NCBI GenBank assembly: GCA_030433415.1
Contig: JAUIMF010000001.1
Coordinates: 124,001 to 188,000, forward strand
DNA: 64,000 nt
DNA from: Gammaproteobacteria bacterium
GTDB lineage: Bacteria; Pseudomonadota; Gammaproteobacteria; Pseudomonadales; Halieaceae
Reading direction: 5' to 3'
Shown here: piece by piece, positions 1-64,000 of the stretch
How positions within the stretch are numbered: the stretch's first letter is position 1
How the letters are laid out: every line of letters begins with the position of its first letter
Translations under genes and position numbers: made by a program
Notes under the pieces: generated by a model
Databases searched by the model: none
Told to the model about the DNA's origin: nothing
Seen by the model: only the letters and a program-made list of their open reading frames with translations

Positions 1-93
1 CAATGCCAGGTAGTGAACCCCGCCAGGCCCGGAAGGGAGCAACGGTAACTGCTGATGCATGTGCCGGGGTGTGGCTGTCCGGGTCGCTTCCAG
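1..93 (+). ncRNA. ffs: Signal recognition particle 4.5S RNA, 3' part
   Basis: The window opens inside the bacterial SRP RNA. The strongly conserved apical domain is readable: the asymmetric loop and the GGAAG tetraloop (within AGGCCCGGAAGGGAGCA, about positions 25-41), followed by the descending strand ending in GTGCCGGGGTGTGGCTG (about 61-77). The RNA binds Ffh (SRP54) and targets membrane proteins to FtsY and the Sec translocon. The 5' strand of the hairpin lies before the window. The 3' end is estimated at about 90-95 by alignment in memory to the E. coli molecule. dnaX starts directly downstream, a common gammaproteobacterial arrangement. Confidence 0.9.
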
Positions 94-109
94 TCTCCTT
101 GGAATGCGT

Positions 110-1822
110 ATGTCCTATCAGGTGCTGGCGCGTAAATGGCGTCCCACGACATTCGAAACCCTGGTGGGCCAGGAGCATGTGCTTCAGGCCCTGCGCCACG
201 CGCTGGACGGCAACCGGCTTCATCACGCCTACCTTTTCACCGGCACCCGCGGTGTTGGCAAAACAACCATTGCGCGCATTCTCGCCCGGTCTCTGAACTG
301 CGATGAGGGCGTCAGCGCCACTCCCTGCGGTGTCTGCGCCAGCTGTGTCGAGATCTCAGAGGGTCGCAGCGTTGATTTGATTGAAGTGGATGCCGCATCG
401 CGCACCAAGGTCGAAGACACACGGGAGCTGCTCGACAACGTGCAGTACGCCCCCACGCGCAGCCGCTTCAAGGTGTATCTCATCGACGAGGTGCACATGC
501 TGTCGGGGCACTCGTTCAATGCCTTGTTAAAGACCCTCGAAGAGCCACCGGAGCACGTTAAATTTCTGCTGGCGACAACCGATCCCCAGAAGCTGCCTGC
601 TACGGTGCTGTCGCGCTGCCTTCAGTTCAACCTGAAGAACCTGTCCGCTGAGCGGGTGGTGGAGCACCTGCGTCACGTTCTCACAGAGGAGGGGGTCAGT
701 TTTGAAGACCCCGCGTTATGGCTTCTCGGGCGCGCTGCGGCTGGCAGTATGCGTGATGCCCTGTCGTTGACGGACCAGGCCATCGCGTTTGGCAATGGTG
801 CCCTGTCTGAAGCCGATGTAGCCGGTATGCTCGGGACCGTCGACCGACAGCACACGGTGCGATTGGTTGAGGCGGTGCTTGCCGATGATCCGCCTGCGGC
901 CCTGGCCGCGTGCGCGGCGATGGATGAGCAGGGAACGGACTTTGCCAGTGCCGTGGATGATCTCGCGGGCTTGCTGCACCGGATTGCGGTAGCGCAGGTG
1001 GTACCCGGAGCCATAGACCGGGAGTTTGGCGATGCCGACAAGGTCGCGGAGTTGGCCGGGCGCATGAGCGGCGAAGACGTTCAGTTGTTTTACGAGCTGG
1101 CGCAGCGGGGGCGGGAGCAGATTCAGCTTGCCGCCGATAGCCATGCGGCCTTCCAAATGCTCGTATTGCGCTTATTGGCCTTCAGGCCCGTGTCCGTACT
1201 CGATCCCGCTTTGGGTGCTGACGATCTGGCGCCAGCGAAGGACCTTCCGGCGGTGGATCAGGCCGTGGAGGCGGCCGGCGACGCAAAAAAGCCTGAGCCG
1301 CCTCGGGCGGCGCCGCAAAAAAGCAGCGATCAAGCCAAAGGCGAGTTCACCAAAGGCGAGCCCACTAAAAGCGAGGCCGCCACCGGCGCGATGGGCAGCT
1401 CGGCACTGCCTGCACCCAGCGCGCGGAGTATCGCGAGCGACCTGCCCCCGTGGTATCAGGTGCTTGAAGAACTGGAGCTGTCGGGCAGCGCACTGAATGT
1501 CGCGTCTCACTGTGTACTGGAGACCATCGAGGGTCAGCGGTGGTCCCTGAGGCTGGATGAGGCCCGCACCAATCTGTTCAATGAACGCCATGTTGAAGTC
1601 ATCAGCAAGGCGTTGGCCCAGCGCGATGGTCCCGGGCTTGAGGTCGTAATCAGTGTCGGTGAGGTTCACGAAGAAACGCCCGCCATGCGCCGTGAGCGTC
1701 TGAAGGCGGAGCGGCAGCGCGAAGCGGAGGTTGCCATTGACCACGATCCGCAGGTGCAGCAGCTGATCGAGGACTTCCAGGCGCAAATTCTTCCCGGTTC
1801 CGTTACCGTGGATCAGCCATGA
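110..1822 (+). CDS. dnaX: DNA polymerase III subunits tau and gamma
   Basis: Clamp-loader ATPase of the replicative polymerase, 570 residues. The start ATG at 110 gives the family N-terminus MSYQVLARKWRP. Walker A is GTRGVGKT (residues 45-52), the zinc cysteines are C64, C73, C76 and C79, and Walker B is LIDEVHML (about 128). The C-terminal third (after about 390) is a Lys/Glu/Pro/Ala-rich linker followed by the tau-specific domain that contacts DnaB and the polymerase alpha subunit. It lies just behind ffs and is followed by ybaB and recR, the classic dnaX-ybaB-recR operon. An A AAA AAG slippery site at codon 392-394 predicts a shorter gamma product (see separate entry). Confidence 0.97.
   Translation: MSYQVLARKWRPTTFETLVGQEHVLQALRHALDGNRLHHAYLFTGTRGVGKTTIARILARSLNCDEGVSATPCGVCASCVEISEGRSVDLIEVDAASRTKVEDTRELLDNVQYAPTRSRFKVYLIDEVHMLSGHSFNALLKTLEEPPEHVKFLLATTDPQKLPATVLSRCLQFNLKNLSAERVVEHLRHVLTEEGVSFEDPALWLLGRAAAGSMRDALSLTDQAIAFGNGALSEADVAGMLGTVDRQHTVRLVEAVLADDPPAALAACAAMDEQGTDFASAVDDLAGLLHRIAVAQVVPGAIDREFGDADKVAELAGRMSGEDVQLFYELAQRGREQIQLAADSHAAFQMLVLRLLAFRPVSVLDPALGADDLAPAKDLPAVDQAVEAAGDAKKPEPPRAAPQKSSDQAKGEFTKGEPTKSEAATGAMGSSALPAPSARSIASDLPPWYQVLEELELSGSALNVASHCVLETIEGQRWSLRLDEARTNLFNERHVEVISKALAQRDGPGLEVVISVGEVHEETPAMRRERLKAERQREAEVAIDHDPQVQQLIEDFQAQILPGSVTVDQP
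1267..1311 (+). promoter_or_regulatory. Programmed -1 ribosomal frameshift signal in dnaX
   Basis: Three elements known from E. coli dnaX are present in order. A Shine-Dalgarno-like GGAGG (1267-1271) lies 13 nt upstream. The slippery heptamer A AAA AAG (1285-1291) is in the correct phase (GCA AAA AAG). A perfect 6-bp stem GCCGCC/GGCGGC with a 3-nt loop (1297-1311) begins 5 nt downstream. After a -1 slip the next codons are GCC then TGA (1294-1296), so the gamma form would be about 395 residues. A second A6 run at 1317-1322 is in the wrong phase to act the same way. Confidence 0.85.
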
Positions 1823-1871
1823 TTGAGGGAAGCAGGCGCAGTATGAAATTCACGCGAGCAGGAGTATCGCC

Positions 1872-2219
1872 ATGAGCGACGCGTTCCAGGGTGGCCTGGG
1901 AGACCTGATGAAACAGGCGCAGAAAATGCAGTCTGACATGCAGGAAAAAATGGAAAAGGCCCAGCAGGTGCTGGCCGAGACCGAAGTAGTCGGTGAGGCG
2001 GGGGCGGGCATGGTCACCGTGACGATGTCAGGACGCCATGACGTACGGCGAGTCGTCATCGATCCGGCCGTACTCAACGAAGATAAGAGCGTGCTTGAAG
2101 ATCTGCTTGCCGCGGCGGTCAACGATGCCGTACGCCGCGTCGAGTCGGCGAATCAAAAAGCCATGTCTGACCTCACCGGCGGTATCCAGCTGCCGGCCGG
2201 ATTCAAGATGCCGTTCTGA
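1872..2219 (+). CDS. ybaB: Nucleoid-associated protein YbaB/EbfC
   Basis: Small DNA-binding protein of the YbaB/EbfC family, 115 residues, expected to form a dimer with a tweezers shape. The N-terminal amphipathic helix ([21 protein letters not shown], split around residues 11-31) is followed by the compact strand region [20 protein letters not shown] (about 46-65). The length agrees with the family (about 105-115). It sits between dnaX and recR as in most gammaproteobacteria and its stop codon overlaps the recR start (TGATG at 2217-2221), so the two are probably translationally coupled. Its precise role with RecR in recombination repair is not established. Confidence 0.95.
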
Positions 2220-2827
2220 TGCCAAGCTTCAGTCCCGCCCTGGAAGCCCTTATAGAAAGTCTGCGTTGCCTGCCGGGCGTAGGGCCCAAATCCGCACAGC
2301 GCATGGCGCTGCATCTGCTGGAACGCGATCGGGAGGGAGCCCAGGGCCTGGCCGTTGCCCTTGGCGACGCTGTGGAACGCGTCGGGAACTGCGAGCGCTG
2401 TCGCAACCTCTCTGAAGACCCCCTGTGTGTGATCTGCGCTGACACGCGCCGGGATCCGGGATTGCTGTGCATTGTAGAAACACCCGGCGACATTCTTGCC
2501 ATCGAACAGGCGGGTGGTTTTCGTGGTCAGTACTTTGTGCTGATGGGGCACCTGTCGCCGATCGATGGCGTTGGTCCCGAGGATATCGGTTTGCCGCTTC
2601 TGGAGGAGCGCGCCGGGACCGGCGAGCTACGCGAAGTGATTCTCGCAACCAATCCCACGGCCGAGGGAGAGGCCACCGCATACTACATCACGCGGATGCT
2701 CGAGCCCCTGGTGCCGCAGCTCTCGCGCATTGCCCACGGAGTGCCCCTGGGCGGTGAGCTTGAATACGTCGACGGAACAACCCTGGCCCATGCGTTCTCG
2801 GGTCGCCAGCCGGTGCGTTCGGCGTGA
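2219..2827 (+). CDS. recR: Recombination mediator protein RecR
   Basis: Component of the RecFOR pathway that loads RecA onto gapped DNA, 202 residues. A helix-hairpin-helix motif [13 protein letters not shown] lies at residues 18-30, the four-cysteine zinc finger at C58, C61, C70 and C73, and a Toprim domain follows ([10 protein letters not shown], then LGGELEYVD near the C-terminus). The ATG overlaps the ybaB stop by one base, and the last codons overlap the GTG start of rnd. Confidence 0.97.
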
Positions 2828-3936
2828 GCGGGCGCCTGATCGACAGTAATACAGGCCTCGCGATGGTGTTGGCCGAGCTGGCGGGGGCGCCAGCGGTGGC
2901 GATCGATACGGAGTTTATGCGGCGCAACACCTACTACCCGCAAATCGCGCTTCTGCAACTCTGTGCTGGTGACACCGCCTGGCTCGTAGACCCATTGGCG
3001 ATCGATGACCTGACACCCCTCAAGACCTATCTCGCGGATGATCCCAGTCTCAAGCTGCTGCATTCCTGCAGCGAGGACCTGGAAGTGTTCCGGCACTGGC
3101 TGGACGTGGTGCCGGCACCACTGGTCGACACCCAACGTGCAGCGGCATTGCTCGGCGAAGACTTTGGCCTGGGCTATCGTGCGCTCGTGCAGCGTTTGCT
3201 AGGCATTGAACTGGACAAGGGCGAGACCCGCTCGGATTGGCTCAAGCGACCCCTTACGGCATCTCAATGCCACTATGCGGCCCTGGACGTGCTGCACCTG
3301 CATGAGCTCTGGCCACAACTCCACGAGCGCGCCATCGCCGCGGACCGCATGGGCTGGATCATTGAGGAGTCGATCGAGGTAGTGTTCCTTCAGAAGGAGC
3401 GTGAAGCGGGGCTGTATCGCCGCATCAAGGGGGCCGGTCGCCTGTCACGTCGTGAACTCGAGGTGCTACGGCGTCTCGTGGCCTGGCGCGAAGCGCGGGC
3501 CCGGGCTGTGGACAAGCCTCGGGGCTGGGTGCTTGATGACAAGGCCTGCCTTGCCATTGCGCGTGAGCGACCGGCCCATCGTGACGCGATGGTGGCGCTT
3601 GATGTGTTGCCCCCGGCCCTATTGCGACGCCAGGGCGACGCATTGCTCGAACTGGTCGAGCAGGCGAGCCTCGTACCCGAGCCAGAGCTGCCAGACGCCT
3701 TCCCAACGCCGCTGGACGGTCCCCAGCGCAAACTGCTCAAATCCCTGCGGGCGCGCGCTGCAGAGCTGGCGCAGGAACTGGGCGTGGCTCCTGAAATACT
3801 GATAACCGGCTCGGATCTGGAGCTTCTGGTACGCGAGGCAGCAGGCGCTACCGTCACCGAACCGCGGCGTTGGCAGGGCTGGCGTCAGTCGAGGGTGATA
3901 CCGGAGTTACGGTCAGTCGCGAGGGTAGAACCATGA
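2824..3936 (+). CDS. rnd: Ribonuclease D
   Basis: 3'-5' exoribonuclease of the DEDDy superfamily that trims tRNA and other stable RNA 3' ends, 370 residues. Exo motif I is [14 protein letters not shown] (D28, E30), exo II is [10 protein letters not shown] (about 80), and exo III is [13 protein letters not shown] (about 155) with the Tyr-Asp pair. An HRDC domain follows from about 205. The GTG start overlaps the recR stop (GTGA), and the end overlaps the ycgL start (ATGA), which argues for co-translation. The rnd-ycgL pairing is common in gammaproteobacteria. Confidence 0.95.
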
Positions 3937-4217
3937 GTAAAGGTCGTATATGCGAGGTCTTTCGCAGTCCCCGGCGCGAGGGTATGTACCTGTACGTAGA
4001 CAAGGCCGAGGGATTGGCGCGGGTTCCGGAGCATTTACTGACCGCGTTTGGAACACCCGAAAGCGCGCTGGTTCTGCACCTGAAGGCCGAGCGCAAGCTC
4101 GCGCGCGCCGATGCAGCGGAAGTGCTCGCAGCCCTGGAGGACCCGGGGTTTTATCTGCAGATGCCGCCGGTGCTCGATGAACAGACCCAGAACGACGAGG
4201 GCAGGCAATCATGCTGA
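3933..4217 (+). CDS. ycgL: YcgL domain protein
   Basis: Small YcgL-family protein of 94 residues. The start at 3933 (ATGA overlap with rnd) gives [22 protein letters not shown], matching the family N-terminus (C-x-V-[FY]-[RK]-S). A longer reading from 3870 is possible but lies inside rnd. The biochemical function is unknown. The gene is conserved next to rnd, which hints at an RNA-related role, but that is only inference. The 3' end overlaps the next gene by 7 nt. Confidence 0.9.
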   Translation: MSKGRICEVFRSPRREGMYLYVDKAEGLARVPEHLLTAFGTPESALVLHLKAERKLARADAAEVLAALEDPGFYLQMPPVLDEQTQNDEGRQSC

Positions 4218-4591
4218 CAGAATCTGCTTACCAACTGGCTTTGATTGTCTATGTGACCTCTGCGCTCATGGCCCTGGTCCTGTTCAATGTCTGGCTGTTG
4301 CGCCGACGCAGCACGGCCCTGAAGGTGCTCCTTACCTTGCCCCTCGCAGCGCTCCTGCTGACCCCGGCGTACATTCAGGCTGGTGCCGAGACCCTGGCCC
4401 CGGCGCTGGTCGTCCTGGGCTTCCAGTGGCTCAGTCAGGGGGCAGAGGCCGCCGAACACGCGTTGCGACCACTCCTGTTGTTTACCGGTGTAGCGGTGGG
4501 TGCCAGTGGGCTACTGGCGTTGATTCTGATGCTACGCCACCGCCGCGCCCGGGCAGCGGACCCCAATCTCGATCTGTCTACCGACGCCTGA
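4211..4591 (+). CDS. Conserved hypothetical inner-membrane protein
   Basis: 126 residues with four hydrophobic segments: about 8-29 (LALIVYVTSALMALVLFNVW), 39-54 (VLLTLPLAALLLTPAY), 62-73 and 88-106 (LLLFTGVAVGASGLLALIL), followed by a basic cytoplasmic patch (RHRRAR). It resembles a small four-helix membrane protein found after ycgL in related gammaproteobacteria. I cannot assign a function. It overlaps ycgL and ends before the promoter of the MoxR gene. Confidence 0.8.
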   Translation: MLTESAYQLALIVYVTSALMALVLFNVWLLRRRSTALKVLLTLPLAALLLTPAYIQAGAETLAPALVVLGFQWLSQGAEAAEHALRPLLLFTGVAVGASGLLALILMLRHRRARAADPNLDLSTDA

Positions 4592-4621
4592 CGGTCACCG
4601 ATCGCCGCGGCAGGTGGGCGC

Positions 4622-4651
4622 TTGCTGGACCTTGCCAAGGTCCGCTACCCT
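4622..4651 (+). promoter_or_regulatory. Probable promoter of the MoxR-VWA operon with a palindromic operator in the spacer
   Basis: -35 TTGCTG (4622-4627) and -10 TACCCT (4646-4651) are separated by 18 bp. Almost the whole spacer is a perfect inverted repeat, GGACCTTG-C-CAAGGTCC (4627-4643). This is the placement expected for a repressor or a MerR-like activator site. It is not followed by a T-tract, so it is unlikely to be a terminator. The ATG of the downstream gene is at 4727 behind a GGAG ribosome-binding site. Confidence 0.5.
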
Positions 4652-4726
4652 TGGCCCCCTTTGCGCGCCGGGTGCCTGTCTATCAGTGGCGCGTTTACCC
4701 CTATCAACAACCTGAACGGAGCTCCC

Positions 4727-5575
4727 ATGAAGTTTGAAGGAACCGAGCGTTATGTAGCCACTGATGATCTGCGCATGGCGGTCAATGCCGCGGTGGGGCT
4801 GCAGCGTCCTCTTCTGATCAAGGGAGAGCCGGGCACCGGTAAGACCATGCTCGCCGAGGAGGTGGCCGCAGGCCTGGGCATGCCGCTGATCCAGTGGCAC
4901 ATCAAATCCACGACCAAGGCGCAGCAGGGCCTGTATGAGTACGACGCGGTGTCGCGCCTGCGCGATTCCCAGCTCGGCGACGACAAGGTCCACGATGTGC
5001 GCAACTACATCAAGAAGGGCAAGCTGTGGGAGGCGTTCACCGCCGATGAACAGGTGGTGCTGCTGATCGACGAAGTCGACAAGGCCGATATCGAGTTCCC
5101 CAATGACCTGCTGGTCGAACTCGATCGTATGGAATTTTTTGTTTACGAGACCGGTGAAACCGTCAAGGCGAAGCAGCGTCCGATCATTATTATTACCTCC
5201 AACAATGAAAAGGAACTACCGGACGCGTTCCTGCGCCGCTGTTTCTTCCATTTCATCAACTTCCCCGACCGTGACACCATGCGCGAAATCGTGGACGTTC
5301 ACTACCCCGATATCTCCAAGAACCTGGTGCAGGAGGCGATGGAGGTGTTCTTCGATCTGCGTTCCGTACCCGGCCTTAAGAAAAAGCCTTCGACGTCTGA
5401 GCTCATCGATTGGCTGAAGCTGCTGATGGCCGATGATATTCCCGATGAAATCCTGCGTGAGCGGGACCAGTCCAAGGCGATACCCCCGTTATACGGCGCC
5501 CTGCTCAAAAACGAGCAGGACGTGCATCTGCTGGAGCGCCTGGCGTTTATGCATCGCCGCGAGAGTCGCCAGTAA
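4727..5575 (+). CDS. MoxR-family AAA+ ATPase
   Basis: MoxR-type chaperone ATPase, 282 residues, starting MKFEGTERYVATDDL. Walker A GEPGTGKT is at residues 33-40, Walker B LLIDEVDKAD at about 112-121, and sensor 1 IITSNNEKELPDAFLRRC at about 155. MoxR ATPases act with VWA-domain partners to mature or insert cofactors into protein complexes; the VWA partner is the next gene, 12 nt downstream. An earlier in-frame start at 4622 would fall in the promoter and is less likely. The substrate complex is unknown. Confidence 0.92.
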   Translation: MKFEGTERYVATDDLRMAVNAAVGLQRPLLIKGEPGTGKTMLAEEVAAGLGMPLIQWHIKSTTKAQQGLYEYDAVSRLRDSQLGDDKVHDVRNYIKKGKLWEAFTADEQVVLLIDEVDKADIEFPNDLLVELDRMEFFVYETGETVKAKQRPIIIITSNNEKELPDAFLRRCFFHFINFPDRDTMREIVDVHYPDISKNLVQEAMEVFFDLRSVPGLKKKPSTSELIDWLKLLMADDIPDEILRERDQSKAIPPLYGALLKNEQDVHLLERLAFMHRRESRQ

Positions 5576-5587
5576 GCGAGCCACGCC

Positions 5588-6763
5588 ATGCTCATCAACT
5601 TTTTTCATTCGCTGCGCGATGTGGGCATTCCCGTCACAACGCGGGAACTGCTGGACCTGTATGAGGGCCTGACGAAGCATGTGGCGTTTGGCAGCGCCGA
5701 TGACTTTTACTTCTTCTCGCGTACCTGCCTGGTGAAGGACGAAAAGTACTTCGATCGCTTCGACAAGGCCTTCGGCGCGCACTTTGAGGACCTGCAGGAC
5801 CTGGATGGAGTGATCGAAGCACTGATCCCTGATGACTGGTTGCGCAGCGAGTTCATGAAGAACCTCTCGGAGGAAGAGAAGGCGAAGATCGAATCCCTCG
5901 GTGGCCTCGAAAAGCTCATCGAGGAATTCAAGAAGCGCCTGGAAGAGCAGGAAAAACGTCATCAGGGCGGCAACAAGTGGATCGGCACCGGCGGCACGTC
6001 ACCCTTCGGGCAGGAGGGCTACCACCCTGAGGGTATCCGTGTCGGCCCCAACGGCGGGAACAAGAAAGCCGTCAAGGTCTGGGATCGCCGTGACTTCAAA
6101 AACCTGGATGATTCCGTGGAACTGGGCACGCGCAATATCAAGATGGCGTTGCGCCGTCTGCGCAAGTTCGCCCGCACCGGGGCCGCCGACGAACTGGACC
6201 TGGACGACACGATCCGCTCGACGGCCCGCAATGCCGGCCTGCTGGACATCCGCATGATCCCCGAGCGCCACAATGCGGTGAAAGTATTGCTGTTCTTCGA
6301 CGTGGGTGGGTCCATGGATCCCCACGTGCGCGTCTGCGAAGAGTTGTTCTCGGCGACGCGCACCGAGTTCAAGCACATGGAGAACTTTTACTTCCACAAC
6401 TTCTTCTACGAGAGTGTGTGGAAGAACAATATCCGCCGGCACAACGAGCGCACGGACACCCTCGACATCCTTCACAAATACGCCCACGACTACAAGGTCA
6501 TCATCGTCGGTGATGCCTCAATGTCACCCTACGAAATCGTGCAGCCCGGCGGCTCGGTGGAGCACTGGAATGAGGAGTCCGGCGAGACCTGGCTCAAGCG
6601 CATTCTGCAGACCTACGAGAAAGCGGTGTGGATCAATCCGGTGCCGCAGGACGAATGGGAGTACACCCAGTCTATTTCGATCACCCACCAACTCATGGAA
6701 GGTCGGATGCATCCCCTGACGCTCAAGGGGCTCGAAGAGGCGATGTCATACCTGTCGAAGTAG
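5588..6763 (+). CDS. VWA domain-containing CoxE-like protein
   Basis: 391 residues. The N-terminal half starts MLINFFHSLRDVGIPVTTRELLDL and contains an acidic coiled-coil-like stretch (about 95-125, rich in KEERL). The C-terminal half is a VWA domain with a MIDAS-type motif FFDVGGSMD at about 237-245 and VIIVGDASMSPYEI at about 305. It matches the uncharacterised VWA partner of MoxR ATPases (CoxE-like), and is probably co-transcribed with the upstream gene. The pair likely remodels an unidentified target. Confidence 0.9.
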   Translation: MLINFFHSLRDVGIPVTTRELLDLYEGLTKHVAFGSADDFYFFSRTCLVKDEKYFDRFDKAFGAHFEDLQDLDGVIEALIPDDWLRSEFMKNLSEEEKAKIESLGGLEKLIEEFKKRLEEQEKRHQGGNKWIGTGGTSPFGQEGYHPEGIRVGPNGGNKKAVKVWDRRDFKNLDDSVELGTRNIKMALRRLRKFARTGAADELDLDDTIRSTARNAGLLDIRMIPERHNAVKVLLFFDVGGSMDPHVRVCEELFSATRTEFKHMENFYFHNFFYESVWKNNIRRHNERTDTLDILHKYAHDYKVIIVGDASMSPYEIVQPGGSVEHWNEESGETWLKRILQTYEKAVWINPVPQDEWEYTQSISITHQLMEGRMHPLTLKGLEEAMSYLSK

Positions 6764-6770
6764 CACGTTC

Positions 6771-6974
6771 GTTCTACGCCGCGTAGTGCTTCGCGGGTCG
6801 CGTCTGGGCGCCACCCACACCGCATTCGTTCCGCTCTCTGAGAGGGGGGACGTTAGCTCTACGCCGTAAGGTGCTTCGTAGGTCGCGTCTGGGTGCCACC
6901 CACACCGCATTCGTTCCGCTCTCTGGGAGGGGGGACGTTCGCTCCACGAACACGGTGTGGGTGGCACCCAGACG
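6771..6974. repeat. Two ~85-bp direct repeats plus an inverted partial copy
   Basis: Copy 1 (6771-6854) and copy 2 (6855-6939) are head-to-tail and about 90% identical by eye. Both contain GGTCGCGTCTGGG and the block CCACCCACACCGCATTCG. A third, inverted partial copy at 6953-6974 is a perfect 22-bp reverse complement of 6886-6907 and could form a long hairpin. No coding sequence is convincing here. The element lies directly behind the VWA gene and is probably a species- or family-specific intergenic repeat. Confidence 0.85.
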
Positions 6975-7077
6975 CTGGCTTCGTGGCAATTTCCGGCGGT
7001 TAGATTCTTATCCCCTCACCGAATGCGTGCCACCCGATATTTGTCGGCTTGGCGCCTGACGGCCGTTCGATATCGTT

Positions 7078-7150
7078 GCCACGCCACGCCACGCCACGCC
7101 ACGCCACGCCACGCCACGCCACGCCACGCCACGCCACGCCACGCCACGCC
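7078..7150. repeat. Pentanucleotide tandem array (ACGCC)n
   Basis: Fourteen uninterrupted copies of ACGCC occupy 7081-7150, preceded by a partial GCC at 7078-7080. It is a perfect microsatellite in a gene-free stretch, so its copy number should vary by slippage. It lies in no credible gene. The rest of 6975-7218 shows no other clear feature except short sequences related to the flanking repeats. Confidence 0.95.
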
Positions 7151-7218
7151 GTTCGCTGGCGCAGGCAGGAGCGAGGCACGGTGTCGTTACGGAGTGAGCG
7201 TCCCCCCCTCCCAGCGAA

Positions 7219-7368
7219 CGCAGTAATGGCACCGTGTCTCGCGAATTCCATACTCCACTAGCACCCGGCCAGAGAAGGTGTCAGCGAGCGATATCACGGC
7301 GACGTTGGTCGCGTGAGCGGCGCTGAGACCGCAGTAACGGCACCGTGTCTCGCGCATTCCAAGCTCCA
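7219..7368. repeat. Pair of 39-bp direct repeats
   Basis: Positions 7219-7257 and 7330-7368 share a 39-bp unit with about four mismatches, centred on GGCACCGTGTCTCGCG. An inverted related block lies at about 7169-7190 (GCGAGGCACGGTGTCG). Together with the repeats at 6771-6974 and the pentanucleotide array, the whole 6764-7391 interval is a repeat mosaic between the VWA gene and the convergent rRNA methylase. Confidence 0.8.
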
Positions 7369-7391
7369 TCAGAGCTCGGAAACGTGAGGTA

Positions 7392-8192
7392 CTAGCGAGC
7401 GAGTGACGTCATGGCGGCGTAGGCGGCGAGTGCGGCGCTGACGGCGACGTTGAGGGACTCGACGCCGTTGGCCATGGGAATGGCGACGCTTTCGCCGGGC
7501 AAGGCCTGGATGGCGGGGGAGAGACCGTCGGTTTCGCCGCCGAGCATGAGTAGGATGCGGTTGCCCAGGGGTTGTCGGTCGAAGAGCTGGCGTTGGCCGC
7601 CCGCTTCGAAGCGGTAGAGCGTAAAGCCGGCGGCGATGAGCTGCCTGGCGGCGCTGGTGGTGTCGGTGCAGCGAAGCAGGGGGGCGCGAAAAAGGGTGCC
7701 GGCGCTGGCTTTTATCACTAGCGGTCCCAGCGCAGGCGCGCCGCGGTCCGGTAGCAACAGGCCGTGGATGCCCGAGGCGGCGGCAGAGCGGATGATCATG
7801 CCCAGATTCTGGGGATTGGTGACGCCGTCGAGTCCGAGCACGACCTGGGGGCCATCCAGGTGCTGGGTAAGGTAGTCATCCAGTTCCCGCGTCGCCTGTA
7901 AGCGGACGTCCAGTGCTACGCCCTGATCCTGGCGACTGTTACGGGAGATGCGCGCGAGGGCTTCGCGGCTGTGGTAACGCCTCTCCAGGCCGCGCCGGTT
8001 GGCGAGGTCCTCATTGTCTTTCAGCAATTGCGCAGGGCGATTGCTATCAGCCAGATGTAGGTTGCCGCAGTCGAGTGATGTGTCCTGTAAGGCTTCCAGG
8101 ACGGCTTTGCGTCCGTAAATGGTCAGCAGTCGCCGTCTCTCTGCAGGAGCAGGGATGCTTCGCCGGCCGCGGTCTGGCTGCGCCGGGGGCAT
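7392..8192 (-). CDS. rlmB: TrmH-family 23S rRNA 2'-O-methyltransferase (RlmB-like)
   Basis: SpoU/TrmH-class SAM-dependent RNA ribose methylase with a trefoil knot, 266 residues from the chosen start at 8192. An N-terminal substrate-binding domain (TIYGRKAVLEAL) leads into the SPOUT domain with the three motifs LDGVTNPQNLGMIIRSAAA, LMLGGETDGLSP and IPMANGVESLNVAVS. RlmB methylates G2251 of 23S rRNA. This assignment is by similarity, and another TrmH-family specificity is possible. An upstream ATG at 8231 would overlap the divergent gene and its promoter-like TAGACT, so 8192 is preferred. Confidence 0.75.
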   Translation of the reverse strand: MPPAQPDRGRRSIPAPAERRRLLTIYGRKAVLEALQDTSLDCGNLHLADSNRPAQLLKDNEDLANRRGLERRYHSREALARISRNSRQDQGVALDVRLQATRELDDYLTQHLDGPQVVLGLDGVTNPQNLGMIIRSAAASGIHGLLLPDRGAPALGPLVIKASAGTLFRAPLLRCTDTTSAARQLIAAGFTLYRFEAGGQRQLFDRQPLGNRILLMLGGETDGLSPAIQALPGESVAIPMANGVESLNVAVSAALAAYAAMTSLAR

Positions 8193-8229
8193 GCTAGACT
8201 CGCGCCCTCTTATTTTACGGCCTTTCGCC

Positions 8230-8472
8230 ATGTCTGATTTTCTCCTCTACAGCACCGAAGGTTGCCATCTTTGCGAAGACGCGCAAGCCCTGCTGCGGGG
8301 CTATCAGACGCAAAACCCGAGCTTTGCCTGGACCGTGGTGGATATCGCCAACGATGATGATCTGTTCGCCCGCTACGGTTGGCTCATACCGGTGCTTCGG
8401 GCCCCTCGCGGAGGAGAGCTGCGCTGGCCGTTTGACGCAGAACAGCTCCTGGCTTTTATGGAAGTGCAGTAG
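8230..8472 (+). CDS. Glutaredoxin-like DUF836 protein
   Basis: 80-residue thioredoxin-fold protein. The active-site-like motif is CHLC (residues 12-15, in YSTEGCHLCEDA), followed by a cis-proline region WLIPVLRAP (about 50-58). The family (DUF836, glutaredoxin-like NrdH-like) probably performs thiol-disulfide exchange; the partner is unknown. A TAGACT -10-like box followed by CGCGCCC lies 30 bp upstream. The gene is divergent from the rRNA methylase. Confidence 0.85.
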   Translation: MSDFLLYSTEGCHLCEDAQALLRGYQTQNPSFAWTVVDIANDDDLFARYGWLIPVLRAPRGGELRWPFDAEQLLAFMEVQ

Positions 8473-8477
8473 CGCCG

Positions 8478-8909
8478 TCAGCCCACGCGCACGGCCAGCA
8501 CGTCGCAGGTGGCGCCATGCAGCACACCGTTGGCTGTCGAGCCCATGAGCAGGGCCAGGCCGTAGCGGCCGTGGCTGCCAACCACTATCAGATCAGCGCC
8601 GGATTCTTCCGCCAGGGCGTGAATCTCAACTTCAGGTTGACCGAGCACAACGTGTCGACACGCTTCACTGATGCCATGGCGCGCGGCGAACTTTTCGAGC
8701 TGCTGCGCGGCCTGCTGGTGAATCTCATCCTGTATTCCCGAGAAGTCCATGGGAATGTCACCGCCATAGGCAAAGCTCAGGGGCTCGATGACGTGGATGA
8801 CATGTAGCTCCGCTTCGTTATTTTTGGCGATCGCCAGGGCACGCTCGGCAACCTTGTCCGAGTCTTCGCTCAGGTCCACTGCCATCAGTATTCTGCTGTA
8901 GCTGGCCAT
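8478..8909 (-). CDS. Universal stress protein (UspA family)
   Basis: 143 residues, single Usp domain: an N-terminal strand with acidic residue RILMAVDLSEDS, and a C-terminal nucleotide-binding-like loop VVGSHGRYGLALLMGSTANGV. The loop is close to the G-x2-G-x9-G-S/T ATP motif, with 8 rather than 9 spacer residues. UspA-class proteins are induced by growth arrest and stress. It is convergent with the DUF836 gene with only 5 bp between the stop codons. Confidence 0.93.
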   Translation of the reverse strand: MASYSRILMAVDLSEDSDKVAERALAIAKNNEAELHVIHVIEPLSFAYGGDIPMDFSGIQDEIHQQAAQQLEKFAARHGISEACRHVVLGQPEVEIHALAEESGADLIVVGSHGRYGLALLMGSTANGVLHGATCDVLAVRVG

Positions 8910-9128
8910 ACTCTACTCCCGCCGTGTTATGTACGAACATAGCCATCGGGGCTGACATGCCGCAATGGTCCATGCTTTTTCAGAGGCGACGCATCACCAA
9001 ACTGATAGCATGCGTTTCCCCTCTTCGGGTTTATAGCACAGGGGGGCATAGCGAAAACATCGACTGGATCAATAGGAAGCTTCGACGTCGAAGCGGGGAG
9101 AGCAGCTCTGTCCTGGATCATCATTGGG

Positions 9129-9670
9129 GTGATACTGCTGGTGGCCTTGGCACCGCTGTGGCACTTCATGCCTACCAAGCGCCAGAAGCATCAGGCGGGC
9201 CTGCGCGAAGCCGCGGCCATCGCCGGACTGTTCGTGGAGTTTCGTGATCTGCCCCTCGCCCCCGCGCGTCTGGCCCGCCTGGCCGCAGCGGACCGTCAGG
9301 TGCTGTACTACGGGCGCCGGCTGAAACCGTCCCGTCGCGACGTCAGACCCTCGCTCGCATGGTACCGTGAAGCGGGGTCGTGGAGCTGTGTATCGGCGCG
9401 GGTGGCTCCTCCCGAACTCGTTGCTGAACTACCCGAAGCGGTGCTCGCTTTGGGGGTCAGCGAGGCCAGTTGTGGTGTCTACTGGCGCGAGGAGGGCGAT
9501 GAAAATACGGTCCGTGATCTCGCGTTGCTTCTGCAGGCATGGCAGGCTCAATTGGAGGGCGCTCGCACCCCCGTCCCTTGCCCAGGCCGCATCTCGTCTA
9601 TATATATGCGCCCCTTTGGTCGTCTCTGCGACCCAATTCCCAGGAACGAAAGGCAGGCTGTAAAAACCCT
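9129..9670 (+). CDS. Hypothetical membrane-anchored protein upstream of topA, ends unresolved
   Basis: A readable protein with one N-terminal membrane helix ([14 protein letters not shown]) followed by a soluble basic/Arg-rich domain with clear coding character through [17 protein letters not shown] (about 9570). The start is uncertain: the only usable codon is GTG 9129, inside the hydrophobic segment, although the frame stays open upstream. The end is also uncertain: the frame has no stop before topA and continues out of frame to 10190, overlapping topA by more than 500 nt. A frameshift near 9550-9660 or a decaying gene would explain this. Function unknown; I mark it only to the topA start. 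Confidence 0.45.
9578..9606 (+). promoter_or_regulatory. Probable topA promoter
   Basis: -35 TTGCCC (9578-9583), 17-bp spacer, -10 TATATA (9601-9606) within the run CTATATATATGCG. This is the only AT-rich promoter-like block upstream of topA and sits about 65 bp before its ATG. It overlaps the 3' part of the preceding hypothetical gene, which may be why that gene's end is hard to place. Confidence 0.55.
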
Positions 9671-12394
9671 ATGGGTAAATCACTCGTCATCGTCGAATCA
9701 CCCGCCAAGGCCCGGACCATCAACAAATATCTGGGCAAGGACTACGTGGTCAAGTCCAGCGTGGGACATATCCGGGATCTGCCCACATCGGGCAGCGCCA
9801 AGGCGACGGATGCCAAAGAGCGTGCCGCCAAAGCTGCCGAGACGCGCAAGATGTCTCCCGCGCAGAAGGCGCGGCACAAAGAAAAGAAGGCGAAAGAGCA
9901 GCTCGTGCGCCGGATGGGTATCGACCCCGATAAAGGGTGGGATGCGAGCTACGAAATCCTGCCGGGCAAAGAAAAGGTCGTGTCAGAACTCCAGCGGCTG
10001 GCAGAGACCTCCGATACGGTCTACCTGGCCACTGACCTTGACCGCGAGGGGGAGGCCATCGCCTGGCATCTGCGTGAGGCCATCGGCGGTGATGATGATC
10101 GCTATCAGCGCGTGGTGTTCAACGAGATCACCAAAAAAGCGATTCAGGAGGCCTTTGCGAGCCCTTCGCGCATCGACCAGGCCCGGGTGAACGCGCAACA
10201 GGCGCGGCGCTTCCTGGATCGCGTCGTGGGATATATGGTGTCGCCGTTGCTGTGGTCCAAGGTGGCGCGGGGACTGTCCGCCGGTCGCGTGCAATCTGTT
10301 GCTGTGCGCCTGATCGTGGAGCGCGAGCGCGAGATCAGGGCTTTCGTGCCCGAAGAATACTGGGAAATCAACGCGGACCTCGAGAACGCTGCGAAGGAGC
10401 AGGCTCGTTTTGAGGTACGTCGCCACAAGGGTGAAAAATTCCGTCCGACGAACGAGACAGATGCCATGGCAGCGCACGATGCGCTGGATCGCTCGTCCTA
10501 CGTCGTCAGTGAGCGCGAAGATCGCCCGACAAGGTCCAAGCCACCTGCACCATACATCACCTCAACGCTGCAGCAGGCAGCGAGCACGCGGCTGGGTTTC
10601 AGCGTCAAGAAAACCATGACGCTCGCTCAGCGACTGTATGAAGCCGGTTACATCACCTACATGCGGACTGACTCGACGAACCTGTCTGCCGAAGCGGTGG
10701 CGGCGTGTCGCGATTACATCCGTGATAACTACGAACCACGCTACTTGCCCGAAAATCCCGCGAGCTACTCGTCGAGTGAGAACGCCCAGGAGGCGCACGA
10801 GGCCATCCGTCCCTCGAATGTGCAGGTGACGCAGGCTCAGTTGCAAAATATGGAGCGGGACGCGGAGCGTCTGTATGAACTGATCTGGCGCCAGTTTGTG
10901 GCCTGTCAGATGCCGGCCGCGGAGTACACATCCACCACGATCACCGTCGCTGCTGGTGATTACGAGCTGGCCGCACGGGGGCGCATTGTGCGCTTTGATG
11001 GTTACACCCGCGTGCAGCCCCCCCAGGGGCGCAAGGGTGAAGACACGGTGCTTCCCGATCTGGGTAAGGGTGATGCACTGACGCTGCTGGCCCTGCACCC
11101 GGCGCAACATTTCACGACGCCGCCACCACGGTACGGCGAAGCCAAGTTGGTGAGTGAGCTCGAGAAGCGCGGTATCGGTCGACCCTCCACCTACGCCTCC
11201 ATCATCTCGACCATTCAGGATCGGGGCTACGTGCGCCTCGAGAATCGGCGTTTTTATGCTGAAAAGATGGGTGAGATCGTAACCGATCGTCTGCAGTCCA
11301 GCTTCAGCGACCTGCTCGACTATGGTTTTACCGCGGGCATGGAAGAACACCTGGACGAGGTCGCCGAGGGCCAGCTCGACTGGCGCAAGCTGCTGGATGA
11401 TTTTTACACCGACTTCAAGCAGCGACTCGACACAGCGCAGCTACCGGAGCCCGAGGGCATGCAGTCCAATGCGCCCACCATGACCGACATTCCGTGCAAA
11501 GCCTGTGGGCGGCCCATGCAGATCCGGACCGCAAGCACTGGTGTGTTCCTCGGTTGCTCGGGCTATTCACTCCCCCCCAAGGAGCGGTGCAAGGAAACCA
11601 TCAATCTGACCCCGGGTGACGAGGCGATTCGCGAAGATGCTGACGATGAAGCGGAATCGCGTCTGCTGCGCAGCAAGCATCGCTGCAAGCTGTGCAACGC
11701 GGCCATGGACAGCTACCTGATCGATGAAGAACGCAAGCTGCATGTCTGTGGCAACAATCCCGACTGTGCGGGCTTTGAAGTCGAGACAGGTAAATTCAAG
11801 ATCAAGGGCTACGACGGTCCCACGCTGGAATGCGATAAGTGCAGCAGCGAGATGCAGCTCAAGAACGGGCGCTTTGGCAAGTACTTCGGGTGCACCAACA
11901 CCGAATGCAAGAACACGCGCAAACTGTTGCGCAACGGCGAGCCGGCGCCGCCCAAGATGGATCCGGTACCGATGCCCGAGCTCGCCTGCGAAAAGGTCGA
12001 TGACACCTATGTGCTGCGCGATGGCGCAGCGGGCCTGTTCCTCGCCGCCAGCCAGTTTCCGAAGCATCGCGAGACCCGCGCGCCACTGGTGCGCGAGATT
12101 CTGCCGCACCGTGACGAGATCGATCCCAAGTACGCATTTCTCTTTGATGCGCCGGTAGAGGATGGCGACGGCAATCCCGCGCAGATCCGTTACAGTCGAA
12201 AGACCAAAGAGCAGTACGTCATGACCGAGGCCGACGGAAAAGCCACGGGGTGGAAGGCATTCCACGAAGGCGGTCGCTGGCAAGAGCAGGTGCCGGCGAA
12301 AAAGACGGTAAAAAAAGCCATCAAGAAAGCGGCGAAGAAAGCTCCACGGAAGAAAGCCCCGGCAAAGTCCGCGGAGCAGCCCGCGCAGGACTGA
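9671..12394 (+). CDS. topA: DNA topoisomerase I
   Basis: Type IA topoisomerase that relaxes negative supercoils, 907 residues. Toprim domain at the N-terminus ([19 protein letters not shown]). The catalytic tyrosine is Y330 in [11 protein letters not shown]. Three C-terminal four-Cys zinc ribbons follow (CKACGRPM..., CKLCNAAM..., CDKCSSEM...), then a Topo_C-like repeat and a Lys/Ala-rich tail ([18 protein letters not shown]). The start [13 protein letters not shown] is standard. Confidence 0.97.
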
Positions 12395-12400
12395 GTCCCG

Positions 12401-12868
12401 ATGCGAACCCGTGGAGCCGCGAACCAGTCCCTATACCGGGCCCGATTGTTGTTGGCGGCATGGGACCGGGCCAGGGGGGAGCCGGTACCTGAGGCACAGT
12501 TGCAGGGAGCGTTTTATCCAGCCGTTCGCCTGCACCTGCGTCAGGCGTATGGCTGGTTTCTGCTGGCGGTGAGCGGTGTCGCGGAGGCTTCGGCTGCGGA
12601 TCTGCCCTCTACTACGGCCGATCTGCCGGCGCCGGAACCCGGCAAGGCACGGATGCCGGAGCTTGCAGAATTCGAGCAGTTGGAGCAATCAGGCTGGCTG
12701 CAGCAGCTGTGGGCGGATGACTCGGTGGAGGCGACGCCGACGCGCATCGCCTCACCGGGTCTTCTGGGGAGTGACCGCGACAATCATGGACCAGCGGTCA
12801 TCAAGTCCTGGATCGACGAGCTCGAAGTGACTATGGCGCGCATGGACGACTCCCTCAACGAATACTAG
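12401..12868 (+). CDS. DUF6586 family protein
   Basis: 155 residues, start 6 nt after the topA stop. Helical N-terminal part (ANQSLYRARLLLAAWDRAR... LHLRQAYGWFLLAVSGV) and an acidic C-terminus (KSWIDELEVTMARMDDSLNEY). It resembles the small protein found between topA and the lexA region in Pseudomonas (DUF6586). The function is unknown. It is probably co-transcribed with topA. Confidence 0.7.
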   Translation: MRTRGAANQSLYRARLLLAAWDRARGEPVPEAQLQGAFYPAVRLHLRQAYGWFLLAVSGVAEASAADLPSTTADLPAPEPGKARMPELAEFEQLEQSGWLQQLWADDSVEATPTRIASPGLLGSDRDNHGPAVIKSWIDELEVTMARMDDSLNEY

Positions 12869-12893
12869 CCGCCCAGCTTTACGAACAAGGTAT

Positions 12894-12930
12894 GTGAACC
12901 TGGTTTGTGAACTTGGTTTTTGAACCCAGG
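12894..12930. repeat. Three tandem 13-bp repeats
   Basis: GTGAACCTGGTTT (12894-12906), GTGAACTTGGTTT (12907-12919) and a truncated TTGAACCCAGG (12920-12930) stand in tandem just upstream of the promoter of the next gene. Iterated sites in this position could be regulator-binding sites, but no known consensus is recognised. Confidence 0.6.
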
Positions 12931-12938
12931 GTCGTGAC

Positions 12939-12968
12939 TTGTGGGGCCGGGAGAGGGGCTGCTAGTAT
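12939..12968 (+). promoter_or_regulatory. Probable promoter of the 103-aa gene
   Basis: -35 TTGTGG (12939-12944), 18-bp spacer, -10 TAGTAT (12963-12968). The start codon GTG at 12998 follows an AGAGGA ribosome-binding site. The tandem 13-bp repeats end 8 bp upstream of the -35. Confidence 0.5.
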
Positions 12969-12997
12969 GTTCGTGCACTACATCCAGAGGATACTGC

Positions 12998-13309
12998 GTG
13001 CCTACATCCCTGCTTGAGATCGTGGATCTCGGTGATGGCGAAATTGTTCTGCAACGTGCTGACGACAGCGTTGAGCTCGACGTCGACGGAAACCCCAGCG
13101 ACAGCGCACAGAGCGACGACGGGGGTTCCGAACCCCTGGTAACCATCAAGTTTTCTGACGAAACCCGCATGTACATCATGGATCAGGGGCTGGAAGTGGC
13201 GAAGGCCATGATCCAGGCCGGCATCCAGGCGGCGGCCAGCCTTGCGGAACAGGCCGAAGTCGAGGTGGAAACCTCGACGTCAGATACTGCGCCGAGAATC
13301 CTGCACTAG
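12998..13309 (+). CDS. Small conserved hypothetical protein next to lexA
   Basis: 103 residues starting at GTG 12998 (MPTSLLEIVDLGDGEIVLQRADD), chosen because AGAGGA lies 7 nt upstream. It is acidic, with a central segment LVTIKFSDETRMYIMDQGLEVAKAMIQAGIQAAASLAEQA (read in two halves) that looks helical. I do not recognise a function. It occupies the place where Pseudomonas has the SOS inhibitor sulA, but shows no similarity I can see. Its stop codon TAG is part of the first unit of the 9-bp array that follows. Confidence 0.8.
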   Translation: MPTSLLEIVDLGDGEIVLQRADDSVELDVDGNPSDSAQSDDGGSEPLVTIKFSDETRMYIMDQGLEVAKAMIQAGIQAAASLAEQAEVEVETSTSDTAPRILH

Positions 13310-13354
13310 CTGCACTAGCTGCACTAGCTGCACTAATTGCACTAGCTGCACTAG
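13301..13354. repeat. Six tandem 9-bp units (CTGCACTAG) between convergent genes
   Basis: Units at 13301, 13310, 13319, 13328, 13337 and 13346; units four and five each carry one mismatch. The array begins with the last codons of the 103-aa gene (its TAG stop is the end of unit 1) and ends one base before the lexA stop codon. Because each unit carries an in-frame TAG, changes in copy number leave the upstream protein unchanged. Confidence 0.9.
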
Positions 13355-13960
13355 CTATTGGACGCTGCGGCGGATAACGCCGACGCTCAACCCTTCGATC
13401 GCGAAGTCCTGCGCTTCAAGGTCAACATCGATGGGTTCCAGGGCGTCGTTTTCTGGCAGCAGCTGGATGAGTCGGCGGTTGCGTGTCTGCTTAAAACGTT
13501 TGACGGTGACTTCGTCGTCAATACGTGCCACCACAATGTCGCCGTTGCGGGCCACGGGTGTGCTGTGCACCGCCAGCAGGTCACCATCGAAGATGCCGAT
13601 ATTGATCATGCTGTCGCCCTGAACCCTCAGCAGGTAATCCGCGGCCGGGTGGAAGAGTGTGGCGTCCACGGCGCAGTGGTCTTCGACGTTCTCAGCCGCC
13701 AGGATCGGCTCACCGGCGGCGACGCGGCCAACGATGGGAAGTCCGTTATCTTCCGGCAGACGTATACCCCGAGAGGCTCCCGGTATGATCTCGATCGCGC
13801 CCTTGCGTGCCAGCGCTTTCAAATGCTCTTCGGCGGCATTGGCCGAGCGAAACCCTAGCTCCCGAGCAATATCTGCGCGAGTAGGAGGCAGGCCGGTTTC
13901 GTCGATGTGGGTGCGAATCACGCCAAGAACCTGTTCCTGACGGGCAGTGAGTTTGATCAT
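13355..13960 (-). CDS. lexA: SOS repressor LexA
   Basis: Self-cleaving repressor of the SOS regulon, 201 residues. Winged-helix DNA-binding domain at the N-terminus ([15 protein letters not shown] ... [11 protein letters not shown]). The cleavage bond is A82-G83 in RVAAGEP. The catalytic dyad is S117 (VQGDSMIN) and K154 (DEVTVKRF). Two LexA boxes lie immediately upstream, so autoregulation is expected. Divergent from the ZntB-like gene. Confidence 0.97.
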
Positions 13961-13967
13961 GGCGAAC

Positions 13968-14002
13968 CTGTGCGTCTATACAGTGACTGTGTATGTATAC
14001 AG
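13968..14002. promoter_or_regulatory. Two LexA boxes upstream of lexA
   Basis: CTGTGCGTCTATACAG (13968-13983) and CTGTGTATGTATACAG (13987-14002) both fit CTGT-N8-ACAG, 3 bp apart. The first begins 8 bp before the lexA start codon (minus strand). Paired sites of this kind give tight autoregulation in E. coli lexA. Confidence 0.92.
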
Positions 14003-14082
14003 TATTTTGTCGCGGCTTTCATCCCCTGGGAGGGTAAATCGATGACGCTGTTTCCCCAATCGTTTCGTGGCATTCTTAGGTT

Positions 14083-15096
14083 ATGACCAAGCTAAATACT
14101 CAAGAATCAGCCAGCGCGCCCTCAACTCCCGCCGCCAACGGCATCATTCACCTGTTGCGTCTGGACGGGCAGGGCGGCGCCACGAGAATTTCGTGGGAGG
14201 AATTGCAAGGCACTACCGATTACCACGGTACCTGGGTTCATCTGGATTTTGAGGACCCGGCGGTGCAGGCGTGGCTTGAAAATCACAGTGGTCTTAATGA
14301 TATCGCCAGTCGCGCGCTGACCAATCCCGAGACCCGGCCCCGGGCACTGGCGCGGGGCAGGAACCTGCTGCTGACGCTTCGTGGGCTCAATGCGCCCAGG
14401 GCCGAAGAGGCCGAAGACATGGTCTCACTGCGAATCTGGACCGATGGTAACCGGGTTATCAGCACCCGGCGGCGGCCCCTGAATTCGACGCAGGATGTGG
14501 TGGATGACCTGCTCGCAGGCGAGGGTCCCTGCGATGCAGCCGAGCTTCTCGTGGTGTGGTGTGACCGTACCATCGAGCGCATGGGCGAGACGCTGAGTCA
14601 CCTCGAAGACGAAGTGATGGACATCGAGGCGCGCTTACTTGCGGATTCGCGCGATGGACTGCGGCTGGAACTGGCCCAACTGCGCAAACGCGTTATTGCG
14701 GTACGGCGCTATCTGGCACCTCAGCGCGAGGCAATGAATCGTCTTGTGGGCGAAACCCTGCCCTGGCTGGACGAGTTGAACCGGCTGCGCCTGCGGGAAG
14801 TGACGGACCGCCTGATCCGGCAGATCGAGGACCTGGACGAAGTGCGCGATCGCGCGATCCTCGCCCAGGAGGAGTTGGCCAATCGCATCGCCGAAGAAAT
14901 GAACGAGCGTAGCTACGTCTTCACGGCGGTGGCCGGAATTTTCCTGCCCCTTGGTTTTTTAACCGGGCTTCTGGGGATCAATGTGGGCGGAATGCCTGGC
15001 GTCGAGGACGGCGCTGCATTCTGGATAGTGGTGCTTCTCTGTGGTGCCCTGGGGGTTGGTCTGACCTTCCTGTTCCGACTTCGGCGGTGGCTCTGA
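14083..15096 (+). CDS. zntB: ZntB/CorA-family zinc transporter
   Basis: 337 residues, CorA-like metal ion transporter: a long N-terminal cytoplasmic domain with coiled-coil (AQLRKRVIAVRRYLAPQREA), then two C-terminal membrane helices. The signature between them is GLLGINVGGMPGV, the ZntB form of the CorA GMN motif (G-x-N). ZntB transports zinc and related divalent cations; direction and substrate are inferred from family. The next gene starts 1 nt after the stop. Confidence 0.85.
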   Translation: MTKLNTQESASAPSTPAANGIIHLLRLDGQGGATRISWEELQGTTDYHGTWVHLDFEDPAVQAWLENHSGLNDIASRALTNPETRPRALARGRNLLLTLRGLNAPRAEEAEDMVSLRIWTDGNRVISTRRRPLNSTQDVVDDLLAGEGPCDAAELLVVWCDRTIERMGETLSHLEDEVMDIEARLLADSRDGLRLELAQLRKRVIAVRRYLAPQREAMNRLVGETLPWLDELNRLRLREVTDRLIRQIEDLDEVRDRAILAQEELANRIAEEMNERSYVFTAVAGIFLPLGFLTGLLGINVGGMPGVEDGAAFWIVVLLCGALGVGLTFLFRLRRWL

Positions 15097-15097
15097 T

Positions 15098-18000
15098 ATG
15101 CGTTTGTTGATTCTGCTGGCACTGTGTATCGCTGTCGGCACCGGGATCTCTGGTCCCGCGGTGGCGCAGAACGAGGCGCTCAACCCGGCCCGCTTGGAGT
15201 CGCTGCAGGCGGCCATTGACAGTGATACCAGCCTGTCGGAGGAACTGCGCGCGACCCTGAACCAGACGCTCGCAGAGGCTCGCGACAGTCTCGGTACGAT
15301 CGACGTGATGGAGCAGCGTCAGCAGGAATATCGCGATGTCATCGACAACGGTGACGAGCGCGTTGAGTCCCTGGCCCAGCAGTTACGTGATGTGCAGGAA
15401 GCTCCGGCCTCGGTGACATCTCGCCTTGGGAGCGATCCGGACCGGGATGCGCTTGAGGCCGAGATTGATCGCGTAGATACGCAGCGTGCGGCGTGGATTG
15501 CCGAGCGACAGCTGAAAATGGATGCGAGCGCCGCCGCAGCGGCATTGGAGCAGGAACGGCGTCAGCGCCTCGCCGAATTGTCGTCGCAGCTTCCGGAGAC
15601 CGCAGGCCCCGCAACCGGCAGCCCTTCGTCCGATCTCGAGCAACGGGTAATGGCGGCGCAGCGCACCGGTCGCCGCCAGGCCCTGCAGGCCGAAAAGACC
15701 ACGCTGGAACTGGCGCTGCGAGCATCGCCGCGTATCAATAATGTTCGTGCGGCGGAATTGGCGCTGCTCGACGCATTGATTCTTGACAGTGACCAGTATC
15801 GCGAGGCGCTGCAGGAGCGCATCACGCAGGCACGGTCGAACGAGGCGCAGCAACGCCGCGCCGAAGTGCGTCGCCTGATGAACTCCCTCGGCGATGCGCC
15901 CACGCAGTTTTCCGCCATGGCCGCCACGAATCTGGAACTGATTGACGATACAGAATCCCTCGCCGCGGAACTCGAACAGGTTCGGGACGACATCGATACG
16001 CTTCGAACCAGCAAGGAGTCTATCAACGCCGATGCCAGTCTCACGCGCCGCCGCCTGGAAGTGGCGGGGCTCAAGGCCGAGTTGGGGGACGTGATGCTGT
16101 CGCGTCTCGGCGCGCTCCCCGACGTGCGGGGTCTGGCAGCGGGGCGCAAGCAACGCAACACGCGCATTACGGAGTTGTCTCTGGCGAGCATCGATATCGA
16201 GCAGATGCTTCGCGCCAATGACAAGGAACCCCTGTTTACAGATCTCGATGGCGCGACGAACTGGACGCCGCAGCAGAAGCGTGTGGCCACTCGGCTTGAG
16301 CTTGTTCACCGCTCGTTGTTACAGGATCGCCTGCAGGGTACGAATCGGCTGGTGACGATGCTCGTCGAGGCCAATCAGGCCTCGGAAGAACTGGGTGACC
16401 AGGCTCGCGCCTACGAACAGTTGCTCACGGCAAACCTGCTTTGGGTGCGCAATTACGCAGCGGTGACGCCCGAGTCGTTGCGCCGGCAGTTGTGGAAGCT
16501 CCAGTCGCTGGTTTCGCATTGGAATTTTTCCGACGCGGACCTGACACGGTTGCTGGATGTTCCGCTGCTTCTGGGCATCTTACTGGCCGTAGTGCTATGG
16601 GCCCGTCGTCCCTGGGCACGTCGGGCCCTGAACGAATTGGTGGGGCAACCCGTCCGGCCGAGGGATGAGAGCCGTGGCAAATTGCTTCGGGCACTGCTGC
16701 TCACGGCCCTTCTCGTGCTTCCCCTGGGAGTCACGCTATTGGTGCTCGGCCATGCGCTGACGCTGCTGGCGCCCGAAGATGCGATCGCCGCGGGACTGCA
16801 ACGATCGCTATATCTGCTCGCGTTGCTGCTGCCGGCTCTGTCATTTTTTCGCAGGCTGGGCGGTCGCTTGGGTGCCGGTCGCCGGTTGCTGAAATGGAAT
16901 GCGGCCAAGGCCGATGCGGTGACGCGGGATCTGGGCTGGATAAGGCCGCTGATCGTGCCCATCGTGTTTGCCTACGCCCTGGGCAAAGCCCTGTCACCCG
17001 GTGGTGGCGGTGGGGCCCTGGCCGTGATTGGAACCGCGACGGCAACAGTCATACTGCTGATCTGGTCACTGCGCATGCTGCGCAGCGGCGCTTTTTCGGG
17101 CGACGCCTTTGCCCGGCGTTCGCTGCAGGTACTGGTGGCGGGCTTGGTGGCGATCGCCGTCATGCATCTCAGTGGGCAGTTGTTCGCTGCCCACCGGTAT
17201 CTCACCGCGCTGTATGGAAGCGTCGCGGCGGTGCTGGCGGTGTTGTTCGTCACCAGTGTGCTCAAGAGATTACTTCTGATTTATCGGGCGGATCTTGAGC
17301 GCAGGGCGCGGGAAGAAGCGCGGATGAGAGCGTCGGAGGGCAGCGCCGAGGGTGAGGTCACCGAGCCCGTCGAAGAAGAGGTAGATGCAACGACACTGTC
17401 TGACGCCTATGAAAAACTGCTGGGACTGTTCCGTTTTATAAGCCTGGGTGCGCTGCTGTGGTACATCTGGTCTCCCGCACTACCGGCACTGGCGGTCCTT
17501 GACACGGTGGAACTGTGGACGGCGGCGAATGCTTCGGCGGCAGGTGAGGTACACATCATCAGCCTGGGCGTGTTGCTGACAGCGTTACTGGTGGCCGTGG
17601 TGGCGCTGCTGCTGACTCGCCACCTGCCACCGCTGGTGAACGTGATGTTGATCGAGTGGACCAGTGTTACCAGCGGTGGCCGCTATGCGACCGGTATGAT
17701 CATGCAGTACGTGATCCTGGGCATTGGTTTCTCCGTCGCACTGGGAATGATCGGGTTTCGATGGTCCGAACTGCAGTGGCTCGTTGCGGCGCTGGGCGTG
17801 GGCATCGGTTTTGGCCTGCAGGAGATTGTGGCGAACTTCATCAGCGGTCTTATCGTGCTGTTCGAACGACCCATTCGCGTGGGAGATATCATCAACGCCG
17901 GCGGTAACGAAGGGGTGGTAACGCAGATCAATGCCCGCGCCACAGTGATCCAGACCTTCGAGCGCAAGGAAGTGATGATTCCCAATCAGCAACTGATCAC

Positions 18001-18382
18001 CGGGGTCGTCACCAATTGGTCCCTCAGCGATACGAGGCTGCGGGTGCTGATTCCCATCGGCATCGCCTATGGCAGTGACGTAGGGCAGGCCATGCGACTG
18101 CTTAACGAGATCGCGCGCTCGCACCGCGAAATTCTTGACGACCCGGAACCTACGGTGACGTTCGAGGACTTTGGCGACAACGCCCTGATTCTGTGGCTGC
18201 GCTGCTACGCCAGCACGGATTACGTTCGTGTCGCGACGGAGTTGCGAGAATTGATCTATAACCGTTTCAACGAGGAGGGTATCGGCATTTCGTTCCCGCA
18301 GCGGGACGTGCATCTCGATGCGAGCGAGCCAATTCCTGTGCGCCTGCTCGATCCCGCAGCCTCCGAAGGTCGCGACATTTAA
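15098..18382 (+). CDS. Large MscS-family mechanosensitive channel (MscK-like)
   Basis: 1094 residues. Signal peptide at 1-23 (LLILLALCIAVGTGIS, cleavage near AVAQ), then a roughly 440-residue helical periplasmic domain rich in Gln/Arg coiled-coil segments. Multiple membrane helices (about 485-800) precede a C-terminal MscS core with the pore helix ALGVGIGFGLQEIVANFISG and the beta domain FERPIRVGDIINAGGNEGVV. The architecture is that of MscK/KefA or MscM. Such channels release solutes on hypo-osmotic shock. It lies directly after the ZntB-like gene. Confidence 0.93.
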   Translation: MRLLILLALCIAVGTGISGPAVAQNEALNPARLESLQAAIDSDTSLSEELRATLNQTLAEARDSLGTIDVMEQRQQEYRDVIDNGDERVESLAQQLRDVQEAPASVTSRLGSDPDRDALEAEIDRVDTQRAAWIAERQLKMDASAAAAALEQERRQRLAELSSQLPETAGPATGSPSSDLEQRVMAAQRTGRRQALQAEKTTLELALRASPRINNVRAAELALLDALILDSDQYREALQERITQARSNEAQQRRAEVRRLMNSLGDAPTQFSAMAATNLELIDDTESLAAELEQVRDDIDTLRTSKESINADASLTRRRLEVAGLKAELGDVMLSRLGALPDVRGLAAGRKQRNTRITELSLASIDIEQMLRANDKEPLFTDLDGATNWTPQQKRVATRLELVHRSLLQDRLQGTNRLVTMLVEANQASEELGDQARAYEQLLTANLLWVRNYAAVTPESLRRQLWKLQSLVSHWNFSDADLTRLLDVPLLLGILLAVVLWARRPWARRALNELVGQPVRPRDESRGKLLRALLLTALLVLPLGVTLLVLGHALTLLAPEDAIAAGLQRSLYLLALLLPALSFFRRLGGRLGAGRRLLKWNAAKADAVTRDLGWIRPLIVPIVFAYALGKALSPGGGGGALAVIGTATATVILLIWSLRMLRSGAFSGDAFARRSLQVLVAGLVAIAVMHLSGQLFAAHRYLTALYGSVAAVLAVLFVTSVLKRLLLIYRADLERRAREEARMRASEGSAEGEVTEPVEEEVDATTLSDAYEKLLGLFRFISLGALLWYIWSPALPALAVLDTVELWTAANASAAGEVHIISLGVLLTALLVAVVALLLTRHLPPLVNVMLIEWTSVTSGGRYATGMIMQYVILGIGFSVALGMIGFRWSELQWLVAALGVGIGFGLQEIVANFISGLIVLFERPIRVGDIINAGGNEGVVTQINARATVIQTFERKEVMIPNQQLITGVVTNWSLSDTRLRVLIPIGIAYGSDVGQAMRLLNEIARSHREILDDPEPTVTFEDFGDNALILWLRCYASTDYVRVATELRELIYNRFNEEGIGISFPQRDVHLDASEPIPVRLLDPAASEGRDI

Positions 18383-18424
18383 CGGTCGGACGCTGCGCGG
18401 TCGCGGGCGCTTTACACTCCGGGT

Positions 18425-18745
18425 TCAGAAGTCGTCGATACCCAGTACTGTGTCCGGTTCGATACGTGACAGGGGATTGCCCCACTGCGGTGGATGCAGG
18501 GCGGCGTCGGGGTCCATCTCGACATCGTCATCCAGCTCGAAGGCCGTGCGCCAGTCCTCTGGCGCCGCAGCGGTCACCAGGGCCAGTTCTCCCCAGGCCT
18601 CAAGGTCATAGTCGGCGATTTCACCGTCCAGGTACTGAATCTGTACCGTTCCCTCGTCGCGATCAAGCGCCACGATTTCGAAGACCTGGCGGCTGCCGAG
18701 CTCCTGATACCAGTGCCCGATTTCGGGTAGTAGTCTGCTCATCAT
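18425..18745 (-). CDS. DUF6763 family protein
   Basis: 106-residue acidic protein starting MMSRLLPEIGHWYQELGSRQ, with a small beta-rich domain (FEIVALDRDEGTVQIQYLDGEIADYDLEAW) that looks like an SH3-like or Tudor-like barrel. It resembles a gammaproteobacterial family of unknown function (DUF6763). It is convergent with the large channel gene. Confidence 0.75.
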   Translation of the reverse strand: MMSRLLPEIGHWYQELGSRQVFEIVALDRDEGTVQIQYLDGEIADYDLEAWGELALVTAAAPEDWRTAFELDDDVEMDPDAALHPPQWGNPLSRIEPDTVLGIDDF

Positions 18746-18972
18746 TTTCTCCTCGTTGCCTCTGAAAGCTAACAGGTAGTTCGGTAACTTCCAGCGGCTC
18801 AGTTCAACCAGCCTGGCGGTGGGTCAAGGCATATTCTGGCGATGATTTAGACAGACCGCCGCGTTTCAATAGCTTGCCGGCTCTGCCATAGAAACCACCT
18901 GAGGAGTTGGAGCGGTTGTTATACTTGCCCGGTATTTCACCCGCAGATCTAAATTCACAAAAAATCTAAGCC

Positions 18973-20091
18973 ATGATGCCTACCTCCGTTAAATCAGAAC
19001 TCGCCGTCGCCTTCGCCGAGGTCGCCCAGCGGCTGTCGATGCCCTGGGAGTGGGTTGCGGTGATTGGCATGCTGTCGATCGCGGCAGTGGGACATCTGGT
19101 GCTGGAACTACTGCTTCGCTACTTCCAGCACGCAGCCCGACGTACGGAACACGAGTGGGACGACGCGGTGGTCACGTCCCTCGCTGCACCATTCAAGCTG
19201 GCCTGGTGGTTGCTTGTGCTCGCTACCATGTTTGCCCTGTTGCCCTTCGTAGCGGGTATCCGCGAAGTGGCTCTCACCGGTGTGCAGGGCGCCCTGGTGC
19301 TACTGGTGCCGTGGTTTCTGCATCGGTTCATCTCGGCCGGAGAACGGCAGGTTATTGCAACCCATTTCTCTGACAGCGCTTCGGTCGACAAGGCCACGGT
19401 GCACTCAACGGCGAGACTGCTGCGCGTGGCGCTGTGGGTTATCACGGCGCTCATGGTGCTGCAGACCCTCGGGGTATCCGTATCGGGGCTGCTCGCGTTT
19501 GGCGGTATCGGCGGTATCGCGGTGGGTTTTGCGGCCAAGGATCTGCTGGCGAATTTTTTTGGTGGCCTGGGTATTTTTCTGGATCGGCCGTTCACGATTG
19601 GCGACTGGGTGCGCTCGCCGGATCGCAATATTGAGGGCACCGTCGAGGACATCGGCTGGCGTGTGACACGTATCCGCACCTTCGACAAACGGCCACTGTA
19701 TGTGCCGAATTCAGTCTTCGGTCAGATTACGATCGAAAACCCGTCACGGATGCTCAATCGGCGCATCTACGAGTCCTTTGGATTACGTTACGAGGACAGT
19801 CGCCGCCTGCAGGAGGTGATCGATAAGGTGCGTCAGATGATCAATGAGCACGAAGAAATCGATACCAGCCAGACCATCATCGTCAATTTCGAGGCCTTTG
19901 GGCCGTCGTCTCTGGATTGCTTTCTCTACGCCTACACGCGCACGACCAACTGGGTCGAATATCACCGCGTGAAGCAGGATGTACTGCTGAAACTTCTACA
20001 GATCGTGCATGATGCCGGGGCCGATATTGCGTTTCCCACCCGAACGCTGCATCTCGAAGGGGCCGGGGCCCCGGAGGGCGAGTCACCGTGA
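18973..20091 (+). CDS. MscS-family mechanosensitive channel
   Basis: 372 residues, compact MscS-type channel with four or five N-terminal helices. The pore and beta domain read LLAFGGIGGIAVGFAAKDLLANFFGG, split at about residues 174-199, followed by FLDRPFTIGDWVRSPDRNIEGTVEDIGWR. The C-terminal alpha/beta domain ends LHLEGAGAPEGESP. It is the second MscS paralogue in 4 kb. Its stop overlaps the GTG start of the phosphorylase gene, which suggests coupling. Confidence 0.9.
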   Translation: MMPTSVKSELAVAFAEVAQRLSMPWEWVAVIGMLSIAAVGHLVLELLLRYFQHAARRTEHEWDDAVVTSLAAPFKLAWWLLVLATMFALLPFVAGIREVALTGVQGALVLLVPWFLHRFISAGERQVIATHFSDSASVDKATVHSTARLLRVALWVITALMVLQTLGVSVSGLLAFGGIGGIAVGFAAKDLLANFFGGLGIFLDRPFTIGDWVRSPDRNIEGTVEDIGWRVTRIRTFDKRPLYVPNSVFGQITIENPSRMLNRRIYESFGLRYEDSRRLQEVIDKVRQMINEHEEIDTSQTIIVNFEAFGPSSLDCFLYAYTRTTNWVEYHRVKQDVLLKLLQIVHDAGADIAFPTRTLHLEGAGAPEGESP

Positions 20092-20837
20092 GCGTTGCCC
20101 TGATTGGCGGTACGGGGCTGGCGAATCTGGAGGGTCTGGAACCGTTGCGTACCCATGCGGTGGACACGCCCTACGGCGCGCCGTCCATGGCGATCGAGGA
20201 GGGGCGTTACGGCGACACGTCCCTGTTTTTTCTGCACCGTCATGGCGGTGCGGCAGGGCGCCCCATACCCCCTCATCTCGTCAACTACCGTGCCAATATC
20301 TGGGCCCTGAAACAGCTGGGTGTCACGCAGGTCGTGGCCAGTAATGCCGTGGGTTCTATCAACCCCCTGATGCGTCCCGGGCGCCTGGTGATACCCGATC
20401 AGTTGATCGACTACAGCTGGGGGCGCGAGCACAGCTTTGATGACGGCAGCAGCGGCGAGCTGCTTCACATTGATTTCACAGAACCGTTTGATCGGGAGCT
20501 GCGCGCCCGCATTCTGGTAGCGGCCGCCGACGCGAAGGTGCCCTGCCACGACAGCGCCACCATTGCGGTCATGCAGGGCCCAAGGCTTGAGACATCGGCA
20601 GAGGTACGGCGCCTGGGCGCTGATGGCTGCGATGTGGTGGGTATGACCACGATGCCCGAAGCCAGCCTGGCGCGGGAGCTGGGGCTGGCCTATGCGAGTG
20701 TCTGCATGGTCGTGAATGTGGCGGCGGGGCTGGACGATCGCCCCATCACGATGGATGCCATTCGCGCGATCCTTGATCAGGAGACCCGTTTGCTCGGCAC
20801 GCTGCTGCGCTCTTTTCTGGCGAATCTGAGCGCCTGA
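20088..20837 (+). CDS. S-methyl-5'-thioinosine/thioadenosine phosphorylase
   Basis: 249-residue nucleoside phosphorylase of the PNP/MTAP family. Substrate-site motifs are ALIGGTGLANLEG (N-terminal phosphate loop), FLHRHGGAAGRPIPPHLVNYRAN, and ATIAVMQGPRLETSAEVRR with GCDVVGMTTMPEASLARELG. Pseudomonas homologues near lexA act on methylthioinosine in methionine salvage; this substrate is inferred. The GTG start overlaps the channel gene stop (GTGA). The 3' end overlaps the convergent amidotransferase gene by 61 bp. Confidence 0.85.
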   Translation: MSVALIGGTGLANLEGLEPLRTHAVDTPYGAPSMAIEEGRYGDTSLFFLHRHGGAAGRPIPPHLVNYRANIWALKQLGVTQVVASNAVGSINPLMRPGRLVIPDQLIDYSWGREHSFDDGSSGELLHIDFTEPFDRELRARILVAAADAKVPCHDSATIAVMQGPRLETSAEVRRLGADGCDVVGMTTMPEASLARELGLAYASVCMVVNVAAGLDDRPITMDAIRAILDQETRLLGTLLRSFLANLSA

Positions 20838-21856
20838 GCGTTGCGGTTCGAGGGCCGCAGGGCACCCCGGGCCTCACCGGCGAGGCGCAACCGCGACCGG
20901 CGGGAATCCAGGTGCACCGCGTTGCCCGCGAGCTGCAGTCGCTGCCATGGTGTGACGAGTTCGTATCCGCGAATGCGGTTATCGCAAATGTGAACCCGAT
21001 CAACGGTGCCCAGGCGTTGGCCGTGGTGTCCATACAGCGGCAGCGGACGCTCCAGCGTCGCCGTGACTTCGCCTGGTGCGTCGAGTGAGTTTGCGGTTTG
21101 CTGCACGGGTTGCCCCGTCGAAGTCCCTGCGCTCGTCGCGACCGGTTGTGGCGCGGTTCCTTCGCAAGCTTCCGGGGCAGAGCCACGGAGCGCCTGTGCC
21201 TTTGTGACCAGAGCGCGAAAAAGTCCGAATTGCGCTGGTAGATACAGCAGGTATTCGGGGTGCCACTGCACGCCGAACACCGAGCGTAACGCCGTGCCTT
21301 CGATCGCCTGGCAGATACCGTCGGCGTCCCGGGCAACAATGCGCAGGCCGTCGCCCGGAGTGTCGATTGCCTGGTGGTGCAGACTGTTCACCCGCACTTT
21401 AGCACGACCGAGCAGGGCCGCCAGTCCTGATTCCTCGTCCACCGTGACGCGCTTGCGCGGCAACAGTGATGCGCGGTTGGAGGTTTTGTGTCGCAGTGAA
21501 GTGACATCTTGAAGCAGGCTTCCCCCGCGCACCGCATTGAGCAGCTGCGCACCGCGACAGATGCCCAGTACGGGCACTTGTCGGTCCATTGCCCAGCGCA
21601 GCCAGCGAACTTCCAGGGCATCCCGCTCATGGTCGATACGTGCCTTGGGCATCTCTTCGCCACCGTACAGGTCGGGGCCAATGTCATCGCCACCGCTGAC
21701 AATCAGGCCGTCGAAGGTTTCGCCGGGCGCCGGGTTGCGTACCGAAATGCGGCGGGGTATGCCCCCCGCAAGCCGGACGGCCAGGGCGATGCACCACCAG
21801 CTGGGCGCCCAACGTCGCCCATTGCTGGTGACACCTATGCGGACGCGCTGGCCCAT
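20777..21856 (-). CDS. Class I glutamine amidotransferase / gamma-glutamyl hydrolase-like (peptidase C26)
   Basis: 359 residues. The class I amidotransferase domain has nucleophile C100 in VLGICRGAQLLNA and H198-x-E200 in QWHPEYLL, as in PuuD-type gamma-glutamyl-GABA hydrolases. A C-terminal extension of about 130 residues holds a beta-rich segment (LGTVDRVHICDNRIRGYEL) that could be a PRC-barrel-like domain. It is the last gene of a dps - amidoligase - amidotransferase operon and overlaps the amidoligase stop by 22 nt. In characterised amidoligase neighbourhoods such hydrolases remove or supply gamma-glutamyl groups. Confidence 0.85.
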   Translation of the reverse strand: MGQRVRIGVTSNGRRWAPSWWCIALAVRLAGGIPRRISVRNPAPGETFDGLIVSGGDDIGPDLYGGEEMPKARIDHERDALEVRWLRWAMDRQVPVLGICRGAQLLNAVRGGSLLQDVTSLRHKTSNRASLLPRKRVTVDEESGLAALLGRAKVRVNSLHHQAIDTPGDGLRIVARDADGICQAIEGTALRSVFGVQWHPEYLLYLPAQFGLFRALVTKAQALRGSAPEACEGTAPQPVATSAGTSTGQPVQQTANSLDAPGEVTATLERPLPLYGHHGQRLGTVDRVHICDNRIRGYELVTPWQRLQLAGNAVHLDSRRSRLRLAGEARGALRPSNRNAQALRFARKERSSVPSKRVS

Positions 21857-22860
21857 TGGTCCGCTCGCTCAATCCAGTCGTTGCGCGCTACGCCCAGAAA
21901 TCCCCGTTTTCCCAGCAGAAAGTCTGCGGTCAGTTCGTCGAGCGCCTGGGGATCATTCGCAAGACGCTCCACCACACACCAGCGGTTCCAGCTTCGGGCG
22001 AGGGTCCATTGCTCGTCATCGATCCGGCAGTCCGGCAGGCGATAGTGGAAAGTGGGGCGGGCATTGATTCGATCATCACCCACCTGCGCCTGTACCCGCT
22101 CCTCATCGATCTGCGCAAACAGGGGCAACATGTCCAGGGCCCGGTTGCGGGTTGGATTGTGCTCCAGATACTGATCGATCAGTTCCTCGGTAGACGGTTC
22201 GCGCAGTCCGTGGATGTCATGCAGATAGGACTCGGGGTAGGGGTCTACATACACGCTGAGTCGACGCGTGGTGTCGATGTCATGCTCGCGCATCAACCAC
22301 CACTGCAGCAGGCAGTAGGCGCGCAGGTAGCGGTGCAGCGTCTCTGCCTCTAGATCAGGTGACTCGGCGTTTATATGCACGCCGAACGCCGCCAGGGGGC
22401 TGGACTCAGTGCCTTCCGCACCCGCCTCACGCAACGCGTCCGTGACCGGATGGAGCTGCTCCAGTGCCGAGAGCGGAACCGGAGGGCATACCACCTCAAT
22501 GGGCACGATGTCGGTCACGAGCGCGCGAAGTGCGAGCGTCCAGTCGATCGAGGCGTCCTCCTGCTCCTCGAACCGGGCCCGATCTTTGAGAAAGTGCCAG
22601 TCAATCTCGATGGCAAACTTACCCAACTCCGGGTCTTCAACCACATGCTCGGCATTGGTGGTGCGGTCGAGGTCGGCACCCAGACTGTCGGCCACGGTTT
22701 TTGACGTTTCATCAATTCCCAGGCCGGCAAACTCCAGCTCAAAGCCCACGCGTCGCGGACTGCCATCCGCCTTGCGCCGGACGGGCGGCATGACGAAGCG
22801 CGCATCGTTGTCGGCATTTGCTTTCACGGTCATCTCCACAGTCAGTCGTTTCCTGATCAA
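21835..22860 (-). CDS. Putative amidoligase (COOH-NH2 ligase superfamily)
   Basis: 341 residues; matches the glutamine-synthetase-like amidoligase_2 family in its signature regions: RRVGFELEFAGLG (first metal-binding Glu pair), KFAIEIDWHFLK, and PLAAFGVHINAES. Such enzymes form amide or peptide bonds with ATP, usually on small peptides or cell-wall glutamates; the substrate here is unknown. The start at 22860 overlaps the dps stop (ATGA); an internal ATG at 22833 behind GTGGAG is an alternative. Its partner amidotransferase is next. Confidence 0.8.
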   Translation of the reverse strand: MIRKRLTVEMTVKANADNDARFVMPPVRRKADGSPRRVGFELEFAGLGIDETSKTVADSLGADLDRTTNAEHVVEDPELGKFAIEIDWHFLKDRARFEEQEDASIDWTLALRALVTDIVPIEVVCPPVPLSALEQLHPVTDALREAGAEGTESSPLAAFGVHINAESPDLEAETLHRYLRAYCLLQWWLMREHDIDTTRRLSVYVDPYPESYLHDIHGLREPSTEELIDQYLEHNPTRNRALDMLPLFAQIDEERVQAQVGDDRINARPTFHYRLPDCRIDDEQWTLARSWNRWCVVERLANDPQALDELTADFLLGKRGFLGVARNDWIERADQWASASA

Positions 22861-23426
22861 ACGCAGGCCGCTGCGGCAGCGCTTTCGGTCGGTTCACCAA
22901 CGGTGGGGATCACTCCCTCGGCATTTTCCAGGTGTGCCCGTACGAACCACTGGAATTGCTCAAGTTCGGCCAGCTGTCCGATCAGCATGTCTTCGGAGAC
23001 GGGATCCAGGCCGGCGATCTCTTCCAGGGCGCGGCGGTGCATCTCGTTCACTTCGGTGTAGACGAAATCCAGCGCACCGAGGTGCTCCACGGCCAAAGCG
23101 CGGCCCAGCGGATATTCACGACGAATACTGCGGTTGGAGACGGCTGCGGGGGTACCTCGCGGGACGCCTCCCAGCGTGGCGATGCGTTCAGCGATGGTGT
23201 CTGTCATCTCACGCACGCTGTCGACCTGGGGATCGAGCATTTCGTGGACGCTGATGAAATTGGGGCCGACCACGTTCCAGTGGATGTGCTTGAGCGTGAG
23301 TTGCAGGTCCAGCAGCGTGGCAAGACGGTCTTCAAGCAGAGCGATGACGCGACGGGCCGGGCCCTTACGTACACCGGGTACGGTGAAGTTGGACAGGGTG
23401 GTTGCTGCTTGAGTTTGGATTGGCAT
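22857..23426 (-). CDS. dps: Dps-family ferritin-like DNA-protection protein
   Basis: 189 residues from the ATG at 23426, chosen because AGGAGG lies 4 nt upstream (an ATG 24 nt earlier lacks this). All five intersubunit ferroxidase ligands of E. coli Dps are conserved with a shift of two: H49, H61, D65, D76 and E80, in KHIHWNVVGPNF, HEMLDPQVD and TDTIAE. The dodecamer stores iron and shields DNA from peroxide in stationary phase. Unusually, it heads an operon with an amidoligase and an amidotransferase. Confidence 0.95.
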   Translation of the reverse strand: MPIQTQAATTLSNFTVPGVRKGPARRVIALLEDRLATLLDLQLTLKHIHWNVVGPNFISVHEMLDPQVDSVREMTDTIAERIATLGGVPRGTPAAVSNRSIRREYPLGRALAVEHLGALDFVYTEVNEMHRRALEEIAGLDPVSEDMLIGQLAELEQFQWFVRAHLENAEGVIPTVGEPTESAAAAACV

Positions 23427-23643
23427 GTTTCCTCCTGGTTTGTTGGGCATCGACAGGAAGAAAACTTGTGCTTGTCATCATCCTGTCGTCAGGAGAGACT
23501 TAGCGAGGATTGTGCCATCAATAAAATAGCCAATTAAAACAATTAGATACGATATTTTTGTGCCGCCCGGCGGTGGCGGCAGGAGCAGAATTACCGGTGT
23601 TTTATGTAAATCCTACCGCCGCCGGTTGTAAGCCTTGCAAGAT

Positions 23644-24888
23644 TCAGGGTGCGGAGTCCGGACTGGCTTCAACGTAAACGGACGGCAGGGCGTGACGCTC
23701 GCGGTGCTCGAGCGTGGCTGCTTCTTCACTTGCTGGCACCAGGGGCTGGTATTCATCGCCGGCGGGCACAACGCGTATCACCACACCGATGACCGGGTGG
23801 TCCAGATAGTGGATTTCGCCAGAGCGCATGCGTCGGCTCTGGCGATGCACAATGGCATGACGCCACGGGTATTCTTCACCGGTTTCCGCCGCGGGCGACC
23901 CATCGTTCACCGGCAAAGCCGCCGCAATGGGTGCCAGGACATCGAGCCCGGGTTCATCCTCAATAGGCGTCGTGGGCAGGAACAATGTTGCGGGATCGAC
24001 AAGCGGCAAGGTGTTCCAGGGATCGGTGGTGTCGCCGGCCCGAGTTTCTGCGCGTACGGACGCCCGCGGCAGGGCTGGCGGGTCAATCTGCCAGCCTTCG
24101 GGAAGATAGTCCCCCATGGTGTTCAGCCAGAGATTCAGGTTTACGTGCAGATAACGGGACCGGTAAAGGCGAACCGAACCCTGCAGTGCGGGCCACGCGC
24201 TCTCGTCCGGGTCCGCGCTGCGGTCCACAACAACGGCGCTGGTATCTTCTTCGTCGGCGAGGCGGGACCACCAGCTGCCGTGGAACAGGATGCGCTGACC
24301 GCGCCGCCGCAGGATCCTCGCCTGTTCGACGAATTCATGCTGACTCGGATCGAGCAGTTCATAGGGTTGCACGAGCAGCTGTGGTGGCAACGTCTCGACA
24401 GATGGTCCGTCGACTTCTGTCACTGTATCCGGAGCCGGTTGAATGGGGTCCGGCAGGTTGGGATCGGTAGGCAGAGGGGCTTCGAGCGGAACCAGTAGCG
24501 CATCCGGGCGTGCAATATCGTCAAAGGGGGTGATCGCGGCGTTCATCACCAGCGTCTGGTAACCCTGGTCATCGATGCGGCTGTAGTTGGCGCCGGTCTC
24601 GACCAGGCGGCGCTCGGCAAGTTCCGCGTCGATGAGATAGCGATAACGTTCGGGATAGGCAAGTTCAGGTAGCGGTGCCCATTGTTCCGACTGCAGCGTG
24701 TTTTCATCGGTGCGCGCAAAAATGAGAATCTCAGTGCGGTACCAATCGTTCTCAAGCTCGGGCTTTACCGGATACAGCGCCGTGGATGGGTCCTGCTGGG
24801 CCACGGCGACCGCACCGGCGAGCGCCAGGACCAGGCCGGCAAGCCAGGTCAGGGTGGTCCCGGTGCCAGCCTCAGGCCGCTTCGTCAT
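23644..24888 (-). CDS. csiV: CsiV-family peptidoglycan-binding / periplasmic protein
   Basis: 414 residues from ATG 24888, with a signal peptide (LTWLAGLVLALAGAVAVAQQ). The conserved opening of the mature protein is WYRTEILIFAR, and a C-terminal segment is RMRSGEIHYLDHPVIGVVIRV. CsiV family members next to mfd bind peptidoglycan or affect D-amino-acid/stress responses in Vibrio; the role here is inferred. The start overlaps the mfd stop by 17 nt, so it is probably coupled to mfd. Confidence 0.8.
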   Translation of the reverse strand: MTKRPEAGTGTTLTWLAGLVLALAGAVAVAQQDPSTALYPVKPELENDWYRTEILIFARTDENTLQSEQWAPLPELAYPERYRYLIDAELAERRLVETGANYSRIDDQGYQTLVMNAAITPFDDIARPDALLVPLEAPLPTDPNLPDPIQPAPDTVTEVDGPSVETLPPQLLVQPYELLDPSQHEFVEQARILRRRGQRILFHGSWWSRLADEEDTSAVVVDRSADPDESAWPALQGSVRLYRSRYLHVNLNLWLNTMGDYLPEGWQIDPPALPRASVRAETRAGDTTDPWNTLPLVDPATLFLPTTPIEDEPGLDVLAPIAAALPVNDGSPAAETGEEYPWRHAIVHRQSRRMRSGEIHYLDHPVIGVVIRVVPAGDEYQPLVPASEEAATLEHRERHALPSVYVEASPDSAP

Positions 24889-27800
24889 GCTGGTCTCCCG
24901 CCAGTTTTTCGAATAGTTGCCGGGCAAGGATCTCGCGGTCCTTGAGTGACGGCAGGGCTTGAACGATGCGCAGGCGGGAGGGTCCGGCCAGTTTGTAGTC
25001 CTGGGGATGCTCCTGCACAAGCGTGACAAGTTGCAGCGGGTCCACGCGCGTATCGTCCTGAAAATCCATGTGTCCTCCGGCCTCGCCCAGTTCAAGGGCC
25101 TTGATACCACAACGCTGGGCCTGAAGCCTGAGGGAATTCACCACAAACAGGGCTTTGACAGGATCGGGCAGCAGGCCGAAGCGGTCGATCATTTCGACCT
25201 GCATCTCGCGCAGGGCCTGCTCGTCTTCGCAGGCGGCGATGCGCTTGTAAAGAATGAGTCGCGTATTGGTGTCGGGCAGGTAGTCTTCGGGAATCAGGGC
25301 GGGGCCATGCAGGTTGACTTCGGTGATGGCTTCGAGGGGACCGTCGACATCGGGAATGTCGCCCCGTTGCAGGGCTTCCACGGCCTGGCGCAGCAAACGG
25401 GAGTACAGGCTGAAGCCCACGCTCTGGATCTGCCCGCTCTGCTCATCGCCCAGCAGTTCACCGGCTCCGCGGATTTCAAGATCGTGGGTTGCCAGCTGAT
25501 AACCCGCGCCGAGATCACCAGCGGCTTCGATGGCTTCCAGGCGTTTTTCGGCGTCCCGGGTCATCGCGGAGGCGGGAGGGCAGAGCAGGTAGGCGTACGC
25601 CTGGTGGTGCGAACGACCCACGCGACCGCGCAACTGGTGCAATTGAGCCAGCCCGAAGCGATCCGCGCGATCGATGATGATCGTGTTGGCATTGGGAATG
25701 TCGATGCCGGTTTCAATGATCGTGGTGCACAGCAGAATGTGGTGGCGCTGGTGATAAAAATCACTCATGACCCGTTCTAGCTGCGTCTCGTGCATCTGTC
25801 CATGGGCCACGGCGATGGACAGGTCCGGCAGTAGTTCCTGCAGTTTTTGCGCCCGCTCCTCGATACTGCGCACCTCATTGTGCACGTAGAACACTTGACC
25901 GCCACGCAGCGTCTCGCGCAATACCGCTTCCTTTATCAGGCCCTGGTTACCTTCGCGTACAAAGGTTTTGATGGACAAACGCCGCGCGGGCGGGGTGGCG
26001 ATGATCGACAGATCGCGCATACCCCCGAGCGCCATGTTCAGGGTGCGGGGGATCGGCGTGGCCGTGAGCGTGAGAATATCGACCTCAGCGCGCAGCGCCT
26101 TGATCGTGTCTTTTTGCTTCACGCCGAAGCGGTGCTCTTCATCGATGATCAGCAGGCCCAAATCCGCAAAGCGGATGTCGCTCTGCAGCAGTTTGTGTGT
26201 GCCGATGAGAATGTCCACTTCGCCCCGGGACAGGCGTTCAGCCACCACGCGGGTGTCGCTCGCGGCGCGGAAGCGGGACAGCACTTCAATGCGCGTGGGC
26301 CAGTGCGCGAAGCGGTCCCGAAAGGAATTGTAGTGCTGCTGCGCCAGCAGTGTTGTGGGTACCAACACCGCCACCTGTCGCCCGTTGGCAGCGGCGATAA
26401 ACGCGGCGCGCATGGCGACTTCAGTTTTGCCGAAACCGACGTCGCCGCAGACCAGGCGGTCCATGACGCCCGAACCGCACATGTCCTGTTCCACCGCCTC
26501 AATGGCTGCCGCTTGATCAGGTGTCTCCTCAAAGGGAAAACCGTTGGCGAAACGGGCGTAGTCTTCGGGAAGGTTATAGCGAATGCCTTCGCGTGCCTCG
26601 CGGCGGGCGTAGACTTCGAGCAACTGCGCCGCCACATCATTGGCTTTTTCCCGCGCGCGGCGCTGAGCCTTGTCCCACTGCTCCGAACCCAGTCGGTGCA
26701 GGGGAGCGTGTTCGGGGTCACTGCCGGCATAGCGGCTGATCAGTTGCAGTGAGGCGACGGGCACGTAGAGCTTCGAACCCTCGGCGTACTCCAGGCTCAG
26801 GAATTCCGCCGCGTTGCCGTCCACGTCCAGATGGATCAGCCCCAGATAGCGCCCGATACCATGTTCGGCGTGCACCACGGGGGCGCCGGGGTGAAGTTCG
26901 TTGAGGTCGCGAAAAATTGCCTCGGGGTCGACGGCGTTCCTGTGACGTCGCCGCCGTCGCTGAGCCACGCGTTCGCCGAAGAGCTGTGCTTCGGTGATGA
27001 GCATGGGAGCGGTGCTGCCAAGATTGATACCGCGATCCAGCGGTGCCACACAGAGGGCAAAATCGTGGGACGAAGCGCAAAACTCGGTCCAGCTGCCGAT
27101 CCGCGGCGGTGGGTTCTCCAGGGACTCGAGCAGGATCTCGCTGCGGCCCTCGGTCTCGGCGCACAACAGCACCGGGCCTTCGTGTCCTTCAAGGAGTCGG
27201 TCCAGGCGCGAGCGCAGGCCGCGCTCGCTATCGCTGTCCAGCAGTTGCGGCGGCGCGAGGGCCGGAGTCGTTACGTGTACTGGGGCTTCGGGGTTTGTGC
27301 GCAGTTCCAGCACGGCGCGCTGACCCAGGGCGCTGTAAAGCTCCTCGACCGGCGTGAACAGCTCCCTGGGCTCCAGCAGCGGGCGACGGGGATCGACGCC
27401 GTAGTCTTCGTAGCGACGGGACGCTTCCTCCCAGAATCGCTGCGCGGCGTCGTGGTGATCGCCGACCGCGATGAGTGGCGCGTCCTCGGGCAGGTAGTCC
27501 AGCAGCAGTTCGCAGCCGGCAAAAAACAAGGGCAGATAGTATTCCGCGCCGCCCGGTGCGCGGCCCTCAGACAGCTCCGTGAACACCGGGCACTGGTCGT
27601 GGTCCACGTCGAAGCGCGCGTACCAGCGCTGCTGAAAATCACGGATTGCCGCCGGATCCAGGGGGAACTCCCGCGCCGGCAGCAGGTCCACGCTGGGCAG
27701 GGTGTTCACCGTGCGCTGCGTTTCGGGATCGAAGCAGCGCAGCGTGTCAATTTCGTCATCCAGCATGTCGATGCGCAGGGGGAGCCTGCTGCCCATGGGG

Positions 27801-28330
27801 AATACATCCATGAGCGAACCGCGAACGGCAAATTCGCCGTGCTCGTACACCGTGTCCACCGCCCGGTAACCGCTTCGGCCCAGGGCACTGCGAAGTGCAG
27901 AGACGTCGAGGGTCTGGCCCTGTTCGAGAATCAGACTGTTGGCCTCGATGTAGTGCCTGGGGGGCAGACGCTGCATGAGCGCCGCCATGGGTAGCACCAG
28001 AACGCCGCGCTCGCAGCGGGGCAGGCGATGAAGCGTACGCAGGCGCTCCGAAACGATGTCCTGGTGGGGCGAGAAGTTGTCGTAAGGCAGGGTTTCCCAG
28101 TCCGGAAGCTGTAGCAGCTCATAGTCGTCCGGCAGAAAAAAGGGCAGCTCCCGCAGCAGGACCTGGGCCCGCGCGGTGTCCTCGGCCAGGACTACCGTAA
28201 AAGGAACGTCCGCGGCGATTTCGGCGATGGCAAGGGCGGGCGTGGCGCCGGGAAGCGGTCCCAGGGCAGTCCGACTGCCGCGTTTGGCAGGCCAGGGGGT
28301 TGACGCCAGCAGGCCGTGGAAGAACTTCAT
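24872..28330 (-). CDS. mfd: Transcription-repair coupling factor Mfd
   Basis: 1152 residues from ATG 28330 (MKFFHGLLASTPWPAKRG), close to E. coli Mfd (1148). The N-terminal UvrB-homology module is PDWETLPYDNFSPHQDIVSERL, then the RNA polymerase interaction domain (LHPGAPVVHAEHGIGRYLGL). The translocase motor carries Walker A GDVGFGKTEVAM, DEEH box IIDEEHRFG, LTATPIPRTL and QLRGRVGRS. The C-terminal D7 domain ends the protein. The frame stays open far upstream of the ATG, but that part overlaps gap and is not coding. Confidence 0.97.
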   Translation of the reverse strand: MKFFHGLLASTPWPAKRGSRTALGPLPGATPALAIAEIAADVPFTVVLAEDTARAQVLLRELPFFLPDDYELLQLPDWETLPYDNFSPHQDIVSERLRTLHRLPRCERGVLVLPMAALMQRLPPRHYIEANSLILEQGQTLDVSALRSALGRSGYRAVDTVYEHGEFAVRGSLMDVFPMGSRLPLRIDMLDDEIDTLRCFDPETQRTVNTLPSVDLLPAREFPLDPAAIRDFQQRWYARFDVDHDQCPVFTELSEGRAPGGAEYYLPLFFAGCELLLDYLPEDAPLIAVGDHHDAAQRFWEEASRRYEDYGVDPRRPLLEPRELFTPVEELYSALGQRAVLELRTNPEAPVHVTTPALAPPQLLDSDSERGLRSRLDRLLEGHEGPVLLCAETEGRSEILLESLENPPPRIGSWTEFCASSHDFALCVAPLDRGINLGSTAPMLITEAQLFGERVAQRRRRRHRNAVDPEAIFRDLNELHPGAPVVHAEHGIGRYLGLIHLDVDGNAAEFLSLEYAEGSKLYVPVASLQLISRYAGSDPEHAPLHRLGSEQWDKAQRRAREKANDVAAQLLEVYARREAREGIRYNLPEDYARFANGFPFEETPDQAAAIEAVEQDMCGSGVMDRLVCGDVGFGKTEVAMRAAFIAAANGRQVAVLVPTTLLAQQHYNSFRDRFAHWPTRIEVLSRFRAASDTRVVAERLSRGEVDILIGTHKLLQSDIRFADLGLLIIDEEHRFGVKQKDTIKALRAEVDILTLTATPIPRTLNMALGGMRDLSIIATPPARRLSIKTFVREGNQGLIKEAVLRETLRGGQVFYVHNEVRSIEERAQKLQELLPDLSIAVAHGQMHETQLERVMSDFYHQRHHILLCTTIIETGIDIPNANTIIIDRADRFGLAQLHQLRGRVGRSHHQAYAYLLCPPASAMTRDAEKRLEAIEAAGDLGAGYQLATHDLEIRGAGELLGDEQSGQIQSVGFSLYSRLLRQAVEALQRGDIPDVDGPLEAITEVNLHGPALIPEDYLPDTNTRLILYKRIAACEDEQALREMQVEMIDRFGLLPDPVKALFVVNSLRLQAQRCGIKALELGEAGGHMDFQDDTRVDPLQLVTLVQEHPQDYKLAGPSRLRIVQALPSLKDREILARQLFEKLAGDQHDEAA

Positions 28331-28420
28331 GTGCCGGATGATCACAGATAAAAAAGGCTGCACATTGTAGGGGCTGCGGCCGGGCTGTACCAATCTGTGA
28401 CCCCGGTGGCAAAAGTCGTG

Positions 28421-28449
28421 TTGCGGGCGGGATTCGCGGCAGGGATAAT
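28421..28449 (+). promoter_or_regulatory. Promoter of gap
   Basis: -35 TTGCGG (28421-28426), 17-bp spacer (28427-28443), -10 GATAAT (28444-28449). Transcription would begin near 28456, about 37 nt before the GTG start of gap at 28493. An ATG inside the -10 (28448) is therefore not the start codon. Confidence 0.7.
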
Positions 28450-28492
28450 GCGCGCCCACCGCAAGCCGCAGCACATTGAGAGGACGTATTTC

Positions 28493-29962
28493 GTGACGGA
28501 CCACAAGCGACCCCGCCCTGACGATTATTTCAGTGACTGGAAAGAGCGTGAGGCTCTGGCTGAAGACCTGATTCCCCTGGTCGGCCGCCTGGCCCGTGAG
28601 CGGAATATCAAGTGCTTCTGCTACGACCGCTCCATGGTCAACAAGTCCGTGCTGGACCTGATGAAGACCCATCGCTATGTGCGCCAGGTCGAGGGCAATG
28701 AGCTGTCGGAGCGCGAAACGCATCCCATCGTCAAGGCGATCAGCGGCATGAATATCGGTCCCGCGCACATCGATGTGGGCCGTCTCGCGGTGAATTTCTA
28801 TGACAAGGGGCTTGGTGAAGGCAAGACCCTTGAAGAGTACCTGCGTTCTGAGCTCGACTACCTCATTGACTCCACCCACAAGCCGCTGGAGAAGCCGGTG
28901 GATGTGGTGCTCTACGGTTTTGGTCGCATCGGCCGTCTTATGGCCAGAATTCTTATCGACAAGGCCGATGGTGGCGAGGTGTTGCGCCTGCGGGCGGTGG
29001 TCGTGCGCAAGGGCAAAGCGCCCAATGATCTGGTCAAGCGCGCCAGCCTGCTGCGTCGCGATTCTGTGCACGGTGCCTTCGCCGGGACGATTCGCGTCGA
29101 TGAAGAGCGCCAGAGCTTTGTGGCCAACGGCAACGAGGTGCGGGTGATTTACGCGGATTCACCCGACAGCATTGACTACACCGAGTACGGCATTGATAAC
29201 GCGCTGGTGGTTGATAACACCGGGGTCTGGCGTGACGAGGAAGGTCTGTCCCAGCACCTCAAGTCCAAGGGTGTCGCCAAGGTGGTGCTGACTGCGCCCG
29301 GTAAGGGCAACCTGAAAAACATCGTCGCGGGCATCAACAGCAGTGATATCGCCGATGACGATCGCATTATCTCGGCGGCCTCCTGCACCACGAACGCCAT
29401 CGTACCGCCCCTGAAGGCCATCGATGATGAATACGGCATTGTGCACGGGCACGTGGAGACGGTGCACGCGTTCACCAACGACCAGAACCTGATCGACAAC
29501 TACCACAAAGCGGATCGCCGGGGTCGCAGTGCGCCGCTGAACATGGTGATCACTGAAACCGGCGCCGCCAAGGCGGTGTCGAAGGTGTTGCCGCAACTTG
29601 ATGGCAAGCTCACCGGTAATGCGATTCGTGTGCCGACGCCCAACGTGTCGATGGCGATCCTCAACCTCACGCTGAAGGAATCCACGGACCGGGATCGCCT
29701 GAACGAGCACATGCGCCACATGGCACTGCATTCCGGCATGCGTCGCCAGATCGATTACTCCAACTCGCCGGAAGTTGTGTCCACGGACTTCGTCGGCTCG
29801 CGCACCGCCTGCGTACTCGATGCCCAGGCAACGATCGTCAACGGCAATCAGGCCGTGGTGTACCTCTGGTACGACAATGAGTTCGGCTACAGCTGTCAGG
29901 TCTATCGGATTCTGGAGCGAATGGCCGGCGTCGACTACCTGGTCTACCCACCCAAGTCCTGA
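28493..29962 (+). CDS. gap: Glyceraldehyde-3-phosphate dehydrogenase with N-terminal extension
   Basis: 489 residues from GTG 28493 (MTDHKRPRPDDYFSDWKERE), with GAGAGGA upstream. An extra N-terminal helical domain of about 130 residues precedes the NAD Rossmann fold (VDVVLYGFGRIGRLMARI). The catalytic Cys is in SAASCTTNAIVPP and the C-terminal segment is WYDNEFGYSCQVYRI. This long form is the variant found beside mfd in Pseudomonas. It is likely gluconeogenic or of altered cofactor use, which is inference. Confidence 0.92.
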   Translation: MTDHKRPRPDDYFSDWKEREALAEDLIPLVGRLARERNIKCFCYDRSMVNKSVLDLMKTHRYVRQVEGNELSERETHPIVKAISGMNIGPAHIDVGRLAVNFYDKGLGEGKTLEEYLRSELDYLIDSTHKPLEKPVDVVLYGFGRIGRLMARILIDKADGGEVLRLRAVVVRKGKAPNDLVKRASLLRRDSVHGAFAGTIRVDEERQSFVANGNEVRVIYADSPDSIDYTEYGIDNALVVDNTGVWRDEEGLSQHLKSKGVAKVVLTAPGKGNLKNIVAGINSSDIADDDRIISAASCTTNAIVPPLKAIDDEYGIVHGHVETVHAFTNDQNLIDNYHKADRRGRSAPLNMVITETGAAKAVSKVLPQLDGKLTGNAIRVPTPNVSMAILNLTLKESTDRDRLNEHMRHMALHSGMRRQIDYSNSPEVVSTDFVGSRTACVLDAQATIVNGNQAVVYLWYDNEFGYSCQVYRILERMAGVDYLVYPPKS

Positions 29963-30039
29963 GATCGCGCCGCGTGAGGCGCTGCCTCGAGTGCTGATTC
30001 GGGCCTTTGGTCTAGTAGCACCGGGGGGCGCACCTCCGC

Positions 30040-30272
30040 TATAATGCGCGCGATTAAAAACCGGTCTATCGGGGGTGCGAAAAGAGACCGGTTCGCCAGC
30101 CAGGCGAAAGCGCTGCCACATGGTGTGGAGCGCGTGGCATTCTTGCCGATTACCCCCGGGTTGCTTCGCCACAGTATTGAATTCAATGGCGAATTCGAGA
30201 TGGCGAATTCGAGGTGGACAGGCCTGCTCGGCGCCGTCCACAACAGTGACAGTTACGATCCAGGCGGATTAG
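30040..30272 (+). promoter_or_regulatory. nqr operon -10 box and structured 5' leader with a potential pseudoknot
   Basis: A perfect -10 TATAAT (30040-30045) has no clear -35. The ~220-nt leader then contains: P1, a perfect 9-bp helix (30059-30067 with 30085-30093) and a 17-nt loop; inside that loop CGGGGGT (30070-30076) is exactly complementary to ACCCCCG (30152-30158), a 7-bp pseudoknot extendable by G-T pairs. Between them are hairpins CGCC/GGCG (30094-30106) and GCGC..CCACA/TGTGG..GCGC (30110-30133). A perfect 14-bp tandem duplication (30186-30199, 30200-30213) precedes the ribosome-binding site AGGCGGA of nqrA. The rest of 29963-30039 shows nothing clear. Confidence 0.6.
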
Positions 30273-31616
30273 ATGATCAAGATTTCCCGGGGACTGAATA
30301 TCCCCCTAGACGGTGCGCCCTCGCAGCAGATCGAGGACGCGCCGGCAGCGCGTGCTGTGGCAATACTCGGTCACGACTATGTCGGCATGAAACCCACAAT
30401 GGAAGTCCAGGTTGGCGACCGGGTTCGCTGCGGTGACCTGCTCTTTACCTGCAAGAAGACCACGGGTGTTCGCTACACCGCCCCGGCGTCAGGCACCGTG
30501 TCGGCGATCAACCGCGGCGCCAAGCGGGTGCTGCAATCCGTGGTTATCGACGTGGACGGTGACGAGGCGGTCGATTTTGGTGCGATGGATGCCACCGCTG
30601 CGCGCGCGCTGGACGCCGATGCGGTACGGGAGCGACTCGTACAGTCTGGCCAGTGGACGGCACTGCGCACGCGCCCGTTCAGCAAGGTGCCTGCGCTGAA
30701 TCACGAGCCTGCCGCCATCTTTGTGACGGCTATCGACACACAGCCCCTCGCCGCGGATCCCGCGGTCATCATCGGCGAGCAGCGCGATGCGTTTGATCTT
30801 GGCCTCGACCTGTTGGCCAAGCAGACAGCCGGTACGCTGTTTGTCTGCACGGCACCGGGTGCTGATGTGCCCGCTGGCACCGCCGGCAATATCCAGCGCG
30901 AGGAATTTGCAGGACCGCATCCGGCGGGACTCGCAGGCACGCATGTTCATTTTCTGTTCGGCGCGGCTGCCGGCCGCACCGTGTGGACCATTGGCTACCA
31001 GGACGTTATCGCCATCGGTCGGCTGTTCCTCGACGGTCGCCTGTGGACCGAGCGCGTCATCGCCCTGGCAGGCCCGCAGGTCGAAAACCCGCGCCTGTTG
31101 CGTACGCGTCTCGGCGCGGACCTTGAAGCCCTGTGCGCGGGAGAGGTGCGCGGCGGTGAGAATCGCATCGTCTCAGGCTCCGTGCTGGGTGGACGCAAGG
31201 TCGCCGGTGCAACGGCCTATCTCGGGCGCTATCACCAGCAGGTGAGCGTGCTCGCCGAGGGGCGTGACCGCGAGTTCATGCACTACATGCGTCCCGGCGT
31301 ACGCAAACACTCCAGCACCGGTGTGTTCCTCAGCAATTGGTTTGGCCTGAAACCCCTGGCCATGACGACCACCACCAACGGTAGCGAACGCGCCATGGTA
31401 CCGGTGGGCAGTTACGAGCGCGTGGTACCCATGGACATGCTGCCGACGCAGCTGCTGCGTTCGCTGATCGTCGGCGACACCGAGACTGCCCAGGCCCTGG
31501 GCTGCCTTGAACTGGACGAAGAAGACCTGGCGCTCTGTACCTATGTGTGTCCGGGCAAGTATGAATACGGGCCGATCCTCAGGGATAACCTGACACGCAT
31601 TGAGAAGGAGGGCTGA
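30273..31616 (+). CDS. nqrA: Na+-translocating NADH:quinone reductase subunit A
   Basis: 447 residues, the length of Vibrio NqrA (446). Starts [14 protein letters not shown], the family N-terminus, with [18 protein letters not shown] and the conserved C-terminal ECPGK-like region [20 protein letters not shown]. It is the peripheral cytoplasmic subunit that closes the quinone site region. First gene of nqrABCDEF behind a long structured leader. Confidence 0.97.
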
Positions 31617-31618
31617 TC

Positions 31619-32818
31619 GTGGCACTTCGCAAGCTGCTGGACAGCACCGAGCACTATTTTCAGGAAGGCGGGCGCCTGCAGGCCCTGTATCCGCTGTACG
31701 AGGCCGTCGACACGATTTTCTATCGTCCGGCCAGCGTGACGCGCAATACCGCCCACGTCCGCGACGGGGTGGATCTGAAGCGCATCATGATCACCGTATG
31801 GCTCGCGGCGTTCCCTGCCATGTTCTATGGCATGTACAACCTCGGCTTTCAGGCGAACGAGGTTCTCGCTGTCACCGGCGGTGGCGTCGAAGGTTGGCGC
31901 GGTTATTTGATCGAGGCCTTCGGTGGCTACGACGCTGCCAACTGGTGGCACAACCTGTGGTTCGGGGCGCTGTATTTCGTACCGATCTACATGGTGACGT
32001 TTTTGGTGGGGGGCTTCTGGGAAGTCCTGTTCTCTATCAAGCGCGGTCACGAGATCAATGAAGGCTTCTTTGTCACCTCGATTCTCTTTGCCTTGATCTG
32101 CCCACCGGACCTGCCCCTCTGGCAGGCGGCGCTGGGTATCAGCTTCGGCGTGGTGATCGGCAAGGAAGTCTTCGGCGGCACCGGCAAAAACTTCCTCAAC
32201 CCGGCGCTGACGGGTCGCGCGTTCCTGTACTTTGCCTATCCCGCCCAGCTTTCTGGTGATGCGGTATGGACCGCCGTCGACGGCTACAGCGGCGCGACGC
32301 CCCTCGGTGTCGTCGCGGCCGATGGTATGAATGCCCTGCAGGCGCAGTACACCTGGATGGATGCATTTATTGGCGCCATCCCGGGCTCCATCGGCGAAAC
32401 GTCCACACTCATGGTCATGATTGGTGGCGCTGTGCTGCTGCTGACCCGTGTTGCGTCCTGGCGCGTGGTCGCTGGCGTCTTTGTGGGCATGTTCCTGTTC
32501 TCTTCGCTGCTCAACGTGGTGGGCTCTGACAGCAACCCGGCGTTTGCCATGCCCTGGTACTGGCATCTGGTGGTCGGAGGTTTTGCCTTTGGCATGTTCT
32601 TCATGGCGACGGACCCCGTGTCAGCGGCCATGACCGACAAAGGGCGCTGGGCCTATGGGATTCTGATTGGTGTGATGACCGTGCTTATTCGCGTCATCAA
32701 CCCCGCGTTCCCCGAGGGCATCATGCTGGCGATCCTGTTCGCCAACCTGTTCGCTCCGCTGTTTGATCATTTTGTTGTGCAGTCCAATATCAAGAGGAGG
32801 CTCGCCCGTGTCCAGTAA
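31619..32818 (+). CDS. nqrB: Na+-NQR subunit B
   Basis: 399 residues, RnfD/NqrB family with about ten membrane helices, carrying covalent FMN on T227 in GYSGATPLG and riboflavin at the interface with NqrE. It is the main sodium-translocating subunit. GTG start 2 nt after nqrA; the 3' end overlaps nqrC by 11 nt. Confidence 0.96.
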
Positions 32819-33578
32819 TGACAGTATCGGCAAGATCCTCAAGGTTGCCTTTGCACTGTGCATCGTATGCTCGGTGATCGTGTCCACGGCGGCGGTGGTG
32901 CTCAAGCCGGCGCAGGAGGCGAACAAAAGCCTGGATCGCAAGCGCAACATTCTGCAGGCCGCCGGTATGCTCGAGCCTGGTGTGAGTGTTGATGAGCAGT
33001 TCAAGGTGATCGAAGAGCGTTACGTCGACCTGCGCTCGGGGCAGTTCACCGATGACGTGCCCGAGGGCTACGAGCAGCGCGCTGCATCCAAGGACCCGGC
33101 TCTGTCGCGGGATGTGGCCACGGACGAAGACATTGCCAAGGTAGGCCGTCAGGCCAATATCGCCCAGGTGTATCTCGTACGCGGTGACGATGGCGGATAC
33201 GACAAGATCATCCTCCCGGTCCATGGCTACGGTCTCTGGTCCACGCTCTACGGCTTTCTGGCGCTGGAATCCGACGCCAACACGGTGGCGGGTCTGGGCT
33301 TCTATGAGCATGGTGAGACGCCGGGGCTCGGCGGCGAGGTAGATAATCCGCGCTGGAAAGGACTCTGGCCGGGTAAAAAGGTCTATCGCGACGGCGATGT
33401 GGAACTGCGCCTGCTCAAGGGTTCGGTGGATCCGACCAGTGCAAACGCCGAGTGGCAGGTCGATGGCCTTGCCGGTGCGACGCTCACGAGCCGCGGTGTG
33501 AGCAATCTTATTACTTTCTGGATGGGTGAAGACGGTTTTGCACCGTTCCTGACCAATCTGCGCAACGGAGACGCCTGA
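32808..33578 (+). CDS. nqrC: Na+-NQR subunit C
   Basis: 256 residues from GTG 32808, preceded by AGAGGAGG. One N-terminal membrane anchor ([22 protein letters not shown]) and a periplasmic FMN domain. FMN is attached by ApbE to T225 in [11 protein letters not shown], the same residue number as in Vibrio. The stop is followed 2 nt later by nqrD. Confidence 0.96.
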
Positions 33579-33580
33579 TC

Positions 33581-34243
33581 ATGGATGCCGTGAAGGACAC
33601 CCTGACTACCCCGATCTTCAAGAACAACCCCATCGCGCTGCAGATCCTGGGTATCTGCTCTGCGCTGGCGGTGACCTCGTCCCTGCAGGTCACGCTGGTG
33701 ATGTGTATCGCCCTGACATCAGTGACGGCGTTCTCGAACCTGTTTATCTCGCTGATCCGCACGCATATTCCGGGCAGCATCCGCATTATTGTGCAGATGA
33801 CCATCATCGCCTCGCTGGTGATTCTGGTCGACGAAGTGCTCAAAGCGGTGGCCTATGACATCAGCAAACAGTTGTCGGTGTTCGTCGGCCTGATCATCAC
33901 CAACTGCATCGTGATGGGGCGCGCCGAAGCCTTCGCGATGAAGAATCCGCCCGTGGCAAGCTTTTTCGATGGTATCGGCAACGGCCTGGGCTATTCCGTG
34001 GTACTGATTTTCGTAGCGGTGATTCGCGAGCTTTTCGGTGCGGGCAAACTGTTTGGTTTTGAAATCCTGCCTCTTGTGACTGAGGGCGGCTGGTACAACC
34101 CCAATGGTCTGCTACTGCTTCCCCCGAGTGCGTTCTTCCTGATTGGTCTGTTCATCTGGATGCTGCGGGCATGGGATGCGAAGCAGGTGGAGGAGCCTGA
34201 CTTCCGTATTGCCAAACACACGGTAGCCGAGGAGGGCGTGTAA
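33581..34243 (+). CDS. nqrD: Na+-NQR subunit D
   Basis: 220 residues, NqrD/RnfE family with six membrane helices ([42 protein letters not shown], split). NqrD and NqrE form an inverted-repeat pair that binds a 2Fe-2S cluster in the membrane; conserved Cys in the segment [16 protein letters not shown]. The stop overlaps the nqrE start (TAATG). Confidence 0.96.
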
Positions 34244-34851
34244 TGGAGTACTACCTCGGCCTGTTTGTACGGGCAATCTTCATCGAGAACATGGCGCTGT
34301 CTGTGTTCCTGGGTATGTGCACGTTCCTGGCGGTATCGAAAAAGGTCAGCGCCGCGATCGGGCTGGGCATTGCGGTTGTCGTGGTGCTGACGATCACGGT
34401 GCCGGTGAACAACCTGATCTACAACTACCTGCTGGCGGACGGCGCTCTGGCCTGGGCGGGCCTGCCTGACGTCGACCTGTCGTTCCTGGGACTGCTGTCG
34501 TATATCGGTGTGATCGCCGCACTGGTGCAGATCCTCGAGATGTTTCTCGACAAGTACGTGCCCGCGCTCTACAACGCCTTGGGTGTGTTTCTGCCCCTGA
34601 TTACGGTGAACTGCGCCATCCTTGGTGCCTCCCTGCTGATGGTGGAGCGGGACTACAGCTTTGGCGAAAGCGTGGTCTTTGGCGCCGGTGCCGGCGTGGG
34701 CTGGGCCCTGGCCATCGTGGCCCTGGCGGGCATCCGCGAAAAGCTGAAGTACAGCGATGTGCCCGATGGCTTGCAGGGCCTGGGCATAACTTTTATCACT
34801 GTAGGGTTGATGTCCCTGGGCTTCATGGCCCTGGGTGGCATCGATCTGTAA
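34243..34851 (+). CDS. nqrE: Na+-NQR subunit E
   Basis: 202 residues, NqrE/RnfA family, six helices. The segment [13 protein letters not shown] carries the first conserved cysteine and [20 protein letters not shown] the second, which with NqrD hold the intramembrane 2Fe-2S cluster. Followed by a 23-nt gap before nqrF. Confidence 0.96.
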
Positions 34852-34874
34852 GCCGGTTTTCTGAGGTCCCCTAG

Positions 34875-36098
34875 ATGGATATGACGATTGTTTATGGCGT
34901 TGGCATGTTTACGGCCATCGTCCTCGCGCTGGTCGGCATTATTTTGTATGCCAGAACCCTGCTGGTGAGCAGTGGCAATGTGACCATCGAGATCAACGGC
35001 GAGAAGAACATTACCGTGCCCGCTGGCGGCAAGCTGCTGCAAACCCTGTCTGAGGCCGATATTTTTCTCGCTTCCGCCTGTGGCGGTGGTGGTACCTGCG
35101 CTCAGTGCAAGTGCATCGTGAACGAGGGCGGCGGCTCCATGCTGCCAACGGAAGAATCACACTTCACGCGTCGCGATGCGGCCGAAGGCTGGCGCCTGTC
35201 CTGCCAGACCGCCGTCAAGCAGGATATGAAGATTGAAGTGCCCGAAGAGGTCTTTGGCGTAAAACAGTGGGAGTGCACCGTCGAAAGCAATCCCAATGTG
35301 GCGACCTTCATCAAGGAGTTGACCCTGCGTCTGCCCGAGGGCGAGAACGTTGACTTCCGTGCTGGCGGTTACGTGCAGCTGGAATGCCCGCCGCATGTGG
35401 TGAACTATGCGGACTTCGATGTGGACGAGGAATATCGCGGTGACTGGGAGCGTTTCGGCTTCTTCAAGCTCAGCTCCACCGTCAAGGACACCACAATCCG
35501 TGCCTATTCCATGGCGAACTACCCCGAAGAAAAAGGTGTGGTGAAGTTCAACATCCGTATTGCGACGCCGCCTCCGGGCAGTGAAGGCATTCCGCCCGGG
35601 GTGATGTCCTCGTGGGTGTTCAACCTCAAGCCTGGCGACAAAGTGAAGGTGTATGGACCCTTCGGTGAGTTCTTTGCGAAGAAGACCGATGCCGAAATGG
35701 TGTTCATCGGTGGTGGTGCCGGTATGGCGCCCATGCGTTCACACATCTTTGATCAGCTCAAGCGCCTCGAAAGTAAGCGCAAGATTTCGTTCTGGTATGG
35801 CGCACGCTCACTGCGTGAAATGTTCTACGGCGACGAATACGACCAATTGGCCGCCGAGAACGATAACTTCGAGTGGCATGTCGCGTTGTCGGATCCTCAG
35901 CCTGAAGACAACTGGGATGGACTCACGGGCTTTATCCACAACGTGCTCTACGAGGAGTACCTGAAGGATCATCCAGCGCCGGAAGACTGCGAGTACTACA
36001 TGTGCGGTCCGCCCATGATGAACGCCGCCGTGATCCAGATGTTGACGGATCTCGGTGTTGAGCCTGAGAACATTCTATTGGACGACTTCGGCGGTTGA
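34875..36098 (+). CDS. nqrF: Na+-NQR subunit F (NADH dehydrogenase)
   Basis: 407 residues: N-terminal membrane anchor ([21 protein letters not shown]), a plant-type 2Fe-2S domain ([15 protein letters not shown] and LSCQTAV), then an FAD domain ([11 protein letters not shown]) and an NADH-binding domain ([27 protein letters not shown]). It takes electrons from NADH. A terminator-like hairpin follows immediately. Confidence 0.97.
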
Positions 36099-36106
36099 TC
36101 CACGAC

Positions 36107-36130
36107 AGCCGGCCTTCGGGCCGGCTTCTT
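36107..36130 (+). terminator. Rho-independent terminator-like hairpin after nqrF
   Basis: Perfect 8-bp stem AGCCGGCC/GGCCGGCT (36107-36114, 36119-36126) closed by a TTCG tetraloop and followed by TCTTCGTT. It ends only a few bases before the apbE start codon, so it would attenuate rather than fully stop transcription into apbE. The U-tract is imperfect. Confidence 0.7.
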
Positions 36131-36134
36131 CGTT

Positions 36135-37163
36135 ATGCGCAGAATTTTTCTTCTCTGTTTGCTGCTCGGTGCCCTGATTACCGGCTGCGGCGATGCTCCT
36201 GAGCGTGGTCGTCTGTCTGGTGCCACCATGGGTACCACCTGGTCCGTGATTTATGCCAACGCGGGTGACGTTGACGCCCAGCGCCTGCGTTCGATCATTG
36301 AGCAGGAACTCCTTGAGATTAACGCCGCACTGTCGACGTACATTCCCGATTCAGAAATATCCCGACTGAATGCGCTCGAGGGGGACGTCAACCAGCAGCT
36401 CTCATCGCGTTTTGCCGAGGTGCTTTCTGCGGGCCTGCGCATCAGTGCGCTCACCGATGGGGCCTACGATATTACCGTCGGCCCGCTGGTGGAACTCTGG
36501 GGCTTTGGAGCCCGGGAGTTTGACGGGCTTGTGCCCGCTGTCGAAACCGTGGCGTCCACCGCACAGCGGGTCGGTGTGCAGCGCCTGGAGTGGGACGAAG
36601 AAACCCGTGTGTTGCATCGCCCCTCGGCCATGCGTATCGATTTGTCATCCATCGCCAAGGGCTATGCGGTGGATCGCCTCAGTGTGCTCCTGCTAGAGCA
36701 GGGTCTGGACAATACCCTGGTAGAAATCGGCGGTGAATTGCGAGCTCGCGGAGAGCGACCCGAGGGCGGTCCCTGGCGTTTGGCGGTGGAGTCACCCGAC
36801 CCAGCAGGTCAGCGGTTTATTGAGGCGTTGGTGGTCAGCGATGCGGCGGTAGCCACATCGGGGGACTACCGAAACTTTTTTGAAGTCGACGGCCAGCGCT
36901 ATTCCCACCTTGTGGATCCGCGCACTGGCTACCCCGTGGCGCACGAGCTGGTCTCGGTCACCGTTATTCATGAAAATTGTATGGAGGCGGACGGGCTGGC
37001 AACGGGATTGATTGTGCTTGGTCTGGAGTCGGCGCTGGCATTGGCCGAGGCACAGGGACTGGCCGCACACTTTGTTTCTCGGGGCGAGAAGGGACTTGAG
37101 GTACACTACACAAGTGCATTTAGCCCCTACCGGTATCAGACCGGTGATGGGGCGAGCGAATGA
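36135..37163 (+). CDS. apbE: FAD:protein FMN transferase ApbE
   Basis: 342 residues. Lipoprotein signal peptide with lipobox LITGC (Cys17). The ApbE domain has GATMGTTWSV, DGAYDITVGPLVELWGFG and the metal/substrate region YSHLVDPRTGYP. ApbE attaches FMN to Thr of NqrB and NqrC, hence its place in the nqr cluster. No ribosome-binding site is visible before the ATG because the terminator-like hairpin directly precedes it. Confidence 0.95.
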   Translation: MRRIFLLCLLLGALITGCGDAPERGRLSGATMGTTWSVIYANAGDVDAQRLRSIIEQELLEINAALSTYIPDSEISRLNALEGDVNQQLSSRFAEVLSAGLRISALTDGAYDITVGPLVELWGFGAREFDGLVPAVETVASTAQRVGVQRLEWDEETRVLHRPSAMRIDLSSIAKGYAVDRLSVLLLEQGLDNTLVEIGGELRARGERPEGGPWRLAVESPDPAGQRFIEALVVSDAAVATSGDYRNFFEVDGQRYSHLVDPRTGYPVAHELVSVTVIHENCMEADGLATGLIVLGLESALALAEAQGLAAHFVSRGEKGLEVHYTSAFSPYRYQTGDGASE

Positions 37164-37249
37164 TCGGTGCCGGAAGCGGCGACTCCGGTTGTCGCAGCTG
37201 GCACTGACGACGGACTGTCGACAACGGTAAGGAGAACTTGGGAGGCATC

Positions 37250-37477
37250 ATGGTTTTCGTTCTGGCATTTCTGGTGATGGCCGTCATCATGGCGGGTATG
37301 GCAATCGGTGCCATGGCGGGGCGTGGGCCCCTCAAGGGTTCCTGTGGTGGACTCTCTGCTGTAGGTATTGAGGGCCGCTGCGAGATTTGTGGCGATGACC
37401 CAAGCCTCTGTGAAGAGCAGAAGGAATCCGCCAACGCACCTGAATCACTGTTCTACGACGCGTCCTCGGGCAAATAA
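37250..37477 (+). CDS. nqrM: Na+-NQR maturation factor NqrM
   Basis: 75 residues from ATG 37250, behind GGGAGG. One membrane helix (VFVLAFLVMAVIMAGMAIGA) followed by a small Cys-rich tail: C at LKGSCGGL, then CEICGDDPSLCE. NqrM (DUF539) is needed to assemble the iron centre between NqrD and NqrE. It completes the eight-gene Na+-NQR unit. Confidence 0.92.
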   Translation: MVFVLAFLVMAVIMAGMAIGAMAGRGPLKGSCGGLSAVGIEGRCEICGDDPSLCEEQKESANAPESLFYDASSGK

Positions 37478-37488
37478 GGTTCGGTTAC

Positions 37489-38724
37489 TTGGTCGCGTTC
37501 ACGCGCTACCTGGGGCTGCGCTACAGCTTCAGCCGACAGCGTTCCCGTTTTACCACCCTGGTTTCGGCCGCTTCGATGCTCGGCATGGTGCTGGGTGTGG
37601 CCAGTCTGATAACCGTGCTATCGGTGATGAACGGCTTCGCTGCCGAGCTTCGCGGGCGAATCCTCGCGCTCGTGCCGCACGCGTACCTCGAGTACGCAGC
37701 GAACACCACTGCTGACGACAGGCAGGCGTTGGCCGAACGGGTCCAGAGCGATGCCGCCGTTGTCGCCAGTGCGCCCTTCCATCACGAGGTTGTGCTCCTG
37801 GCGGGGCCGTATGGGCGTCATGGTTCGCGCCTGACGGGCATCGACATCACCCGACAGGGTGACGTCGCTGGGCTGGACCGCGCGCTCCTGGCCGGTGAAC
37901 TTGGTAACCTCGATGAACCCTTTACCGTGATCCTTGGTGCGTCGCTGGCACGCATGCTTGGCGTCACCGTGGGTGACGATGTTCGCGTGATACTGCCGCG
38001 GGTTTCGGCGACGCCCCTGGGTGTATTTCCCCGCAGTCGCTCCCTGACGGTAACGGGTCTTTTTGAAGTTGGTGCGGAGCAGGACGCACGTCTCGCCTAC
38101 GTTTCCCTGGACAGCGCCCGCCGCTTGTTCCGCGACAGCGGCACCCAGGGTTTGCAGTTGCACCTGCAGGACCTGATGGAGGCGCCAGCGCTGGCAGCTC
38201 GTATGGCCGGGCAGGTTGCACCAGCGATCCTGAGGCCGTGGACAGAAACCCAGGGCTCGCTGTTTCGCGCCATACGGATGGAGAAGGTTACGGTGATGGT
38301 GCTGCTGCTCGGCGTGGTGCTCGTGGCGGCCTTCAACATTGTTTCGACACTGGTTATGGCAGTGACGGAAAAACGGCGGGATATCGCCGTACTGCGCACC
38401 ATGGGCGCTACACCCATGGAAATTGCCCGTATTTTTCTGGTGCAGGGCCTGTCGGTGGCGCTGCTGGGAGTCGCTGTCGGCACCTTACTCGGGGTGGTGT
38501 TGGCCCAGAACATCGCCGAAGTGGTCCATGCGATCGAGCGTATGGTGGGTGCACAGATCTTTGATCCCCAAGTGTATTTTATTTCTCGCTTGCCCTCGGA
38601 GTTGCGCTGGATGGATGTGCTGGTCGTAGCAGGTTGCAGCGTGCTCCTGAGCATTGTCGCGGTGCTGTATCCCGCCTGGAGAGCAAGTCGAATAGCCCCC
38701 GCGGAGGTGCTGCGTTATGAGTGA
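37489..38724 (+). CDS. lolC: Lipoprotein-releasing ABC transporter permease (LolC/E family)
   Basis: 411 residues. Start TTG 37489 with no strong ribosome-binding site, so the exact start is uncertain. FtsX/MacB-type permease: N-terminal helix ([22 protein letters not shown]), large periplasmic domain, and three C-terminal helices including [22 protein letters not shown]. LolC or LolE binds lipoproteins or LolA at the inner membrane. The conserved motif [20 protein letters not shown] is seen. Overlaps lolD by 8 nt. Confidence 0.88.
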
Positions 38725-39409
38725 AGTCGCGCTGCAGTGCGTTGATGTATGCAAGCACTATGCGGACGGTGAGCGGCGCGTGGACGTATTGCGTGGCGTT
38801 GATTTTCGGCTGGAGGCCGGTGAGAAGGTGGCCATTATCGGCGCCTCGGGATCAGGTAAGTCAACGCTGTTAAATCTGCTGGGTGGGCTCGATGTGGTGT
38901 CTGCAGGCCGCGTGGAACTGGCGGGTCGTGATCTGGCGTCGTTATCAGAAACGGAGCGCGCACGCTGGCGCAACCGCCATCTGGGCTTCGTCTACCAGTT
39001 TCACCACCTGTTGCCGGAGTTCTCCGCCCTCGAGAACGTTGCCATGCCGCAGTTGATCGCCGGTATAGCGCGCGGCGAGGCCCATAGCCGGGCCGCGGCG
39101 ATGCTCGAGGCCGTGGGGCTGGACCAGCGCGCCGAACACCGCCCAGGACACTTATCCGGTGGCGAGCGTCAGCGGGTCGCGATTGCCCGCAGCCTGATCA
39201 ATGCGCCCGGCTGTGTGCTCATGGATGAACCCACCGGCAATCTGGACCCCGAGGCGGCGTCGCAGGTGCTGGCGCTGGTCGATGCGCTGAGAGAGAACGA
39301 CAGTGCTTTTGTGGTGGTAACCCACGATGCTGACGTCGCTGCGCGAATGCAGCGGATATTGCGGCTGGAAAACGGTCAGTTGGTGCCCGTAGAGCAGGGC
39401 GCGACGTGA
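38717..39409 (+). CDS. lolD: Lipoprotein-releasing system ATPase LolD
   Basis: 230 residues, ABC ATPase: Walker [11 protein letters not shown]-loop [12 protein letters not shown], signature [16 protein letters not shown], Walker [15 protein letters not shown]-loop VVTHDAD. The Q-loop sequence FHHLLPEF is typical of LolD. It powers extraction of lipoproteins from the inner membrane to LolA. Flanked on both sides by permease genes. Confidence 0.95.
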
Positions 39410-40620
39410 GCAATCGGGAGCTATTGCGTATCGCCCTGCGTTACACGCTCGCATTCGGGCGTGGGCACCTTTCTGTATTTATGGCCGCGGTATCGGTAAC
39501 GGGGCTGGTACTGGGGACCGCATTGCTGCTCACGGTGCTGTCGGTCATGAACGGCTTCGAGCGCGAAATGCGGGATCGCATACTCGCGCTGGTGCCGCAC
39601 ATCACGGTACACACGCCCGCCGATGGGGGAGCACGGTACGACCTGTCGTCGTCGCTGGCTGCCATGTCGGGGGTCCTGGAGGTTTCGCCGTTCGTGAGTT
39701 TTGATGCGATGGTGGTGCGCGGGTCGGCGGTCACCGCGGTTGCCGGGCTGGGTGTGGATGGTTTGCCGGTGGGCGCTGCCGAGGGTATCGCTATCGACGA
39801 TCTGGCCGCCGGAGAGGTCATATTGGGTGATGCGGTGGCGGAACGCCTGGGTACGAGTGTTGGCGATCATGTGACGTTTATTGCTTCCCAGGACAGCGCG
39901 TTTCGGGCTGCAGCGATCACGTCCGAGCGCCTGCGGGTTGCGGCGGTGGTCGATACCGGTACGGAGCTGGACGAGGCGCTGGCGCTGTTGTCATTGCCGG
40001 ATGCATCCAGGCTCGCTGGTCTGGATGGTGGAATCAGTGGTCTGCGTGTGCGTCTGGAGGACCCGTTCAGCGTGGATGAGCGCCTTCCCCAGCTTCGTCG
40101 GGCGTTGACGCCGGGTTCCTATGCGACGACCTGGCGCCTGACGCACGGCAACCTGTATGCCGCGATCAAGCTGTCGCGTGATCTGGTGGTGCTGCTGCTC
40201 ACGTCCATCATTGGTGTAGCGGCGTTCAACGTGGTGTCGGCCCTTGTGCTTATCGTGATCGATCAGCGTGGTTCGATTGCCATTTTGCGAACGCTGGGGG
40301 CATCGCCGGGTGCAATGGCGCGCCTGTTTCTGATTCAGGGCCTGTTGATCGGTGTGGTGGGCTCCGCGATCGGCTGTGCCGTCGGTGCGCTCTTGAGCCT
40401 CAGTCTGCCATCGATGATTGCCTGGCTCGAAGGCATGCTGCAACTGCAGTTTCTCAATACCGACGTCTACCCGGTGTCATTCATACCCGTGGATCTTCGC
40501 GGTGCAGACCTACTGCTCATTGCCGGCGTTGCCGTGGTGATGTGCATGATCGCGGCGCTGTATCCGGCGCTGCGGGCGGCGCGTCTTGCGCCGGCCCAGG
40601 TCCTGCATCAGGACCTCTGA
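39406..40620 (+). CDS. lolE: Lipoprotein-releasing ABC transporter permease (LolE/C family)
   Basis: 404 residues from GTG 39406, overlapping the lolD stop (GTGA). Same architecture as the first permease ([48 protein letters not shown]), so the system is a LolC/LolE heterodimer with LolD. Which of the two is LolC and which LolE is not certain from sequence alone. Its 3' end overlaps the convergent DUF2062 gene by 13 bp. Confidence 0.88.
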
Positions 40621-41132
40621 CGTCGCGCAGCCTTGCGCCGCCGCCAATGCCGTATCACGCGAATACGCCAGAGCACATTCACCACGAAGTAACCCAGGCT
40701 GCCAAAGAACAATCCGCACAGTACGCAGCCCACGGCCAGGGGCTTCCACACCCGTAGCAGTCCAGTCTGAAACCACTCCAGGGTCAGGGCAAACTCTACA
40801 TCCTTGACGGGTACGTCGATCACCAGCGCACCGACCTGGTAAGAAAGGTAGAAAATCGCCGGAACGGTCAGCGGATTGGTAATCCACACCAGACCAACGG
40901 ACAGCGGGAGATTACAGCGCAGCAGTACGGCGCCCAGGGCTGCGAGCAGCATCTGTCCGGGAACGGGTATGAACGCGAGGAAGAGTCCAACAAAAAAGGC
41001 CATGGAGGCCGAGTAGCGGTTGATGTGCCAGAGGTTGCCCTCGTAGACCCACTCTCCCAGTACATCCAGGTGGCCCTGGCGCCGCAGGCTGGCGGGGGAG
41101 GGAAGAATACTCTTGAGCGTTTTTCTTGGCAT
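40608..41132 (-). CDS. DUF2062 membrane protein
   Basis: 174 residues, DUF2062: basic N-terminus, then GNLWHINRYSASMAFFVGLFLAFIPVPGQMLLAA (read in parts), VWITNPLTVPAIFYLSYQVG with the conserved NP pair, and a final helix VGCVLCGLFFGSLGYFVVNV before a strongly basic tail ([14 protein letters not shown]). The function is unknown. Divergent from comEC. Confidence 0.88.
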   Translation of the reverse strand: MPRKTLKSILPSPASLRRQGHLDVLGEWVYEGNLWHINRYSASMAFFVGLFLAFIPVPGQMLLAALGAVLLRCNLPLSVGLVWITNPLTVPAIFYLSYQVGALVIDVPVKDVEFALTLEWFQTGLLRVWKPLAVGCVLCGLFFGSLGYFVVNVLWRIRVIRHWRRRKAARRQRS

Positions 41133-41236
41133 TGAGCGTTGGTCGCTTTTGCTGTTCCTGGCTCTGTTTCAGCGTGGTTGACTGAGCACAATTCAAAGCC
41201 ACGCACACGCGGGACAATTATGCCGCCGGCACGGGC

Positions 41237-43687
41237 GTGAGAACAGCACCACTCGCTCTGGCTGCCGTGGTCATTCTGGTTGCCATCATCGTGCTGCACA
41301 CGCCCTGGGTGCCACCGGTGTGGAGTCTGTTTGTGCTCCTGGGAGTGGCGTTTGCCGTCCAGCGGGCAATGGCTGAACGCTGGCCTGGTACTCTGTCGGT
41401 TGTCGTTATTATCTCTGGTCTGACCCTCCTGCCGGCTTCACTGTGGTGGTCCAGCCTGTTGCCCGAGAGTTGCGAGCGAAGGGAGCTACAGGTCCGAGGC
41501 CGGGTGCACGGCTTGCCACAGGTCGTTGAGGGGCGTTCGGGGGAACCGGCCCTGGCGATGGAGTTCACGCTTACCGACGTGAGTGACATCGAGTGCGCCG
41601 GCCCCCGCAGGGCGCGCATTACAGTCTATGCGCGGGAGCATGCTCCGCCGCTTGCGGCCATCGAGGCCGGTGATGAACTGGTACTGCGGGTCCGTTTGCG
41701 GCGGCCGTGGGGGAGCGTCAATCCCGCCGCGTTGCAGGGCGAACGACGGTATTTTGTTGCCGGCATTCACGCCATGGGCAGCGCCTCGGAAATCCTGATG
41801 CACCGAAAATCCGAAGCCGTTGGCATGGCGCTTGTTCATCGTCTGCGAGCACGATTTTCCAGGGCACTGCGCGAGGACCGGGGTACAGATGCGGGAGCGT
41901 TGCTGAGCGCGCTGGCCGTCGGTGATCGGCGCTTTATGAGCGCCGGGCATTGGGAGCGGTTGCGACGGTTTGGTCTTACGCACTTGCTGGTGATCTCGGG
42001 GCTGCACATCAGCCTGGCTGCGATCTGTGGGTGGTTTCTGGGGCGCGTTCTGATGTTGCCGCTGATGGTGGTGAGTGCAGGGAGTGGGTTGTCGCAGCTG
42101 CGGTCCCTGGGCGGCGCTGGCGGCGCACTGGTGTGTGGAGTGGCTTATGCGCTCATGGCGGGACTGACGCTGCCAACGCAACGTGCGTTGATTATGGTCA
42201 CGCTGGCGCTGCTGCCGCCTTTGCTGGGACGCCGCATTGATCGCGGCCGAATTCTGGGCTTCGCGATTCTCGCCCTGTGGGGTGTCAGTCCCGCGAGTGT
42301 TCTTGGGCCCAGCTTCGCACTGTCTGTTGGAGCGGTAGTATTACTGCTCTGGTTCAGTCTCTGGCAGGGGGAGCTCTCTGCCTGGCGTCAGGCGATCAAT
42401 GTCCAGGGGTTCATTATTCTGGCCATGGTTCCCATGAGCCTGTTCTGGTTTCAGTCGACGTCCTCAGCGGCTGCGCTGATCAATCTGATTGCTGTGCCAC
42501 TGGTCACCTGGGTGCTGGTTCCCATGCTGCTGGCGGCGGGCCTTTTGGCCCTGATTCACGTTCAACTGGCACAGGTCGTTACGGGCTCCGCGGCAGGCAT
42601 TATTGATTATTCCTGGCAGCTCCTAGCCAACCTTGAAACCCTGGGCGGCGAGCCGAGAGGTGCCTTCGCGGGTATCAGCGTGGCCCCAGCGCTGGGCAGC
42701 CTTCTCAGTCTTCTCTGCGCGGCGCTGTTGCTACCTCTACCGAAAACCAAATATCGGTTGCTGTTGATCGGCTTGCTCGCGTCACCGGTGTTGTTCCAGC
42801 TACAGGGCCGTGTCAGTGAAGCAGGCAGAATCACAATATTTGATGTCGGCCAGGGCACCTCGGTATTCGTGGAGGCTCGGGGGAAAACGATGCTCTACGA
42901 CACCGCGGGTCTCACGGGGTCTGGTCAGCCCCGGGCCCGACATACGGTGCTGCCCTGGCTTCTATCGCGGAACCTGCGGTCTTTGGATCTGCTCGTGGTA
43001 AGCCACGAGGACAGTGATCACAGCGGCGGTGAAGCGCTGCTTCGAGATTTCACCCCGCCCAGAATTCTTCGCCGCGGTCACGCACCCGATTCCCAGGATC
43101 GTTGTCGTGCAGGCGAAGTCCTCAGTCTCACACCCGATTTCGAATTGCGGTTTCTCTCACTGGAGTTCTCCGGCGACACCGATAACAACACGTCGTGTGT
43201 GGTGATGGTCACGTTGTACGGTTATCGATTGCTTCTGCCCGGTGATATCGATCAGCGCCGTGAGAGGGAACTGGTGGCCTACTGGGGACGGGAGCTTGAA
43301 GCCGACCTGCTGCTGGCAGGGCATCACGGCTCCGGTTCATCCACCGGACGGCTGTGGTTGCGCACCGTGGCACCCCGGCAGGTGGTCGTGAGTGCGGGTC
43401 GTGCCAACACCTTTGGCCATCCTGCGGCGCGCGTGGTGGCTGACGTGAACGCCGCAGGTGCGGACCTGTTATCGACGGCGGTCAGCGGTGCTCTGGTGTT
43501 TACGGTAGACAACCGGGGGCGGGTTCGCTGTAGGCGTACGCGGCATCGAAACGGTCCATTCTGGCGCGGGGGCAGGGAACCGCGTGACTGTACTGCGGTC
43601 AACTACGAGGTGGTCGCGGCACCCCCGACGGCAACCAACACAACAACCAACACAACAAGCAACACAACAACCAATGCAACACCCTAA
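41237..43687 (+). CDS. comEC: DNA internalization competence protein ComEC/Rec2
   Basis: 816 residues. N-terminal helices and DUF4131 soluble domain, the Competence core (GALLSALAVGDRRFMSAGHWERLRR; LLVISGLHISLAAICG), about ten helices, and a C-terminal metallo-beta-lactamase-like domain (VSHEDSDHSGG; LAGHHGSGSSTG). It forms the inner-membrane channel for transforming DNA. Start GTG 41237 has no clear ribosome-binding site. The last 16 residues are an odd Thr/Asn repeat encoded by 12-bp tandem units. Confidence 0.92.
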   Translation: MRTAPLALAAVVILVAIIVLHTPWVPPVWSLFVLLGVAFAVQRAMAERWPGTLSVVVIISGLTLLPASLWWSSLLPESCERRELQVRGRVHGLPQVVEGRSGEPALAMEFTLTDVSDIECAGPRRARITVYAREHAPPLAAIEAGDELVLRVRLRRPWGSVNPAALQGERRYFVAGIHAMGSASEILMHRKSEAVGMALVHRLRARFSRALREDRGTDAGALLSALAVGDRRFMSAGHWERLRRFGLTHLLVISGLHISLAAICGWFLGRVLMLPLMVVSAGSGLSQLRSLGGAGGALVCGVAYALMAGLTLPTQRALIMVTLALLPPLLGRRIDRGRILGFAILALWGVSPASVLGPSFALSVGAVVLLLWFSLWQGELSAWRQAINVQGFIILAMVPMSLFWFQSTSSAAALINLIAVPLVTWVLVPMLLAAGLLALIHVQLAQVVTGSAAGIIDYSWQLLANLETLGGEPRGAFAGISVAPALGSLLSLLCAALLLPLPKTKYRLLLIGLLASPVLFQLQGRVSEAGRITIFDVGQGTSVFVEARGKTMLYDTAGLTGSGQPRARHTVLPWLLSRNLRSLDLLVVSHEDSDHSGGEALLRDFTPPRILRRGHAPDSQDRCRAGEVLSLTPDFELRFLSLEFSGDTDNNTSCVVMVTLYGYRLLLPGDIDQRRERELVAYWGRELEADLLLAGHHGSGSSTGRLWLRTVAPRQVVVSAGRANTFGHPAARVVADVNAAGADLLSTAVSGALVFTVDNRGRVRCRRTRHRNGPFWRGGREPRDCTAVNYEVVAAPPTATNTTTNTTSNTTTNATP
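43637..43684 (+). repeat. Four 12-bp tandem units in the comEC 3' end
   Basis: AACACAACAACC (43637-43648), AACACAACAAGC, AACACAACAACC and AATGCAACACCC (to 43684) directly precede the stop codon. They give a Thr/Asn tail on ComEC. The units are a multiple of three, so copy-number changes keep the frame. Confidence 0.85.
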
Positions 43688-43736
43688 GCAGGGGTTCGCA
43701 CAGGTATACTTCGCGGGACAGCTAAGGAGTGATCGC

Positions 43737-44357
43737 GTGCTTGAATTGGTAACAGCCGGTGGCTGGCTGATGGTGATTATCATCGCCTGCTCCGTGGTGG
43801 CCATCGCCATCTGTATTGAACGTTTTTATGTGCTCAACGCGCGGCGAATTGCGCCGCCCCATCTGCTGGCATCGGTCTGGAAACAACTCAAGGCAGGCGA
43901 GATGGATTCCACCAAACTGCGCACGCTGCGAGATTCGTCACCCCTTGGGCGGATTCTCGCTGCCGGCCTCGCCAACTCTCATCACGGACGCGACGTGATG
44001 AAAGAGAGCATCGAAGAAGCCGCCGGACACGTCGTGCACGATCTTGAACGCTACCTCAATACCCTGGGCACGATCGCTGCCATTGCTCCGCTGCTGGGCC
44101 TGCTCGGTACCGTGATGGGTATGATCCGCGTATTTGCCGAAATCATGTCCCAGGGCACAGGCAATGCCAGCGCCCTGGCCGGGGGTATCTCTGAGGCGTT
44201 GATTACGACCGCGGCAGGTCTGTGTGTGGCGATTCCTGCGCTGGTCATGCATCGCTACTTCAGTGGCCGTATCGATGCGATCGTGGTCGAACTCGAACAA
44301 CAGACCATCAAGCTAGTGGATGCACTGCACGCACAAGAGGAGCGGGGCGCAGCGTGA
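43737..44357 (+). CDS. exbB: ExbB/TolQ-family proton channel
   Basis: 206 residues from GTG 43737 behind TAAGGAG. MotA/TolQ/ExbB core: first helix GGWLMVIIIACSVVAIAICIERF, then GTIAAIAPLLGLLGTVMGMI and ALITTAAGLCVAIPALVMHRYF. It works with ExbD to energise outer-membrane transport or envelope processes. The comEC - exbB - exbD - lpxK order is that of Pseudomonas. Confidence 0.9.
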   Translation: MLELVTAGGWLMVIIIACSVVAIAICIERFYVLNARRIAPPHLLASVWKQLKAGEMDSTKLRTLRDSSPLGRILAAGLANSHHGRDVMKESIEEAAGHVVHDLERYLNTLGTIAAIAPLLGLLGTVMGMIRVFAEIMSQGTGNASALAGGISEALITTAAGLCVAIPALVMHRYFSGRIDAIVVELEQQTIKLVDALHAQEERGAA

Positions 44358-44776
44358 AGTTTCGCCGCCAGAGCCGCGAGGAACTCAGCGTCAACCTGAC
44401 ACCACTGATCGACGTGGTGTTTCTGTTGCTGATCTTTTTTATGGTGTCGACGACCTTCACGCGCGAGACCCAGCTATCGGTGGATCTACCCGAAGCGTCG
44501 GGGCTGGCGCGAGACGAAGTCGATCAGCAGGTCGAAATACTCATTGATGAATCGGGCCAGTACCGCGTGAACGGCAGGCCCCTGGTAGACCAGCGCCTGC
44601 GCACACTGCAGGCGGCGATCTATGAGATTTCCAATGGCGATACCACGCTTCCCCTGGTGATTTCTGCTGACGCCCAGGCGGCGCATCAGTCGGTGGTACG
44701 GGCCATGGACGCGGCGGGCCAGATGGGCTTCAGTCGCCTTTCCATCGCGTCGATCCAACCTCCCCGGGAGCCCTAG
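44354..44776 (+). CDS. exbD: ExbD/TolR-family protein
   Basis: 140 residues from GTG 44354 overlapping the exbB stop (GTGA). Single anchor helix with the essential Asp: LTPLIDVVFLLLIFFMVSTTF (read from residue 14, Asp at about 19). Periplasmic domain with PLVISADAQAAHQSVVRAMDAAGQMG. It transduces the proton motive force with ExbB. Confidence 0.92.
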   Translation: MKFRRQSREELSVNLTPLIDVVFLLLIFFMVSTTFTRETQLSVDLPEASGLARDEVDQQVEILIDESGQYRVNGRPLVDQRLRTLQAAIYEISNGDTTLPLVISADAQAAHQSVVRAMDAAGQMGFSRLSIASIQPPREP

Positions 44777-44779
44777 GCG

Positions 44780-45790
44780 GTGACGGACCGCTGGGTGCAT
44801 GCCATTGAGAAAGCCTGGCTGGCGCCACCGCGCCTGCTGTTGTTGTTGCTGCCGCTGGAATGGGTGTTCGCCGCACTGACGGCGCTGCGACGACTGGCTT
44901 ATCGACGAGGTTGGCGTAAATCCAGCCAACCGGGCGTGCCGGTGGTCGTGGTAGGTAATCTTCTGGTGGGCGGTACGGGCAAAACACCGGTCGTGATTGC
45001 TCTGGTTCAGTCGCTTGAAGAGAGCGGCATGCGCGTGGCGGTGGTGAGTCGAGGCTACGGCGGTAGTTATACCGGTGTGCAGCGGGTCCACGGGCATAGC
45101 GATGCGCAGCAGGTGGGCGATGAAGCGTTGCTCATCGCTCGAAGTATTGGCGGACCCGTGTACGTGGCCCGGGATCGGGCGTCGGCAGCACAGGCGGCGG
45201 CTGCAGAGGGGGTGGGGCTGATCGTCTGCGATGACGGACTTCAGCACTATGCCCTGAGTCGTGATATCGAGGTTGTAACGATCGACAGCGACATTGGATT
45301 TGGCAACGGTCATTTGTTGCCCGTGGGTCCGCTACGCGAGCCACGGCGACGTCTTGCGAGCGTAGATTTTCTTCTAGAGCGCGGTGGGCAGGATCCATTT
45401 ACAGGACTAGGCTTTAAACCCATCCGCTTTTGTCGTTTGGGCTCGGACGAAGTGCGCCCTCTGAATGCACCCGAGTTTGCCACGGGTGTGCATGCGCTGG
45501 CCGCCATCGCCCGTCCCGGACGCTTCTTCGATACGCTTGAAGAACTGGATATTCCCACGCAAACCCACGCCCTGAAGGACCACGAGGCGCTCTCGAACGA
45601 ATTGCTCGCGAGCCTGGCTGACAAGCCGCTGCTCATGACGTCAAAGGACGCCGTGAAATGTACTCCCGATGCCCATCCCGATGCCTGGGTCCTTGAGATG
45701 GCGGTGGTGTTCCCCAAGGGGTTTGTCAGTGCGCTGCACTCTCGTCTTGCTACGCTTACCAACGACCTTGCCCCGGAGGGCGCTTCATGA
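44780..45790 (+). CDS. lpxK: Tetraacyldisaccharide 4'-kinase
   Basis: 336 residues, GTG start. LpxK phosphorylates the 4'-position of the lipid A precursor at the inner membrane. N-terminal membrane helix ([19 protein letters not shown]), Walker [14 protein letters not shown], then [30 protein letters not shown]. Overlaps kdsB by 4 nt. Confidence 0.96.
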
Positions 45791-46536
45791 GTTTTCTCGT
45801 GGTTATTCCCGCTCGCTATGCGTCGACGCGTTTGCCGGGCAAACCGCTACAGCAGATTGGTTCCAAGCCCATGGTTCAGCATGTCTGGAAGCGGGCCGGT
45901 CTCTCGTCGGCAGATCGCGTTGTAGTGGCTACCGATCACGACGAGATTGCGCAGGCTTGTGCCGGGTTTGGTGCAGAATGCCTTATGACCCGCCCGGATC
46001 ATCCCAGCGGGACCGACCGGCTGGCAGAGGTGGTGGATCGCCTGGAGCTCGACGACGAGCATATTGTTGTGAACGTACAGGGAGACGAGCCGCTGATTCC
46101 CGCTGAAGTCATCGAGCAGGTAGCCGAAAATCTGGCGCACCACAGCTCGGCCAGCATCGCCACGCTGTGCGAGGCCATCGACGACCCGGCGGTGCTGCTT
46201 GATCCCAATGCAGTGAAAGTGGTTTTTGATGCCAAAGGGATGGCGCTGTATTTCAGTCGCGCCTGCATTCCCTGGCCGAGGGATCACGATTTTGATAGTG
46301 GCACCATGCCCGCCGGCAAGTGGTATCGGCATTTGGGACTATACGCCTATCGGGCAGGCTTTCTTCGCCGCTATCGCACCTGGAGCCCCGCACCGCTGGA
46401 AACCCTGGAGTCACTGGAGCAATTGCGTGCCCTGTTTCAGGGGGAGGGCATTCACGTTGCCGAAGCGGTAGCGCGCGTACCGGGCGGCGTCGATACTCCC
46501 GAAGATCTGGAAGCGGTGCGTCAACTCATCGCATGA
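45787..46536 (+). CDS. kdsB: CMP-Kdo synthetase (3-deoxy-manno-octulosonate cytidylyltransferase)
   Basis: 249 residues. Activates Kdo with CTP for lipopolysaccharide core synthesis. N-terminal nucleotide site [44 protein letters not shown] and [11 protein letters not shown]. Its stop overlaps the murB start (ATGA). The low-molecular-weight phosphatase gene often found between kdsB and murB is absent. Confidence 0.97.
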
Positions 46537-47543
46537 CCTCGCTGCAGTACAACCGGCAGTTGCCGAATACGCTTGCGCTGCCCTGCGCTGCCGACACACT
46601 GTGCGTGAGTGGCATAGAGCAGGCCCGCGATGCCGTGCGCCTCGCCAGAGCGCTCGGGCGTAGCCTGCTGCCGTTGGGGGAGGGCAGCAACGTCGTGTTG
46701 CCCGGCGCCCTGCAGGGCATCGCCCTGTATGTGACTGACAAGTCCGTACACGAGGTTGGGCGGGACAACGAATTTGTGACGCTGCGAGTAGGCGCAGGAC
46801 ACGCCTGGCACGCGTTCGTCTGCACTACCGTCGCCGAGGGTTACGTAGGGCTTGAGAATCTTGCCCTGATACCCGGCACCGTCGGTGCCGCGCCAATACA
46901 GAACATCGGAGCCTACGGACGCGAAGTCGCTGCGTTTATTGATGCGGTTCACGGCGTCGATTTGCACAGCGGTGACTCCCGCTCGCTGAACGCCGCGCAG
47001 TGCGAGTTCAGTTATCGCCACAGCGTATTCAAGGGGGCGCTGCGAGATCGCTTTCTGATCTGCGCCGTAGACTTTCGTCTGTCGAAGCACGCTGCGCTCG
47101 ACACCCACTACCCAGCGCTGGCGACGCAGCTTGATGGACAGGCGCCGCTGAGTGCACAGCAGGTGCTCGACGCGGTGGTTGCCCTGCGTCGCCAACGACT
47201 GCCGGATCCCGAACTCGAGCCCAATGTCGGGAGCTTCTTCAAAAACCCGGTGGTCGACGCGACATGGCTTCGCAACGTCGATGGCGGCACGCGAATGCCG
47301 CAGTACCCGCAACCCGATGGACGTATCAAGCTGTCGGCAGCCTGGCTTATCGATCACTGCGGCCTCAAAGGACTGCGCGAAGGAGGCGCCTGCATTGCTT
47401 CACGTCATGCCCTGGTGATCACTAATCGCGGAGGGGCAACGCAGCGCGATGTGCTGACGCTCGCCGAGCGTGTGGTGCACGCGGTGCAACAGCGCTACGG
47501 CCTGACGCTGGAAATGGAGCCTCGGGTGTACGGCGATGCCTGA
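46533..47543 (+). CDS. murB: UDP-N-acetylenolpyruvoylglucosamine reductase
   Basis: 336 residues from ATG 46533, type I (E. coli-like) MurB. FAD-binding [13 protein letters not shown], the region [20 protein letters not shown], catalytic Ser in [10 protein letters not shown], and the C-terminal [12 protein letters not shown]. It completes UDP-MurNAc synthesis for peptidoglycan. Overlaps uvrC by 8 nt. Confidence 0.96.
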
Positions 47544-49365
47544 GGCATTTGATCCCGCTCCCTATCTTGCCAGCCTGACGAGCAGGTGTGGTGTTTACCA
47601 GATGTACGATGGTGAGGGCGAACTGCTGTACGTCGGCAAGGCGAGGAACCTCAAAAACCGGGTCAGCAGTTACTTTCGCAATACCGGTCTGAACGCCAAG
47701 ACCGTGGCCCTGGTCATGCGTATTCGTGATATCCAGGTCACCGTCACCTCCACCGAAGCTGATGCGCTCCTGCTGGAGCAGAATCTCATCAAGGCGCACC
47801 GCCCACCCTACAATATTCTGCTTAAGGACGATAAATCCTATCCGTACATCTTCGTATCGAGCGATGACAAATACCCCCGACTGTCGCTGCATCGCGGAAA
47901 GAAGCGCCGCAAAGGGCATTACTTCGGCCCTTATCCCAGCGCCGGCGCTGTGCGGCAGTCCCTGCATTTTTTGCAGAAGGTGTTTCGCGTGAGGCAGTGC
48001 GAAGACAGTTACTTTCGCAATCGCTCCCGGCCGTGCCTGCAGTATCAGATCAATCGTTGCACCGGGCCGTGTGTGGGGCTGGTGTCTGAGAGTGACTACG
48101 CCGCGCAGGTAGAAAAGACAGAACTGTTTTTACAGGGTAAATCCCGGGAGCTGCTGGTGCGCCTGGCCGATGATATGGAAAAAGCCGCCGAAGAACTGGC
48201 CTATGAACAGGCTGCGGAACTGCGGGATCAGATTCAGCATCTGCAGCAGGTGCAGAATACCCAGGGCATCGAAGGAGTGCAGGGTGATCTGGACGTGATC
48301 GCCGTGGCGCTGGATGGCGGCCAGTGCTGCGTGCAGGTACTGTTTGTGCGCGACGCCCGGGTGCTTGGCAGCAAGAGCTTTTACCCGACGCTACGCCTGG
48401 ATGACAGCGAGGCTGAAGTGCTTGAGGCGTTTCTGCCCCAGTTTTATCTGCGCGGGGAGCAGCGAATTCCCCCCGAGCTGGTGTTGAGCCATGAGCCAGA
48501 AGCACGGGGGGCGCTCGAAGAGGTGCTCAGCGATCGCGGCGAGCGTCGAGTGCAGGTCAAGACGCGGGTGCGAGAAGCGCGTTCGCGCTGGTTGCAGCTG
48601 GCCACGCAAACGGCGCAAACCAACCTGCTGGCACATCTGGCGGGCAAGCAATCGGTGCAGGACCGGCTGCAGGCGCTGCAGGATGTGCTGGAACTCGATG
48701 GTTATCCTCAGCGCATTGAGTGCTTTGACATCAGTCACAGTAGCGGTGAAGCGACGGTGGCATCCTGTGTGGTGTTCGACGTCAATGGTGCGCGCAAGTC
48801 CGATTACCGCCGCTTTAATATCAAAGATGTGACCGGCGGTGACGACTATGCGGCCATGCACCAGGCGTTGACCCGGCGGTTCCGGCGCCTGAGGGATGAG
48901 GCTGCGGCGATGCCCGAGATCCTGCTCATCGATGGAGGCAAAGGGCAGGTTAGCCAGGCTCTGGCTGTATTGAAGGATCTCGATATCGACCGTGTCGAAG
49001 TCGTGGGTGTGGCGAAGGGAACAACGCGTAAGGCGGGATTTGAAACCCTGATCCTCGGCGAGACTGGCGTCGAGGTACAGTTGCCATCGGATCATCCCGC
49101 ACTGCACCTGATTCAGCAGATTCGCGACGAGGCCCACCGCTTTGCCATTACCGGGCACCGGGGTCGGCGTGACCGGCAGCGCCGGGAGTCGCGTCTGGAG
49201 TCGATACCGGGCGTGGGTGCCAAGCGCCGCCGCGAGCTGTTACGACACTTCGGTAGCGCCGGCGCCGTAGAGAATGCCAGCATGGAAGAGCTGCGAAAGA
49301 TACCCGGTATCAGTGCTAACATGGCGCGAACGATCTACGATCACCTTCATGGTGTCGCGGACTGA
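47536..49365 (+). CDS. uvrC: UvrABC excinuclease subunit C
   Basis: 609 residues. GIY-YIG nuclease domain (GVYQMYDGEGELLYVGKARNL), the Cys region FRNRSRPCLQYQINRCTGPC, UVR motif (ADDMEKAAEELAYEQAAELRDQI), the RNase H-like endonuclease domain (IECFDISHSSGEATVASCVVF, LLIDGGKGQVSQA) and C-terminal HhH motifs (ESIPGVGAKRRRELLRHFG). It makes both incisions in nucleotide excision repair. Confidence 0.97.
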   Translation: MPEAFDPAPYLASLTSRCGVYQMYDGEGELLYVGKARNLKNRVSSYFRNTGLNAKTVALVMRIRDIQVTVTSTEADALLLEQNLIKAHRPPYNILLKDDKSYPYIFVSSDDKYPRLSLHRGKKRRKGHYFGPYPSAGAVRQSLHFLQKVFRVRQCEDSYFRNRSRPCLQYQINRCTGPCVGLVSESDYAAQVEKTELFLQGKSRELLVRLADDMEKAAEELAYEQAAELRDQIQHLQQVQNTQGIEGVQGDLDVIAVALDGGQCCVQVLFVRDARVLGSKSFYPTLRLDDSEAEVLEAFLPQFYLRGEQRIPPELVLSHEPEARGALEEVLSDRGERRVQVKTRVREARSRWLQLATQTAQTNLLAHLAGKQSVQDRLQALQDVLELDGYPQRIECFDISHSSGEATVASCVVFDVNGARKSDYRRFNIKDVTGGDDYAAMHQALTRRFRRLRDEAAAMPEILLIDGGKGQVSQALAVLKDLDIDRVEVVGVAKGTTRKAGFETLILGETGVEVQLPSDHPALHLIQQIRDEAHRFAITGHRGRRDRQRRESRLESIPGVGAKRRRELLRHFGSAGAVENASMEELRKIPGISANMARTIYDHLHGVAD

Positions 49366-49383
49366 TTGGAGCCGGGAGCCTGC

Positions 49384-49953
49384 GTGCCGATCAATATTCC
49401 CAATACCCTCACGCTGATGCGCATCGTGCTCATTCCGGTGCTGGTGGTGGTGTTCTACATGCCGTTCAAGTATCACCTGCTGGTGGCGGCGCTGGTGTTC
49501 ACCATTGCCGCGATAACCGACTGGTTCGATGGTTACCTCGCACGGCGCCTGGGCCAGATGACGCCCTTTGGTGCGTTTCTGGACCCCGTGGCCGACAAAC
49601 TCATGGTGGCCGTCGCCCTGGTGCTTCTGGTCGAAAGGCACAATGACCTGCTGTTCACCCTGGCCGCCTGCGTCATCATCGGCCGGGAGATCGTAGTATC
49701 AGCGCTGCGGGAGTGGATGGCGGAACTGGGTAAGCGGACCTCGGTTGCCGTGTCGATGATCGGCAAGGTGAAAACCGCCTTTCAGATGGTATCCATCGTC
49801 GTTTTGCTGGCCGTGGATGCCGAACGCGATGGCAGTGAGATTCTGGCCCTGGGCGTGGTTTTACTCTACATCGCAGCGGCGCTGACGATCTGGTCCATGT
49901 GGCAGTACCTGCGCGCGGCCCGTCGAGTGCTCGCCGAGGTGGAACAGCCGTAA
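49384..49953 (+). CDS. pgsA: CDP-diacylglycerol-glycerol-3-phosphate 3-phosphatidyltransferase
   Basis: 189 residues from GTG 49384 (MPINIPNTLTLMRIVLIPVL), chosen for the GGGAG 7 nt upstream; a TTG at 49366 is possible. CDP-alcohol phosphatidyltransferase signature D-G-x2-A-R-x8-G-x3-D-x3-D seen as DWFDGYLARRLGQMTPFGAFLDPVADKL (positions about 45-72). Makes phosphatidylglycerol phosphate in the inner membrane. Immediately downstream of uvrC, upstream of tRNA genes. Confidence 0.95.
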   Translation: MPINIPNTLTLMRIVLIPVLVVVFYMPFKYHLLVAALVFTIAAITDWFDGYLARRLGQMTPFGAFLDPVADKLMVAVALVLLVERHNDLLFTLAACVIIGREIVVSALREWMAELGKRTSVAVSMIGKVKTAFQMVSIVVLLAVDAERDGSEILALGVVLLYIAAALTIWSMWQYLRAARRVLAEVEQP

Positions 49954-49963
49954 CGCCGCTCCC

Positions 49964-49991
49964 TTGACAGTACCAAGTGACACCCTACAAT
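49964..49991 (+). promoter_or_regulatory. Promoter of the tRNA-Gly/tRNA-Cys operon
   Basis: Consensus -35 TTGACA (49964-49969), 16-bp spacer, -10 TACAAT (49986-49991), 32 bp upstream of the mature tRNA-Gly 5' end. Confidence 0.85.
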
Positions 49992-50023
49992 ACGCCACCT
50001 TCCGCTCTTGGGCGGATGCCTCT

Positions 50024-50099
50024 GCGGGAATAGCTCAGTTGGTAGAGCGCAACCTTGCCAAGGTTGAGGTCGCCGGTTCGAACCCGGTTTCCCGCTCCA
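50024..50099 (+). tRNA. tRNA-Gly (anticodon GCC)
   Basis: 76 nt including the encoded CCA. Acceptor GCGGGAA pairs with TTCCCGC, the D-arm is GCTCAGTTGGTAGAGC, the anticodon loop is CTTGCCAAG, and the T-arm is GCCGGTTCGAACCCGGT. Confidence 0.97.
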
Positions 50100-50111
50100 G
50101 TACTCCTATAT

Positions 50112-50185
50112 GGCTCGGTGGCAGAGTGGTTATGCAGCGGATTGCAAATCCGTGTACGCCGGTTCGATTCCGACCCGAGCCTCCA
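50112..50185 (+). tRNA. tRNA-Cys (anticodon GCA)
   Basis: 74 nt including the encoded CCA. Acceptor GGCTCGG pairs with CCGAGCC; anticodon stem-loop GGATTGCAAATCC with anticodon GCA; T-loop GGTTCGATTCC. Its 3' half (from 50142) is the left attachment repeat of the adjoining island. The whole tRNA stays intact on this side. Confidence 0.97.
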
Positions 50186-50188
50186 TTT
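50142..50188 (+). repeat. Left attachment repeat (attL) in tRNA-Cys
   Basis: 47 bp running from the anticodon loop (TTGCAAATCC) to the CCATTT after the tRNA 3' end. Identical to 54300-54346. An 11-bp fragment CAGCGGATTGC from the anticodon stem also recurs at 50207-50217, just inside the island. Confidence 0.9.
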
Positions 50189-50380
50189 AGATAAATATAT
50201 AAAAAACAGCGGATTGCGCGAGTCTTCGCGGCCTGAAGGGTAGCTACATATGCTGGCCTGTGTAGGCATTTGTAGGCAGATAATTTGGTGCTTCACCTGG
50301 ACTCTAGCCGCGTCCCGATTCCATAGGAGTGGGCCATACCCTAATATCCACCCTTTCATCGCTCGTACGGGTTAAATGCA

Positions 50381-51085
50381 ATGGTGTCGTCACCAGAGAT
50401 ACCAGGGTCATTTTCTTCGGTGGCAGAGCCGCTACAGATAATGATTGAGGTCGAAGCGGCGCTGTCAGTGTTTGAGACGCGTTGGGCGCACCTCAAGAAT
50501 TACGAGGACTATGGGTGCATTTTTCAATTGGAGTCCAGCCTTAAGACGCCACTTGACAGTCTGTATTGCGATGGCCGGCAATTCGCCGGCGACCTGAGAG
50601 AGTGCCTGCTCGCTTTTACGGATGTGACCAAAGCTCCCACGCTAAGTAAATATGTTGAGGCTCTCGATCAGCGTCTTGCGGGCGGCATCCCTGATCAAGA
50701 AGTGGTGCTCAGGAATGCAGAGACAGCGATTCAAAGCTGGGGGAGTCCAGGTTTTGCTGTACCCGAAATGGTTCGGCTACTTCGGCAGCAAATAGAGCTG
50801 GCTAGGGTCGTTAAGCACAACGGCACCCTACTTAAACGCACCCCAAAATATTTGATCGAAAAGGGGAAGTTGCGCCCCGGCGAAGAGCCCGCTCGGTTTT
50901 GGCAAAGGCCGTTGGTAATCGCATTGAGCGCCACGCTGCTCGCTGGCGCGCTCACAATGTTTAACACCTATCTTTCAAAGGAGCCCAAGCAAAGACCGAT
51001 AATACACGTACACTGTGACCAACCGCCGTCGATCGGCAAGGGTATGGGGGTGCGATCTGGTGGCGCCACTTCGGCATTCCATTAG
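50381..51085 (+). CDS. Hypothetical island protein with a C-terminal membrane helix
   Basis: 234 residues, first gene of the island. Mostly helical soluble N-terminal part (IMIEVEAALSVFETRWAHLK; ALDQRLAGGIPDQEVVLRNAETAIQSW), one membrane helix near the C-terminus (PLVIALSATLLAGALTMFNTYL, about 185-206) and a short tail. I do not recognise a family. The interval 50186-50380 before it holds short direct repeats (TGTAGGCA-type) and nothing else clear. Confidence 0.7.
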   Translation: MVSSPEIPGSFSSVAEPLQIMIEVEAALSVFETRWAHLKNYEDYGCIFQLESSLKTPLDSLYCDGRQFAGDLRECLLAFTDVTKAPTLSKYVEALDQRLAGGIPDQEVVLRNAETAIQSWGSPGFAVPEMVRLLRQQIELARVVKHNGTLLKRTPKYLIEKGKLRPGEEPARFWQRPLVIALSATLLAGALTMFNTYLSKEPKQRPIIHVHCDQPPSIGKGMGVRSGGATSAFH

Positions 51086-51089
51086 GTAC

Positions 51090-51339
51090 GCAATGGTCTT
51101 ATTGAGCTGTCGTCTGCTTCCTTGTTTCGCTGCCACGAGTGAACGTCCCGTACGCGGCCGGTGGAGGCGGAGACAAGTCAGCCAAAAGCGGGTGCGGAAT
51201 AATAACCAAACAACTTGGGCGTGTGCTGACGATACCCGTAGTAAGCGCACGTTTTGGTCAATTCTTTTTACAATGCTCGCAACGCCCTGACGCTGGTTTG
51301 TCAATAACATCTTTAAACATAGTAGGAATCTCAAGGTAG
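51090..51339 (+). pseudogene. Degraded TctC/Bug-type solute-binding protein fragment
   Basis: In the otherwise gene-free stretch 51086-51386 a short reading from 51139 gives NVPYAAGGGGDKSAK followed by IITKQLGRVLTIPVV. This resembles the conserved start of tripartite tricarboxylate transporter binding proteins (VPFAAGGGTD..AR..A..L...LGQPVVV). A preceding frame from about 51092 reads like a short signal peptide (MVLLSCRLLPCFAAT) that would need a frameshift to join it. No full-length protein remains. Confidence 0.4.
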
Positions 51340-51386
51340 GCGCGAATTTTGCTCAATTAAAAGTTTTGTTTACTTGGAGTTCTGTT

Positions 51387-52043
51387 ATGAATCGCGTTTC
51401 AGCGGTGAGTACTTTTGCCGCAATTTTGAGCGTTTGTGCGCCCAGTGCCGCATGGTCGACTGTCATCGGAATCGAGCAGGAAGGCTTTGGAGCCGACAGT
51501 CGGCTCGTAGACTTCGATAACATGGACTGCGGTTTCACCGAGCGAGATCCCATTCCCGGCGTATCGATTACAAACGGCAACCTTCCCGAACCGACAAACA
51601 GGCTCAAGATTATTGGATCAAGTCCGGGTGTCCCAGGTTGTTCGTATTGGGGAGAGCCAGATAATCCCGGAGTGAATTCTGTGTTTGTGGAGACCTTTCT
51701 AACCTTCGAGTTTGACGCTCCCATAGAACGGATTGGTTTCGTCTGGGGGTCAAACGTTTCGCAATCCAGGGAATTCCTTTTGACCGACATCGAAGGAGTG
51801 ACGTCCGTGCTAGCACTAACAAGCCTGCCTGGGCCTCCTGACGGTGTAAATAATTGGATCTTCCACGGATTCGAAAGCAATGTGCCAATCGTAAGAGCAA
51901 CATTTTTGGTCCCTGATGAGGGTGGGGCCGGTATCTATGATCTACTGCTGGAAGTAGCCACCCCTGTGCCCGCGCCGTCCGTGGCGTTGCTTTTGAGTCT
52001 GGGGCTACTCGGCTTTTGTCGTAGGCCCTCGCTTTCAGCCTAA
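51387..52043 (+). CDS. Exported PEP-CTERM-like protein
   Basis: 218 residues from ATG 51387 behind GGAG. Signal peptide (VSAVSTFAAILSVCAPSAAWS). A beta-rich middle part (FLTFEFDAPIERIGFVWGSN) resembles the jelly-roll-like domains of PEP-CTERM proteins. The C-terminus has a tripartite sorting signal: VPAPSVALLLSLGLLGF followed by CRRPSL. The expected Pro-Glu-Pro is replaced by Pro-Ala-Pro. It would be processed by an exosortase (EpsH/XrtA type). Confidence 0.7.
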   Translation: MNRVSAVSTFAAILSVCAPSAAWSTVIGIEQEGFGADSRLVDFDNMDCGFTERDPIPGVSITNGNLPEPTNRLKIIGSSPGVPGCSYWGEPDNPGVNSVFVETFLTFEFDAPIERIGFVWGSNVSQSREFLLTDIEGVTSVLALTSLPGPPDGVNNWIFHGFESNVPIVRATFLVPDEGGAGIYDLLLEVATPVPAPSVALLLSLGLLGFCRRPSLSA

Positions 52044-52122
52044 GAGTTTAGTTAGTCACGCCGAACTAGTTTTGGTGCCTTCCTCGATGGGTTTTGAGTC
52101 TAAATTGTCCTCAAGCGAAGTG

Positions 52123-52176
52123 TCAGATCAGGTCTGAACTATTACAGGTTAGTGTTCGTTGGCCGGACTGATCTGA
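52123..52176. repeat. 9-bp inverted repeat downstream of the reverse transcriptase gene
   Basis: TCAGATCAG (52123-52131) and CTGATCTGA (52168-52176) are perfect reverse complements separated by 36 nt. They lie in the 179-bp gap 52044-52222 between the 3' ends of the PEP-CTERM-like gene and the convergent reverse transcriptase gene. They may form a terminator-like or structured RNA; no T-tract follows. Confidence 0.5.
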
Positions 52177-52222
52177 GACGCAGGTCTCATTCTGGGAAGC
52201 GAGCCTTAACCAATGCGACGGT

Positions 52223-53185
52223 CTATCGAGGGCGTATGGCGTTAAGCCTTGCTCGTAGCTTCTTCGCCTCACCTGGATTGAATCGTTTCATGGTTCCTAC
52301 GTTGCCCGACGCTGACCGCCACCTGGCTTGATATTCTTCTGACTTAGCGTCGAAGCGATACGCCCGCTCACACTGGAACACCTGAGCTCTAATTTGGTCC
52401 CGGCGCTGTCGTGGCATCGACGGTGTAGCCGCGTTCACGTTCAGCCCGGTCACTTCCATTCGGCTACGGCCTGTCTCGATCTTGTGCTTTGCACGTTTCG
52501 GAGCGAAGCCTCGCGCAGCCAACATCCCGTAAATGCCCGATACGATCTTCTGGAGCTGTTCGTTGTTGAGCGGGACGGGCGACGACACCGCTACATCATC
52601 CATGAACCGAGTGTAAGCAAGCCCCAAGGCTCCCACCTGCTCAACGAAGTCCGGCTCGCGATCCCAGAGTGCGAGGTTGGCGAGATAACCGCTTGTTTTC
52701 CAACCCTGCGGAAGCATGCCGTCGTAGGTGGTCAGCTGCGTGAGCAGGAATGCGACGTCTGGGTGGAAATTGAAGAATCGCTGCCAGATACCGTGAACCA
52801 CTTCGGTTGTTACGCTGGGGAAAAAGTTCTTGATATCCTCGCTTACAACAACTGCCCGCCCTGCATGTACTGCAGCATGGCGGGCGTAGTCACGTGTCGT
52901 AACTGGGTCGGCTATCCCACCGAGCAAGTATGGCGGGTAGAACACTTGTTTCAGTAGACGATTCTTGATTTGTTCGTGAACGCGTTTAAGCGGCGGATGA
53001 GCATCGTGTGTGGGGCGAGGCGTTCCGTCTTTCTTCGTTAGGACCTTGCCGGGGAGCCGCAGCTCAGGCACGTTCGAAGACATTTCACGCAAGTCAGTTT
53101 CAGAAACTGAGAGGAGGCTGGCGAGGGCTGAGACCTTCGCGACAGGCCCTACTCTAGAATAGGCTCTGTTGCTTCCGCGCGCCAT
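52223..53185 (-). CDS. Retron-like reverse transcriptase
   Basis: 320 residues, single reverse-transcriptase domain without maturase or endonuclease. Motifs: KKDGTPRP (RT1, 51-58), HAAVH (103-107, comparable to the retron NAxxH), EDIKNFFPS (116-124, first catalytic Asp D117), LPQGWKTSGYLANL (158-171), FMDD (194-197, in place of YADD) and VTGLNVN (245-251, the retron VTG motif). Retron RTs prime from an adjacent ncRNA to make msDNA, usually guarding against phage. Its start overlaps the XRE gene by 32 nt, so translation is coupled. Confidence 0.85.
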   Translation of the reverse strand: MARGSNRAYSRVGPVAKVSALASLLSVSETDLREMSSNVPELRLPGKVLTKKDGTPRPTHDAHPPLKRVHEQIKNRLLKQVFYPPYLLGGIADPVTTRDYARHAAVHAGRAVVVSEDIKNFFPSVTTEVVHGIWQRFFNFHPDVAFLLTQLTTYDGMLPQGWKTSGYLANLALWDREPDFVEQVGALGLAYTRFMDDVAVSSPVPLNNEQLQKIVSGIYGMLAARGFAPKRAKHKIETGRSRMEVTGLNVNAATPSMPRQRRDQIRAQVFQCERAYRFDAKSEEYQARWRSASGNVGTMKRFNPGEAKKLRARLNAIRPR

Positions 53186-53456
53186 GCATCAGCCCCATGA
53201 TGCTCGTAGAAAGCGCCTCGAGCTGCTCTTCACGCAATTCGGGGACATCATCTTTTTCCGCTGCAAGAAAAATCAGCACTGAAATCGGAATGTTAAGAGC
53301 GCGGGAGATCGATTCGACGATAGCTATGCTCGGATCTCGCTTGTTCTTTTCGATCAGGCACAGATGCGACACTGATACATTTGCAAGCTCCGCTAACTTC
53401 GCCTGAGTAAAACCGCGCAGTTGTCTGCATGTCTTTATCGCAGCGCCTAAGTTCAT
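53154..53456 (-). CDS. XRE-family helix-turn-helix regulator
   Basis: 100 residues. N-terminal HTH of the Cro/C1 type: IKTCRQLRGFTQAKLAELANVSVSHLCLIEKNKRDPS (read in parts, residues 7-43), then a short helical tail. It overlaps the reverse transcriptase start by 32 nt and follows the small protein gene by 39 nt. Likely autoregulator of the operon, binding the palindrome in the upstream promoter; it could also be the retron effector or antitoxin. Confidence 0.9.
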   Translation of the reverse strand: MNLGAAIKTCRQLRGFTQAKLAELANVSVSHLCLIEKNKRDPSIAIVESISRALNIPISVLIFLAAEKDDVPELREEQLEALSTSIMGLMHGARKQQSLF

Positions 53457-53495
53457 GGTCGTGTTATTCCAAAAAACGAAAGTGGGCCCGCTGTG

Positions 53496-53735
53496 CTATC
53501 CGGAAAGAAGACGAAGCAATGCGATGATACCGGGAAGGTTATCGAAGACCTTTCCGAATACCCGGAGCAACGTCTGTCGCATCTCGGGGCTTCGGTCACC
53601 GTCTTCGATGTATTCCTGTAGAAGCGCAATTGCTTCATCCAACTCCTGGACTGCACGGGTGTTCGCTGCATCTTGCATCGATGCCCTCACGTCTTTTAGG
53701 ACGCTAAGCACCGTCTTTAAAGGCTTATCGCTCAT
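53496..53735 (-). CDS. Small helical protein of the reverse transcriptase operon
   Basis: 79 residues from ATG 53735 behind CAGGAG (an upstream ATG at 53792 lacks this and would overlap the promoter palindrome). Predicted all-helical: LKTVLSVLKDVRASMQDAANT, VQELDEAIALLQEYIEDGD, and a hydrophobic C-terminus LPGIIALLRLLSG that could insert in a membrane. I recognise no family. As first gene of the RT operon it is a candidate effector, for example a pore-forming toxin; that is speculation. Confidence 0.7.
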   Translation of the reverse strand: MSDKPLKTVLSVLKDVRASMQDAANTRAVQELDEAIALLQEYIEDGDRSPEMRQTLLRVFGKVFDNLPGIIALLRLLSG

Positions 53736-53758
53736 CGCGATCACTCCTGTGTTACTGT

Positions 53759-53789
53759 TCCATACGGTGCGTATCGCACCAGTCGCCAA
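53759..53789 (-). promoter_or_regulatory. Putative promoter/operator of the RT operon
   Basis: On the minus strand a -35-like TTGGCG (53784-53789) and -10-like TATGGA (53759-53764) are 19 bp apart. The spacer holds a perfect palindrome GGTGCG-TAT-CGCACC (53766-53780), 31 nt before the start codon of the 79-aa gene. Its place suits an XRE dimer site. Confidence 0.45.
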
Positions 53790-53893
53790 CACGATCGAAC
53801 CGAATGGAATGCAGCAAACACCACGAGCCCAATTTCCTGCCGAAGGCCCAGTCGCCCCAGTCGCTCAGTGCGCGGGGTCGCCGTGTCCGACCG

Positions 53894-54026
53894 CCAAGGA
53901 TGCGGGCACGAGTGGCCTTGGAAGGACGTTGAAAACAACGTCGACTGCTACGGTTACTTAGCAGCCCGGTGCAGGTCCGATCTCAAGAGGAGCCTTTTAA
54001 AGAGCAAACGTCAGGGTCGCCTGACG
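53894..54026 (-). ncRNA. Candidate structured RNA (four perfect hairpins) upstream of the RT operon
   Basis: Within 133 bp are four consecutive perfect stem-loops: 54009-54026 (CGTCAGG/CCTGACG, 4-nt loop), 53945-53964 (CTGCTA/TAGCAG, 8-nt loop), 53925-53942 (GACGTTG/CAACGTC, 4-nt loop) and 53894-53921 (CCAAGG/CCTTGG, 16-nt loop). Short stems with small loops in a row are typical of the msr part of retron RNAs, which lie upstream of the RT. I could not identify the a1/a2 pairing or a long msd stem, so this stays a candidate. The rest of 53793-54299 has no credible gene. Confidence 0.45.
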
Positions 54027-54299
54027 CCATTCGTTAAGCATACACAAAAATTTACGCAGCGCAAACATTTTTTCTCTGGGCAAAGGTCGGGGCCTCCTCG
54101 AGGCTGCCTACGCCTCCGCCAACGAGACTCCTGAGAGAACTACTCCCCACCTGACGGTAGTCTTATCCCACCTGACTTAAACCAGTGTTCACTTGAAGAG
54201 TTAAGGGTTAAGACGGGCCCGCAAGCCCCCCGGTTTGCTTACATAAAGTCTAGCGTTTTCAATGCCCTAGGCGAGGCTGCGTAGTCACCCGGCGACATG

Positions 54300-54346
54300 T
54301 TGCAAATCCGTGTACGCCGGTTCGATTCCGACCCGAGCCTCCATTT
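54300..54346 (+). repeat. Right attachment repeat (attR)
   Basis: Perfect 47-bp copy of the tRNA-Cys 3' half and following TTT. It lacks the 5' half of the tRNA, so it is not a functional tRNA. The 192 bp between it and the next gene (54347-54538) show nothing I can name. Confidence 0.9.
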
Positions 54347-54538
54347 TTGTGTGTTGACGACGGTATTCGCTGAACATCGCGATTCAGTGAGGGTCTCTGC
54401 ACGCCTCGATCTTACGCGCCGCCGAGTGTCTGCCCGCCAAGAGTCATGACAGCTACGCGTGGATAGCTTATGTTAGCTGTCCAGCCTTGCAGGTGCGGCA
54501 GTGTTGTCAGCACCGTGGCGACGTCCGGAGGTGGGTAG

Positions 54539-56437
54539 ATGGTGCGATTGATCCGATTCAGAGCTTTCCTGATTGCTGCGCTGTTGACTTCAGTGTGCTC
54601 TGCGCTTGCCGAAGACATGTATACGGTAAGTGCACCAACGCAGGCGCACATCCGTCAGCGCATCGATGTGAACTGGACGATACCCGACGGTGCCAAAGCG
54701 CTGCTCGAGATTCATCCCGAGGGTGAGAATACGCGCCGCGTTGGTTACGCCTATCTGCACGGCAATCCCCAGGCCATCACCGTACCCGAAGCCCCTGGTC
54801 GTTATCGCATTGTGCTGGTGGCGGACCGGGAATTTCGCGCCGTGCAATTTGTCGATGTCGTGACGCCTGATGCGAGCGTGACCGCGCCTTCGTCTGCGGG
54901 TGCGGGCGAGAGTATCGAGGTGGCATGGTCCGGCCCCGTGAGTGGCAACGATCACCTGACCTTTGCACAGCGTAATGGACCTCCCATACGGGGAGCGAGC
55001 TACTCCTACGTGGGCAATCTTCGGGGCGCGCCGGCCAGCCTGCGAGCGCCGGCCGATGCCGGAGACTACGATGTGGTGTATGTCACAGGCAGCACGGTGC
55101 TGGCACGCGCACCGGTGTCAGTGGGTTCCGTTACCGCGCAACTGAGTGCGGCCGCTGAAGTGCATGCCGGAGCGTCCGTAGAGGTGAGCTGGGTTGGCCC
55201 TGAGAATTCGCAGGATTTTATAACCTTTGCCGAGCGCGGAGGTGATCGCATCGGTGGGGCAAGCTATACCTACACGGGTAATGCGGGTGGCGACCAGACC
55301 GCCAGCCTGCGGGCACCCGAAGCAGTTGGTGCCTACGATGTGGTTTATGTGTCAAGCAATCGCATCATAGGGCGGTCGCCCATCTCTGTCGTCGAGGCCC
55401 GGGTGGACATTGCTGCGCCTGAGTCGGTTGTTGCCTATTCGGAGTTTGAGGTGTCATGGACGGGCGCGGGTAATGCTGGTGATGTGATCCGCATGTATCG
55501 CACCGCTGACGACGGGCTCGTCAAGTATGGCTACGTTGATCCCAATACCGGCAGCGTTCGCCTTGGGGCCCCCAAGGAGCCTGGCGAACATGTGCTGCGC
55601 TATCTCACGCGCGGTGGCAAGGAACGTGCCCGCCAATCAATCACTGTGCTGCCACCGCCGCAGCCCCCGGGGCACCTGCTGGTGCTGCAAAAGCGGGCGC
55701 TACTGGGGCCGGATGACGCGGTAGGCGTGATTCTTGATGCGTCCGGGTCGATGTTGCAACGCCTGGGTGATGAGCGCCGGATTGCCATCGCCCGCGATAC
55801 GTTGAAGGAACTGGTGACCGAGACCCTTCCAGCTAACACAGGCTTCGCCCTGCGTGTCTTTGGTCATCGAGAGGTGGACTCCTGCCGCACTGACCTGGAG
55901 ATTTCTCTGGGTCCGCTGAAACGTGACGTTACCCTGGCCACCATCGATGCAATAAACGCCATGAACCTGGCGCGCACCCCATTGGGGCATTCCATTGGGC
56001 TCGCCAAGCACGATCTGCAGGGGGTGAAGGGTCGGCGGGTGCTCATTGTGCTGACTGACGGAGAAGAGACCTGTGACGGCGATGCTCTGGCAGAGATTCA
56101 GGCATTGCGAAAGCTGGGCTGGGATATACAGGTCAATATCGTCGGTTTTGCCATCGAGGACCCTGAGCTGGAACAGACCTTTGAGTCCTGGGCAGCGGCG
56201 GGGGCAGGCCGCTACTTCGCCGCCGCCGATGGTGAGTCCCTGCGCGATGCCCTGACCCGTGCGGCAACGGGGCCATATCAGGTGGTGGATCAGCAGACGG
56301 GATCAACGCTCGCCACAGGTGTTCCTGGAGAACAGCTCGCGCTACCCGGGGGAGACTACCTGCTGCGCAGCGGGGAAAAAGAACTCGAGGTCACTATTCA
56401 GCCCGGAGAGCTAAGCACGATTACCTTGGGTGGTTAA
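54539..56437 (+). CDS. Exported VWA-domain protein
   Basis: 632 residues with a signal peptide (FRAFLIAALLTSVCSALAED), ATG behind GGAGGTGGG. Several repeated Ig-like beta domains follow (about 30-370), each with a pattern such as AGESIEVAWSGP / AGASVEVSWVGP / YSEFEVSWTGAG and GDYDVVYVTGS / GAYDVVYVSSN. The VWA domain is about 395-560 with MIDAS motif ILDASGSM and LTDGEETCDGD. A short C-terminal beta domain follows. Probably periplasmic or surface protein-binding; target unknown. First chromosomal gene after the island. Confidence 0.88.
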   Translation: MVRLIRFRAFLIAALLTSVCSALAEDMYTVSAPTQAHIRQRIDVNWTIPDGAKALLEIHPEGENTRRVGYAYLHGNPQAITVPEAPGRYRIVLVADREFRAVQFVDVVTPDASVTAPSSAGAGESIEVAWSGPVSGNDHLTFAQRNGPPIRGASYSYVGNLRGAPASLRAPADAGDYDVVYVTGSTVLARAPVSVGSVTAQLSAAAEVHAGASVEVSWVGPENSQDFITFAERGGDRIGGASYTYTGNAGGDQTASLRAPEAVGAYDVVYVSSNRIIGRSPISVVEARVDIAAPESVVAYSEFEVSWTGAGNAGDVIRMYRTADDGLVKYGYVDPNTGSVRLGAPKEPGEHVLRYLTRGGKERARQSITVLPPPQPPGHLLVLQKRALLGPDDAVGVILDASGSMLQRLGDERRIAIARDTLKELVTETLPANTGFALRVFGHREVDSCRTDLEISLGPLKRDVTLATIDAINAMNLARTPLGHSIGLAKHDLQGVKGRRVLIVLTDGEETCDGDALAEIQALRKLGWDIQVNIVGFAIEDPELEQTFESWAAAGAGRYFAAADGESLRDALTRAATGPYQVVDQQTGSTLATGVPGEQLALPGGDYLLRSGEKELEVTIQPGELSTITLGG

Positions 56438-56589
56438 ACCCCGGTGGGGAACGTTGGCTTTCAGATAAGTGGTAGAGGCAAAGTTTACGGAAACCGTGAC
56501 CGCGAAAGGCCGCCGCTGTTCATCCTGGGGTTTCCTTTATGGTTCGGCGTTGTCGTAACTGTCTCTGAGATATCAGGCAAAATGTCGAG

Positions 56590-57537
56590 ATGAATATTCT
56601 CGATCTTGAGGTGCTCCGTGAGGCTGCCGCTGCGATGCGTCTCGCTCAGCCAGCCTGGCTTGCTACGGTGGTGGCGGTGCACGGTTCGTCTCCACGACCT
56701 ACCGGGTCCATGGCATTGTTCCTGCCGCATGGCCAGGTCGGCTCGCTTTCTGGTGGCTGCGTCGAAGAAGAGTTGGCCGCCGCATTAGCGTCACACAGCA
56801 TTCCTGATGATAGGCCCAGTATCTTGCAGTACGGCGTATCGGCCGATGAGAACGCGCGGCTCGGACTGCCCTGCGGGGGGCATCTCACTGTTTTTCTGCA
56901 GGCGCTACAGCCTGATCAGGACAAGCCTTGGCTCACCGAAGTGATCTCGGCCCTCGAGGAGCGTCGACACCTTCAGCGAATCGTTGCGGTGGACACAGGG
57001 CAGACGATCTTACGCAGCACCGCTGGCTTCGTTCCTCTGGAGTTTAAAAACGGCGAGCTGAAGCAGACCTTTGGCCCCCGTCAGCGTCTGTTGCTGATCG
57101 GTGCGGGTGCGCTCAGCGTCAGCGTCGCCGAATTGGGTCTTGCCCTGGATTATGACGTGATGGTGTGTGACCCGCGGGATGAGGCGCGCAGCAACTGGCG
57201 CGGTCCGGATGTGTCGATGATCGATGGCATGCCCGACGACGCGGTGCGCGCCCACGCCGCCGACGCCCAGTCGCTGGTAATCACGCTGACCCACGATCCC
57301 CGCATTGATGATATGGCGTTGATGGAGGCGCTCGAGGCCGACACGGCTTACGTTGGCGCGCTCGGATCGTTGCGCACGACTCAGGCGCGACGGGAGCGAC
57401 TTGCGTTGCTTGGCTTGTCCAGTGAAGCCATCGATCGTCTGCATGCCCCTGTCGGGCTGGATATCGGCAGCAAAACACCGGCAGAAATTGCGGTATCGAT
57501 CATGGCGGAACTGATCCGCTTACGCCGACGCGGATGA
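56590..57537 (+). CDS. XdhC/CoxI-family protein
   Basis: 315 residues. N-terminal CoxI part (WLATVVAVHGSSPRPTGSMAL; GSLSGGCVEEELAAAL) and C-terminal XdhC Rossmann part (RLLLIGAGALSVSVAELGLALDYDVMVCDPR; LTHDPRIDDMALMEAL; APVGLDIGSKTPAEIAVSI). XdhC binds and sulfurates molybdenum cofactor for insertion into xanthine dehydrogenase-type enzymes; no such enzyme is encoded nearby. Its end overlaps the convergent photolyase gene by 18 bp. Confidence 0.9.
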   Translation: MNILDLEVLREAAAAMRLAQPAWLATVVAVHGSSPRPTGSMALFLPHGQVGSLSGGCVEEELAAALASHSIPDDRPSILQYGVSADENARLGLPCGGHLTVFLQALQPDQDKPWLTEVISALEERRHLQRIVAVDTGQTILRSTAGFVPLEFKNGELKQTFGPRQRLLLIGAGALSVSVAELGLALDYDVMVCDPRDEARSNWRGPDVSMIDGMPDDAVRAHAADAQSLVITLTHDPRIDDMALMEALEADTAYVGALGSLRTTQARRERLALLGLSSEAIDRLHAPVGLDIGSKTPAEIAVSIMAELIRLRRRG

Positions 57538-58962
57538 CTTGACCGCCTCGTAGGCATCCAGCGCCGCCTGGCGCGCCTCCCGGTGATCCACCATGGGCAG
57601 CGGGTAATCCGAGCCAAGTTTCACTCCCGCATCGCTCAGGACTTTCTCAGGGGCTTCCCAGGGCGTGTGCAGGTGTTTGTCGGGGAGGGCTTTGATCTCT
57701 GGCACCCAGCGGCGTACGTAGTCGCCGGCCTTGTCGAATTTTTCACCCTGGGTCATGGGATTGAAGATACGGAAGTAGGGCGCGGCATCGGCGCCACTGC
57801 CGGCAACCCATTGCCAGGAGCAGCTGTTGCTGGCCAGGTCCGCATCCACCAGCGTGTCCCAGAACCAGTTGGCACCGTGGTGCCAGTGAATACGCAGGTG
57901 TTTGCACAGGAACGACGCCACGATCATACGCACTCGGTTGTGCATGTGACCGGTCTGCCAGAGCTCTCGCATACCCGCATCCACGATGGGGTAGCCGGTC
58001 ATTCCTTTCTGCCACGCCTTGAGTTCATCTGGACTGTCTGCCCAGGGAAAGGCCGAAAAGCGCTTGTTGAAAGGCTTCTCGGTGATGTCTGGAAAAAAGT
58101 GCAGTAGTTGATACGAGAAGTCACGCCAGCCCAGCTCCGCCTGAAACTTTTCGATGTCTTTGGTCAGCTTGCCCTCAGCGGCGAGCCGCGCCTGGCTTTG
58201 CGCCCAGATCTGGCGTGGAGACAGTTCGCCGAAGTGAATGTGCGGTGACAGGCGGGAGGTGCCGCCGACCCCGGGCTTATCGCGGTTGCCCGCATACCCG
58301 GCGACGGTGTCGTCGAGAAAGTCCTCGAGGCGTTGCCGAGCGCCATCCTCGCCCGGTGTCCACCGCTCATCCCACGCTTCGGCCCAGTTCGGGTCTTGTG
58401 GCAGCAACCCAAGCTCGTCGATCTCGAGCCCTGCCTCGTGCGCGAACCAGCGACAGTCTGGGGTGGACTGCGGTGGCGCAACGTCCCGCTTCAGACAGGC
58501 GCGCCAGAATGGCGAGAACACGCGGTAGGGTTTGTCTTCGTTGGTGAGCACGGATCCCGGTTCGTGCAGCAGCGTGCCCGGATACCGCTTGAAGGAGACA
58601 TCCTGCGCTTCGAGCTCACGGTGTAGCGTTTGCTCCTGCTCGCTGTGCCAGGGCTCGTAGCGGCGCGAGCAGCACACTCGGGTGGCACCGGTTTCTTCGC
58701 ACAGGCCGCGAAGCACGTCGAGCGTTTTGCCCTGAAAAAAGAGCAGCTTTCCGCCCGCACTGGTTATGGCTTTGGCGAGGGCGGCCAGGCTGTGATGCAA
58801 CCACCAGCGGCTGGCCCCGCCTGGAGCCCAGGGATCATCTTCGTCAAGAATAAACACCGGAAGCACGCGACCGTCATCACTGCATGCCGCGCGAAACGCG
58901 GGGTGGTCGCTCAGACGCAGGTCCTGGCGAAACCAGAGTATGGTGGGTGGTCGCTCGGTCAT
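57520..58962 (-). CDS. phrB: Deoxyribodipyrimidine photo-lyase
   Basis: 480 residues. N-terminal antenna (photolyase) domain TILWFRQDLRLSDHPAF. FAD-binding domain with GGTSRLSPHIHFGELSPRQIW, LGWRDFSYQLLHFFP, TGYPIVDAGMRELWQTGHMHNRVRM (read in parts) and SCSWQWVAGSGADAAPYFRIFNP. It repairs cyclobutane pyrimidine dimers with blue light. Start overlaps the sirtuin stop (ATGA), so the two are one operon. Confidence 0.95.
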   Translation of the reverse strand: MTERPPTILWFRQDLRLSDHPAFRAACSDDGRVLPVFILDEDDPWAPGGASRWWLHHSLAALAKAITSAGGKLLFFQGKTLDVLRGLCEETGATRVCCSRRYEPWHSEQEQTLHRELEAQDVSFKRYPGTLLHEPGSVLTNEDKPYRVFSPFWRACLKRDVAPPQSTPDCRWFAHEAGLEIDELGLLPQDPNWAEAWDERWTPGEDGARQRLEDFLDDTVAGYAGNRDKPGVGGTSRLSPHIHFGELSPRQIWAQSQARLAAEGKLTKDIEKFQAELGWRDFSYQLLHFFPDITEKPFNKRFSAFPWADSPDELKAWQKGMTGYPIVDAGMRELWQTGHMHNRVRMIVASFLCKHLRIHWHHGANWFWDTLVDADLASNSCSWQWVAGSGADAAPYFRIFNPMTQGEKFDKAGDYVRRWVPEIKALPDKHLHTPWEAPEKVLSDAGVKLGSDYPLPMVDHREARQAALDAYEAVKSSASA

Positions 58963-59831
58963 GCGTTTTTCCTTCTCGTCGAGTAATCGGCGCCCAATCT
59001 GTCTATTAGAGTGGCGAGCGCCGAATCAGCCGTTGCGGTGTATCGCGTTGCCATATTATCTGCGCGGGTCAGCCCCGGGTTGATGATAAAAATCGGTTTG
59101 CCCATGCGCTGTGCCCAGCGACAGAAGCGATAGCCGGAGTAGACCTGAAGCGAACTGCCGATTACGAGTAGGCTTTTTGCGTTATTCAGCGCGGACTCGC
59201 ACGCCAGCACACGCTCCTGGGGAATCGAACCGCCGAAGAACACCACGTCGGGCATCAGCACCCCATTGCACAAAGTGCATGCGGGAACCGTTACGCGAGA
59301 CACCAGATCGTCGCTCAGATCTGCATCGCCGTCGGGTCTCAAGACCTGGCTATCGATGACGGCACTGTGTAGACGCGGATTGTTTCGCTCGAGGCGGCTT
59401 TGCAGTGTTTCACGGTCGCTGTACGCGCCGCAGCCAAGGCATAGGACCCGATCAAGGCGACCATGCAAGTCTGTCACCCTGACGCTGCCAGCACGTTGAT
59501 GCAGTCGATCCACGTTCTGGGTCACGATGGCCTGTATCGCACCGGTCTGCTCAAGTTGCGCGAGTAGGCGGTGAGCCTGGGAGGGTCGCGCATCGCGAAT
59601 GGCGGGCCAGCCCAGCAGGGATCGGCCCCAATAACGCCGTCTCGCCCGGGGATCGGTCATAAATTCCTGGTGTTTTATTGGTTCACTACGCAGCCAGATA
59701 CCCTTTTCGTCCCGGTAGGTTGGTATGCCTGCCCCTGCGCTGATTCCCGCGCCGGTCAGCACGAGCGTCGGCAGTGCTTCGGCCAGGGCGTCAAAATCGA
59801 TTTGCGTGGCTGCCAGAGAGGGTGATTGCAT
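58959..59831 (-). CDS. SIR2-family NAD-dependent deacylase
   Basis: 290 residues from ATG 59831 (MQSPSLAATQIDFDALAEAL); an ATG at 59891 is an alternative. NAD site LTGAGISAGAGIPTYRDEKG, TQNVDRLHQRAG, catalytic His in VTDLHGRLD, zinc Cys CLGC and CTLC, and VIGSSLQVYSGY. Class II/SirTM-like or class III sirtuin; the substrate (protein acyl-Lys or ADP-ribosyl) is not known. Co-operonic with photolyase, and divergent from the epimerase gene. Confidence 0.92.
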   Translation of the reverse strand: MQSPSLAATQIDFDALAEALPTLVLTGAGISAGAGIPTYRDEKGIWLRSEPIKHQEFMTDPRARRRYWGRSLLGWPAIRDARPSQAHRLLAQLEQTGAIQAIVTQNVDRLHQRAGSVRVTDLHGRLDRVLCLGCGAYSDRETLQSRLERNNPRLHSAVIDSQVLRPDGDADLSDDLVSRVTVPACTLCNGVLMPDVVFFGGSIPQERVLACESALNNAKSLLVIGSSLQVYSGYRFCRWAQRMGKPIFIINPGLTRADNMATRYTATADSALATLIDRLGADYSTRRKNA

Positions 59832-59938
59832 CAGTACATGATACGCAGGTCGATCTGGTGTGGTTCTGATTTTGTGGATTTTATGATCCATCGAGGCCTG
59901 AAGCAGGTAAAACCTTGAGTACAACAAAGGGGTGTTCT

Positions 59939-60844
59939 ATGCATATTCTCGTCACGGGTGGCACCGGCTTTATCGGCAGAGCCCTGGTGCCCGAACTCCT
60001 GCGCGCGGGCCATCGCGTCACCGTGCTGACGCGGTCACTGCCTGAGCCTCCGCCCGCAACCTTCGCCATGGTCACGGATCTTGCTGATCTTGACGGCGAT
60101 GTCGATGGGGTTATCAACCTGGCTGGCGCATCCCTTGCTGATCACCGCTGGACGTCGAGGTACAAGCAAGAGATCGTCGATAGTCGCCTCGCGACCACCC
60201 GCAAACTCGGCGCGTTTTTTAAAGCGTTGGCACGACCACCAAAGCTCTGGGTCAACGCCAGCGCCATTGGCTACTACGGCAACCGTGCCGATGAAGCACT
60301 CGATGAGCGCTCACAGCCGGGCACTGGCTTCGCGGCGGAACTTTGCAGGGACTGGGAAGCCGCAGCGCGAGAAGCCGCCGGTCCTGATACACGCGTATGC
60401 GTGGCACGCTTTGGCGTGGTTCTGGATCGTGAAGGCGGAGCCTACCCCGAGATGGCCCGACCTTTTCGCTTTGGCGTCGCCAACTGGATCGGCAATGGAC
60501 ATCAGTGGCTGAGCTGGATACACCGGCAGGACGTGGTACGCGCCCTGATGCTGCTGGTGGAGCGGAACGACCTTGAAGGGGTGTTCAATGTGACCGCACC
60601 AGAGGCAGTCACCAGCCGCGGTTTCTGTGAGGCCATGCAGCAGGTTCACCGTACGTTTCTGCGCGTACCCATGCCCGCATTCGCTATGCGGGTGCTTGTG
60701 GGCGAAATGGCAGACGAACTGTTGATCGGCGGGCAGCATGTCGTGCCCGCGGCCCTTTTGGAAGCGAACTTCTGCTTTGACTTTCCGACGCTGTCTTCAG
60801 CGCTGCAGGATATTGAGCTTCAATCATTCGCTGCTGACACATAG
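59939..60844 (+). CDS. SDR39U1-like epimerase (TIGR01777)
   Basis: 301 residues from ATG 59939 behind AAGGGG. Extended SDR: HILVTGGTGFIGRALVPELL, then DGVINLAGASLADHRWT, ASAIGYYGN (the Y-x3-K replaced, typical of this family), and a C-terminal DUF1731 region ALLEANFCFDFPTLSSAL. The substrate is unknown. Often found near photolyase in blue-light clusters. Its 3' end overlaps the convergent sigma factor gene by 25 bp. Confidence 0.9.
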   Translation: MHILVTGGTGFIGRALVPELLRAGHRVTVLTRSLPEPPPATFAMVTDLADLDGDVDGVINLAGASLADHRWTSRYKQEIVDSRLATTRKLGAFFKALARPPKLWVNASAIGYYGNRADEALDERSQPGTGFAAELCRDWEAAAREAAGPDTRVCVARFGVVLDREGGAYPEMARPFRFGVANWIGNGHQWLSWIHRQDVVRALMLLVERNDLEGVFNVTAPEAVTSRGFCEAMQQVHRTFLRVPMPAFAMRVLVGEMADELLIGGQHVVPAALLEANFCFDFPTLSSALQDIELQSFAADT

Positions 60845-62154
60845 TCCTTGAATGCCGAACGGATGCGTTCGTTGCGGCTCAGCTTGTTCAGCGCAGCGTG
60901 CTCGAGTTGTCGCACCCATTCACGACTTACCTGCATGCGATCGGCGATTTCAGCCCGGGACAGGGGCGGTCCGTCGTGGAGTCCCCAGCGAGCGACCACT
61001 ACATCACGCTCGGCGCGGTCCAGCGCCGCCATTTCGTTGACCAGGCGCCGATGCAGGGACGCGTTGTCGGCGCGTTGCTCGCAGCGTTCGAAGGGACCGC
61101 CGGACATACTGTCCAGCAGCGTGCTGTCGTCATCGTCGTACTGCGGCGCATCCAATGACAGTCCGAGATTGCGCAGACGCAGCAGCTCGCGAGTTTTTTC
61201 AAGCGGCAGGTCCGCGGCCTGCGCCAGCTCTTCGTCCGTCGGCTCCTGACCCGTACGCTGTTGCTGGTCCATGCGCAGGCGGTAGAGTCGGCTCACCTGC
61301 TCCTGAACGTGCGTGGGGTAGCGAATCAGGCCGCCGGTATCACCCACGTACCGACGCACGGCTTGGGTGATCCAGTTAAAACAGTAGGTGCTGAAGCGGA
61401 AGCCCTTGCGGTGATCGTATTTCTCGGCGGCGCGGATCAGTCCGAGCGTGCCTTCCTGGATCAGGTCGAGGTAGGCCACGCCCTTGCCGCGATGGCGACC
61501 GGCAATGGAATACACCAGACGAAGGTTGTGCATGGTCAGCTTGTCTCGGGCCGACGAGTACATTCTTAGAAGCTTTTTCAGGGCCTGGGTGGTTTCTTGT
61601 GTCAGTACGTGATCGTTGCCTCGGGCGAACGAGCCCCAGTGGCGGCTCCATTCGTCCATGCCGTCTGCAACGCTGTCGGGCCACTTGTTGCCATGTCGCC
61701 GCATCAGGCTGACAGTCAGACCTACGATCAGGCTGGCGGGTAATTGCAGATTCTCCAGGCACTGCAGAACGTGGCGATTGCTGCGCTTGCGTTGCAGTGC
61801 CCCGTGTAGTGCTTCCATCTCGTTGGCCAGCTTGCCTGCGGCCATGTACTGGGCCATCTCGCGTCGCAGCACAAAATGCAACTCGCGGCGCTCAAAACAG
61901 GAGACATCGATTGCGGTGACGGCGCTATTGCCGGACCAGTCCAGCAGGTAGTCGCGAGCCGCCAGGTCCTCGACCAGCAGCGCCTGCATAGAGGCGACGG
62001 CGTTCCATTTGGTCGTGTCAATCTCCCGCTCCTGTTCGGCGGTGAGCAGGGGATAACGTCGCGCCTGGTCAAACAGGCGTTCAAGATCCCTGTCATCGGT
62101 GTTGGGCAGCGTGTTTTCCACAATCGTCATCTCGTGTTGCCTTGTTGTACTCAT
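60820..62154 (-). CDS. Alternative sigma-70 family sigma factor
   Basis: 444 residues. Regions: 1.2-like start (DRDLERLFDQARRYPLLTAEQEREI), a long non-conserved insert (about 55-200), region 2 (LRLVYSIAGRHRGKGVAYLDLIQEGTLGLIRAAEKYDHRKGFRFSTYCFNWITQAVRR, read in parts), region 3 and region 4.2 (LSRAEIADRMQVSREWVRQLEHAALNKL). Closest in type to RpoD/RpoS group 2 factors. ATG at 62130 is an alternative start. Divergent from the MerR-like regulator with which it shares control sequences. Confidence 0.88.
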   Translation of the reverse strand: MSTTRQHEMTIVENTLPNTDDRDLERLFDQARRYPLLTAEQEREIDTTKWNAVASMQALLVEDLAARDYLLDWSGNSAVTAIDVSCFERRELHFVLRREMAQYMAAGKLANEMEALHGALQRKRSNRHVLQCLENLQLPASLIVGLTVSLMRRHGNKWPDSVADGMDEWSRHWGSFARGNDHVLTQETTQALKKLLRMYSSARDKLTMHNLRLVYSIAGRHRGKGVAYLDLIQEGTLGLIRAAEKYDHRKGFRFSTYCFNWITQAVRRYVGDTGGLIRYPTHVQEQVSRLYRLRMDQQQRTGQEPTDEELAQAADLPLEKTRELLRLRNLGLSLDAPQYDDDDSTLLDSMSGGPFERCEQRADNASLHRRLVNEMAALDRAERDVVVARWGLHDGPPLSRAEIADRMQVSREWVRQLEHAALNKLSRNERIRSAFKDYVSAAND

Positions 62155-62190
62155 ATACGCGTGGATTCAGGAACCGGAGAGTCGATAGGC

Positions 62191-62279
62191 GATTTTGTCC
62201 ATCAGTTACCGGAACAAAACCTGAACAAAAATGGCTATCCCGCAATCCGGTTCAGGTTTTGTCGCGTAGTTTGTCCAGG
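62191..62279. promoter_or_regulatory. Shared operator region between the sigma factor and MerR-like genes
   Basis: A perfect 13-bp inverted repeat, ACAAAACCTGAAC (62214-62226) and GTTCAGGTTTTGT (62250-62262), 23 bp apart. The left arm also belongs to two 11-bp direct units GAACAAAACCT and GAACAAAAATG (62212-62222, 62223-62233), reminiscent of CarH-type 11-bp direct-repeat operators with ACA. Two further TTTGTCCA boxes stand outside the repeat (about 62195-62202 and 62270-62277). Confidence 0.55.
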
Positions 62280-62296
62280 TATCACTGGAGATGACC

Positions 62297-63238
62297 ATGA
62301 ACGCAGCGCTTGAGCCCCGCCCCCTTTACGGTATCGGCACCGTTGCCCGACTCACGGGAGTGAAACCTGACACACTGCGGGTGTGGGAGCGGCGCTATGG
62401 GCTCGGCGCCAGCATCAAGTCAGCTACGGGACGGCGCCAATACACCCAAGGGGACCTGGAACACTTGCAGTTGGTGGCGGCCCTGGTAGAAGACGGTGCA
62501 CGCATTGGCGAGATCGCCGACGCACCGAGGCGGACGCTGGAGATGCTGCTTGAACAACGTGGCACAGCGCAGCCGACGGGTCGGCCTGCTGGCCGCGCCT
62601 TGTTCATCGGACCTGCGCTGTGCGACTGGGTCGACGGTCATCAGGGCTGTCTGTCGGGCGTGGATGCCCGGTTATTGCGTGCCGAGGCCGAGGGCCTGGA
62701 GTTCGAGAGCATCGACAACTGGGCCGCAGAGGCGGTGGTGATCGTCGAATGGCGATCTCTCAGTGCAAGCGGCGTGGCGCGCTTGAGCGAGCTGAAAAAG
62801 TACTGCGGCAGCCTGTGCGTCGTGTACGAATTTGGCAGCCAGCAGTGGCTGGATGAACTCAGTCAGCATGGCATTGCGGCCTCATCCTATCCTCCCCAGC
62901 CTGGCGAATTGGCGTTCACGATCGCGCAGCGTGTTGCAAACATTGATGCGTCGAAGGGTGAGCACAACCTTGGCGCGTTGATTGATGCAAAGCCGCGACG
63001 TTTCAGTGCCGTTGACCTCGCTGAGGCGGCTGCACTGCAAGATACGCTGGCTTGTGAATGCCCGCGTCACCTCGCAGAGATGCTTACAAGTCTGGGAAGC
63101 TTTGAGGAGTATTCGGCATCGTGCTCGGTAGATAACTGGCAGGATGCGGCGACGCATGCCCGCATCTATACCTACGCCTGCCAGGCGCGACACCTGCTGG
63201 AAAAGGCGCTGGAAGCGGCGCTGGAAGGGCACACCTGA
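62297..63238 (+). CDS. MerR-like regulator with a divergent sensor domain
   Basis: 313 residues from ATG 62297 (GGAG 6 nt upstream; an ATG at 62291 is too close). MerR HTH: YGIGTVARLTGVKPDTLRVWERRYGL, as in CarH/LitR-type regulators. The rest has no B12-binding D-x-H-x2-G. Instead it has a Rossmann-like segment (RALFIGPALCDWV; AVVIVEWRSLSASG) and a helical C-terminus with ACECPRHLAEML and further Cys/His (YSASC; HARIYTYACQARHLL). It probably controls the divergent sigma gene and nearby photoprotection genes. Confidence 0.82.
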   Translation: MNAALEPRPLYGIGTVARLTGVKPDTLRVWERRYGLGASIKSATGRRQYTQGDLEHLQLVAALVEDGARIGEIADAPRRTLEMLLEQRGTAQPTGRPAGRALFIGPALCDWVDGHQGCLSGVDARLLRAEAEGLEFESIDNWAAEAVVIVEWRSLSASGVARLSELKKYCGSLCVVYEFGSQQWLDELSQHGIAASSYPPQPGELAFTIAQRVANIDASKGEHNLGALIDAKPRRFSAVDLAEAAALQDTLACECPRHLAEMLTSLGSFEEYSASCSVDNWQDAATHARIYTYACQARHLLEKALEAALEGHT

Positions 63239-63266
63239 GCGTAACGACACGCCTGCACAGCGGTCG

Positions 63267-63881
63267 CTACGGATTAAGCTCGGTACGCAGGGCAGCGGGT
63301 AACAGGGCTCTGAACGCGTCGCTGTCGCGCGACGTATAGGCCCACAGCAACACCGGAGCGAGCGTCGGCACCATCAACGTCGAAAACTGGTAGGTGAGCG
63401 CGATGGCGTCGGACGGCGGCACCCCCGACGAATCGAGAAATCGCGTGCCCAGGCCCAGCATGAGGTTCTTCAAGGCTGTGGCGATCAGACCCACGGCCAT
63501 GAGTAGCCAAAGCGCGATGATGCTCCAGGCGAGTTCACTCCATCCACCGTCGCGGGGCGTGGCAAAAAACAATGCGCAGAAAAACGGCAGGGAGTAGGAC
63601 AATATACGGGTGTCGATGGGGTAGCCCAGTTGATTGCCCGCTGCCGCTGCCGACATGAACTGTCCGTCGACTTCTCCCAGCGTCGACATCACCATGAGAT
63701 CGGTGCCCTGTAGGTACACGGTATCAATGAGCTCCGGTAGCCAGCCGGTGAGCACCGGCTTGGCGATCAGAACCGCCGGCGCTGCCGCAAAGGCACCGAG
63801 AAAATACCAGGCCACAAAGCTTGCGGGCAGCAACGCCAGCACCGTCAGCGCGAAGCGCAGCAGGGGACGTTCGCCGCGCAT
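63267..63881 (-). CDS. Exosortase-associated integral membrane protein (XrtH-type, probable)
   Basis: 204 residues from ATG 63881 (MRGERPLLRFALTVLALLPASFVAWYFLG). Membrane helices at both ends; middle segment STLGEVDGQFMS, then YPIDTRILSYSLPFFCALFFATP, a layout I associate with the membrane protein paired with exosortase H. The start overlaps the stop of the upstream gene (ATGA). Assignment is from pattern and context only. Confidence 0.55.
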   Translation of the reverse strand: MRGERPLLRFALTVLALLPASFVAWYFLGAFAAAPAVLIAKPVLTGWLPELIDTVYLQGTDLMVMSTLGEVDGQFMSAAAAGNQLGYPIDTRILSYSLPFFCALFFATPRDGGWSELAWSIIALWLLMAVGLIATALKNLMLGLGTRFLDSSGVPPSDAIALTYQFSTLMVPTLAPVLLWAYTSRDSDAFRALLPAALRTELNP

Positions 63882-64000
63882 CAGGCTGCGGCTCCGTTGG
63901 CGGGATCCCGGTCGCGGCTCAGGTAGCGCAGGTAGACCAGAAAGACCACCAGAACGTCGAGCATGATCAGCACCGGCCACAGATAGAGGTGGGTCCAGGT
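63881..64000 (-). CDS. C-terminus of a probable exosortase, cut by the window edge
   Basis: The last 39 codons are readable: TWTHLYLWPVLIMLDVLVVFL, then VYLRYLSRDRDPANGAAA and stop at 63881-63883. One membrane helix with a basic end would fit the last helix of an exosortase such as XrtH. No catalytic Cys/Arg/His is within the window. The next gene overlaps its stop codon. Confidence 0.4.
   Translation of the reverse strand, partial: TWTHLYLWPVLIMLDVLVVFLVYLRYLSRDRDPANGAAA

Follow-up and report, generated by a model that had tools for sequence, protein, structure and literature searches.

In marine bacteria, Na+-NQR serves as a main sodium pump of respiration, and little is known about how cells regulate it. 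The locus described here raises the question whether the nqrA leader of a Halieaceae bacterium carries an RNA element adjusting expression of the pump, and of which kind such an element would be. In a first-pass annotation of the analyzed DNA (64,000 nt in full, hereafter referred to as the window), the region between TATAAT and nqrA was described as a candidate riboswitch for sodium or a redox cofactor, featuring a perfect 9-bp helix, the loop motif CGGGGGT and a complementary downstream motif ACCCCCG forming a pseudoknot. A base-by-base check reproduced the positions of all these elements and of the nqrA start codon exactly (Table 1). Furthermore, the two hairpins reported to lie between the pseudoknot strands are both present, as 6-bp helices.

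Table 1. Positions of promoter, leader and RNA features at the nqrA locus of the window
Feature	Position	Strand	Remark
-10 box TATAAT, followed by GCGCGCG in this species	30040-30045	+	from sequence
nqrA 5' leader (inferred transcript)	30052-30272	+	between -10 box and nqrA ATG
Hairpin 5' arm AACCGGTCT	30059-30067	+	conserved 9-bp helix
Hairpin loop ATCGGGGGTGCGAAAAG, 17 nt	30068-30084	+	GGGG kept in 4/4 g1 leaders
CGGGGGT, proposed pseudoknot strand in hairpin loop	30070-30076	+	G-run kept in g1, partner not
Hairpin 3' arm AGACCGGTT	30085-30093	+	9 Watson-Crick pairs with 30059-30067
Small hairpin, 6 bp (30092-30097/30103-30108)	30092-30108	+	shares 30092-30093 with the 9-bp helix
Second small hairpin, 6 bp perfect, more with bulges (30114-30119/30134-30139)	30114-30139	+	
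ACCCCCG, proposed pseudoknot partner	30152-30158	+	82 nt start to start from CGGGGGT
Tandem duplication ATGGCGAATTCGAG x2	30186-30213	+	lengthens the window leader
Ribosome-binding region ATCCAGGCGGAT (role inferred)	30258-30269	+	conserved through g1
nqrA, first gene of nqrABCDEF-apbE	30273-31616	+	Pfam; ATG at 30273

Promoter, operon and ribosome-binding region

Of the 122 family genomes in which NqrA was matched, 121 supplied leaders for comparison, four belonging to genus g1 (G000, represented by the window, G012, G013 and G014), 49 to its sister genus g21 and 68 to other genera. The nqrA gene, assigned by means of the Pfam domains NQRA_N, NQRA_2nd and NQRA_SLBB, heads the NQR operon nqrABCDEF-apbE. 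Pfam domains identified 3' of nqrA are consistent with NqrB, NqrC, NqrD, NqrE, NqrF and ApbE, and the upstream neighbor of the operon is a gene of the GapDH family. TATAAT is followed by GCGCGCG in three g1 genomes and by ACCGGCG in the fourth, G013. The putative transcription start was placed at about 30052-30053, and the 9-bp hairpin begins approximately 7 nt from it. The pattern TATAATNC[CG][CG] was found in the nqrA upstream regions of all four g1 genomes, in 66 of the 68 other-genus regions and in none of the 49 from g21. Moreover, the motif TGTTCNAAATCA, which we take to resemble part of an FNR/Anr box, was observed 5' of the promoter in 24 of the 68 other-genus leaders (e.g., L017, L028); by pattern, it occurred in 0/4 g1 and 0/49 g21 leaders.

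The distance from TATAAT to the start codon amounts to 233 nt in the window, 148 and 150 nt in G012 and G013, and 262 nt in G014. The duplication within the window leader represents a perfect 14-bp tandem repeat that is absent from the aligned congeners. At the 3' end, ATCCAGGCGGAT is identical in the window, G013 and G012 and carries one change in G014. AGGC close to the ATG was detected in 4/4 g1, 61/68 other-genus and 0/49 g21 leaders. A non-canonical ribosome site, TAGGCAGATCGT-ATG, is strongly conserved at nqrA starts (e.g., L007, L014, L020), the leader interior being variable; nqrA starts of Pseudomonas (L093, L098) feature the ribosome site TTAGGCAAACCT-ATG. GCCTG close to the 5' end of the congener leaders could base-pair with CAGGC of the ribosome-site region; GCCTG does not occur in the window leader.

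An ATG-initiated ORF of 51 codons including the stop (30120-30272) terminates in the window with a TAG abutting the nqrA ATG. Such an upstream ORF could couple its own translation to that of nqrA, as a leader peptide or attenuator would, and ORFs ending close to the nqrA start were also identified in G012 (46 codons, ATG, ending at +8) and G014 (26 codons, GTG, ending at +4). However, the three ORFs agree in neither start nor length nor end, an ORF of at least 20 codons ending near the nqrA start is lacking in G013, no evident ribosome site precedes the window ORF, and its stop exists only through TAG at a place where the congeners have TAC. A leader peptide was judged highly improbable.

The 5'-proximal hairpin across genus g1

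In order to obtain a chance baseline, 3000 dinucleotide shuffles of 30046-30272 were evaluated. Hairpin helices with nine or more Watson-Crick pairs occurred in 70 of these shuffles (2.3%), whereas a loop complement of 7 nt or longer arose in 427 of 3000 cases (14%) when the hairpin was kept fixed and the downstream part shuffled. Based on these frequencies, the 9-bp helix lies beyond chance but the pseudoknot strand alone does not. A helix of 7 bp or more together with a loop complement of 7 nt or more was found in 40/3000 shuffles. Raising the helix threshold to 9 bp left 2/3000; this low figure is mainly due to how seldom such a helix arises, and it concerns a pattern that was chosen after being seen. 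The predicted fold of the whole leader is modestly better than that of its shuffled counterparts (z -1.6, 14 of 200 as good).

The helix is located at an equal distance from the -10 box, 15 nt after TATAAT, in all four g1 genomes. In a MAFFT alignment of the four hairpins (A3) a gap was misplaced, so that a model (R2) was built from the three congeners and the window was fitted to it. In the resulting structure-fitted alignment of the four g1 hairpins (A6), which leans towards the structure, 94.4% of the helix cells are paired as compared to 11-39% in slid controls. Among the nine pairs, four changed on both sides, two are invariant, two changed on one side and one deviates by an unpaired cell only. 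Out of 500 shuffles, 4 matched the percentage paired, 11 the covariation score, 40 the four double-changed pairs and 453 the number of further pair types. Compensatory support for the helix from four sequences is good but not overwhelming. The aligned leaders show that helix bases change, that pairing is mostly preserved and that the G-run keeps its place in the loop. The covariation that the first-pass annotation had suggested examining for the two arms was thus encountered, the hairpin being kept with compensatory changes in three congeners.

Model R2, which was derived without the window, matched 30049-30095 with 17.3 bits (E 0.078 over 77 kb, E 0.018 over 17 kb) and ranked positions 24832-24881 of the minus strand above this hairpin (19.1 vs 17.3 bits). 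Applied genome-wide with stricter filters, R2 reported no match in G000. Among 140 family genomes, 31 were matched at E up to 1, strong matches being confined to the three training sites. The next-best match (33.1 bits) is situated at an unrelated place on contig 19 of G029, whose nqrA is on contig 2, and a weak match (E 0.68) was obtained in the nqrA leader of G054. Judged by its sequence, the window hairpin is the most divergent of the four, a divergent relative recognized mainly by its position.

A direct DNA search with the leader against the 140 family genomes yielded matches in five of them, namely its own genome, G013, G014, G091 and G092. Those in G013 and G014 correspond to the nqrA start region, and those in G091 and G092 to a 26-nt stretch (query 59-84, window 30098-30123). 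Between the hairpin and the ribosome site, invariant leader columns are few in g1, and the small hairpin at 30092-30108 lies mostly in a stretch without counterpart in G012 and G013.

The G-run of the loop and its possible partners

Regarding the pseudoknot 30070-30076/30152-30158, the exact pairing proposed in the first-pass annotation did not hold up in the covariation test: it is absent in all three congeners and at the chance level given above (14%). The C-run of the window falls in a stretch without equivalent in G012 and G013, two leaders in which no C-run of at least four was found. The leader of G014 contains a single CCCC at -197 relative to the ATG, just 3' of the hairpin, which allows at most four Watson-Crick pairs with the loop; a G-run loop able to pair with the downstream C-run as in the window is absent from G012 and G013. 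A different pairing of the loop, AGCGAA/TTCGCT (6 bp, at -36), is restricted to G012 and G013 and consequently provides no common g1 pseudoknot. Pairing of the G-run with early nqrA codons was set aside, since these codons are fixed by the protein and only 4 to 6 bp would form.

The finding that the exact pseudoknot does not exceed chance is in line with a passive 5'-terminal stem-loop shielding the nqrA mRNA from 5'-end-dependent decay, with G-run and C-run being incidental. The short distance between the hairpin and the inferred transcript end and the low conservation of the remaining leader would also fit this explanation. Moreover, 5'-terminal hairpins also arise simply as mRNA stabilizers, which was counted against a regulatory reading. 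However, not only the stem but also the loop is kept, with GGGG retained in all four g1 leaders, and G-runs are likewise present in all 49 nqrA leaders of g21. A purely passive role is regarded as possible, though doubtful.

A G-run of at least five starting between -140 and -100 relative to the ATG was detected in 49/49 g21, 2/4 g1 and 4/68 other leaders. Anywhere in the last 150 nt, such a run occurred in 7/68 leaders of other genera and in 392/1960 shuffled g21 leaders. By pattern, the g21 leaders were divided into subtypes A (10 leaders), B (16) and C (20), and three were left unassigned. A downstream C-run offering at least five Watson-Crick pairs to the G-run was found in 10/10 leaders of subtype A, 2/16 of B and 6/20 of C; for the unassigned leaders, ten pairs were counted in G102, seven in G097, and only five, at a longer distance, in G112. 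In local folds, at least four G remained unpaired in 8/10 subtype A, 4/4 g1 and 2/3 unassigned leaders and in none of subtypes B (0/16) and C (0/20), whose G-runs mostly form local pairs. Subtypes B (e.g., L175, L176) and C (e.g., L161, L158) represent two further nqrA leader architectures. In subtype C, an upstream CCCCCGG and a downstream CCCCGA could both pair with one CUGGGGGG, which suggests a possible switch.

Unpaired G-runs in all four g1 leaders, combined with a cis partner that varies, would also be expected for a loop serving as target of a trans partner, either a small RNA whose seed is C-rich or a CsrA-type RNA-binding protein. CsrA-type proteins favor GGA in loops, and GGA was observed in the loops of G012 and G013 as well as beside the G-run of all ten subtype A leaders. 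However, the loops of the window and of G014 contain no GGA, and a trans-acting partner appears rather unlikely as the main explanation.

The structure of subtype A was drawn by hand after viewing the sequences, which favors it, and eight of the ten sequences were aligned to it (G101 and G109 were left out). It comprises a hairpin with a YGCAARG loop, a closing stem, the G-loop hairpin, a further hairpin and the pseudoknot. The respective sites are L165 (123-230, minus strand), L169 (302-409), L173 (300-408), L178 (123-230, minus strand), L179 (302-409), L159 (299-408), L162 (299-408) and L168 (123-234, minus strand). Across the eight sequences, 88.4% of the cells are paired and 10 of 28 pairs are double-changed, as compared to 4.4 on average in shuffles. 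The YGCAARG hairpin is the strongest element (97.9% paired, 4/6 pairs double-changed); the pseudoknot helix is paired to 94.6%, but only 1/7 of its pairs is double-changed, and values of 80% and 75% were obtained for the further hairpin and the closing stem, respectively. Subtype A is interpreted as a covarying, probably pseudoknotted nqrA leader RNA with a GGGGG(A) loop and the element UCCC..AAGC.

A model of subtype A (R1), applied with stricter filters, matched 8 of 57 g21 genomes, with one match per genome, always at the respective training site upstream of nqrA. When 63 sources were searched, among them the window, L003, L004 and L005, it recovered no leader beyond the eight training sequences, G101 and G109 being missed; further matches at E of about 1 were located at 42879-42941 (minus strand) of the window and at 1869-1974 of L009, none of them in the window leader. 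A set of 44 other-genus leaders (out of 68), selected by length and 3' end, yielded no common fold (RNAalifold -1.7 kcal/mol); their ends are conserved.

Hence, the pseudoknot layout assumed for the window leader fared unevenly: the exact pairing is not retained in the congeners, but the same arrangement of G-loop and C-run recurs in the nqrA leaders of subtype A. Like the window leader, subtype A features, upstream of nqrA, a GGGGG-loop hairpin, an intervening hairpin and a downstream C-run complementary to the loop, the last of these being absent from G012 and G013. Unlike the window leader, subtype A possesses an additional 5' hairpin with the YGCAARG loop and a closing stem, and R1 misses the g1 leaders. 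The start-to-start distance of the two strands is 43-50 nt in 8/10 subtype A leaders and 67 and 74 nt in the other two (best pairing), vs 82 nt in the window. The shared G-run of g1 and g21 may represent convergence, the leaders being unlike in sequence. By analogy, g21 makes the G-loop/C-run idea respectable, without proving the pairing in the window.

Proposed mode of action and relation to known RNAs

The riboswitch reading holds that the hairpin and the loop/C-run pseudoknot form an aptamer for Na+ or a redox cofactor gating the nqrA ribosome-binding site. The layout, with a loop paired far downstream and the ribosome site at the end, would suit this function, and covarying pseudoknotted structure before nqrA in subtype A as well as the nqrA and nqrA-II motifs, described in PMC11109978, provide precedents. 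Nevertheless, the exact pseudoknot is missing from all three congeners, the few invariant columns between hairpin and ribosome site in g1 are unlike an aptamer and the leader matches no Rfam family, so that a riboswitch in the window is considered improbable. Similarly, little credence is given to the wider proposition that Halieaceae nqrA leaders constitute undescribed riboswitch classes, in which a loop of five to six G would dock on a downstream C-run and the RNA would sense the state to which the sodium pump responds, with subtype A as the best-defined and the window as a divergent example.

A reasonably probable explanation, and the one preferred here, is a fast-evolving, cis-acting nqrA leader organized around the G-loop hairpin and acting after transcription initiation. 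The latter point is suggested by a simple scan of 29900-30400, in which no terminator-like site was seen on the plus strand inside the leader. Accordingly worded as a model, the 5'-proximal hairpin of the nqrABCDEF-apbE mRNA would present its G-run in the loop, and the hairpin would influence, in cis, the stability of the nqrA mRNA and/or translation initiation. The G-run may serve as docking strand for a downstream C-run where one exists, as in this species and in g21 subtype A, and may dock on another partner, in cis or in trans, where none exists. The remaining leader would evolve fast and be rebuilt lineage by lineage. The hairpin with its G-rich loop at the start of the nqrA mRNA probably regulates the pump genes, and nqrA leaders appear as RNAs that are quickly rebuilt while their position before nqrA is kept.

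Comparison with Rfam 15 (4227 families) did not assign the leader to any family at the gathering score, at which only two tRNAs and the SRP RNA were identified in the window. At E up to 5, the leader yielded only a sub-threshold CRISPR repeat model (30165-30193). The nqrA motif of Marinomonas is presumably included among the Rfam families, and the window leader, which matches none of these, differs from it in this respect. Scanning of 20 leader loci (15 g21, 3 g1 and 2 others) at E up to 1 likewise gave no leader match, also for the six of the eight aligned subtype A leaders that were scanned; the sole match was a sub-threshold Guanidine-II at 2722-2764 of L020, inside nqrA itself. Among open-access papers, none was found on Halieaceae nqrA leaders, nor on Halieaceae in combination with riboswitches.

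Covariance-model searches assigned the leader to neither the Na+ riboswitch family nor the nqrA-II family. The Na+ riboswitch (DUF1646 motif, RF03071) shares the ligand and gene logic proposed for the window leader and consists, according to PMC9337991, of two extended stems with conserved clusters; the string 'nqr' is absent from the main text of this paper. RF03071 had no match in the window or the whole own genome at E up to 1, and 7 of 14 control genomes were matched, one of them over the cut-off. For nqrA-II (RF04310), neither the window nor any of the 140 family genomes gave a match, the genomes being scanned at E up to 1 with stricter filters; this is weak evidence of absence given that the 14 control genomes were also silent.

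As stated in the first-pass annotation, other bacteria are known to carry structured RNAs upstream of nqrA, namely the nqrA motif of Marinomonas and the nqrA-II motif of Pasteurellaceae, both without established ligand (PMC11109978); the latter is listed as RF04310 in PMC11701678. RNAs upstream of nqrA are an already known kind, for which Halieaceae, with one well-covarying structure in the sister genus g21, would represent a third setting, providing new RNAs for testing sodium, flavin or redox sensing. The Marinomonas motif resembles the window leader in being a rare structured RNA upstream of nqrA (PMC11109978). Unlike the window leader, nqrA-II has four covarying stems and many conserved nucleotides, its model spanning 174 positions. 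Like nqrA-II, a candidate riboswitch located directly upstream of nqrA (PMC11109978), the window leader adjoins the nqrA ATG at 30273 and thus occupies the same location.
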